From a virus: 30,573 nt of DNA. Of the stretch, positions 1-30,573 are shown in pieces. Numbering within the stretch: the stretch's first letter is position 1; every line of letters starts with the position of its first letter. Under the pieces are notes generated by a model that was not told the DNA's origin, did no database searches, and saw nothing but the letters and a program-made list of their open reading frames with translations. Location of the stretch: positions 1 to 30,573 of IMG/VR virus record IMGVR_UViG_3300042473_000196; one strand, 5' to 3'. A program made the translations under genes and the position numbers.

Positions 1-127
1 TTTACGAGTCAAAAGGTTGGATGGTTGGTAAAAACAAAATGAAAGATTGGAAAGCTGCTATTCGAACTTGGGTAAAACCTAAACAAGAAATACAACAACA
101 ACGAATTATAATCGACTAATTATGTAT
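1..127. repeat. Terminal direct repeat, left copy (contig closure overlap)
   Basis: Bases 1-127 are identical to 30447-30573. The repeat cuts through the 3' end of the replication initiator gene and the first bases of the helicase gene, and it has no boundary features of its own. A 127-base overlap equals a k-mer size commonly used by de Bruijn assemblers, so I read it as an assembly overlap that proves circularity (or circular permutation) rather than as a biological terminal repeat. Confidence 0.93.
3..119 (+). pseudogene. 3' fragment of the replication initiator gene (duplicate caused by contig overlap)
   Basis: The frame starting at base 3 reads YESKGWMVGKNKMKDW and continues to a TAA at 117-119. 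This is identical to the C-terminus of the initiator at 29966-30565. It is not a separate gene: once the contig is circularised it is simply the end of that gene, two bases before the helicase start. Confidence 0.9.
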
Positions 128-1156
128 AAAAGACTAACTGAATTAAACACGGAACTATTTACACTTAGACACGAAAAGAACGTAAGAGGTAAATCGGTTG
201 GATGGGATTGGGATTTACTACCCTATACAATTAAAGAAGGTTGCACAACGTACATAGGTGCTGCTCCAGCAAGTGGTAAAACAGAATTATGGTTTGAGTT
301 TCTTATAAACCTTTCGTGTTTACATAACTGGAATCATGTCATATTTTCACCTGAAACAGGAAGCGCAGCTGAAATATACGCAGAACTTTGTTATAAGTAT
401 ATCGGAAAACCTTATACTCAAGGTGAGTACGGAATGAATAACGCTGAGTTGGTAAGGGCCCAAATGTTTATTGATGAACACTTTATTGTAATTGACCCAA
501 TAGATGAAGATTTAACGCTTGAAAAGTTTTATGAGTTAGTAGATGAGATTGAACGTAAACACGAAATAACGATTCACACTACAACGATTGACCCTTGGAA
601 TGAACTAACTGAAAACTTTATACATTCTGACTTAGGACGTGAGGATAAATATCTTAGCCGTATTTTAGGACTTGCAAGAAAAAACGCAAGAAAGACGAAC
701 CGACATAACTGCATTATAAACCACGTTCGTGACCAACCAATGGTTCACGCTAAAACGATTGCAGGAACTGAAATAAGTTATTTTCCTATTCCTTCCGCTC
801 GTGACTTCGCAGGAGGTCAAGTATGGTTTCGAAAAGGTTTAAGCGTTTTAATTCCTTGGCGACCCCCAAAAGATTTATTATTAAGTGATGGAACAGGAGC
901 GCAAGAAAACGAAGTTCATTTAAAAGTAGCAAAGAGCAAACCGAAAGGAGTTTCAAAAAACGGAATTTACAAGTTATATTTAGACACTCAAAAATATCAG
1001 TATTATATGTTAGATAAATTTGGTAATAAAGTTTACGCTCAACGAAAACACGAACCAACAAAACCTAAACAACTTCCTTTAATTGAACCCGATATAGTTA
1101 ACGGAAAAGAATTACTTTCGTTTAGTGAAAAGATGAAAAAAGACGTGCCGTTTTAA
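122..1156 (+). CDS. RecA/DnaB-type replicative helicase (P-loop ATPase)
   Basis: This 344-residue protein has a Walker A motif, GAAPASGKT, at residues 46-54. A beta strand and acidic turn follow (HVIFSPETG, about 72-80). A Walker B-like strand ends in D157 (HTTTIDPWNEL) and a sensor-like INHVRDQ lies near 199-205. This order is that of RecA-fold hexameric helicases of the DnaB/Twinkle group. No primase domain is seen, and at 344 residues it is essentially the ATPase domain alone. It starts two bases after the stop of the DnaD/O-like initiator once the circle is closed, so the pair probably form an initiator plus helicase unit. It could instead be a helicase loader or RepA-like ATPase. The fold is secure and the exact role is inferred. 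Confidence 0.85.
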   Translation: MYKRLTELNTELFTLRHEKNVRGKSVGWDWDLLPYTIKEGCTTYIGAAPASGKTELWFEFLINLSCLHNWNHVIFSPETGSAAEIYAELCYKYIGKPYTQGEYGMNNAELVRAQMFIDEHFIVIDPIDEDLTLEKFYELVDEIERKHEITIHTTTIDPWNELTENFIHSDLGREDKYLSRILGLARKNARKTNRHNCIINHVRDQPMVHAKTIAGTEISYFPIPSARDFAGGQVWFRKGLSVLIPWRPPKDLLLSDGTGAQENEVHLKVAKSKPKGVSKNGIYKLYLDTQKYQYYMLDKFGNKVYAQRKHEPTKPKQLPLIEPDIVNGKELLSFSEKMKKDVPF

Positions 1157-1166
1157 TTTAAGAAAT

Positions 1167-1343
1167 ATGATAAAATTTTATAAGAAAAAGACAAATAATT
1201 TAAACGACGGTGAAATGTTTAAATTTATGAATGAAGAAACCAATTATATTGTAGTTGATTATGTTTATTATACTAAAGTTGGTTACTCCAAAAAAAAATT
1301 ATTGCCTTTTGATGTTTATGTAAGAACTAATAAAACTTTGTAA
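1167..1343 (+). CDS. Hypothetical 58-residue basic protein
   Basis: A short open frame starts with ATG ten bases after the helicase stop and runs 58 codons to TAA. The product (MIKFYKKKTNNLNDGEMFKF at the start) is rich in lysine and aromatic residues, with alternating hydrophobic residues (YIVVDYVYYTKVGY) that suggest a small beta-sheet protein. I do not recognise a family. It fills the gap between helicase and the next gene, in the same direction and with the same AT-rich codon use, which is the main reason for calling it. No signal peptide or membrane segment is apparent. Confidence 0.55.
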   Translation: MIKFYKKKTNNLNDGEMFKFMNEETNYIVVDYVYYTKVGYSKKKLLPFDVYVRTNKTL

Positions 1344-1383
1344 AACGCAAATTGCAAATTATAACAAGCAAAAACACGAATAA

Positions 1384-1677
1384 ATGAACGAACTGACTAT
1401 TATAACTGGCAAAGTAAATTTAGACACTACTTATTTAAAGATTAAACTAAGTTTAGAGGAGATTAAAGAAAAACACGGAACAAGAACCGATTTAATACAT
1501 TCAATGGAGCGTAGTTTAGTAGACCTTCAACAAGTTAAAATTAGTTACGATGCGATCGAAAAAGAACTAAGGGCAGCACTACAGCAAAACTTCCGACTTG
1601 AAAAGCTATTAATGGAAGAAAAGTTCAAAGTTCGTGATTTAGAAATACAGTTAAAAATGAAAGATGCCACGTTGTAA
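1384..1677 (+). CDS. Hypothetical coiled-coil protein
   Basis: This 97-residue protein is almost entirely predicted helix. Residues 18-95 are dense in Glu, Lys and Leu with heptad-like spacing (SLEEIKEKHG, ELRAALQQNFRLEKLLMEE), which suggests a coiled coil. The ATG is preceded by AAAACACGAATAA. The gene overlaps the downstream NinG-like gene by 14 bases, so the two are probably translationally coupled. I recognise no catalytic motif. A structural or accessory role in replication or recombination is only inferred from position. Confidence 0.75.
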   Translation: MNELTIITGKVNLDTTYLKIKLSLEEIKEKHGTRTDLIHSMERSLVDLQQVKISYDAIEKELRAALQQNFRLEKLLMEEKFKVRDLEIQLKMKDATL

Positions 1678-2185
1678 AAACTGCAAAGAGAAATTTGAGC
1701 AAGTTAGGTTTAATCAAAAATTTTGTTTAGAAGCTGATTGCGTCCGTGTTTGGGTAGAATCCGAAAAGGCGAAACAATGGAAAAAGACGAAACAAAAAGC
1801 GAAGTTAGATTTAATGACTTTATCTGACTATCTTAAATTAGCCCAACAAGTGTTTAACAAATGGATCAACTTACGAGATAATGGCTTACCTTGTATAAGC
1901 TGTGATAAACCAATAACAGGACGTGTAAACGCTTCGCACTTTTGGAATGCAAACAACCATTACAACGTTCGATTTAATGAAGATAACGTACATAGTTCCT
2001 GCATTACGTGCAATCAATTTTTATCAGGCAATCTTTTGGAGTATAGAACACGCCTTATTTCAAAGATAGGTGAACAAAGATTTAATATTTTAGAAGCTGA
2101 AAGTAAGAAAACACGGAAGTTCACAATTGAAGAACTAAAAGAAATAATAGCTACCTACAAAAAAAAGATTAAAGAATATGAATGA
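1664..2185 (+). CDS. ninG: NinG/Rap-family recombination protein
   Basis: This 173-residue protein opens with a small zinc-ribbon-like cluster (C4, C7, C21, C26). A second, HNH-like metal site follows: C77 and C80 in GLPCISC, H92 in NASHFW, H110 in DNVHSSC, then C113 and C116 in CITC. The central layout CxxC, xASH, FNEDNVHxxCxxCN, LSGN, EYR is characteristic of phage lambda NinG (Rap), which helps resolve recombination intermediates. Its length is a little below that of lambda NinG. It sits with ERF and a YqaJ-like exonuclease in the recombination block. The start overlaps the upstream gene by 14 bases, and its end overlaps the next start by eight. Confidence 0.87.
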   Translation: MPRCKNCKEKFEQVRFNQKFCLEADCVRVWVESEKAKQWKKTKQKAKLDLMTLSDYLKLAQQVFNKWINLRDNGLPCISCDKPITGRVNASHFWNANNHYNVRFNEDNVHSSCITCNQFLSGNLLEYRTRLISKIGEQRFNILEAESKKTRKFTIEELKEIIATYKKKIKEYE

Positions 2186-2360
2186 TATATTACAAGAAAT
2201 ATGGGATAACGTTCCTAAACCACTTAAAAAAGCTGATTATTGTTTCTATGTTGGAAAAGGTTATAAAAACGTTCCTAAGCAATTTAAACGCAAATTAGTC
2301 ATAGTAATTTATATTATAGATGACTTTCAAATATATTACGCTCCAAAAATTTTAATTTAA
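2178..2360 (+). CDS. Hypothetical 60-residue protein
   Basis: This small open frame overlaps the end of ninG by eight bases and ends just before a promoter element. The product has an acidic, helical N-terminus (MNDILQEIWDNVPKPL) and a basic and then hydrophobic C-terminal half (KRKLVIVIYIIDDFQIYYAP) that looks like paired beta strands rather than a membrane span. No family is recognised. Overlap with the upstream gene and matching codon use support it as a real, translationally coupled gene. Confidence 0.65.
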   Translation: MNDILQEIWDNVPKPLKKADYCFYVGKGYKNVPKQFKRKLVIVIYIIDDFQIYYAPKILI

Positions 2361-2368
2361 AATAGAGT

Positions 2369-2394
2369 TATATTAAAAAGAATATTTAATTTTG
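2369..2394 (+). promoter_or_regulatory. Phage promoter P1 (TATATTAAAAAG box plus -7 TAATTTTG)
   Basis: The box TATATTAAAAAG (2369-2380) is followed six bases later by TAATTTTG (2387-2394), a match to the Bacteroidota -7 consensus TAnnTTTG. AAACAATTAA follows at 2397-2406 near the expected start of transcription. The -33 TTG is absent (GAG instead). Three other sites share the same arrangement. It should drive the genes from 2417 onward. Confidence 0.7.
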
Positions 2395-2416
2395 AGAAAC
2401 AATTAAAACTAAAATT

Positions 2417-2650
2417 ATGAAAAAGTATTATTGGACTACTAAAACAGGTCAAAAGATTGATGTTGATTTAATGGGCGAAAACCATTTGAGAAACACTTTA
2501 AAAATGATTTTGCGTAACATCGAAAACGCGGAAGCCAAAGAACGTGAAATTAGAAAAACACGATTCGAACTAAATGGCGATATAGCTCAAGACCATTACG
2601 ATCAAATGAGTTTAGCTGAATATGAAGATGTAATGCGTTATGGATTTTAA
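2417..2650 (+). CDS. Hypothetical 77-residue protein
   Basis: This is the first gene downstream of promoter P1. The product is charged and mostly helical, with RNIENAEAKEREIRKTRFEL in the middle and an acidic end (MSLAEYEDVMRYGF). I see no metal site, membrane segment or recognised domain. Its start lies in the context AAACTAAAATTATGA, and the same 15 bases recur exactly at the start of the next gene (2649-2663). Small charged proteins like this are common in phage early regions. The function is unknown. Confidence 0.75.
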   Translation: MKKYYWTTKTGQKIDVDLMGENHLRNTLKMILRNIENAEAKEREIRKTRFELNGDIAQDHYDQMSLAEYEDVMRYGF

Positions 2651-2659
2651 ACTAAAATT

Positions 2660-3109
2660 ATGACACGAGAAGAAAGATGCAAGTTAGCTATTGAGCGAGG
2701 ATATACCTACGATCCTGAAACTGGGTTTATTTATAATAAATTTGGTAAAACTTCAAAGCCACTAAATCATAGTTATATTTCAATTGGTATAGCATTAAAT
2801 GGTAAAACTTATAGAATACTTGGACATCAATTTGCTTGGTATTGGGTAAATAAAGAATGTGTTGAATTTATTGATCATATTAATGCAGTTAAAACAGATA
2901 ATAGAATTTGTAATTTACGAGCTGTTACACACCAACAAAATCACTTTAATAGAATAACAGCAAAAGGTTATCATTGGCATATATCATCGCAAAAATATAT
3001 TGCTCAAATTAGAATTAATTATAAAGCAATTCATTTAGGTTTATTCAATACCGAAGAAGAAGCCCGAAGCGCATATTTAGCAGCAAAAGAAATTTATCAT
3101 AAAATTTAA
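2660..3109 (+). CDS. HNH homing-type endonuclease with AP2-like DNA-binding domain
   Basis: This 149-residue protein has an HNH core around residues 55-98: LGHQFAWYW, IDHIN with H73, the D80-N81 pair, NLR, and the QQNHFNR segment typical of free-standing phage HNH enzymes. The C-terminal third (KGYHWHISSQKYIAQIRI, then HLGLFNTEEEARSAYLAA) is a textbook AP2-type DNA-binding domain. Such HNH-AP2 proteins are usually selfish homing endonucleases. It is inserted between an early gene and ERF, has its own ATG in a copied leader, and is more AT-rich in codon choice than the structural genes. Its target is unknown. The interrupted terL is one candidate site, but nothing here ties them together. Confidence 0.88.
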   Translation: MTREERCKLAIERGYTYDPETGFIYNKFGKTSKPLNHSYISIGIALNGKTYRILGHQFAWYWVNKECVEFIDHINAVKTDNRICNLRAVTHQQNHFNRITAKGYHWHISSQKYIAQIRINYKAIHLGLFNTEEEARSAYLAAKEIYHKI

Positions 3110-3117
3110 ATTCTTTA

Positions 3118-3147
3118 TTGTTATATTAAAAAGAATAGTTATATTTG
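3118..3147 (+). promoter_or_regulatory. Phage promoter P2 (TTG, TATATTAAAAAG box, -7 TATATTTG)
   Basis: TTG (3118-3120) is followed by the box TATATTAAAAAG (3122-3133) and TATATTTG (3140-3147), with 19 bases between TTG and the -7 box as expected for Bacteroidota promoters. AAACAATTAA follows at 3150-3159, and the ERF start codon is at 3170. This is one of the two best copies of the four-copy phage promoter element. Confidence 0.82.
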
Positions 3148-3169
3148 TCAAACAATTAAAATTTATATT

Positions 3170-3682
3170 ATGAAAAAGTTATTAGAAATTCAGGCAGAAT
3201 TAAAATGTCCAAAGGGAAGTTTAAACAAGTTTGGTAATTACAAGTATCGTAGTGCTGAACAGATTTTAGAATCGGCAAAGCCTATCTTACTAAAACACGG
3301 AGCAACGTTAATCCTTAGCGATGATATTATCCAGGTAGGCAACAAGCTATTTTTAAAAGCAACGGCAACTTTAAAAACCGATGACGGAACAGCAGAAGTT
3401 TTAGGATGGGCAGAACTTGGCGAACATAAGGGAATGTCAAGTGAACAATGCACGGGCACAGCTTCAAGTTACGCTCGTAAATACGCATTGAATGGTTTAT
3501 TCTTAATTGATGAAACTGAAAGCGACCCTGATTCAAAAAACAACAAGAAAGCTGAAAAAATAGATAATGAACGTTTTGAAAAAGCAGTTGAAGCAATACG
3601 TAACGGGGAATTTAGTATTGAACAGTTACAAGCGAAGTTTGAATTAACTGAATTACAACAAAAAGCATTGTTACTGATATGA
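3170..3682 (+). CDS. erf: ERF-superfamily single-strand annealing protein
   Basis: The 170-residue product carries the ERF-family signature: an N-terminal LLEIQAELKCPKGSLNKFG with NYKYRSAEQILESAKPIL, a beta-rich core with TATLKTDDG, then the conserved CTGTASSYARKYALNGLF near residues 97-114 followed by an acidic LIDETESDPDS. These proteins anneal complementary single strands during phage recombination and replication. The last 40 residues are a separate helical tail. It is directly under promoter P2 and overlaps the exonuclease gene by four bases (ATGA), the usual annealase-exonuclease pairing. Confidence 0.92.
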   Translation: MKKLLEIQAELKCPKGSLNKFGNYKYRSAEQILESAKPILLKHGATLILSDDIIQVGNKLFLKATATLKTDDGTAEVLGWAELGEHKGMSSEQCTGTASSYARKYALNGLFLIDETESDPDSKNNKKAEKIDNERFEKAVEAIRNGEFSIEQLQAKFELTELQQKALLLI

Positions 3683-4350
3683 AAATACGAGCATCACAAA
3701 TAGGAAAAGTAATGAGTCTCCCCAAAACAAAAGGGGAGGTTCTTTCTAAAACTACAAAGACCTACGTTCAGGAACTTGCAATAGAACATAAATACGGAAT
3801 CCGTAAAGAGTTTTGGAGCAGGTATACGGACAAAGGTAACGAAGTAGAAAACGATGGAATAGAACTTGTTAACGATGTGTTGAATTTAGGCTTTATTTAC
3901 AAGAATGAAGAGAATTTAACAAACGATTATTTAACTGGAACGCCAGACGTAAACACGAATGAAATTCTTTTAGACGTTAAATGCAGTTGGGATGCTACAA
4001 CGTTTCCATTTTTTGAAAGCGAATGTCCGAACAAAGATTATTACTATCAATTACAAGGTTATATGTGGTTAACAGGAAAAGACGAAGCCTTATTATGTTA
4101 TTGCTTAGTAAATACTCCATTTCAGATTGTAGAAGATGAAGTTAGGCGTGAACATTGGAAACAAGGGTTAATTGATGAAAACTTGGATGTAAGAGATTTT
4201 GTGCAGTCTAAACATAACTTTGACCACATACCAAAAGAAAAGCGCGTAAAAGCCTTTAAAATAGCAAAAGACGAAAGTGTAATAGAACAAATTAAAGAAA
4301 GAATAGAGTTAGCAAGAGTATATTATAACAATTTAATAAATGAATTATGA
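3679..4350 (+). CDS. YqaJ-like PD-(D/E)XK recombination exonuclease
   Basis: This 223-residue protein starts with KIRASQIGKVM, as in YqaJ-type viral recombinases. The nuclease core is visible as DKGNEVENDGIEL (E55), TGTPDV (D90) and LLDVKCSW (D99 and K101), followed by a QLQGYMWLTG helix that normally closes the active site. Such enzymes resect double-stranded ends to provide single strands for the annealing protein encoded immediately upstream. The ATG overlaps the erf stop (ATGA). Its length fits the family. Another PD-(D/E)XK role is possible but less likely beside erf. Confidence 0.88.
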   Translation: MKIRASQIGKVMSLPKTKGEVLSKTTKTYVQELAIEHKYGIRKEFWSRYTDKGNEVENDGIELVNDVLNLGFIYKNEENLTNDYLTGTPDVNTNEILLDVKCSWDATTFPFFESECPNKDYYYQLQGYMWLTGKDEALLCYCLVNTPFQIVEDEVRREHWKQGLIDENLDVRDFVQSKHNFDHIPKEKRVKAFKIAKDESVIEQIKERIELARVYYNNLINEL

Positions 4351-4811
4351 GAAAAACATATGTAAGACAAAATAGTATTAATAGGTATTATAAGTTACTA
4401 AATGAAGTAAAAGATAGAATAGATAAAAATAGCGTTACGTCTTTGCACGATTTACTTAGAAAACACAATGTGTCAAATGATTGGAATACGTTTTTAAAAT
4501 TACATAATATTGTTTATAAGAATCAATATGGGTTTTTTGAGTGGAATAAAAGTATTGCAGTTAGCATTAAATTAGTTCAAAAATACAGGGCATATAAAAG
4601 TGAGTTAAATAAAAAATATAGAGTAAATAATAATCAACCTGAAATAAAATTTGATATGCCACAAACACCATTACCACCGAAACCAAAAACACGAACAAAA
4701 CCTTATAAGGATAAGATGAAAGAAAAAGTAAATAATGCAAAACAATTAAAGACACCTATTCAACAAAATGAGTATGGAGTTATTCGTAAATTTTTAAAAT
4801 GGTTATGGTAA
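4347..4811 (+). CDS. Hypothetical protein next to the recombination exonuclease
   Basis: This 154-residue basic protein overlaps the exonuclease gene by four bases (ATGA). The N-terminal two thirds look helical (INRYYKLLNEVKDRIDKN, SLHDLLRKHNVSNDWNTFLK). The stretch from about residue 103 is a proline- and lysine-rich linker (QTPLPPKPKTRTKPYKDK), and the end is hydrophobic (VIRKFLKWLW). It may be a DNA-binding accessory protein with a flexible tail, but I recognise no family. Codon use is among the most AT-rich of the window. Confidence 0.75.
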   Translation: MRKTYVRQNSINRYYKLLNEVKDRIDKNSVTSLHDLLRKHNVSNDWNTFLKLHNIVYKNQYGFFEWNKSIAVSIKLVQKYRAYKSELNKKYRVNNNQPEIKFDMPQTPLPPKPKTRTKPYKDKMKEKVNNAKQLKTPIQQNEYGVIRKFLKWLW

Positions 4812-4999
4812 TGAAAAATGAACTAAAAGAAATGGGTTACTATATTAACTCAACAAGAGAAGACCAATTAGTACAAATCAAAGCAATACAACGTGGTAAA
4901 CTTTGGTATGAAATAATTAGGCAACACGACAAAAACACGATTACTGAATTTTGTTGTACGGAAACACGATTTAAAAACCTATATATTGAAAAAAGATGA
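4811..4999 (+). CDS. Hypothetical 62-residue protein
   Basis: The frame opens at 4799, but the third ATG at 4811 overlaps the upstream stop in the TAATG arrangement used elsewhere in this phage, so I place the start there. The product (MKNELKEMGYYINSTREDQL at its start) reads like a small alpha/beta protein, with strands QIKAIQRGKLWYEIIRQ and TITEFCCTETRF. Two adjacent cysteines are present but no metal-site pattern. No family is recognised. The next frame overlaps its stop (ATGA). Confidence 0.65.
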   Translation: MKNELKEMGYYINSTREDQLVQIKAIQRGKLWYEIIRQHDKNTITEFCCTETRFKNLYIEKR

Positions 5000-5079
5000 G
5001 CAAAACAAGCACAAGAAGTAAAATCGAAGTCTTAAAGCAATGGCTTCAAAGTATAAACCCAATAAAATATATTAAGTAA
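4996..5079 (+). CDS. Possible 27-residue micropeptide
   Basis: An ATG overlapping the upstream stop (ATGA) opens a 27-codon frame that ends in TAA directly abutting the ATG of the next gene. The sequence starts MSKTSTRSKIEVLKQWLQ and is basic and amphipathic. The exact fit between two flanking genes, with an overlap on one side and zero gap on the other, is the only evidence that it is translated. It could serve merely to couple translation. Confidence 0.42.
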   Translation: MSKTSTRSKIEVLKQWLQSINPIKYIK

Positions 5080-5322
5080 ATGGAAAAGAAAGACAACACC
5101 GGAGTGTTATTCACTAACAACAAGCGAGAAAAGGAAACGCATCCGCATTACAATGGCAAAGCTACAATTAACGGAACTGATTATTATGTTTCAAGTTGGG
5201 TAAAAGAAGGTAAAACGGGAAAGTTTCTAAGTTTAAGTTTTAAACCCGTACAGGAACAAACGCAAGGCTCAAAACCTAACTACGGTAACAAAGATTTTGA
5301 CGATTTTTTAAATAACTTATGA
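5080..5322 (+). CDS. Small SSB-like / phage single-strand-binding candidate
   Basis: This 80-residue protein begins MEKKDNTGVLFTNNKREKE and continues with a compact beta pattern (GKATINGTDYYVSSWVKEGKTG, then KFLSLSFKP), an arrangement common in small OB-fold-like phage proteins. It ends in a flexible segment and an acidic, aromatic tail (DFDDFLNNL) that resembles the protein-docking tail of single-strand-binding proteins. It sits in the recombination block after erf and the exonuclease. The SSB role is an inference from this tail and the context. It could equally be an uncharacterised conserved phage protein of the same short type. Confidence 0.7.
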   Translation: MEKKDNTGVLFTNNKREKETHPHYNGKATINGTDYYVSSWVKEGKTGKFLSLSFKPVQEQTQGSKPNYGNKDFDDFLNNL

Positions 5323-5522
5323 AACAAGTAGCACAGGTTTTAAGCGAAGCGAATGAAGTAACGAGGTTAATGATTAGACACTACTTACAAAAACACGAAT
5401 TAAGCCTAAACGCTTTTTCTAAGTTAGTAGAGATAAAACAACCTAACCTTCATAAGTTTTTAAACGGAAGTAACCTATCGAGTAGGTCAATAGAAAAGCT
5501 CGGTGAGTTTTTTAGTAAATAA
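5319..5522 (+). CDS. XRE/Cro-like helix-turn-helix protein
   Basis: The 67-residue product is a single helix-turn-helix domain: LQKHELSLNAFSKLVEI gives the first helices and QPNLHKFLNGS is a typical recognition helix of the XRE/Cro group, followed by RSIEKLGEFF. There is no second domain, so it resembles Cro or a small transcriptional switch more than a CI repressor. It overlaps the SSB-like gene by four bases and is the last gene before the non-coding island. The four TATATTAAAAAG promoter boxes are natural candidates for its binding site, but this is only a guess. Confidence 0.8.
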   Translation: MKQVAQVLSEANEVTRLMIRHYLQKHELSLNAFSKLVEIKQPNLHKFLNGSNLSSRSIEKLGEFFSK

Positions 5523-5528
5523 AAGGTT

Positions 5529-5624
5529 AGTCAGGATGCGAAGTATGGGTAACGCAGCCATTATCAGGTGCTCCACTGTAAAGATATGAACAGGGCGCTG
5601 GGGGTTCGAGTCCTCCCCTGACTA
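5529..5624 (+). tRNA. Degenerate class II (Leu-like) tRNA, anticodon uncertain
   Basis: A perfect 7-bp acceptor stem joins AGTCAGG (5529-5535) to CCTGACT (5617-5623), with A5624 as discriminator. The T arm is GGGGG-TTCGAGT-CCTCC (5600-5616). The D arm is GCG (5538-5540) with CGC (5553-5555) around a loop containing GGG. A long variable arm CC(A)CTGT / ACAGGG spans 5573-5595, as in Leu and Ser tRNAs. The anticodon arm is abnormal: only AGC/GCT (5556-5558 and 5570-5572) pairs, around an 11-base loop CATTATCAGGT. Aligned from the 3' side, the anticodon would be CAG (Leu). Aligned from the 5' side it would be ATC. It may be decayed, non-decoding or modified in function. CCA is not encoded. Confidence 0.62.
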
Positions 5625-5635
5625 CTAAAATTTAA

Positions 5636-5762
5636 TTTGCCCTAAGTACACGGGAACGTAAACGCAACTCACATCCCATTAGAACTGTGCGCTCAGGTTG
5701 CCCTAATCGTAAGTAGGCAAAGTTGGTAACTCTTTTAGGTGTTGTATAGCAAAAGTTACATT
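5636..5762 (+). ncRNA. Structured non-coding RNA candidate
   Basis: No convincing open frame covers this stretch, yet it is rich in complementary segments. TTTGCC (5636-5641) can pair with GGCAAA (5716-5721), while a second copy, TTGCC (5698-5702), competes for the same partner. GTAACT (5726-5731) pairs with AGTTAC (5754-5759). The repeat TTGCCCTAA occurs twice (5637-5645, 5698-5706), and its CCTAA can also meet TTAGG (5735-5739). A strong terminator follows directly, so the region is probably transcribed as the 3' end of the early transcript or of the tRNA transcript. The RNA class is not recognised. Confidence 0.45.
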
Positions 5763-5765
5763 AAG

Positions 5766-5795
5766 GCGGAACATAAAAAATTCCGCTTTTTTTTT
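5766..5795 (+). terminator. Intrinsic terminator ending the early/tRNA transcript
   Basis: GCGGAA (5766-5771) pairs perfectly with TTCCGC (5781-5786) around a nine-base A-rich loop, followed by nine T residues (5787-5795). It separates the replication/recombination transcript from promoter P3. Confidence 0.9.
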
Positions 5796-5805
5796 ATTCT
5801 TTTTG

Positions 5806-5835
5806 TTGTTATATTAAAAAGTATTATTATATTTG
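5806..5835 (+). promoter_or_regulatory. Phage promoter P3 (TTG, TATATTAAAAAG box, -7 TATATTTG)
   Basis: TTG (5806-5808), the box TATATTAAAAAG (5810-5821) and TATATTTG (5828-5835) have the same spacing as promoter P2, with 19 bases between TTG and the -7 box. CAACAATTAA follows (5838-5847). It lies just after a terminator and ahead of the zinc-finger, sigma-factor and terminase genes, and no terminator is seen between it and the end of the capsid gene, so it may open the late transcript. Confidence 0.83.
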
Positions 5836-5865
5836 TTCAACAATTAACAATTAAAAACACGAATT

Positions 5866-6222
5866 ATGAAAGATTTAACAAGACATTGTCAAGAATGTGA
5901 TGGTTGGGGAACTATAACAATCGAACACAACGGGACAGAAATTCCTTATTTGCAGGATATAGTTGATTATGAATGCATGTCATGTTCAGGAACTGGTGAG
6001 CAATTAGACCCTGATTTAATTGAAGAACGTATCGGGATAGTTGACGACATGATACAAGGAATGCAAGGGCGTATTAGAATGTTAAGCGACTTTATTAAGA
6101 CTGCAAAGAAGGGTTATTTACCTAATTTAGCGCAGAAATACACGGATAGGTTAGAACTTTGCTCAAAAGGGTTAGGTCGTTTGTTGAACTATAAAAGAAA
6201 ATTGCATAACTTAGTCGGGTGA
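5866..6222 (+). CDS. DnaJ-type zinc-finger protein with helical tail
   Basis: The 118-residue product has a split zinc site near its N-terminus: CQECDGWGT (C8, C11) and CMSCSGTGE, each of the CxxCxGxG type found in DnaJ central domains. The remaining 65 residues are helical with a probable hairpin (LIEERIGIVDDMIQGMQGRI, then DRLELCSKGLGRLLNYKRKL). It is the first gene under promoter P3, just ahead of the sigma-like factor. A regulatory or nucleic-acid-binding role is plausible but not shown. The start is the ATG in the context AACACGAATTATG. Confidence 0.8.
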   Translation: MKDLTRHCQECDGWGTITIEHNGTEIPYLQDIVDYECMSCSGTGEQLDPDLIEERIGIVDDMIQGMQGRIRMLSDFIKTAKKGYLPNLAQKYTDRLELCSKGLGRLLNYKRKLHNLVG

Positions 6223-6323
6223 AATTAAAAAAAATTGATGAATTTGCCATTGGTATCGCTTACAAAAAAAGTGGTGTCATTGGCATTTTCTTTTTATGGT
6301 GGGGTTTAGAGATTTATTTATGA
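6219..6323 (+). CDS. 34-residue membrane micropeptide (GTG start)
   Basis: A GTG codon overlaps the upstream stop (GTGA). The frame runs 34 codons and ends in a TGA that overlaps an ATG of the sigma-like gene (ATGA at 6320). The sequence starts VKLKKIDEFAIGIAYKKSG (first residue Met when translated), followed by a hydrophobic GVIGIFFLWWGLEIYL that could span a membrane once. The double four-base overlap in a 73-base gap is the evidence. The function is unknown. Confidence 0.55.
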   Translation: MKLKKIDEFAIGIAYKKSGVIGIFFLWWGLEIYL

Positions 6324-6847
6324 ACTGGATAGAACAAGTAGCAAAGCACCATAAAGAATACATAAAGACGATTAAAAGTTTTGGAGAGGATTTTTACGCA
6401 GAAGACTTAGTTCAAGAAATGTATATTAGATTTATAAACAAGGATAAACAAAAAGCGGTTATCGTCAACGGGCAAGTGAATAAATATTATGTTTACTTAA
6501 CTTTGCGATCGTTGTTTGTGGATTTTTACCGACAAAAGAGCAGAATTATAAAAGTTGATTTAAGCGAGGTTTTAACATTGGAGCAAATAGATACCTTAGA
6601 AGAACACGAAGCCTTCGGAGAACTGCTTAAAAGAGTAAATGAAGAGACTAAACGCTGGGAGTGGTACGACAAAATGCTATTTGATTTATACCGTAATAAA
6701 AACATGACTATGCGGGAACTTCAAAAAGGAACTACAATAAGTCTTAGATCAATTTTTTGTACTATAAAAAACTGCAAAGAACGTTTAAAAGAAAACGTGG
6801 GAGAAGATTATTTAGACTACGTTAATAAAGATTACGAATTAATATAA
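6320..6847 (+). CDS. Sigma-70-like (ECF-type) transcription factor
   Basis: I choose the ATG at 6320 because it overlaps the upstream micropeptide stop, although the frame opens at 6296. The 175-residue protein has a region-2-like segment, FYAEDLVQEMYIRFI (about 25-39), then YVYLTLRSLFVDFYRQKSR (about 57-75). Its C-terminal helix-turn-helix-like segment (YRNKNMTMRELQKGTTISLR and following helix) occupies the place of region 4. This is the size and order of ECF-type sigma factors. It precedes the terminase genes, so it may direct host RNA polymerase to late promoters. Sequence conservation is weak and promoter targets are not known. Confidence 0.72.
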   Translation: MNWIEQVAKHHKEYIKTIKSFGEDFYAEDLVQEMYIRFINKDKQKAVIVNGQVNKYYVYLTLRSLFVDFYRQKSRIIKVDLSEVLTLEQIDTLEEHEAFGELLKRVNEETKRWEWYDKMLFDLYRNKNMTMRELQKGTTISLRSIFCTIKNCKERLKENVGEDYLDYVNKDYELI

Positions 6848-6853
6848 AATAAA

Positions 6854-7252
6854 ATGGCAAGAAAAAGACGGACAAAGGCTGAAATATTAGCAGCTAAAAG
6901 CGAAGGTTTAGGAGACACAGTTGAAAAGGTTTTAGAAGTAACAGGAGTAGCAAAAGTTGCTAAATGGTTATTAGGAGAAGACTGCGGCTGCGATGAACGA
7001 AAGGCAAAGTTAAACGAACTGTTTCCATATCGGAAAGCGTTGTGTTTAGAAGAAAACGAATTTAGTTACCTCAATGAATGGTTTAACAAAAACACGGATC
7101 GAGTTACACCGATTGAACAAGTAGAACTATTTAAAATTCATTCAAGGGTTTTTCAAGTAAGAAACGAACTAACAAGCTGCCCAAGTTGCGTAGCTGAGAG
7201 AATAAGCGATTTAAGAAAAGTTTATAACCAATATAAAGACGAATCAAAGTAA
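6854..7252 (+). CDS. Hypothetical protein with paired cysteine motifs
   Basis: The 132-residue product starts with a basic stretch (MARKRRTKAEILAAKS), then EVTGVAKVAKWLLGEDCGCDERKAKLNELFPYRKAL, and later LTSCPSCVAERISDL. The CGC and CPSC pairs could bind a metal ion together. The basic start is like that of DNA-binding phage packaging proteins. It lies between the sigma-like gene and terS. I know the general type from Bacteroidota phages but no function for it. It starts six bases after the sigma-like gene. Confidence 0.78.
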   Translation: MARKRRTKAEILAAKSEGLGDTVEKVLEVTGVAKVAKWLLGEDCGCDERKAKLNELFPYRKALCLEENEFSYLNEWFNKNTDRVTPIEQVELFKIHSRVFQVRNELTSCPSCVAERISDLRKVYNQYKDESK

Positions 7253-7453
7253 GTGACAACATTTTTAACAAGCGATTATTACATAGTATTTATGAATCCT
7301 TCTAAACATAAAAAGGAATGGAACGCAATACGATTAATAATGAATGTTAGCGAAATAAACTATTGTATATTTATAGACTACAAAAAGGAGTTTTTAGAAT
7401 TCCACCCCGTAACAAAAGACGAATTCAAAGAATATTATTATAACCCTAATTAA
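7253..7453 (+). CDS. Hypothetical 66-residue protein, start uncertain
   Basis: The frame opens with GTG immediately after the upstream stop. An internal ATG at 7292 gives a 53-residue product beginning MNPSKHKKEWNAIRLIMNVS, which is an equally good start. The remainder alternates hydrophobic and charged residues (INYCIFIDYKKEFLEFHPV, then TKDEFKEYYYNPN), suggesting a small beta-rich protein. No family is recognised. It ends eight bases before terS and shares its direction and codon use. Confidence 0.65.
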   Translation: MTTFLTSDYYIVFMNPSKHKKEWNAIRLIMNVSEINYCIFIDYKKEFLEFHPVTKDEFKEYYYNPN

Positions 7454-7460
7454 TAAAACA

Positions 7461-7895
7461 ATGGCAAAAGTAGGAAGACCAAGAAACTTAAACAGCCCTG
7501 AACAACTTTACGAACTATTTGAAAACTATAAATCATACGTAAAGGCGAATCCAAGGTTAAAAATAATACATGGAGGTAAAGACTTCGAAGAAAGAGTAGA
7601 ACCATTAGAATGTCCTCTAACAATGGAAGGTTTTGAAATTTATTGTTGGAACGAAGTAGGATGCGTTGAGGACTATTTTAAGAACACGGATAAAAGATAT
7701 TCAGAATATACTCCTATCTGTTCACGTATACGCAAAGAAATACGCAAAGACCAAATAGAAGGAGGCATGGTAGGACAGTATAATCCAAGCATTACACAGC
7801 GTTTAAACAACTTAAAAGAACAAGTTGAACAAACTAATATTGAACAACCTTTATTTAAATTAGATGATAATAACGACAGCAATAAGGAAGATTAA
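7461..7895 (+). CDS. terS: Terminase small subunit
   Basis: This 144-residue protein starts MAKVGRPRNLNSPEQLYELF, a basic GRPR start followed by a helical DNA-recognition region. The middle (PLTMEGFEIYCWNEVG, CVEDYFKN, YTPICSRIRKEIRKDQIEGG) is typical of small terminase subunits of Bacteroidota phages, where one short helix-turn-helix is followed by an oligomerisation helix. The tail is acidic. It is placed directly before the large subunit, whose restored start at 7864 lies inside its last 32 bases. The subunit should recognise phage DNA for packaging. Confidence 0.82.
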   Translation: MAKVGRPRNLNSPEQLYELFENYKSYVKANPRLKIIHGGKDFEERVEPLECPLTMEGFEIYCWNEVGCVEDYFKNTDKRYSEYTPICSRIRKEIRKDQIEGGMVGQYNPSITQRLNNLKEQVEQTNIEQPLFKLDDNNDSNKED

Positions 7896-9063
7896 CGCCC
7901 TAAAAAAACGGATAAAAATTATCCAGGGCGGAACTTCCGCTCTTTATCCCCCTATGAATTAAGTAGTAGGGGGAGACAATGCAGGTAAAACTTACGGAAT
8001 TTTGCCCGTGTTAATTACAAAGGCTGCTACTTATCCAAGAACTGAAATAAGCGTAGTTGCTGAAACAATACCACATTTAAGAAGGGGAGCGTTAAAAGAC
8101 TTTCTAAAAATAATGAAAGACACTGGGCGTTACTTCGATGAACGTTTTAATAAATCACTTTTAAGATACGAATTTGCCAATGGGAGTTTTATTGAATTTT
8201 TTAGTGCGGATGATAGCTCTAAGCTACGTGGTGCTCGGCGTGACATTCTTTATATTAACGAATGCAATAATGTTACCTTTGAGTCTTATAATGAACTTGC
8301 TATACGGACTAAAAAAGAAGTATTTTTAGACTTTAATCCGGCAAATGAGTTTTGGGTGCATACTGAACTAAAAGACGAACCCGATTCCGAGTTTATAATT
8401 CTTACTTATAAGGATAACGAAGCCTTAGACAAATCAATAGTTGAACAAATAGAAAAGAACCGTTTAAAAGCCGAAACAAGTAGCTATTGGAGTAATTGGT
8501 GGCGTGTGTACGGATTAGGTGAAATAGGAATGCTTGAGGGCGTTATATTCAGTAATTGGAAACAAATAGACGTACTACCAAAAGAAGCAAAGTTAATCGG
8601 GATAGGTTTAGACTTTGGTTATACAAATGATCCTACTTCTGCAATAGAGATTTACAATTATAACGGAACACGAATCCTCAACGAATTAGTTTACCAAACA
8701 GGAATGTTAAACAGCGATATAGCTAAAAGACTTCCAAAGAACGTTGTAGTTTATGCGGATAGTTCAGAACCTAAATCAATTGACGAAATAAGACGCTACG
8801 GAATAACAATTAAAGGCGTTACAAAGGGCAAGGACTCAATAAACTACGGAATCGATGTTATGCAACAACAAGAATATTTAGTGACGTCTAACAGCGTTAA
8901 TTTAATCAAAGAACTTAGGGCGTATTGTTGGGACGTAGACAAAGCAGGAACCCGATTGAACAAACCTATTGACACAAATAACCACGCTATTGATGCGCTG
9001 AGATACCATGAAATGGAAACGCTCGGTTTAAAAAGAAATTACGGCACATATAATATACGTTAA
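7864..9063 (+). CDS. terL: Terminase large subunit, P-loop interrupted by a 42-nt element with an in-frame stop
   Basis: Downstream of 7984 the protein is a clear large terminase: GKTYGILPVLI, SVVAETIPHLRRGALKDF, the Walker B strand DILYINEC, the coupling LDFNPANEF, and a nuclease domain with LDFGYTNDP, VYADSSEP and NHAIDALRY. The expected N-terminus lies upstream in the same frame from the ATG at 7864: MIITTAIRKINALKK, then RIKIIQGGTSA. Between GGTSA and GKT are 42 nt (7942-7983) with a TAA at 7960-7962. Without that insert the protein would be 385 residues with a perfect Walker A, GGTSAGKT. Conventional reading gives either a 32-residue stub or an ATPase lacking its P-loop from a TTG at 8002. 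The gene must be packaging-competent in a viable phage, so bypass, excision, readthrough or a contig error has to be considered. Confidence 0.85.
7896..7940 (+). other. RNA hairpins just upstream of the terL insertion
   Basis: CGCCCT (7896-7901) pairs with AGGGCG (7925-7930), and inside it GGATAA (7910-7915) pairs with TTATCC (7919-7924) around AAA. An alternative hairpin, GCGGA/TCCGC (7928-7932 and 7936-7940), excludes the outer stem. Both end at or in the GGA codon that precedes the insertion. Confidence 0.6.
7942..7983 (+). other. 42-nt candidate translational bypass element in terL
   Basis: This segment splits the codons for GGTSA and GKT of the Walker A loop. It contains a perfect 8-bp hairpin, TCCCCCTA (7947-7954) with TAGGGGGA (7967-7974), and the only in-frame stop of the gene (TAA, 7960-7962) lies in its 12-base loop. 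The length is a multiple of three. GGA codons at 7930-7932 and 7972-7974 are exactly 42 nt apart, as are the Ala codons GCT (7939) and GCA (7981). Skipping from either codon to its partner restores a valid Walker A motif (GGDNAGKT or GGTSAGKT). The resemblance to the T4 gene 60 bypass is inferred, not shown. Confidence 0.6.
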
Positions 9064-9242
9064 TGACAGACGACACACCGATATTAACCCGAGAAGTTGA
9101 GCATTATGTGTATATTAGAACGGGTAAGCGTGTGAAGATAGTTTTTAACGACGCTCAAAGTATAAGAAAGCATTTAATGATGTTAGGCGAAGCATACGCG
9201 GTTGCCGTGTACTACAAAAAACATAATCAAACGTTTAAATAA
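9063..9242 (+). CDS. Hypothetical 59-residue protein after terL
   Basis: An ATG overlapping the terL stop (TAATG) opens a 59-codon frame that ends one base before the tail chaperone start. The product (MTDDTPILTREVEHYVYIRT at its start) has a strand-rich first half (HYVYIRTGKRVKIVFND) and a helical second half (AQSIRKHLMMLGEAYAVAVY). I know of no family. Overlap and tight spacing on both sides argue that it is translated. Confidence 0.68.
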   Translation: MTDDTPILTREVEHYVYIRTGKRVKIVFNDAQSIRKHLMMLGEAYAVAVYYKKHNQTFK

Positions 9243-9243
9243 T

Positions 9244-9987
9244 ATGAAGTTAGAATTAATCGTTCCAACAAAGCTTAGTGAAATACCTTTAAAGAACTAT
9301 CAAAAGTTTTTAGGTATTGCCAAAAACACGAATGACGAAGTTTTTTTAGCTGAAAAAATGATACAATGTTTTTGTGGTATCGAGTTAAAGGACGTAGTTA
9401 AGATTCCATTTAAAGAAGTTGAAACATTAAGCGTACATTTTGCAACGATGTTTAAGCAAAAAACGGAATTTAAAAACCGTTTTAAAATTGCAGGCGTTGA
9501 GTTTGGGTTTATTCCTAACTTAGAAAATATGAGTTGGGGTGAATATATAGACCTCGAAGCAAATATAAGCGATATAAGCACCTTTCACAAAGCAATGGCG
9601 GTAATGTATCGACCTATCGTAGAAAAACACGGAGACAAGTATAAAATAGAGCCTTACGAAAGTTCTATTAACTATTCCGAAATAATGGAAAACGTTAGTT
9701 TAGATATAGCACTTTCAGCAAAGGTTTTTTTTTACAATTTAGAGAACGAGTTGTTGCAGGCTACCCTATCTTATTTGGAGACGGAGATCCTGAAGGAGAA
9801 GGAGATTTCAGCGACTTTAGCGAAAGAACTCAATTTAGTAAACAGTGGGGGTGGTATCAAAGCATTTATGCAGCAGCTAAAGGAGACGTCACAAAGTTTG
9901 AAGAGGTTACCAAATTACGACTTACAACAGCACTTACCTTTCTTACTTTCGAAAAGCAAAAAGGAGAAATCGAGCAACGTGAATTAA
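9244..9987 (+). CDS. Tail assembly chaperone, unshifted (G-type) product
   Basis: I take the ATG at 9244 (MKLELIVPTKLSEIPLKNYQ), which follows the upstream stop by one base, rather than the earlier possible start at 9202. The first 160 residues match the N-terminal type of tail chaperones in Bacteroidota siphophages (EKMIQCFCGIEL, FKNRFKIAGVEFGFIPNLE, GEYIDLEANISD, KAMAVMYRPI). After a run of nine T at 9725-9733 the frame stays open for about 84 more residues. However, codon choice there shifts to G/C-ending codons (AAG GAG, CTG), unlike the rest of the genome. This suggests that the -1 frame is the one shaping the sequence. The zero-frame tail may be real dual coding or a fortuitous extension. 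Confidence 0.8.
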   Translation: MKLELIVPTKLSEIPLKNYQKFLGIAKNTNDEVFLAEKMIQCFCGIELKDVVKIPFKEVETLSVHFATMFKQKTEFKNRFKIAGVEFGFIPNLENMSWGEYIDLEANISDISTFHKAMAVMYRPIVEKHGDKYKIEPYESSINYSEIMENVSLDIALSAKVFFYNLENELLQATLSYLETEILKEKEISATLAKELNLVNSGGGIKAFMQQLKETSQSLKRLPNYDLQQHLPFLLSKSKKEKSSNVN

Positions 9988-10013
9988 ATAGACAATTTAA
10001 AAAAGGATTATGA
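9244..10013 (+). CDS. Tail assembly chaperone, -1 frameshift (G-T type) product
   Basis: From the slippery run at 9726-9732 the -1 frame is open for 93 codons. It encodes an acidic linker (GDGDPEGEGDFSDFSERTQF) and a recognisable chaperone T-domain: SKQWGWYQSIYAAAKGDV, TKFEEVTKLRL, TTALTFLTFEKQKGEIEQRE. The shifted frame ends in a TGA that overlaps the next start (ATGA at 10010), whereas the zero frame stops 22 bases earlier, and its codon choice is normal for this genome. The product would be about 256 residues. In lambda, gpG and gpGT made by such a frameshift load onto the tape measure protein. A genuine tenth T in the run, or transcriptional slippage, would give the same protein. Confidence 0.78.
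9726..9732 (+). promoter_or_regulatory. Slippery heptamer T TTT TTT for -1 frameshifting
   Basis: Within a run of nine T (9725-9733) the zero frame reads GTT TTT TTT TAC, so the heptamer T TTT TTT permits both tRNA-Phe to re-pair in the -1 frame. The position matches the end of the conserved N-terminal chaperone domain. I did not identify a definite stimulatory hairpin downstream. Confidence 0.72.
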
Positions 10014-10468
10014 GTTATTACGGGATTTTAAATATTATAAAAACGGAATTACAAGCAACGAACTTAGTTAACACGGTTACGGAGGGTAATATTTTCGATA
10101 TTGATTTAGCGAAGCAAACAATTTTTCCTTTGGCTCATATCATTGTAAATAATGCAACGTTTGAAAGTAACGTGATCCGTTATAATATTTCGATTATTGC
10201 TATGGATATTGTTGACATATCAAAAGACGAAACAACGGATATTTTCATAGGCAACGACAATGAACAGGACGTATTGAATACTCAGATAACAATGTTAAAC
10301 CGTGTTTACGACAAACTTGTAAGAGGTGACTATTTTACCAACTTAGGAATAATAGACGGCAACCCAACGTGTGAACCTTTTATTGAGCGCTTTGAAAACA
10401 ACTTAGCAGGTTGGACAATGACCTTTGATTATTTAATAGGCAACGAAATGACGATTTGTAATGACTAA
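10010..10468 (+). CDS. Tail completion / tail terminator-like protein
   Basis: This 152-residue protein begins MSYYGILNIIKTELQATNLV and has a compact alpha/beta pattern: ITEGN-like strands, IFPLAHIIVNNATFESNVIR, then YNISIIAMDIVDIS and a late strand pair around AGWTMTFDYLI. This layout (helix, long beta hairpin, helix with NRVYDKLVRGD, final strands) is that of tail terminator or tail completion proteins that cap the tail tube. It overlaps the frameshifted chaperone stop by four bases and overlaps the next gene by eight. The assignment is by pattern and neighbourhood, not by a catalytic motif. Confidence 0.62.
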   Translation: MSYYGILNIIKTELQATNLVNTVTEGNIFDIDLAKQTIFPLAHIIVNNATFESNVIRYNISIIAMDIVDISKDETTDIFIGNDNEQDVLNTQITMLNRVYDKLVRGDYFTNLGIIDGNPTCEPFIERFENNLAGWTMTFDYLIGNEMTICND

Positions 10469-10970
10469 TAGGCAAGAAGTTTTAGATCGTTTTGTTAAGC
10501 ACGTTGTTAGCCAAGCTAAAAAGAATTTAACGACTACAAATAAGAACGCGTCTAAGAAACTTTATAACTCAATTAAAGGAGAAGCAAAAGCCTTTCCAAA
10601 TTCAATCGGTATTTACTTCGACATGGAAGAGTACGGGTTTTATCAGGATAAAGGAGTTTCAGGTGTTAAGCGTAAATTTGACACTCCGTTTAGTTACAAA
10701 TCTAAAATGCCACCTCCGAAAGCGTTTGACAAATGGACGATTAGAAGAGGTATTGCACCGAGGGGCGCAGGTGGTAAATTCCAAAGTCGTAAAGGTTTAA
10801 ACTTTGCTATTGCCCGTTCAATATTTGAGAAAGGAATTAAACCCAGTTTATTTTTTACAAAACCATTTGAAGCAGCTTTTAAGAACCTACCTGATGACTT
10901 AATAGAGGGTTATGGCTTAGAAGTAGAAGATTTATTTAATGACATAATGAACCAAACATTTAAAAAATGA
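10461..10970 (+). CDS. HK97 gp10-like neck / tail completion protein
   Basis: The 169-residue product has an N-terminal helix (VLDRFVKHVVSQAKKNL), a SKKLYNSIKGEAKAFPNSIG segment and YFDMEEYGFYQDKGVSG. A loop with basic residues (KMPPPKAFDKWTIRRG) follows, then IAPRGAGGKFQSRKGLNFA and FTKPFEAAFKNLPDDL. The elements xxYGxYQDxG and AIARSIFEKGI...FFTKPF recur in phage HK97-gp10-type neck proteins of Bacteroidota. The role would be to join head and tail. The gene overlaps both neighbours by a few bases, which indicates coupled translation in the tail operon. Confidence 0.68.
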   Translation: MTNRQEVLDRFVKHVVSQAKKNLTTTNKNASKKLYNSIKGEAKAFPNSIGIYFDMEEYGFYQDKGVSGVKRKFDTPFSYKSKMPPPKAFDKWTIRRGIAPRGAGGKFQSRKGLNFAIARSIFEKGIKPSLFFTKPFEAAFKNLPDDLIEGYGLEVEDLFNDIMNQTFKK

Positions 10971-12046
10971 TATTTGCACGAAGCCCGTTTATTATAACGA
11001 TCGATGAAACACCGCAAGAAAGTACACGTTTAGAATTGTTTTTGTGGAACGGAACGGGAGCTGCTCCTGCTGCTCCAACTTATTCACTTAGTAAAAAAGT
11101 CCCGAGCGTAAACAACAACGCAACGTATTACAACATAGCTCCGTTTATTCGTGAGTTCTTTGATTTTACGCAGTCAAGTCCCGTGGCAAGTGGAGTAACC
11201 GCAAACACGAACGATTACGCTTATTGTAATGTAATTTATAAAACATATTACACCTTAGACGGAACAGAAACTTTAATTGACACGGTAACGGATAAAGCCT
11301 TTGACGGGTTTGGGTATTTCGAAAACGAATATAACTATCAAGGTCAAAACGTTTTACTAACTCAATTAAGCACTTACGGAGGTGAAAATATTTATTATTA
11401 CGATTGCGACGGAGCAACAGGAATTGTTACTGTATACACGGAAGCAACTATTGTAAATAATTGGATAGCACGTTACACAAATTTAAGCACGGGAACAATT
11501 CAAAATGTTAATTTAACTGATAACATTATAGTGGACGTTTCACGTGTTTACACGGGTTGGCAAGCGGTTGGAAATAAGTTAGAAATAATTAAAACAATCG
11601 GTCCAGCTGAATCAATACAAGCAACGTTTTATTTTGTGCCTCAATGCGAGTGCCGTTACACACCCGTTCAAGTTGACTTTGTAAATAGGTGGGGAGCATG
11701 GCAAATGGAAGCATTTTTTAAAGCTTCAACTGAAAGCGTTGAAATGGAAAACAATAGGTTTAAGTCTAATCCCGTACCGTTTCCTGATTACAGCACTACG
11801 CAACCTCAATACAAAACATTTAACACAAACGGAAAGCGAACTTTTAAAGTTAACACGGGTTGGGTTAATGAAAACTATAAACAAGTAATTGAAGAAATGT
11901 TACTTAGTGAAATGATCCGTGTAAACGGTTTACCTGCTAATTTAAAAACAAAGTCAATTGAAAAATTTAAATCCATAAACACGAAAACAATTAATTACAC
12001 AATGGAATTCGAAATGGCTTACGATATTATAAACTCAATAAGTTAA
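10967..12046 (+). CDS. Tail/baseplate structural protein
   Basis: This 359-residue protein overlaps the gene before it (ATGA) and shares a base with the gene after it. It starts IFARSPFIITIDETPQESTR, continues with ELFLWNGTG and many short beta segments, and has a conserved-looking VPQCECRYTPVQVDFVNRWG with two close cysteines, then WQMEAFFKASTESVEMENN and a C-terminal helical part (VIEEMLLSEMIRVNGLP). No enzyme motif is visible. It is probably a distal tail or baseplate component, given the giant tail protein immediately downstream and the tape measure beyond. The precise part is not identifiable from sequence. Confidence 0.65.
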   Translation: MIFARSPFIITIDETPQESTRLELFLWNGTGAAPAAPTYSLSKKVPSVNNNATYYNIAPFIREFFDFTQSSPVASGVTANTNDYAYCNVIYKTYYTLDGTETLIDTVTDKAFDGFGYFENEYNYQGQNVLLTQLSTYGGENIYYYDCDGATGIVTVYTEATIVNNWIARYTNLSTGTIQNVNLTDNIIVDVSRVYTGWQAVGNKLEIIKTIGPAESIQATFYFVPQCECRYTPVQVDFVNRWGAWQMEAFFKASTESVEMENNRFKSNPVPFPDYSTTQPQYKTFNTNGKRTFKVNTGWVNENYKQVIEEMLLSEMIRVNGLPANLKTKSIEKFKSINTKTINYTMEFEMAYDIINSIS

Positions 12047-14727
12047 TGAGAACGGTACAAATATACATTGGAAGAGAAGTTACCGACATCGATTGTATTC
12101 GGGTAACGTTTACACTTGACGGACAAACCCAAACTATTAACGTTCCGAGAATTGATTTTTTAAACGATCGCCCTGAATATTTATACAACGCAGATTTAAC
12201 TGAAGGTGACTACATAATTACGGAAGACGGTGACTACATAACAACGGAAACGGGTGACTATCTTATAACGGAGCAATCCGTGTTTACACCTGCCATTCAA
12301 ATTTTTTGGGACGGAACGCAATGGATAATAGAAATAATTGTTAATGGCGTTACTTATACTTATACAAGTTCAAGCGATGTTTACTACCCGTATTTAAGTA
12401 ATTGGGAAGTCGCTGAAGAAAGCCCAGAACTTGAATATTTAGTAACAAGCCCGTGTACTGATTTAAAATACGAACGTATTGAATTATTCGACGATGAAAA
12501 AATTAACATAACTTTGAACGTTCAAAACCTAAGCGACATTTCTAAAACGTTTACGGACTTTAGCCAAAGTTTCACAGTCCCAGGAAGCAATGTAAATAAC
12601 CAAATTTTTGAACACTTTTACCAAAACGACGTTGACGGAACTATAGACCATAATTTAAAGCGACCTGCTTTTATTGAGATTGATTTCGTGCCATTCCGAC
12701 AAGGCGTAATTTCTTTGGAAAAGGCGAATATGAAAAACGGCTTAGTTGACAATTATTCAATTAGCTTTTACGGGCAGCTTACAAGCCTTAAAGATATATT
12801 TGGAGAGACAAAGATTAATCAATTAGATTTAAGTTCGTTAGGATTTACCTATAACGCTACAAACGTACAAAATAGAATTACGGACACGGCAACCGATTAC
12901 GATGTTAGGTTTCCTTTGATTTCAAATAATAGACTTTGGACGTATGCAGACGGCGGAACTTACGATATAACAACTAACGGCGGATCAATAGAGTATACTG
13001 AGTTATTTCCAGCGGTTAAAGTTGCAAGGCTTTTTGACGCAATGCAAAACGATTTTAATTTAACTTTTGTAGGTGATTTCTTTAGTGATCCAAGATTTAC
13101 AAGTTTGTTTTTACAATGTAAGAACGCTGTTGACATGAGGTTTATAACGCAAGTTAACAATGTAAGTTTTTTAAGTTTAACAAGTACAACATCAGCAGGG
13201 AACAATTATTTTACACAAGATTATGTTGACATTCCAAATAGTTCAATTACTATAAATGTAGATGACGCACTTACAGCGGGAATAGCTTCTTTTGAAATAT
13301 TGTTAGACGTAACTACGGCAAGTTCATCGGATTTAGCATATTTAGAAGTTTATAAAAATGGAGTTTACGATAGCACAATTGACGTTTTAGGAACGGGCGT
13401 TTATTCGTTAGTTGCTTATTATAATTCTTACCCATTTGCAAACGAGGTTTATACGTTTAAAATAAAATCTACAGTTCCGATAACTTTGGAAATGGATATA
13501 ATTTATAATGCGTATTATTTCAATGAAAACGATCCACTTGGAATTTATGTTAACAGTTCAACGATAACAACTAACACAAATGTTTTAACAGCAAATTTAG
13601 ACGTTCGTAACCATATGCCCGATATAAGGGTAACGGATTTTCTTTCAGGAATCATGCGGCAATTTAATTTTACTTGCGTAGGAATAGCCGAGCGACAATT
13701 TGAAATGATACCTTTAGAAGATTGGTATAACAATGGAGCAACTATTGACGTAACAAAATATATGGACGCAGAAACAGCCGACATAACACGCGTTCCGTTG
13801 TTTAGAAACATTGCTTTTAGATACCAACAAAGTGAAGCGTTTACAAATAGAACTTACTTTGCTATTTCTAACTCAGAATACGGAAACACGGATAATGTTT
13901 TTGAATATGACGGTGGGGAGTATATAGTAGAAAGCCCATTTGAAAATTTGTTGTTTGCTGAGTCGGTAGGAATAGACCCAAATGACAAAGCAATTTTAGG
14001 TTATTTCTTAAATATAAACTATCAAAGCTACATTCCTAAGCCAACGCTACTTTATATAAACGAAAACACGGGAACACTACCAGTTCCTATTAAATTTTAC
14101 AACGGAACAACAAACGTTAATTTAACAAATTACACTTTATTCGGTCAGGACGTTGAAGTAAACGGGGTTAACTACTCTTTAAACTTTGGCGCGGACAATT
14201 CAATTATTCTAAAAGAAACGATTCAAAATGGTTTATTTGCTACTTATTATTTTAGTTATTTATCAAATTTATATAACCTCAAACAAAGATTAACTACAGT
14301 TAAAGCCATGCTTCCATTAAGCGTTATTACAAACATTCAATTGAATGATCGTTTAGTAATTCGTGACAAACGTTATATTATTAACGACATTAAAATGGAG
14401 CTAACAACTGGCGAAGCAACGTTAACTCTTTACAATGATTTTAGAGATATTCAATTGCAAAACTATAGAATTGTAGATAGCGGGTTAAACTTGCTTTTAT
14501 TCATATTTGCATACCGAGAGGGTAATAACTCAGCGACAATAACACGAACGCCAGTAGGAATGACACTAAGCACAAATACAATTAATTGGGTTGGAGATGA
14601 TCGAGAACCAAAAGTAGTGGCAGGAACAGTAAGCGTAAACACGAGCGGTTTACCTCGTAAATTCACAATAACAACTACCTACGTAAATGGAGCGCAATTA
14701 TTTAACTACGTAATACAAGAAGCATGA
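12046..14727 (+). CDS. Large tail tip / baseplate protein
   Basis: This is the largest gene, 893 residues. Near the N-terminus (residues 54-77) is a triple tandem octapeptide of the form GDYIITED, GDYITTET, GDYLITEQ. The part from about residue 150 reads like a baseplate hub: NLSDISKTFTDFSQSFTVPGS, FEHFYQNDVDG, KRPAFIEIDFVPFRQGVISL and SISFYGQLTSLKDIFGETK. A Ser/Thr-rich beta region and MELTTGEATLTLYNDFRDI follow. The last 90 residues form a separate beta domain (ATITRTPVGMTLSTNTINWV). It is likely the tail-tip scaffold that carries receptor-binding proteins. No lytic enzyme motif is seen. Confidence 0.72.
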   Translation: MRTVQIYIGREVTDIDCIRVTFTLDGQTQTINVPRIDFLNDRPEYLYNADLTEGDYIITEDGDYITTETGDYLITEQSVFTPAIQIFWDGTQWIIEIIVNGVTYTYTSSSDVYYPYLSNWEVAEESPELEYLVTSPCTDLKYERIELFDDEKINITLNVQNLSDISKTFTDFSQSFTVPGSNVNNQIFEHFYQNDVDGTIDHNLKRPAFIEIDFVPFRQGVISLEKANMKNGLVDNYSISFYGQLTSLKDIFGETKINQLDLSSLGFTYNATNVQNRITDTATDYDVRFPLISNNRLWTYADGGTYDITTNGGSIEYTELFPAVKVARLFDAMQNDFNLTFVGDFFSDPRFTSLFLQCKNAVDMRFITQVNNVSFLSLTSTTSAGNNYFTQDYVDIPNSSITINVDDALTAGIASFEILLDVTTASSSDLAYLEVYKNGVYDSTIDVLGTGVYSLVAYYNSYPFANEVYTFKIKSTVPITLEMDIIYNAYYFNENDPLGIYVNSSTITTNTNVLTANLDVRNHMPDIRVTDFLSGIMRQFNFTCVGIAERQFEMIPLEDWYNNGATIDVTKYMDAETADITRVPLFRNIAFRYQQSEAFTNRTYFAISNSEYGNTDNVFEYDGGEYIVESPFENLLFAESVGIDPNDKAILGYFLNINYQSYIPKPTLLYINENTGTLPVPIKFYNGTTNVNLTNYTLFGQDVEVNGVNYSLNFGADNSIILKETIQNGLFATYYFSYLSNLYNLKQRLTTVKAMLPLSVITNIQLNDRLVIRDKRYIINDIKMELTTGEATLTLYNDFRDIQLQNYRIVDSGLNLLLFIFAYREGNNSATITRTPVGMTLSTNTINWVGDDREPKVVAGTVSVNTSGLPRKFTITTTYVNGAQLFNYVIQEA
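12205..12276 (+). repeat. Tandem 24-nt coding repeat (three GDY-octapeptides)
   Basis: Three copies of an eight-codon unit starting GGTGACTA occur in tandem inside the large tail gene, encoding GDYIITED, GDYITTET and GDYLITEQ. The copies differ by a few bases. Slippage could change copy number and so lengthen or shorten this surface segment. Confidence 0.8.
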
Positions 14728-14894
14728 TAAAAGGAATTATTGATATGCTAAAAATTAGTGATTTCGTTGGGGTTTCTGAGAATATAGAAATAGCCAAAGG
14801 AAAACACGAAGTAAAAAGCACGGTAAAAGATATTTGGAAACAGTCATATAGAGAATTTAAAGTAAAATACAATGGCAGAAAAAAGGGTAATTGA
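14724..14894 (+). CDS. Hypothetical 56-residue protein before the tape measure
   Basis: An ATG overlapping the stop of the large tail gene (ATGA) opens a 56-codon frame that ends 23 bases inside the tape measure gene. The product (MIKGIIDMLKISDFVGVSEN, then IEIAKGKHEVKSTVKDIWKQ) is short and basic. It contains a KHEV peptide similar to one repeated in nearby head proteins. It may be a small tail protein, or its translation may only feed ribosomes to the tape measure start. No family is recognised. Confidence 0.58.
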   Translation: MIKGIIDMLKISDFVGVSENIEIAKGKHEVKSTVKDIWKQSYREFKVKYNGRKKGN

Positions 14895-16731
14895 ATTAGA
14901 AGTTCAAGACAATAGCAAAAGTTTAAAGGCTCAGTATAGAGAAGCGGTTCAAGAATTACAAAAGGTTTCCGCTCAGTATGGTGAAACTTCGGCGCAAGCT
15001 ATTAAAGCAGCCAAATCAGCTGCGGAGCTTAAAGACCAAATGGAGTTTAGTAAGGACTTAATTAAAGGTTTTAACCCTGACGCCAAGTTTGACGCGTTAA
15101 GTCGTTCAATAGGTGGTGTTATGGACGGTTTCCAAGCCTTTGAAGGTGCGTTAGGAATGGTTGGAGTAGAAAGCGAAGATCTACAAAAAACCATGTTGAA
15201 AGTTCAAAGCGCAATGGCACTTTCTCAAGGGATCAACGGTTTAATGGAAGCTAAAGACTCTTTTAAACAATTGGGCGCAGTTGCTATGAACGCTTTAAAA
15301 GGAATTAGAACGGGTTTAGCAGCTACGGGAATCGGTATATTTTTAGTTGCATTGGGTACTGTTGTAGCTTATTGGGACGATATTAAAGAAGCTGTTAGCG
15401 GTGTAAGTGAGGAACAAGCAAATTTAAATAAACTTTCACATGATAATTTTGAAACGTCAAAAGCGGAACTATCTACTTTAGACGCTCAAGACAATGTTTT
15501 GAAGTTGCAAGGCAAAAGCGAACGAGAAATCTTAAATATTAAGATAAAAAAAATTGACGCTGCTATAGCACTCGGAAAAATAGAACTTGAAAACGTACTA
15601 AAAACAAGCAAAGCAGAAGAAGCCGCAGCGATTCAAAATTATAACATGACTAAAAGTGTTGTTGACTTTATTTTAGGTGCTGCATTGTTTTTACCTAAGT
15701 TAATGTTAAAGCCTATCGACTTAGCAATTCAAGGCGCAAATAAGGTAAGCGAAATACTTGGATTTGGTAAGGCTATTTCTTTTGATTTAGGCAAAACAAT
15801 TGACGATATGCAAGACAAAGCCAGTGGCTTTATTGCAGGCTCAATCTTTGATGTTCCAGCCCTTAAAAAAGAAAACGAAGAAGCAGCAAACGCAATCCGT
15901 AAAAGTATCTCAGACTTAGAAAACCAAAAGGCAGGATTCCAACTTTCAATAAGGGAAATGGATAAAAAAGCCGTTGACGATGCTAAAAAAACACGTGAAG
16001 ACGCATTAAGCGAAGAGGAACGTAAACAAAAAGAACATCAGGAGAAATACTCAAATATTGAAAGCCTAAAAACCAAATCAGTTTTAGACGCTTCAAATGC
16101 CCGTATTTTACAAGGTCAAAAAGAAACCGAAGACCAAAGAGCGCAAAACGATATTAAATTAAAAGCTAATCAAGAATATTTAGATAAAATAAAAGCGCAA
16201 GAGGAAGAGGATAACGCACGTAAAAAACGAAATAAAGATTTTGCAATTGAAGCAGCTCAATCAACATTAAGCACTATTTCAAACCTTACTGAATTGTTTG
16301 GTAAGAAAAACGAAAAGGCAGCTAAAAAAGCATTCCAAATTAACAAGGCAGCACAAATAGCGAACGCAACTATTGACACTTATAAAAGTGCCACGAGTGC
16401 TTATGCTTCTCAGTTAGTTCCTGGAGATCCAACGTCACCGATTAGAGCAAGTATTGCAGCGGGTATCGCCATCGCAGCGGGTTTAGTAAACGTAGCAAAA
16501 ATAGCTTCTCAAAAATTCGAGGGCGGTGGTTCTTCGGGTGGTGGCGGTGGTGCTCCTGCAGGTGGTGGCGGTGGTGGAATGGTAGCCCCTAACTTTAATG
16601 TTATAGGAAGTTCAGGCGTTAATCAATTAGCACAAATCCAACAGCAACCAACAAGGGCATACGTAGTAAGTGGAGACGTTGCAAACGGGTTAAGCCTTGA
16701 GAGAAATAGGTTACAAAACGCAACTCTTTAA
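14872..16731 (+). CDS. Tape measure protein
   Basis: This 619-residue protein has a long helical, coiled-coil N-terminus (LKAQYREAVQELQKVSAQYG), hydrophobic central segments (GIRTGLAATGIGIFLVALGT near 140-160 and VVDFILGAALFLPKLML near 265-280), and an extended charged helix rich in Lys/Glu (EERKQKEHQEKYSN). The C-terminal part contains AFQINKAAQIANATIDTYKS, an Ala-rich helix and a glycine-rich stretch at about 547-567. This order is classic for siphovirus tape measures, which set tail length. At roughly 0.15 nm per residue it implies a tail near 90 nm. It follows the chaperone and tail genes as expected. Confidence 0.88.
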   Translation: MAEKRVIELEVQDNSKSLKAQYREAVQELQKVSAQYGETSAQAIKAAKSAAELKDQMEFSKDLIKGFNPDAKFDALSRSIGGVMDGFQAFEGALGMVGVESEDLQKTMLKVQSAMALSQGINGLMEAKDSFKQLGAVAMNALKGIRTGLAATGIGIFLVALGTVVAYWDDIKEAVSGVSEEQANLNKLSHDNFETSKAELSTLDAQDNVLKLQGKSEREILNIKIKKIDAAIALGKIELENVLKTSKAEEAAAIQNYNMTKSVVDFILGAALFLPKLMLKPIDLAIQGANKVSEILGFGKAISFDLGKTIDDMQDKASGFIAGSIFDVPALKKENEEAANAIRKSISDLENQKAGFQLSIREMDKKAVDDAKKTREDALSEEERKQKEHQEKYSNIESLKTKSVLDASNARILQGQKETEDQRAQNDIKLKANQEYLDKIKAQEEEDNARKKRNKDFAIEAAQSTLSTISNLTELFGKKNEKAAKKAFQINKAAQIANATIDTYKSATSAYASQLVPGDPTSPIRASIAAGIAIAAGLVNVAKIASQKFEGGGSSGGGGGAPAGGGGGGMVAPNFNVIGSSGVNQLAQIQQQPTRAYVVSGDVANGLSLERNRLQNATL

Positions 16732-16743
16732 CGTTTAAAAATT

Positions 16744-17325
16744 ATGGATAAGAAAATAATCGAGTTAATCATAGACGATAACGATATTCAAACAGGAATC
16801 CATGCGGTTAGTGTGGTTCATTCACCTGCGATTGAAGAAAACTTTATAGCCCTTTCAAAACACGAAATAGAACTAAAAGAGATTGACGCTGAGAAAAAAA
16901 TCTTAATGGGTGCAGCCTTAGTTCCTAACAAACAAATATTAAGAGCTGATAAAGACGGAAAACCTTACTACATATATTTCAGCGAAGACACGGTTAAAAA
17001 GGCGTCTGAGTTGTTCTTAATGCGTTCTAATCAAAACAACGCTACGTATGAACACGAAACAAAATTAAGCGGTTTAAGTGTTGTAGAAAGTTGGATTATT
17101 GAAGACGAAAAACAAGACAAAAGCGCAAAGTATGGTTTTAGTTTACCTAAAGGCACGTGGATGATTTCAATGAAAGTAAACAACGAAGATGTTTGGAACG
17201 ATGTTAAGGCAGGTAAGGTTAAAGGCTTTTCAATAGAAGGGTACTTTGCTGATAGATACGAAATGAGCCAAGAGAAAAACGAAAAACAAGAAATAATTAA
17301 TAAACTAAAAGAATTACTAAAATGA
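16744..17325 (+). CDS. XkdF-like prohead serine protease
   Basis: The 193-residue product fits the XkdF family: HAVSVVHSPAIEENFIAL at the start, LMGAALVPNKQILRADKDG, YYIYFSEDTVKKASELF, then NATYEHETKLSG (candidate catalytic H104), LSVVESWIIEDEKQDKS, and PKGTWMISMKVNNEDVWNDV followed by GKVKGFSIEGYF with S163 as the likely nucleophile. Such proteases cleave scaffold and capsid during head maturation. It lies directly upstream of the scaffold and capsid genes and shares a four-base overlap with the next gene. Confidence 0.87.
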   Translation: MDKKIIELIIDDNDIQTGIHAVSVVHSPAIEENFIALSKHEIELKEIDAEKKILMGAALVPNKQILRADKDGKPYYIYFSEDTVKKASELFLMRSNQNNATYEHETKLSGLSVVESWIIEDEKQDKSAKYGFSLPKGTWMISMKVNNEDVWNDVKAGKVKGFSIEGYFADRYEMSQEKNEKQEIINKLKELLK

Positions 17326-17723
17326 ATAAGTTAAACAGCATATTTAAGAAAGTAGCGGAATTAGAAAAAAACGCAAACGAGGTTAAATTAGGAATGCACG
17401 AAGTAGAATTATCAACAGTCCAAACTATTATAGATTATTCAATTAAAGCGAATAAAATAGTAAGCGATGTAAATAAATTAGAAAATGAATTTACAACGGC
17501 TGAAAAAAGAATTTTAGACTTAAGAAAACAATTTAATTCATATAAAGAAAATTCAAAAATTGCTACTGATGTTTTAGGCGGTGAATTAGAAAAATTAATA
17601 AAACAATCAAAAGAATTAGGAATTGATTTTAATTCAATACCAGCATATAAAGAGGGAAAACAAAGTTATGCTTTTATTCAAGGGGTTGAAAAGTTAATTA
17701 ATGAATATAACAAACCAATTTAA
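17322..17723 (+). CDS. Coiled-coil head-module protein, paralogue 1
   Basis: This 133-residue, strongly helical protein has NEVKLGMHEVELSTVQTIID near its start, NKLENEFTTAEKRILDLRKQ in the middle and LIKQSKELGIDFNSIPAYK near the end. The same features recur, in the same order, in the protein at 17973-18332 (VELAKHEVELGMIQDYENK and KKSKELGLDNDPAFK), so the two are paralogues separated by a Cys-rich protein. From about codon 20 the codons become more AT-rich than those of the neighbouring protease. It overlaps the protease gene (ATGA). It is probably a head-assembly helper, but there is no direct evidence. Confidence 0.74.
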   Translation: MNKLNSIFKKVAELEKNANEVKLGMHEVELSTVQTIIDYSIKANKIVSDVNKLENEFTTAEKRILDLRKQFNSYKENSKIATDVLGGELEKLIKQSKELGIDFNSIPAYKEGKQSYAFIQGVEKLINEYNKPI

Positions 17724-17733
17724 ATAAACTAAA

Positions 17734-17934
17734 ATGGCAGAAAGAACAGTTAGCAAAGCAAGTCCAAAAGGCGGTCGTAGGGGTTGCCTATGTGAGGATA
17801 ACACTTACTCAAAAAAATGTTGTGACGGAACTTTACACGCTCAAGGAATAGGAAAAACAGCGAGTGTAACACCTCAACAAGTTACGCAAACGGAAAACAA
17901 CGGAGTAAGGGTTTCGATACGTCAAAACGGATAA
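17734..17934 (+). CDS. Small Cys-rich head-module protein
   Basis: The 66-residue product carries a compact motif, RRGCLCEDNTYSKKCCDGTL, followed by HAQGIGKTASVTPQQVTQ. The four cysteines spaced CxC...CC within 15 residues could form a zinc knuckle or disulphides. I remember similar short proteins from the structural modules of Bacteroidota phages, without an assigned role. It lies between the two coiled-coil paralogues and starts in the context AAAATGGCAGA. A virion component is likely but unproven. Confidence 0.72.
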   Translation: MAERTVSKASPKGGRRGCLCEDNTYSKKCCDGTLHAQGIGKTASVTPQQVTQTENNGVRVSIRQNG

Positions 17935-17972
17935 AAAAGTAACAGAATAATAATTTAAAACGTTTAAGAAAT

Positions 17973-18332
17973 ATGAACACGAGAAAAACAGTTTACAACA
18001 AGTTGTTTACCGAAAAGGTAGAGTTAGCAAAACACGAAGTAGAGTTGGGCATGATTCAAGACTATGAAAATAAAATTGAATTATTTAGAAAAGAAAATAA
18101 ACAAGTAGTTGAATTGATTAACAAAGTGAGTTCATTTAAAAGTCAATTTAAAGCGTTAGATAAAAAATTAATATCTGATTTTGATAAGCTAAAAGCTGAA
18201 GGCGATAATATTTGGAAAAAATCAAAAGAATTAGGATTAGATAATGACCCTGCATTTAAATTAAAAGCTGCTGTTTCAAGTATTTATGGTGATGGTTGGG
18301 ATATGGACGCAGTAAATTTTTTAAGAAAATAA
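17973..18332 (+). CDS. Coiled-coil head-module protein, paralogue 2
   Basis: The 119-residue product shows NKLFTEKVELAKHEVELGMI near its start, a central heptad-rich region (VVELINKVSSFKSQFKALDK) and KKSKELGLDNDPAFKLKAAV near the end. Both ends match the protein at 17322-17723, and the gene pair probably arose by duplication. The last part (YGDGWDMDAVNFLRK) is unique. It lies just ahead of the scaffold. An assembly or minor head role is inferred from its place only. Confidence 0.72.
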   Translation: MNTRKTVYNKLFTEKVELAKHEVELGMIQDYENKIELFRKENKQVVELINKVSSFKSQFKALDKKLISDFDKLKAEGDNIWKKSKELGLDNDPAFKLKAAVSSIYGDGWDMDAVNFLRK

Positions 18333-18344
18333 ATAAAAACAAAA

Positions 18345-18917
18345 ATGAATACAAATCAAATCTTAAACAAAGTTCGAGTTCTTTTAGGAATGGAAGTGAA
18401 ACTTGAGCGAATGAAATTAATGGACGGTGTAACAGTTTTAGAAGCTGACGCATTCGAAACGGATATGGAAGTTTTCGTAGTTACGGAAGATGACCAAAAA
18501 ATACCTGTTCCAGTTGGTGAATACGAAATGGAAGACGGACGCATTTTAGTCGTAGAGGTTGAAGGTATCGTTAAAGAGGTTAAAGAGAAAATGGAAGAAG
18601 AACCAGCAATGGAAGAAGAGCCAACCGTAGAAGTAGAGGTTGAAGCTAACGAAACAACAGCACCTGCGCCAAAGAAAACTATTGAAAGCGTAGTTAAAGA
18701 ATCTTTCTTTTCAGAAATCGAAGAACTTAAAAAAGAAAACGAAACTTTGAAAGCTGAGTTATCTAAAGTAAACAAAGTTGAAGAAGTAGAATTAAGCGAA
18801 GAGCCTAAGCCTATTTCATTCAATCCCGAAAACACGAACCCAATTGAAAGAGTGAGACTTGCTTCTAAAAGACCTCGTTCAATTATGGACACAGTATTAG
18901 AAAAAATAAATAAGTAA
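18345..18917 (+). CDS. Capsid scaffolding protein
   Basis: This 190-residue protein is highly acidic. The first 85 residues contain beta-like EADAFETDMEVFVVTEDDQK and GEYEMEDGRILVVEVEG. Then comes a long Glu/Pro/Val linker (EEEPAMEEEPTVEVEVEAN), and a coiled coil (FFSEIEELKKENETLKAELS) leads to a basic end (ERVRLASKRPRSIMDTVLEK). An acidic coiled coil with a basic C-terminal tail just upstream of the capsid gene and downstream of the protease is the standard arrangement of scaffolding proteins. It should be removed by the protease during maturation. Confidence 0.78.
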   Translation: MNTNQILNKVRVLLGMEVKLERMKLMDGVTVLEADAFETDMEVFVVTEDDQKIPVPVGEYEMEDGRILVVEVEGIVKEVKEKMEEEPAMEEEPTVEVEVEANETTAPAPKKTIESVVKESFFSEIEELKKENETLKAELSKVNKVEEVELSEEPKPISFNPENTNPIERVRLASKRPRSIMDTVLEKINK

Positions 18918-18939
18918 TAATTTAAAAACAATAAAAAAA

Positions 18940-19362
18940 ATGAGTACAACTTTTACAAGTATCTCGAATGATGTTAGACGCCAAGTTGGTGTTGTTGAAA
19001 ACATTACGGGAGCAATTACTTTAAGCGCAGAGGATTCGTCTAAAGTATTAATTTTAAAAGCTGCTGCAGGGGCGCAAATTACACTTCCTGCCGTTGCTGA
19101 TGCCACAGGACAAAGCTATCGATTTATCGTTGGTCAATTGTTCGCTACAACTGCTTGGACAATTAAAGCAGCTTCAAACGTTATTCAAGGTGGTGTTATC
19201 GTAAACAGCGTTAACGTACCGGGAGCGGACGAAAACACAATTACATTTTCTGCAAGTGCTGACACTGTAGGAGATTTTGTAGAATTGAATTGCGACGGAA
19301 CAAACTGGTATGTTTCAGGATTAGGAACTTCTGCAGGTGCAATTACTTTAACTGTAGTTTAA
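18940..19362 (+). CDS. Capsid decoration / head fibre-like protein
   Basis: The 140-residue product is beta-rich and low in charge. After STTFTSISNDVRRQVGVVEN it shows repeated strand segments (GAITLSAEDSSKVLILKAAA, AQITLPAVADATGQSYRFIV, WTIKAASNVIQGGVIVNSV, TITFSASADTVGDFVELNCD). This pattern with LPAxxDxxGxxYxF is familiar from head fibres or decoration proteins that bind the outside of capsids. It is encoded directly upstream of the capsid protein and shares its MSTT start. Expression with the capsid is likely. Confidence 0.7.
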   Translation: MSTTFTSISNDVRRQVGVVENITGAITLSAEDSSKVLILKAAAGAQITLPAVADATGQSYRFIVGQLFATTAWTIKAASNVIQGGVIVNSVNVPGADENTITFSASADTVGDFVELNCDGTNWYVSGLGTSAGAITLTVV

Positions 19363-19381
19363 TATTTAAAAAATTTATAAA

Positions 19382-20317
19382 ATGAGTACAACACAATCAA
19401 TTTCAACTACTTATGCTGGCGAGTTCGCAGGTAAGTACATCGCTGCAGCTTTATTGTCTGCGCCAACTTTAGAAAAAGGCGGTATCACTATCATGCCTAA
19501 CGTTAAGTACAAACAAGTTATCAAAAAGGTAGCTACTGACGACATTATTAAAAACGGAACTTGTGACTTTGACCCAACGTCAACAGTTACTTTGACTGAA
19601 AGAATTTTGCAACCTGAAACATTCCAAGTTAACTTACAACTTTGTAAAACTGACTTTAGAGCGGATTGGGATGCGGTTCAAATGGGTTATTCTGCGTTTG
19701 ATGTTTTGCCTAAGTCTTTTGCTGATTTCTTAATTGCACACGCTGCTGAGAAAGTTGCTGCAGGAATGGAAACTTCAATTTGGCAAGGTGTTAATTCAAC
19801 AGCTGGACAATTTGCAGGAATTATGACACAATTGGACGCTGACGCTTCTTTGCCTGCAGGTCAAAAAATCGCTGGTACTACAGTTGACGCTTCTAACGTT
19901 ATTGCTCAGTTAGGTTCAATCATTGATGCTTTACCTGCTGCTCTTTACGGAAAAGAAGATTTGACACTTTACGTTTCTTCTAACATCTATAGAGCTTACG
20001 TTCGTGCATTGGGTGGTTTTGCTGCTAACGGTGTAGGTGCTAACGGTTACGATAACAAAGGAACTAACCAAGTATTGAATGACATCTATTTTGACGGTGT
20101 TAAAGTATTCTTGGCTCCAGGTCTTGCAACTAACACAGCTTTACTTGCTCAAACTTCTAACTTGTATTTTGCAACTGGTTTAATGAGTGACTTGAACGAA
20201 GTACGTGTAATTGACATGGCAGAAAACGATGGTTCTCAAAACGTTCGTGTTGTTATGCGATTTACTGCAGATGCTAAATATGGTTTTGCTTCTGACGTAG
20301 TAACTTACGGTATCTAA
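19382..20317 (+). CDS. Major capsid protein (HK97 fold)
   Basis: The 311-residue protein has no extended N-terminal delta domain, as expected when a separate scaffold exists. Features of the HK97 fold are visible: an N-arm (MSTTQSISTTYAGEFAGKYI), a central helix region (FLIAHAAEKVAAGMETSIWQ), the A-domain (DLTLYVSSNIYRAYVRALGG) and a late NLYFATGLMSDLNEVRVIDM followed by NVRVVMRFTADAKYGFASDV. Codons are biased towards GCT, AAC, TTG and TTC compared with other genes, a sign of very high expression. A strong terminator follows. Confidence 0.88.
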   Translation: MSTTQSISTTYAGEFAGKYIAAALLSAPTLEKGGITIMPNVKYKQVIKKVATDDIIKNGTCDFDPTSTVTLTERILQPETFQVNLQLCKTDFRADWDAVQMGYSAFDVLPKSFADFLIAHAAEKVAAGMETSIWQGVNSTAGQFAGIMTQLDADASLPAGQKIAGTTVDASNVIAQLGSIIDALPAALYGKEDLTLYVSSNIYRAYVRALGGFAANGVGANGYDNKGTNQVLNDIYFDGVKVFLAPGLATNTALLAQTSNLYFATGLMSDLNEVRVIDMAENDGSQNVRVVMRFTADAKYGFASDVVTYGI

Positions 20318-20337
20318 TCAAACTAAAAATTAATTGA

Positions 20338-20367
20338 GGGTGGTGAAATAAACGCCACCCTTTTTTT
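20338..20367 (+). terminator. Intrinsic terminator after the capsid gene
   Basis: GGGTGGTG (20338-20345) pairs with CGCCACCC (20353-20360), with one G-T pair and a seven-base AT loop, followed by seven T (20361-20367). It probably terminates part of the transcription so that capsid mRNA exceeds downstream messages. Confidence 0.9.
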
Positions 20368-20390
20368 ATAACATTAAAAAATAAAAAGAT

Positions 20391-20960
20391 ATGAGCTGCG
20401 ATATAGCAAATGGAAGATTAGAAGCGTGTAAAGACTCGGTTAGTGGGTTAGACGCTATCTATATTATTAACTACGGAACTTACAACCCTGACTCAGCTGC
20501 GTTGGGTGGTGACGTAACTTACGACGGTACTTATACTGATTTGATTACACAAATTACAAACGTACCAACTGTTTACAAATTTGAATTAAAAGGTGCTAAC
20601 TCTTTTGAGCAAACTATCCAAACTTCACGTGACAACGGAACGACTTTCTTTGAGCAAGCGTTAACTATTCAATTGAAAAAACAAGACGTAGTTACACATA
20701 AAACTGTTAAATTATTAGCTTACGGACGTCCTAATATTATTGTTAGAACAAAAGGAAACCAATTCTTTATTGCAGGACTTCAAAGAGGTTGCGACGTAAC
20801 TGCTGGAACTGTTTCTTCGGGAACTGCAATGGGTGACTTTAACGGATACGGATTAACATTCACAGGAATGGAAAACGTACCTGCAAATTTCTTGGATTGT
20901 TCAAGCGAAGCGGATTTATTGAGCGTTGTTTTAGACGGTGCTTCCGTAGTAACTTCATAG
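20391..20960 (+). CDS. Major tail tube protein
   Basis: This 189-residue protein begins MSCDIANGRLEACKDSVSGL with DAIYIINYGT, a start I associate with tail tube proteins of Bacteroidota siphophages. The rest is beta-rich (VTYDGTYTDLITQITNVPTV, YKFELKGANSFEQTIQTSRD, FFEQALTIQLKKQDVVTHKT, KLLAYGRPNIIVRTKGNQFF, FTGMENVPANFLDC), consistent with a tube subunit. Like the capsid gene it uses a high-expression set of codons, and it has its own terminator downstream. Confidence 0.82.
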   Translation: MSCDIANGRLEACKDSVSGLDAIYIINYGTYNPDSAALGGDVTYDGTYTDLITQITNVPTVYKFELKGANSFEQTIQTSRDNGTTFFEQALTIQLKKQDVVTHKTVKLLAYGRPNIIVRTKGNQFFIAGLQRGCDVTAGTVSSGTAMGDFNGYGLTFTGMENVPANFLDCSSEADLLSVVLDGASVVTS

Positions 20961-20985
20961 ACACTTTCTGTTTCTCCATAGGTTT

Positions 20986-21015
20986 AAACCCTGCCTTAAT
21001 CGGTGGGGTTTTTTT
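20986..21015 (+). terminator. Intrinsic terminator after the tail tube gene
   Basis: AAACCCTGCC (20986-20995) pairs with GGTGGGGTTT (21002-21011), including two G-T pairs, around the loop TTAATC. A run of seven T covers 21009-21015. Together with the one after the capsid gene it isolates the tube gene as its own expression unit. Confidence 0.85.
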
Positions 21016-21055
21016 ATGTTTAGAAACAAGATATGTAATTGAACGTTTATTAAAT

Positions 21056-21388
21056 ATGAACGTACTAACAACAACTACCGATCCTCAACCTTTGGTTATC
21101 GTTCCTCGTTCCACTACGTTTGATGAATTGATATTTACGGACGATAGTACAAACGACCCTGTTACAATTACAATTGATAGCGTAGTAGATAAAGATTATT
21201 ACCAAATCTTAAACGTAGAATGTAATTTAATAGAAAATAGATTTTACAATGTGGAATTATTTAACGACGGAGATTTAATTTATCGAGGTAAAGTTTTTTG
21301 CACCGATCAACCTATAGTTAGTTTTTCAGTCAACAACGGGAAGTATGTTAGTAATTCAACAACAAATCAGTTTATAGTTTATGAATAA
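21056..21388 (+). CDS. Hypothetical structural protein before portal
   Basis: The open frame extends upstream to 20897, but that part runs through the tube gene and the terminator, so I place the start at the ATG at 21056, giving 110 residues (MNVLTTTTDPQPLVIVPRST). The rest is beta-sheet-like: NDPVTITIDSVVDKDYYQIL, FYNVELFNDGDLIYRGKVFC, SFSVNNGKYVSNSTTNQFIV. It overlaps the portal gene by eight bases. Small proteins with IYRGKxF...NQFIVYE endings occur in the structural genes of related phages. The role is unknown. Confidence 0.72.
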   Translation: MNVLTTTTDPQPLVIVPRSTTFDELIFTDDSTNDPVTITIDSVVDKDYYQILNVECNLIENRFYNVELFNDGDLIYRGKVFCTDQPIVSFSVNNGKYVSNSTTNQFIVYE

Positions 21389-23144
21389 TTTCCACGTAAT
21401 AAATTTAGCGAAATACGAACCGCCTCAAGTAGTAGAATCCAAACGAGAAGACTGGGTAACTTACGGGGAGTCGAATTCTTATTTTAATTTCCTTATTGAT
21501 AGATATAAGAATAGTACTACGAATAACGCAATTATAAACAATATAAGCCGTTTAATTTACGGGCGTGGGTTATTTGCCTTAGACGCAAATAGAAAGCCTA
21601 ACGAGTACGCTCAAATGATGTCTTTATTCAATCAAGACTGTTTAAGGAAGTTAAGTTTTGAGTTAAAGGCGTTGGGTCAATGTGCTATTCAAGTTCACTA
21701 CGACAAAGCACACAAAAAGATTTTAAAGGCTTACCACATTCCAGTTCAATTGTTAGCACCTGAAAAGTGCAATAAAGACGGAGAAATAGAAGCCTATTAC
21801 TATTCGGATAATTGGGAAGATACAAAAAAGTACGCACCTAAAAGAATAAGTGCTTTTGGTTTTTCAAACGATGAAGTTGAAATACTTTACATTAAGCCTT
21901 ATAGCTTAGGGATGAAATATTTTAGTTACGTTGACTATCAAGGAGCGTTAAGCTATGCTTTGTTGGAGGAAGAGGTGTCGAATTATTTAATTAATGAGGT
22001 GCAAAATTCTTTCTCAGGAACTAAAATTGTAAACTTTAGTAATGGAGTACCGACTCCTGAAATGCAAGACGAAATAAGTCAACAAGTTTTAGGGAAATTA
22101 ACGGGTTCGAAAGGACGAAAAGTAATTGTAAGCTTTAACGACAATAAAGAAAACGCAACTACTGTTGAAGATATACCATTGAACGACGCGCCTGAGCATT
22201 ACACTTATTTGAGTGAGGAATGTTTACGTAAAATTATGTTAGGTCATAACGTAACAAGTCCGCTTTTATTTGGTATTGCTTCGGGTAACGGTTTTAGTTC
22301 GAATGCAGATGAATTAAAGAACTCAGCTATATTATTCGATAACATGGTTATTAAGCCGTTTCAAGACCTTTTAATAGCTAACTTAGATAGAATATTAGCT
22401 TTTAACGGAATATCGCTTAAATTGGCTTTTAGAACGTTACAGCCTTTAGAATTTACGGACGTAGAAAACGCACAAAATGCGGAGCAAGTAGCCGAAGAAA
22501 CGGGAACAATGTTAAGCAAGGATTCAGTAATAGCGCAAGCGTTAATTGACTTAGGGGAAGACGAACCCGAAAACGCTATTTTAATAGACGAATTTAGCGT
22601 AGACTATGAAACGGACGACAACGAGAACAAAACGCTTTCTAAAGAGCCTAAACAAAGCTTATTAAGCAAATTAGTCAACTTAGTTTCAACGGGTGACGCA
22701 CGCCCAAACATTACAAGTAAACAAGATGAGGTTATAGATCAAGTTAAATTTATAACTCGTTATGTTTACGCAGGTGAAACGACCTCGAAAAGCCGTGAAT
22801 TTTGTAAAAGAATGATTCAAGCTAAAAAGATTTACCGTAAAGAGGATATTATGAATATGTCTAAGCAGGTAGTTAATGAGGGTTGGGGGCCAGAAGGAAA
22901 AGACCTTTATTCAATTTGGTTTTACAAAGGTGGCGGTAATTGTCACCACCGTTGGAATAAACGAGTTTACGCAACTTTTAGCGGTAAGTCAATAGACGTA
23001 AATAGCAAAGAACTAAAACAAATAGCGGTTCGAAAAGCTGAAAAACTTGGATATGTAGTTAAAAACGATTCTAAAGTTAGCACGCTTCCAAAGGATATGC
23101 CTTACAACGGTTTTTTACCAACTAACAAAATATACGGAGAATAA
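21381..23144 (+). CDS. Portal protein with C-terminal MuF-like domain
   Basis: The 587-residue protein starts with a portal-type core: SNSYFNFLIDRYKNSTTNNA, IINNISRLIYGRGLFA, FELKALGQCAIQVHYDK, AYHIPVQLLAPEKCNKDGEI, EVEILYIKPYSLGMKYFSYV, and LLFGIASGNGFSSNADELKN near 300. After about residue 400 comes an acidic linker, then a domain like minor head (MuF/SPP1 gp7) proteins: KFITRYVYAGETTSKSREFC, IYRKEDIMNMSKQVV and GGGNCHHRWNKRVYATF. A fusion of the two head functions is therefore likely. The gene lies after capsid and tube instead of next to terL, which is unusual. Confidence 0.82.
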   Translation: MNNFHVINLAKYEPPQVVESKREDWVTYGESNSYFNFLIDRYKNSTTNNAIINNISRLIYGRGLFALDANRKPNEYAQMMSLFNQDCLRKLSFELKALGQCAIQVHYDKAHKKILKAYHIPVQLLAPEKCNKDGEIEAYYYSDNWEDTKKYAPKRISAFGFSNDEVEILYIKPYSLGMKYFSYVDYQGALSYALLEEEVSNYLINEVQNSFSGTKIVNFSNGVPTPEMQDEISQQVLGKLTGSKGRKVIVSFNDNKENATTVEDIPLNDAPEHYTYLSEECLRKIMLGHNVTSPLLFGIASGNGFSSNADELKNSAILFDNMVIKPFQDLLIANLDRILAFNGISLKLAFRTLQPLEFTDVENAQNAEQVAEETGTMLSKDSVIAQALIDLGEDEPENAILIDEFSVDYETDDNENKTLSKEPKQSLLSKLVNLVSTGDARPNITSKQDEVIDQVKFITRYVYAGETTSKSREFCKRMIQAKKIYRKEDIMNMSKQVVNEGWGPEGKDLYSIWFYKGGGNCHHRWNKRVYATFSGKSIDVNSKELKQIAVRKAEKLGYVVKNDSKVSTLPKDMPYNGFLPTNKIYGE

Positions 23145-23656
23145 TGGCTGAAGTACTTTTTATAACCCGAGACGATATAGTGCGTTACACGGCTTTAAAT
23201 GGCAATGTAGACACGGACAAATTTATTCAGTTTATTAAGATAGCTCAAGACGTTCAAATAGAGAATTACTTAGGAACTAAATTAGTTGACAAATTGAAAC
23301 AACTAATTGAGGATAACGAAGTAAATGACCCAGGAAACGAGGACTATAAATTTTTGTTAGAAGCTCACGTTAAGTGGATGTTGATTTATTGGGCTATGTA
23401 TGAATATATGCCGAACGCTGCTTATACAATAGCAAACAAAGGTATTTACAAACATTCAAGTGAAAACGCGGAAAACGTAGAAAAAAACGAAGTTGATTAC
23501 ATACGAGAATATTATAAGACCTTAGCCGATCGTTACACTTCGCGTTATTTAGATTACATAATAAATAATTCGGCTTTGTTTCCTGAGTACGATGCTAACG
23601 AACCTGGAGACGTTTACCCGAATGATAATATTAATTACGGTGGCTGGATACTATGA
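23144..23656 (+). CDS. Head-tail connector (adaptor) protein
   Basis: This 170-residue, mainly helical protein begins MAEVLFITRDDIVRYTALNG and continues NVDTDKFIQFIKIAQDVQIE, NYLGTKLVDKLKQLIEDNEV, LLEAHVKWMLIYWAMYEYMP and EVDYIREYYKTLADRYTSRY. A bundle of four or five helices with the NYLG...L pattern is typical of the adaptor placed right after portal in Bacteroidota phages, which binds below the portal. The start shares one base with the portal stop. The assignment is based on fold pattern and position. Confidence 0.76.
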   Translation: MAEVLFITRDDIVRYTALNGNVDTDKFIQFIKIAQDVQIENYLGTKLVDKLKQLIEDNEVNDPGNEDYKFLLEAHVKWMLIYWAMYEYMPNAAYTIANKGIYKHSSENAENVEKNEVDYIREYYKTLADRYTSRYLDYIINNSALFPEYDANEPGDVYPNDNINYGGWIL

Positions 23657-23760
23657 AGACATACAAACCAAAAAAGGAAAACATTGAGAAATTAATCGTT
23701 TATTTAAAAAAGGTCAATGGGAAAAGTAAAGATATCGGAACTAACAGCAAAGGGAAGTAG
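23653..23760 (+). CDS. Possible 35-residue micropeptide
   Basis: An ATG overlapping the connector stop (ATGA) opens a 35-codon frame ending 44 bases inside the next gene. It is very basic (MKTYKPKKENIEKLIVYLKK, then VNGKSKDIGTNSKGK). Only the overlap and the lack of another gene in the 60-base gap support it. It may simply promote initiation at 23717. Confidence 0.4.
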   Translation: MKTYKPKKENIEKLIVYLKKVNGKSKDIGTNSKGK

Positions 23761-24352
23761 TTTAGCACAAACGGATTTAATTCCTATTGCCGAGGTTTTA
23801 GGAGGTGGTTACGTTACCAAAAGAGTAAATGGAAACAATGTTAATTACCGTGTTTTTGCTCAAACGGGAAACAGCACGGCAATAACTGCAACTACTACGG
23901 AACTTACATTAATTGACGGTGGTGTCGGGACTTTAACAGTTCCTGCAAATGGTTTTCAAGTTGGTGATTCTTTTAGCTTAAATATGGGCGGAGTAATGAG
24001 CGCACAAAACGGAAACACGATTACAATAAGATTAAAAACGGGATCAGTTTCTTTAGGTAGTTCAGGAGCATTAACAATGCCAGCTATAACTAATCAAGTT
24101 TGGTATTTAACAACTAATTTTACGATTAGGGCTATCGGTGCTGCTGGAGTTGCTTCGGTGGTTGTCTTATCTCAATTTCACATTTTAAAAGCTGCTTCGG
24201 GAACACAAGAAGGCTTTGCATGGAATACAACAAACACAACAACGTTCGACACTACAATAAGCAATACGTTAAGCATAACGGCTCAATGGAGTTCTAACAA
24301 TGCTAACAACTCAATTTATTCGGACATTTTTACACTAAGTAAAACATATTAA
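23717..24352 (+). CDS. Tail fibre / receptor-binding-like structural protein
   Basis: The 211-residue product starts MGKVKISELTAKGSSLAQTD with LIPIAEVLGGGYVTKRVNG, a start shared by many phage fibre or appendage proteins. The rest is beta-rich and full of Thr, Ser and Gly (TTELTLIDGGVGTLTVPANG, FSLNMGGVMSAQNGNTITIR, LTTNFTIRAIGAAGVASVVV), consistent with a jelly-roll head domain. It lies between the connector and a larger fibre-like gene. A role in host recognition or as a virion appendage is likely. The exact identity is not known. Confidence 0.7.
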   Translation: MGKVKISELTAKGSSLAQTDLIPIAEVLGGGYVTKRVNGNNVNYRVFAQTGNSTAITATTTELTLIDGGVGTLTVPANGFQVGDSFSLNMGGVMSAQNGNTITIRLKTGSVSLGSSGALTMPAITNQVWYLTTNFTIRAIGAAGVASVVVLSQFHILKAASGTQEGFAWNTTNTTTFDTTISNTLSITAQWSSNNANNSIYSDIFTLSKTY

Positions 24353-24353
24353 A

Positions 24354-26030
24354 ATGGCAAATAGTAACGGTTGGGGTGACGGCTCAGTAAATAATAATAT
24401 AGGTTGGGGTCAAGGCGCAAACAACGCAATAGGTTGGGGAGATATTCACGCAGATAGTTGGGCGGGTTTAACTGATATTGTAGGGGTTACAACGCCACCA
24501 GTAGACGCAGATGCACAAGCATTCATAACAGCGGCTGCAATAACAGACCCTACTCAACAAACAGCTATTAATACTTTAGTAGTTGACTTGAAAGGTTATA
24601 ATGTTTGGAGTAAAATGAAAGCTTTGTACCCATTTGTGGGGGGTACAGCTTCACAGCATTCTTACAATCTACGCAACACATCACAATTTCAAATAACTTG
24701 GAATGGTGGGGTAACTCATTCTACTAATGGAGTTCAATACAATGGAACTAATTCCTACGGAAATACAAATTTTAATTGCGATACAAATACTACAATATTA
24801 AATAATTGTGTTGGAGCATATTCAAGAACAAATGTATTAGGCAACTCCTCTTGGGGAGCTATGAGTAGTCTTAATTATAGAGGACTTTTTTTGAGTATTA
24901 AAGGAACTGACAATAATAGTTATTATTCTGCAAATGATTATATAGTAACAGGAAGCGGGAACTTTGTATCAGATACAAGAGGATTTTATATTGTAAACAG
25001 GGAATCGCTATCATCTAAAAGACTATACAAAAACGGTACTTCTTTAACTTCATCAAACCCTAATACAGTTGACAGCACTTTTAATGGGAATCTTTTTTTA
25101 GGAGCAAGGAATATAAACAATACTTCTGTTGATGCTTACGATAATAAGCAATATGTTTTTCAATTTATGGCTGATACTTTAACAGCAACTGAAATAGGAA
25201 ACCTACACACAGCAGTACAAGCATTTCAAACAACATTAGGTAGGTCAATAGGCACACAAACAGTTTCAGATGCAGATGCTCAAGCTTTTGTAACAGCAGC
25301 AAATATAGTTGACCAAGTAGAAGCTAACGCTATTAACAACCTTGTTATAGGAATGAAAGCGGATGGTCTTTGGACAAAGATGAAAGCAATTTATCCGTTT
25401 GTGGGAGGCACAGCTGCTACTCATAAATTTAACCTGAAAAATCCTTTAGATACGGATGCAGCGTTTAGAATACTTTGGAGCGGTGGCGTAACTCATTCAA
25501 TTAATGGTGTTCAATTTGGCGGAGTTAATGGAATTGGAAATACTAATTTTAACCCAAGCATAAATAGTTTATTAAATTCTACTCATTTTAGCTTTTATTC
25601 AAGAACCATTACAAGTTCAAATATATTCGAAGTTGATTCAGGTGTTACTTCATCAAGCAATGCTTTAAATTTACTTTCACTTAGAGTATCCAATATTACT
25701 TACGCTGCTATAAATTCAGCGGCTACATATACAACTTTTGCGGATTCAGATTCGAGGGCTTTTTATTTAGCAAATAGAACGGCGTCAAACGCATTAAACA
25801 TTTGGCGTAATTCAGTAAAAGCAGCAACGGGCACAACTACTTCAAACACTTTACCAAATGGAAATCATTGGTTAGGAGCTTTCAATAATATAACAAGCCC
25901 TGGCTCTTTGTATTATTCAACAAAACAATGTGCTTTTGCTTCAATAGGTGACGGTTTAACAGACACTGAAGCAGCTAACCTATATACAACAGTACAAGCA
26001 TTCCAAACAGCATTAAATAGAAACGTATGA
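24354..26030 (+). CDS. Two-module receptor-binding / fibre protein
   Basis: This 558-residue protein opens with three GWG-type segments (SNGWGDGSVNN, NIGWGQGANN, AIGWGDIHAD). Two homologous halves follow, at about residues 50-300 and 304-556. Both start with DADAQAF(I/V)TAA, continue with A(L/I)YPFVGGTA and NGGVTHS or SGGVTHS and then NTNF, and end with TxxEIxNLHTAVQAFQTTL-like helices. The middle parts resemble a concanavalin-type lectin fold by strand pattern only. This looks like a duplicated adhesive module that recognises the host surface. Divergence of the middles suggests different ligands or different positions on the tail. Confidence 0.77.
   Translation: MANSNGWGDGSVNNNIGWGQGANNAIGWGDIHADSWAGLTDIVGVTTPPVDADAQAFITAAAITDPTQQTAINTLVVDLKGYNVWSKMKALYPFVGGTASQHSYNLRNTSQFQITWNGGVTHSTNGVQYNGTNSYGNTNFNCDTNTTILNNCVGAYSRTNVLGNSSWGAMSSLNYRGLFLSIKGTDNNSYYSANDYIVTGSGNFVSDTRGFYIVNRESLSSKRLYKNGTSLTSSNPNTVDSTFNGNLFLGARNINNTSVDAYDNKQYVFQFMADTLTATEIGNLHTAVQAFQTTLGRSIGTQTVSDADAQAFVTAANIVDQVEANAINNLVIGMKADGLWTKMKAIYPFVGGTAATHKFNLKNPLDTDAAFRILWSGGVTHSINGVQFGGVNGIGNTNFNPSINSLLNSTHFSFYSRTITSSNIFEVDSGVTSSSNALNLLSLRVSNITYAAINSAATYTTFADSDSRAFYLANRTASNALNIWRNSVKAATGTTTSNTLPNGNHWLGAFNNITSPGSLYYSTKQCAFASIGDGLTDTEAANLYTTVQAFQTALNRNV
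24501..26018 (+). repeat. Diverged tandem duplication of a fibre module
   Basis: Module 1 covers roughly 24501-25240 and module 2 about 25269-26018. The conserved landmarks are GATGCACAAGC/GATGCTCAAGC near their starts, a YPFVGGTA-coding stretch, GTAACTCATTC, and GTACAAGCATT(T/C)CAAAC at their ends. Between these landmarks the copies are strongly diverged. Confidence 0.75.
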
Positions 26031-26281
26031 AACTAAACGAATTAACAAAAGAACAAAGAACAACTTATGTAGGCTTACTTACTGAGTTACAAAAAGACGA
26101 ATTAGTAGGGCAATGGTATGCACCTGACAGCTACTTCAATCCAATTCAGGATTTATCGGAAAATTGGGTAATATCAGTTGAAGAAATGGAGCAGTGCGTT
26201 AACCCTGACTTTCTTTGGGTTAAAGACCTTGACTTGATTCCTTACGAACCGAAACCAACGCCACCACCTTTTGAATCATGA
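26027..26281 (+). CDS. Hypothetical acidic 84-residue protein
   Basis: This small gene overlaps the fibre gene and the next gene by four bases each. The protein is acidic, with an N-terminal helix (LNELTKEQRTTYVGLLTELQ), then a tryptophan-rich part (ELVGQWYAPDSYFNPIQDLS with ENWVISVEEMEQCVNPDFLW) and a proline-rich tail (EPKPTPPPFES). I have seen short proteins with NPxxD, ENWVIS and a proline tail next to fibre and lysis genes of related phages. They may be fibre chaperones, but there is no proof. Confidence 0.7.
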   Translation: MKLNELTKEQRTTYVGLLTELQKDELVGQWYAPDSYFNPIQDLSENWVISVEEMEQCVNPDFLWVKDLDLIPYEPKPTPPPFES

Positions 26282-26493
26282 TAAATATAGAACAAATTTT
26301 AACAGTAATTAAAAAGCAAGGAGCAACGGGAGTTCTTGCCATGTGGTTATGGTATACACACAGCGATGTTCAAGACCTTAAACACCGTCTTTACGACTGC
26401 TATGGGAAAGCAAATAACTCAGCAACAAGGGAAGTTCCTGAAAATAATAATTTTGCTATAGTACCTAAAGACGAATTAATAGAAGTTGAATGA
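26278..26493 (+). CDS. Holin-like small membrane protein candidate
   Basis: The 71-residue product has a short N-terminal helix, a hydrophobic segment (GATGVLAMWLWY, about residues 15-26), then VQDLKHRLYDCYGKAN and a polar acidic tail. One short membrane segment with a soluble C-terminus, placed directly before the endolysin gene with a four-base overlap on each side, fits a holin or holin-like lysis regulator in Bacteroidota phages. The hydrophobic stretch is short for a normal transmembrane helix, so the role is tentative. Confidence 0.6.
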   Translation: MINIEQILTVIKKQGATGVLAMWLWYTHSDVQDLKHRLYDCYGKANNSATREVPENNNFAIVPKDELIEVE

Positions 26494-27008
26494 GTTACGA
26501 CTGGTTAAATAAAGAAACAGCACCCCGTATTTTAGTTCAAGCTGTTAAGCAACTTGGCGTTAAAGAATTCGTAGGTAAAACCCATAATCCGATCATTCTA
26601 AATTGGGCTAAGGAGTTAGGACTTTCAAACGTTTACACTAACGACGAAATTCCATGGTGCGGTTTATTTGTAGCATACTGCGCAAAGGCTGCAGGCTTAG
26701 AAGTTGTTGAACGTCCGTTATGGGCTTTAAACTGGAATAAGTTTGGCAACCGTGTTTTAGAACCAATGTTAGGCGATGTTCTTACATTCAAAAGAAACGG
26801 AGGCGGACACGTTGGAATTTATGTAGGAGAAGATGATACACATTTTCATGTGTTAGGCGGTAACCAAAACAATTCAGTAAGTGTTTCACGGATCGCAAAG
26901 AGTAGATTAAATCAGGCACGCAGAACCGCATGGAAGGTGGCACAACCTGCAAACGTTCGAAAGGTTAAATTAGAAGCAAAAGGAATAATAACAACAAACG
27001 AAGCATAA
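26490..27008 (+). CDS. Endolysin of the NlpC/P60-CHAP type (TIGR02594-like)
   Basis: The 172-residue protein has the cysteine-histidine peptidase core: DEIPWCGLFVAYCAKAAG with catalytic C57, EPMLGDVLTFKRNGGGHVGI with H107, and HFHVLGGNQNNSVSVSRI with a polar third residue near N125. This is the TIGR02594 arrangement found in many phage lysins that cut cell-wall peptides. There is no signal peptide, so it should depend on a holin. It follows the holin-like gene and is followed one base later by a small cationic protein gene. Confidence 0.88.
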   Translation: MSYDWLNKETAPRILVQAVKQLGVKEFVGKTHNPIILNWAKELGLSNVYTNDEIPWCGLFVAYCAKAAGLEVVERPLWALNWNKFGNRVLEPMLGDVLTFKRNGGGHVGIYVGEDDTHFHVLGGNQNNSVSVSRIAKSRLNQARRTAWKVAQPANVRKVKLEAKGIITTNEA

Positions 27009-27009
27009 A

Positions 27010-27231
27010 ATGGCAAAGAAAAATTTAAACGTAAATGTTGACACGGATAACATAGATGTTAATGTTGAACGTAAAGACGGAGAATTAAAAGTTAACTACG
27101 ACTCTAAAAAACTTGATGTGCAAGTTAATAAAACCGCTGATAACGTTGAGGTGAAAGTCGATGCGCAAGGCGGTTTATTAAAATTTGTAGGCAATATTAT
27201 TAAAAAGGTATTGCTAAAAAGAATTAAATAG
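27010..27231 (+). CDS. Small protein with cationic amphipathic C-terminus (possible lysis accessory)
   Basis: The first 52 residues alternate strongly between Asn/Asp/Lys and Val/Leu (NLNVNVDTDNIDVNVERKDG, ELKVNYDSKKLDVQV), suggesting a beta repeat. The last 19 residues, GLLKFVGNIIKKVLLKRIK, form an amphipathic helix with net charge about +6, like membrane-active peptides. The gene starts one base after the endolysin stop and is the last gene of the late operon. No spanin genes were recognised, so a membrane-disrupting (disruptin-like) role is conceivable. It could also be a virion or membrane-anchored protein. Confidence 0.72.
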   Translation: MAKKNLNVNVDTDNIDVNVERKDGELKVNYDSKKLDVQVNKTADNVEVKVDAQGGLLKFVGNIIKKVLLKRIK

Positions 27232-27239
27232 TATATTTG
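27211..27239 (+). promoter_or_regulatory. Promoter for a short RNA (TTG-N18-TATATTTG)
   Basis: TTG (27211-27213) lies 18 bases upstream of TATATTTG (27232-27239). It overlaps the 3' end of the preceding gene. The TATATTAAAAAG box is absent here, unlike in promoters P1-P4. The expected start near 27246 is only about 60 bases before a strong terminator. Confidence 0.68.
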
Positions 27240-27245
27240 TGCCGA

Positions 27246-27305
27246 TTTCTTCATAATTGATAGGTTAATTGTTAACGAGAACCCTTACTTCGGTAGGGGT
27301 TTTTT
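27246..27305 (+). ncRNA. Short promoter-to-terminator RNA candidate
   Basis: No open frame of note lies between the promoter at 27211-27239 and the UUCG-capped terminator at 27281-27305. The transcript would be about 60 bases, with an internal hairpin GTTAA-TTG-TTAAC (27264-27276). It may be a small regulatory RNA, a terminator read-through control, or simply a late operon end with a fortuitous -7 box. Confidence 0.45.
27281..27305 (+). terminator. Intrinsic terminator with TTCG tetraloop
   Basis: ACCCTTAC (27281-27288) pairs with GTAGGGGT (27293-27300), one G-T pair included, around the tetraloop TTCG, followed by T 27300-27305. It ends the late transcript before the early small-gene operon. 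Confidence 0.92.
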
Positions 27306-27338
27306 AGTTTTAGAAAAAAATATCTGAAAAAATGTAAC

Positions 27339-27365
27339 TATATTAAAAAGAATAACGTATATTTG
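27339..27365 (+). promoter_or_regulatory. Phage promoter P4 (TATATTAAAAAG box plus -7 TATATTTG)
   Basis: The box TATATTAAAAAG (27339-27350) is followed seven bases later by TATATTTG (27358-27365) and AAACAATTAA (27369-27378). As at P1, the -33 TTG is missing, yet the box is perfectly kept. It heads the operon of small genes 27390-29594. Confidence 0.78.
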
Positions 27366-27389
27366 TCGAAACAATTAAACATTTTAACT

Positions 27390-27536
27390 ATGAAAAATTA
27401 CTTTTTTGACTTGTTAGATCAAGTTACACCAGCCAACAAAGAACACGAAGAGTTTTTAAAGGTGTTTTCGTTCGGTTTAACGCTATTTGTAGGCACGTTT
27501 GGAGCATTGATATCACTTTTAATTTTAATGCGATGA
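27390..27536 (+). CDS. 48-residue single-span membrane protein
   Basis: This is the first gene under promoter P4. After MKNYFFDLLDQVTPANKEHE and EFLKVFS comes a clear membrane helix, FGLTLFVGTFGALISLLILM, with a final Arg. The soluble part would face the cytoplasm or periplasm depending on topology. It overlaps the next start (ATGA). Early single-span proteins of this size in phages often act on host membranes or exclude other phages. No function is recognised here. Confidence 0.68.
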   Translation: MKNYFFDLLDQVTPANKEHEEFLKVFSFGLTLFVGTFGALISLLILMR

Positions 27537-27706
27537 GAACGGCTAAAAATACGAAACCAACTTTAATTGAAATAATCAACTATTGGCATGATCAAAAGAA
27601 GAAAAACACGGGGCGTTTAAATATGCAACTTTATTTAAGGGTTTGCGAGGCGAAAGCTTATAGTGTTAGGTGGAATGAAGATAATAAAACATGGAGCAGG
27701 ATATGA
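27533..27706 (+). CDS. Hypothetical 57-residue basic protein
   Basis: The ATG overlaps the upstream stop (ATGA) and the stop overlaps the next start. The product (MRTAKNTKPTLIEIINYWHD, then QKKKNTGRLNMQLYLRVCEA) is strongly basic with two helices. It might bind nucleic acid. No family is recognised. Its place in a chain of four-base overlaps supports translation. Confidence 0.62.
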   Translation: MRTAKNTKPTLIEIINYWHDQKKKNTGRLNMQLYLRVCEAKAYSVRWNEDNKTWSRI

Positions 27707-27882
27707 AAACAGTAGAATGGTTTTTAAATGAATTTCAAAAACAAGTTTGGTTTGAGCCAAATTCAGAACTGGATATTTGGATAAAGGATTTAATACTTAA
27801 AGCCAAACAAATGGAAAAAGACAAACTGGAAAGTTTAAAAGACTTTGATACTTGGAAAGAATGGAAGGACACGGAAATATGA
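27703..27882 (+). CDS. Hypothetical 59-residue protein
   Basis: An in-frame ATG occurs at 27691, but the ATG at 27703 overlaps the upstream stop (ATGA) in the pattern of this operon, so I choose it. The product is acidic and helical (MKTVEWFLNEFQKQVWFEPN, DIWIKDLILKAKQMEKDKLE). The AKQMEKDKLE type of segment is also found in the protein at 28330-28587 (QQAKEMEKNQII), so the two share a small motif. The function is unknown. Confidence 0.66.
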   Translation: MKTVEWFLNEFQKQVWFEPNSELDIWIKDLILKAKQMEKDKLESLKDFDTWKEWKDTEI

Positions 27883-28130
27883 AATATTTTATAATAGGAA
27901 TTTCGGCTTTAATTATCGAGATATGTTCTACTTTTTACATTCGTTTTGTTTCAGAAGGTGATATTTACGGAATGATGTTCTTTGCTTTTATCAGTCCGTT
28001 TTTAGGGTTGCCCTTTATTGGTTATGTAGTTGAGTCTAAAACGTGGGCAGAACGTCTTAAAATGGCTTTTTCGAGTGCCTTTGGTTATTTAGTTGGATCT
28101 ATTATTGTAATTTTATTTATTCAGTCATGA
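27879..28130 (+). CDS. Small multi-span membrane protein
   Basis: I take the ATG at 27879, which overlaps the upstream stop, rather than the ATG at 27852 in the same frame. The 83-residue product has three hydrophobic stretches: FIIGISALIIEICSTFYI, YGMMFFAFISPFLGLPFIGY and FGYLVGSIIVILFI. It is therefore probably a polytopic inner-membrane protein. No family is recognised. Early membrane proteins could block superinfection or change host physiology, but that is speculation. Confidence 0.66.
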   Translation: MKYFIIGISALIIEICSTFYIRFVSEGDIYGMMFFAFISPFLGLPFIGYVVESKTWAERLKMAFSSAFGYLVGSIIVILFIQS

Positions 28131-28333
28131 AATATAGGTGGATAAGAAAAATAGTTCAAACTTATAAGGGTAGTACCTACGTTAATTACATTGTAAGTAT
28201 TAATGATAAATACCTTTACTCCTCGTCCGTGTTAGAGTATTGCGAAGAATACGTTTTGAAGTACGCACAAAAACACGGAATCAAAGAAGAAGATATTTTA
28301 AGAAACGGAAAACATAAAAGAATTAAATTATGA
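28127..28333 (+). CDS. Hypothetical 68-residue protein
   Basis: The gene overlaps its neighbours by four bases on both sides. The product is basic and looks like a beta hairpin (MKYRWIRKIVQTYKGSTYVN, YIVSINDKYLYSS) followed by a helix (VLEYCEEYVLKYAQKHG) and a basic tail. No family or metal site is seen. Its compact beta-alpha layout would suit a small protein inhibitor, but there is no supporting evidence. Confidence 0.7.
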   Translation: MKYRWIRKIVQTYKGSTYVNYIVSINDKYLYSSSVLEYCEEYVLKYAQKHGIKEEDILRNGKHKRIKL

Positions 28334-28587
28334 AAACAGCAGTAGAAATAATTAGAGAGCATTTTTATACGTATGCAGAGCCTTACAATGGTTTTTCAGA
28401 GGAACCTAAATGGACAATTTCAGAGGAAGATTTTGAAAAACTTATTCAACAAGCCAAAGAAATGGAGAAAAATCAAATAATTAATGCGTATTTAAAAAGT
28501 AAAAGAAAACGTACTGATTTATTAGGAGCATTAAAAATAATGGATGAGGCAGAACAATACTACAATGAAACCTTTAAATCAGAATAG
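28330..28587 (+). CDS. Hypothetical 85-residue helical protein
   Basis: The product has KTAVEIIREHFYTYAEPYNG, then WTISEEDFEKLIQQAKEMEK, and a helical C-terminal half (LLGALKIMDEAEQYYNETFK). The pattern ISEEDFEKLIQQAKEMEK is common in small phage proteins of Bacteroidota, where it is usually unassigned. It overlaps the previous gene by four bases. No function is proposed. Confidence 0.72.
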   Translation: MKTAVEIIREHFYTYAEPYNGFSEEPKWTISEEDFEKLIQQAKEMEKNQIINAYLKSKRKRTDLLGALKIMDEAEQYYNETFKSE

Positions 28588-28588
28588 A

Positions 28589-28816
28589 ATGAAAGCTAAA
28601 AGAGTAACAGTAAGCTTTGAATACACGAACTTTGATTGTTTAGAAACAATGATTAATAGGTTGAAGTCTGAGTTAATGGAAGGTAAAGAATATTTTGAAG
28701 AAATGATTAAAGACCAAAACGAAAATAAACGCTATCTTCAATTTATGCAAGAGTATAAAAAAACACGAAACTTTGTAGTAAATAAAGACGTAATAACAAT
28801 AAAATCTAACATATGA
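28589..28816 (+). CDS. Hypothetical 75-residue protein
   Basis: The frame opens at 28544, within the previous gene. I place the start at the ATG at 28589, one base after that gene's stop, because the upstream codons are out of frame with a well-supported gene. The product (MKAKRVTVSFEYTNFDCLET, then MINRLKSELMEGKEYFEEMI) has a strand followed by a long charged helix and a final strand (NFVVNKDVITIKSN). No family is recognised. Confidence 0.66.
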   Translation: MKAKRVTVSFEYTNFDCLETMINRLKSELMEGKEYFEEMIKDQNENKRYLQFMQEYKKTRNFVVNKDVITIKSNI

Positions 28817-28995
28817 TACCAAAAGACGAAGCCTTTAGTTTAGTTCAACACTTCTTTATTGAATTGAATTTAAGAGATTATAAGAAAGCAAAAGAATGCG
28901 CAATATATTTATCTCATTCCATGATTAGAGAAACGTTGGACGTAGAACGTATAAAGTATTGGAAAACTGTAGTTAACGAAATCGAAAAGCTATGA
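28813..28995 (+). CDS. Hypothetical 60-residue protein with EIEKL end
   Basis: The gene overlaps neighbours by four bases. The product (MIPKDEAFSLVQHFFIELNL) is helical, with RDYKKAKECAIYLSHSMIRE in the middle, and ends VVNEIEKL. The last codons, GAAATCGAAAAGCTATGA, are nearly identical to the ends of the next two genes, so a junction segment seems to have been copied along this operon. Confidence 0.68.
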   Translation: MIPKDEAFSLVQHFFIELNLRDYKKAKECAIYLSHSMIRETLDVERIKYWKTVVNEIEKL

Positions 28996-29183
28996 CACCA
29001 AAAGAAGCAAAAAAATATTTAAAGCAATATTTAGATACTCATAATAATGAATTTCCGATTGTTGATGAAATAGCACTTAGATTGCATACTCCATTAGTTA
29101 TTTCAGATATAACATTTATAGGTTTATTGTGTATTGCTTATGATTTAAGACCAATAGAAAAACACGAAATTGAAAAGCTATGA
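28992..29183 (+). CDS. Hypothetical 63-residue protein with KHEIEKL end
   Basis: The product (MTPKEAKKYLKQYLDTHNNE) has an acidic and helical first half and a hydrophobic middle (PLVISDITFIGLLCIAYDL) too polar at its edges for a confident membrane helix. It ends EKHEIEKL, like the following gene. It overlaps both neighbours by four bases. No family is recognised. Confidence 0.67.
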   Translation: MTPKEAKKYLKQYLDTHNNEFPIVDEIALRLHTPLVISDITFIGLLCIAYDLRPIEKHEIEKL

Positions 29184-29392
29184 AAAATTATAGATTAGTT
29201 GTTCAAACAACAAGACCAATAGACCACCATAAAAGCGTAGTTTGTTATGACGATGCAATTATGATTAAACGTGAAGATGGAATTATATTTAAAAAAAATT
29301 CTTGTAATGGTGAATTATTAGCCTATTACCCTTTAACTTGGGCTATTGAAATAACTGAAGTTGTATTTAAACACGAAATTGAAAAGCTATGA
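29180..29392 (+). CDS. Hypothetical 70-residue protein with KHEIEKL end
   Basis: The product is beta-rich (KNYRLVVQTTRPIDHHKSVV, YDDAIMIKREDGIIFKKNS, LAYYPLTWAIEITEVVF) and ends KHEIEKL. The final 23 bases are identical in this gene and the one before, and nearly so in the one two positions upstream. It overlaps both neighbours by four bases. The function is unknown. Confidence 0.67.
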   Translation: MKNYRLVVQTTRPIDHHKSVVCYDDAIMIKREDGIIFKKNSCNGELLAYYPLTWAIEITEVVFKHEIEKL

Positions 29393-29478
29393 GAAATTAC
29401 TTAGGATGCTTATTTTATTTTTTTGTAGGTGGTTTATTTTGGTACATTGTTATTCACTTTATAATTAAGTTTTGGTAA
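29389..29478 (+). CDS. 29-residue membrane micropeptide
   Basis: An ATG overlapping the upstream stop (ATGA) opens a 29-codon frame whose stop overlaps the next ATG (TAATG). The sequence (MRNYLGCLFYFFVGGLFWYI, then VIHFIIKFW) is a single hydrophobic helix with a positively charged start. Its fit in the overlap chain supports translation. The role is unknown. Confidence 0.55.
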   Translation: MRNYLGCLFYFFVGGLFWYIVIHFIIKFW

Positions 29479-29594
29479 TGACAAGAATGTTACTTTACAA
29501 TGCAAAGCAGAAGATTGACTATCGTAAAATAAAGCGGTGGAGAATCCGTGTTAATGTATCGAATAATTTTTACAAGAATTTCGAAGAAGATTAA
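29478..29594 (+). CDS. Hypothetical 38-residue basic peptide
   Basis: The ATG overlaps the previous stop (TAATG). The product (MTRMLLYNAKQKIDYRKIKR, then WRIRVNVSNNFYKNFEED) is very basic in the first 26 residues and acidic at the end, which could suit RNA or DNA binding. It is the last gene of the small-gene operon before the structured RNA at 29624. No family is recognised. Confidence 0.52.
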   Translation: MTRMLLYNAKQKIDYRKIKRWRIRVNVSNNFYKNFEED

Positions 29595-29605
29595 AAAATA
29601 GTTTG

Positions 29606-29613
29606 TATATTTG
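29606..29613 (+). promoter_or_regulatory. -7 promoter box TATATTTG ahead of structured RNA
   Basis: TATATTTG is a perfect match to the Bacteroidota -7 box. No TTG is present at the usual -33 position and the TATATTAAAAAG box is absent. It lies 12 bases before the structured RNA and should drive it and the replication initiator. Confidence 0.6.
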
Positions 29614-29623
29614 TAAACGGTTC

Positions 29624-29707
29624 GCTCTCACACCATAGAACTTAAAGAAGTTATTAACCTCGTTAATGAAGCAGAAGTGAGAGCCTGCGGATTTAATGGG
29701 GTTTTTT
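29624..29707 (+). ncRNA. Three-way-junction RNA / leader of the replication operon
   Basis: GCTCTCAC (29624-29631) pairs perfectly with GTGAGAGC (29677-29684). Inside are two perfect hairpins, AACTT-AAAG-AAGTT (29639-29652) and ATTAAC-CTC-GTTAAT (29653-29667). A G-rich segment and seven T (29702-29708) follow, with only a weak terminator stem. It begins at a -7 box and lies 22 bases before the next gene, so it could be an independent small RNA or an attenuating leader. No known family is recognised. Confidence 0.55.
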
Positions 29708-29729
29708 TATTTATTAAAATTTTTATTTT

Positions 29730-29966
29730 ATGAAAAGAGTAGTTATTTACAATTTAAAAGAATGTTTTGAAGATGGTGTAACATTTAGTGATTTAGCAGT
29801 ATTTGAAAAAAGAGTTCAAAAGCCAGATGATTTTATGGGACGTATTGAATTAGCAGAAAGTTACGCAAAGTTTGTTCAAGCAAAAATTAATAATCAAGGT
29901 GAATACACTTTGTATTATAATTATGTAACTCATTTTGAAAATTCAAAAATTAAAACTCCTTTCTAA
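29730..29966 (+). CDS. Hypothetical 78-residue protein upstream of the initiator
   Basis: The product (MKRVVIYNLKECFEDGVTFS, then LAVFEKRVQKPDDFMGRIEL) has an N-terminal strand, two helices (MGRIELAESYAKFVQAKI) and a C-terminal strand pair (GEYTLYYNYVTHFE). It follows the structured RNA leader and its stop shares one base with the initiator start, so the two are likely coupled. No family is recognised. A role in replication control is only suggested by position. Confidence 0.7.
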   Translation: MKRVVIYNLKECFEDGVTFSDLAVFEKRVQKPDDFMGRIELAESYAKFVQAKINNQGEYTLYYNYVTHFENSKIKTPF

Positions 29967-30565
29967 TGAGTGGCTGGATTAGAATACATCGCAAATTTTT
30001 AGACTGGGAGTGGTTTAATAAAAGCGAAGCCGTCCATTTGTTTATGTATTTAGTTTTAAAGGCTAATCACAAAGACGGTCAATGGCAAGGAATTGATGTT
30101 AAGAGAGGTCAGTTTATTACGTCTTTTGGTAAGGTTTCAACCGATACGGGAATAAGTTTACAAACAATTAGAACACTTTTAAAAAAGTTTGAAAAAACGA
30201 ATGAAATTAACATACAAACAACAAACAAATTCACTATCGTAACTATCTGTAAATATGAATGTTACCAGCAAGAAAACGAACCAACTAACACGCAAATAAC
30301 AAACAAACAACAAACAACTAACAATCAACTAACAACAAACAAGAATGATAAGAATGAAAAGAAGTTTATTATACCAACTTTTAACGATGTTTTGGAATAT
30401 TGTATGCAAAATAATTTAGACGTTGATGGGGTAAAATTCATTAACTTTTACGAGTCAAAAGGTTGGATGGTTGGTAAAAACAAAATGAAAGATTGGAAAG
30501 CTGCTATTCGAACTTGGGTAAAACCTAAACAAGAAATACAACAACAACGAATTATAATCGACTAA
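29966..30565 (+). CDS. DnaD/O-like phage replication initiator (replisome organiser)
   Basis: The 199-residue protein starts SGWIRIHRKFLDWEWFNKSE, followed by AVHLFMYLVLKANHKDGQWQ, GIDVKRGQFITSFGKVSTDT and GISLQTIRTLLKKFEKTNE. This winged-helix layout is typical of the N-terminal domain of phage replisome organisers. A long Asn/Gln/Thr linker (about 105-130) leads to a C-terminal FYESKGWMVGKNKMKDWKAA and IRTW, the motif of DnaD/DnaT-type domains that recruit helicase. The helicase gene follows two bases after its stop when the contig is closed. The last 119 bases of the gene also appear at the left end of the window. Confidence 0.86.
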   Translation: MSGWIRIHRKFLDWEWFNKSEAVHLFMYLVLKANHKDGQWQGIDVKRGQFITSFGKVSTDTGISLQTIRTLLKKFEKTNEINIQTTNKFTIVTICKYECYQQENEPTNTQITNKQQTTNNQLTTNKNDKNEKKFIIPTFNDVLEYCMQNNLDVDGVKFINFYESKGWMVGKNKMKDWKAAIRTWVKPKQEIQQQRIIID

Positions 30566-30573
30566 TTATGTAT
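30447..30573. repeat. Terminal direct repeat, right copy (contig closure overlap)
   Basis: This is identical to bases 1-127. Position 30447 corresponds to base 1, so the unique circular length is 30,446 bp. The interpretation is the same as for the left copy. Confidence 0.93.

Follow-up and report, generated by a model that had tools for sequence, protein, structure and literature searches.

We analysed a 30.6-kb viral contig (the window; 30,573 nucleotides, IMG/VR record IMGVR_UViG_3300042473_000196) in which the gene for the packaging ATPase is interrupted within its ATP-binding site. It carries ordinary siphophage genes (terS, terL, portal, tape measure, NinG, Erf and exonuclease), and we saw one copy of terL in it, the start of which is overlapped by the 3′ end of terS (Table 1). 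Read from the ATG at 7864, the terL frame gives ...KIIQGGTSA LYPPMN* VVGGDNA GKTYGIL, with the TAA in the loop of a hairpin. A sequence-only reading had described a terminase P-loop split by a 42-nt hairpin element with a stop and had suggested translational bypassing; the split proved real, and all of its positions were correct (TAA, 7960-7962; 8-bp stem, 7947-7954/7967-7974; GGA codons, 7930 and 7972; GCT, 7939; GCA, 7981). Elsewhere in the window, a 20-nt sequence, ACGAAATTGAAAAGCTATGA, occurs in three near-identical copies at consecutive small-gene junctions (28976-29392), so that several small ORFs share an ...EIEKL end and overlap the next ATG, and a 558-aa protein (24354-26030) has halves that resemble an internal duplication (DADAQAF..., ALYPFVGGTA / AIYPFVGGTA).

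Table 1. Features of the interrupted terL locus in window coordinates
Feature	Position	Strand	Basis
terS (terminase small subunit)	7461-7895	+	Pfam GP3_package, E 7e-9; phrog_606 terminase small subunit
terL 5′ coding part, 26 codons, MIITTAIRKINALKKRIKIIQGGTSA, the last being the putative take-off codon	7864-7941	+	
5′ hairpin GGATAA-AAA-TTATCC within coding sequence	7910-7924	+	Folds; carrier-specific upstream structure
5′/take-off stem-loop AGGGCGGA-ACT-TCCGCTCT, includes the putative take-off codon	7925-7943	+	Folds
Putative take-off codon GCT (Ala)	7939-7941	+	GCN in 38/38 Ala-type elements, GCA never
42-nt insert (39-nt putatively untranslated gap plus putative landing codon)	7942-7983	+	Absent from uninterrupted relatives
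Gap hairpin TCCCCCTA...TAGGGGGA, GAA/GUA internal loop, UUAA top	7947-7974	+	
Putative landing codon GCA	7981-7983	+	G-Y-N here in 37/38 Ala-type elements
terL 3′ coding part (GKTYGILPVLI...), resuming at GGT 7984	7984-9063	+	Terminase_3, Terminase_3C

Genes with and without the insert are both present among 80 related terL loci. Most read GGTSA(G/S/A)KT uninterrupted, and the 5′ part of terL is homologous and unbroken in relatives, while four loci (L003, L004, L005 and L014) carry a 42-nt insert at the same codon with the same core as the window. Exact and gapped pattern scans spanning the P-loop, which reach terL genes only where the P-loop is spelled in this way, found about 75 contigs interrupted at this site, from uncultured relatives of Bacteroidota phages. 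They contain 46 distinct inserts of 32-50 nt, many of them related, so that counts over the family are not counts of independent events. In 38 of the 46 (Ala type) the insert lies between a GCN codon and the next codon; in the other eight (Gly type) it lies one codon further on, between GGN and GGN. Insert lengths fall into all three classes modulo 3 (27, 10 and 9 inserts), and a hop between the paired codons restores the frame in 46/46. CAG-type pattern scans found no inserts of 2-25 nt or 59-89 nt at the site in terL.

A scan for the insert core returned 14 contigs, every one with the core in the terL P-loop; the loop 16-mer TATGAATTAAGTAGTA, searched alone, gave 30 matches, and since these are unrelated, terL was the only place where the core hairpin was found. 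Searches of annotated phages and plasmids yielded no similar DNA, and other ORF junctions with a hairpin and matched codons in the terL loci examined were, outside terL, chance-like matches only. A genome scan returned at least one carrier among the matches listed, a 3.3-kb contig in a Chitinophagales metagenome-assembled genome (MAG; L404, JAAFHG010000431.1), and no further carrier was found in 398 Chitinophagales genomes. In the isolates FPSV-S2 and TCUEAP1, the annotated terL is one gene that runs through the site without a break.

Every insert contains a hairpin built on a C-run and a G-run, beginning 5-7 nt (about 6) after the last sense codon. The upper stem varies between families with its pairing kept: we counted 25 distinct covarying stems, with T-A, A-T, C-G, G-C and G-U pairs at stem levels 4-9. 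The cap is often a GNRA tetraloop, and in the window's own insert family a conserved GAA/GUA internal loop lies beneath NNNA. The sequence-only reading had treated the stop in the loop as an ingredient of the hairpin. In the window this stop is part of the UUAA loop and is absent in sister elements, and the loops of L239 and L275 have none, so it is not essential.

The codons flanking the gap follow a rule. Ala-type landing codons are GCA (23), GTA (8), GCT (4), GCG, GTT and ATA (1 each; n = 38). G-Y thus occupies the landing position in 37/38 elements, compared with 14/456 (3%) at other tail positions, and the ATA of L404 is the sole exception to G-Y-N. Codons of the form G-C-N can be paired by an Ala anticodon (xGC), and so can those of the form G-U-N, through a G-U pair in the middle; the second landing base, Y, pairs with G35 of this anticodon as C-G or U-G. 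The take-off codon is GCT, GCC or GCG, with GCA in 0/38, and the landing codon ends in A in 32/38, so a simple target-site duplication does not account for the pair. In Gly-type elements the landing codon is GGN in 8/8 and GGA in 7/8; GGA makes up 15/82 Gly codons at the site in uninterrupted genes. Take-off and landing codons can therefore be paired by one tRNA, as in bypassing of the T4 gene 60 type. The MAG with the carrier has tRNA-Ala GGC, and UGC was not recovered from this incomplete genome. A stop directly follows take-off in 3/46 elements and stands at the second codon in 21/46; the window has CTT after take-off. Bypassing of the gene 60 type includes an SD-like sequence a short way before landing; in the terL inserts the hairpin G-run mostly ends 6-9 nt ahead of the Ala landing codon, but Bacteroidia ribosomes sequester their anti-SD (PMC9976891).

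The coding sequence just upstream is also structured. The 48 coding nucleotides before the insert have a mean minimum free energy of −15.4 kcal/mol in carriers, compared with −5.6 in non-carriers. Against synonymous shuffles (mean −5.8), the carrier fold has a z of −3.96 and the non-carrier fold −0.55; when the shuffles take their codons from the upstream regions of the carriers themselves, a stricter pool, the values are −2.33 and +0.75. Gly-type elements share a 9-bp stem whose last position is the first take-off base, with five pairs changed on both sides and 86.7% of cells able to pair, compared with 79.1% when shuffled (0/500 shuffles). The GVQ subgroup of the Ala type has an 8-bp stem, 95.8% paired, with two double-changed pairs. 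Among carriers of the window's clade, nearly all variation in these 48 nt is synonymous, and the window's hairpin at 7910-7924 is kept in L003 and L004 as GGATTA/TAATCC, that is, with both sides changed. The segment 7920-7995 of the window folds better than its shuffles (z −3.0). A 5′ stem-loop upstream of take-off, as in bypassing of the T4 gene 60 type, is thus present, and it is strong in interrupted genes only. A basic KKRIKII about 10 amino acids before take-off is equally present in uninterrupted relatives.

These features indicate that the insert is very probably a programmed translational bypassing element, and we infer that the interruption is resolved on the ribosome. The ribosome would translate 26 codons as far as GCU (7939), where the hairpin about 6 nt downstream would stall it. 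Peptidyl-tRNA-Ala would then release GCU, and the 5′ stem-loop, which ends at or over the take-off codon, would refold behind the ribosome and favour a forward slide. The same tRNA would re-pair at GCA (7981), 39 nt on, and decoding would restart at GGU, giving the product IIQGGTSA/GKTYG, the sequence of the uninterrupted relatives. In other carriers the same process would cross untranslated gaps of 29-47 nt, with take-off at GCN and landing at GYN, or with take-off at GGN and landing at GGA. The predicted Ala-hop product aligns with D6 TerL (5oe8) over both domains. We know of no demonstration of efficient bypassing in Bacteroidota.

Could the insert instead be removed before translation? An unknown splicing or excision activity might take it out of the mRNA as a minimal intron and leave the mature message continuous, which would account for a P-loop restored precisely in every carrier whatever the frame, and for a strong hairpin inside the insert. 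However, the window has no Rfam intron match, and at 32-50 nt the inserts are smaller than any intron that we know of in bacteria or phages. Splicing also leaves unexplained the G-Y-N rule and the A-ending landing codons, gives no reason why the second landing base changes from C only to U, and none for a stem-loop that stops at the take-off codon and is encoded through synonymous choices. We consider it unlikely. Programmed excision or phase variation at the DNA level, in which packaged or expressed genomes would lack the insert, is very unlikely. It fits the patchy presence of the insert among close relatives, but no near-identical pair with and without it was found (the best downstream identity was 93%). 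The two codons show no direct-repeat logic, their third bases differing systematically, and the upstream coding stem-loop and the landing-codon rule are again unexplained. That rule would be natural for re-pairing of a peptidyl-tRNA, and we see no obvious reason for it under splicing or DNA excision.

A split ATPase, made as two polypeptides by termination in the insert and then re-initiation downstream or a separate start, would suit the 0-frame stops found in 45/46 inserts. It is nevertheless hardly to be expected, as the resume frame lacks ATG, GTG and TTG in 39/46 elements. The first such start in the window, TTG 8002, lies past the Walker A lysine, so a product beginning there could not bind ATP. 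Moreover, TerL downstream of the insert is under purifying selection like that of intact genes: dN/dS is 0.05-0.09 between the window and other carriers of its clade, and 0.03-0.09 for moderately diverged carriers against 0.067 for non-carriers, with several pairs near synonymous saturation. The Terminase_3 score is 57.8 bits for the Ala-hop product, 55.0 for a GGA to GGA product, 50.0 for the part after the stop and 39.3 from TTG 8002.

The sequence-only reading had offered two codon pairs for a hop. Its GCT/GCA pair is conserved across the family as GCN and G-Y-N, whereas its GGA/GGA pair is not. A hop from GGA 7930 to GGA 7972 (product IIQGG-DNAGK) draws on two matched codons 42 nt apart in the window and would keep a Walker A motif, but L003 has GGT and L014 has GGG in place of the upstream GGA, the downstream GG belongs to the hairpin G-run, and the Terminase_3 score is below that of the Ala hop. 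Inserts of 43 nt (L091) and 44 nt (L085) shift the frame, which a GCT to GCT hop restores exactly and which is regained through the Ala codon only. Because the GGA take-off is unconserved, the GCN/G-Y-N pair is conserved and these inserts depend on the Ala codon, we favour GCT to GCA and give the GGA hop almost no credence. The remaining possibilities, TAA readthrough, an assembly error or a pseudogene, are scarcely conceivable: the window's insert taken alone is in frame, but L091 and L085 exclude readthrough, as do relatives with out-of-frame inserts of 40, 41, 37 and 38 nt, inserts in all three length classes leave it no explanatory role, and about 75 independent contigs with purifying selection on both sides of the insert rule out the others.

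The putative bypassing elements also seem to move. Inserts are scattered over a terL tree (169 rows, FastTree), on which their presence needs 22 changes, at least 17 of them forced by well-supported branches, the exact number being soft; the forced changes may be gains or losses. Over the 60 nt before the insert the window does not differ from L089, and their inserts are 98% alike; identity falls to 57-80% within the next 45 nt, and the nearest uninterrupted genes resemble L089 more downstream than upstream. This pattern points to recombination that moves the 5′ stem-loop and the gap together, as a cassette of about 100 nt. The two parts may also exchange separately, because L305 and L239 are nearly identical over the 60 nt upstream and have inserts only 64% alike. 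On balance, we lean towards a mobile family of bypass cassettes that are autonomous, about 100 nt long and made up of a 5′ stem-loop, a take-off codon, a hairpin gap and a landing codon. They would move among phages and lodge in the terminase Walker A loop, and the hop there may also serve to regulate DNA packaging or to set its timing. The window encodes, 4.8 kb upstream of terL, a free-standing HNH endonuclease with an AP2-like C-terminus (2660-3109; phrog_99, HNH_3), a typical homing-type gene. It was not found in the other terL carrier loci examined, nor was any linked endonuclease.

If the mobile family is real, programmed bypassing in phages would gain its first large natural family, one with both Ala- and Gly-tRNA versions. 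Its 46 covarying sequences include natural mutants and would separate the essential parts (landing-codon pairing, 5′ stem-loop and hairpin spacing) from the dispensable ones (adjacent stop and peptide signal). In many phages an essential packaging ATPase would be called wrongly by gene finders, and the family would lead one to ask why a motor should tolerate such an element in its active site, or make use of it there.

Efficient programmed bypassing has so far comprised one well-proven phage gene, T4 gene 60, in which a 50-nt gap is crossed from GGA to GGA, and the byps of yeast mitochondria. Two proposed cases are also close to ours. The 29-nt hop in a Prevotella loescheii adhesin likewise concerns a Bacteroidota gene, but it is a single case, and according to PMC5009743 it proved hard to reproduce in E. 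coli and had no follow-up. Streptomyces phage Hau3 shares a proposed bypass in a phage terminase gene; the remark on it in PMC5009743 places a UUA codon at the centre of a much shorter gap and describes no hairpin family. It was the only mention of terminase bypassing in the literature that we searched. The Magnusiomyces capitatus byps resemble the terL inserts in being many, short and variable in length, with matched or near-matched codons and a mobile-looking distribution. The byps are removed by bypassing, as the terL inserts would be. They are described as working largely regardless of context, with an unused codon in the A site (PMC5009743), whereas the terL inserts occupy one conserved site in one phage gene rather than mitochondrial genes, have a 5′ stem-loop in coding sequence and use common A-site codons such as CTT and TTT. 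Gene 60 uses a 5′ stem-loop, a take-off stem-loop and matched codons, and its sliding is highly processive, up to 56 nt (PMC11194080, PMC5009743). With a 5′ stem-loop, a hairpin gap and matched codons, the terL inserts have matching anatomy, and a hop over a hairpin gap, with its gene 60 analogy, is what survives best of the sequence-only reading, without its GGA codons and its role for the loop stop. Unlike gene 60, the terL inserts have no stop directly after take-off in 43/46 cases and no evident KKYK-like, carrier-specific nascent-peptide signal, and their hosts seem to belong to the Bacteroidota, in which the ribosome keeps the anti-SD hidden. Gene 60 is one topoisomerase gene, whereas the terL inserts form a large and diverse family in which the predicted hop is often on Ala.
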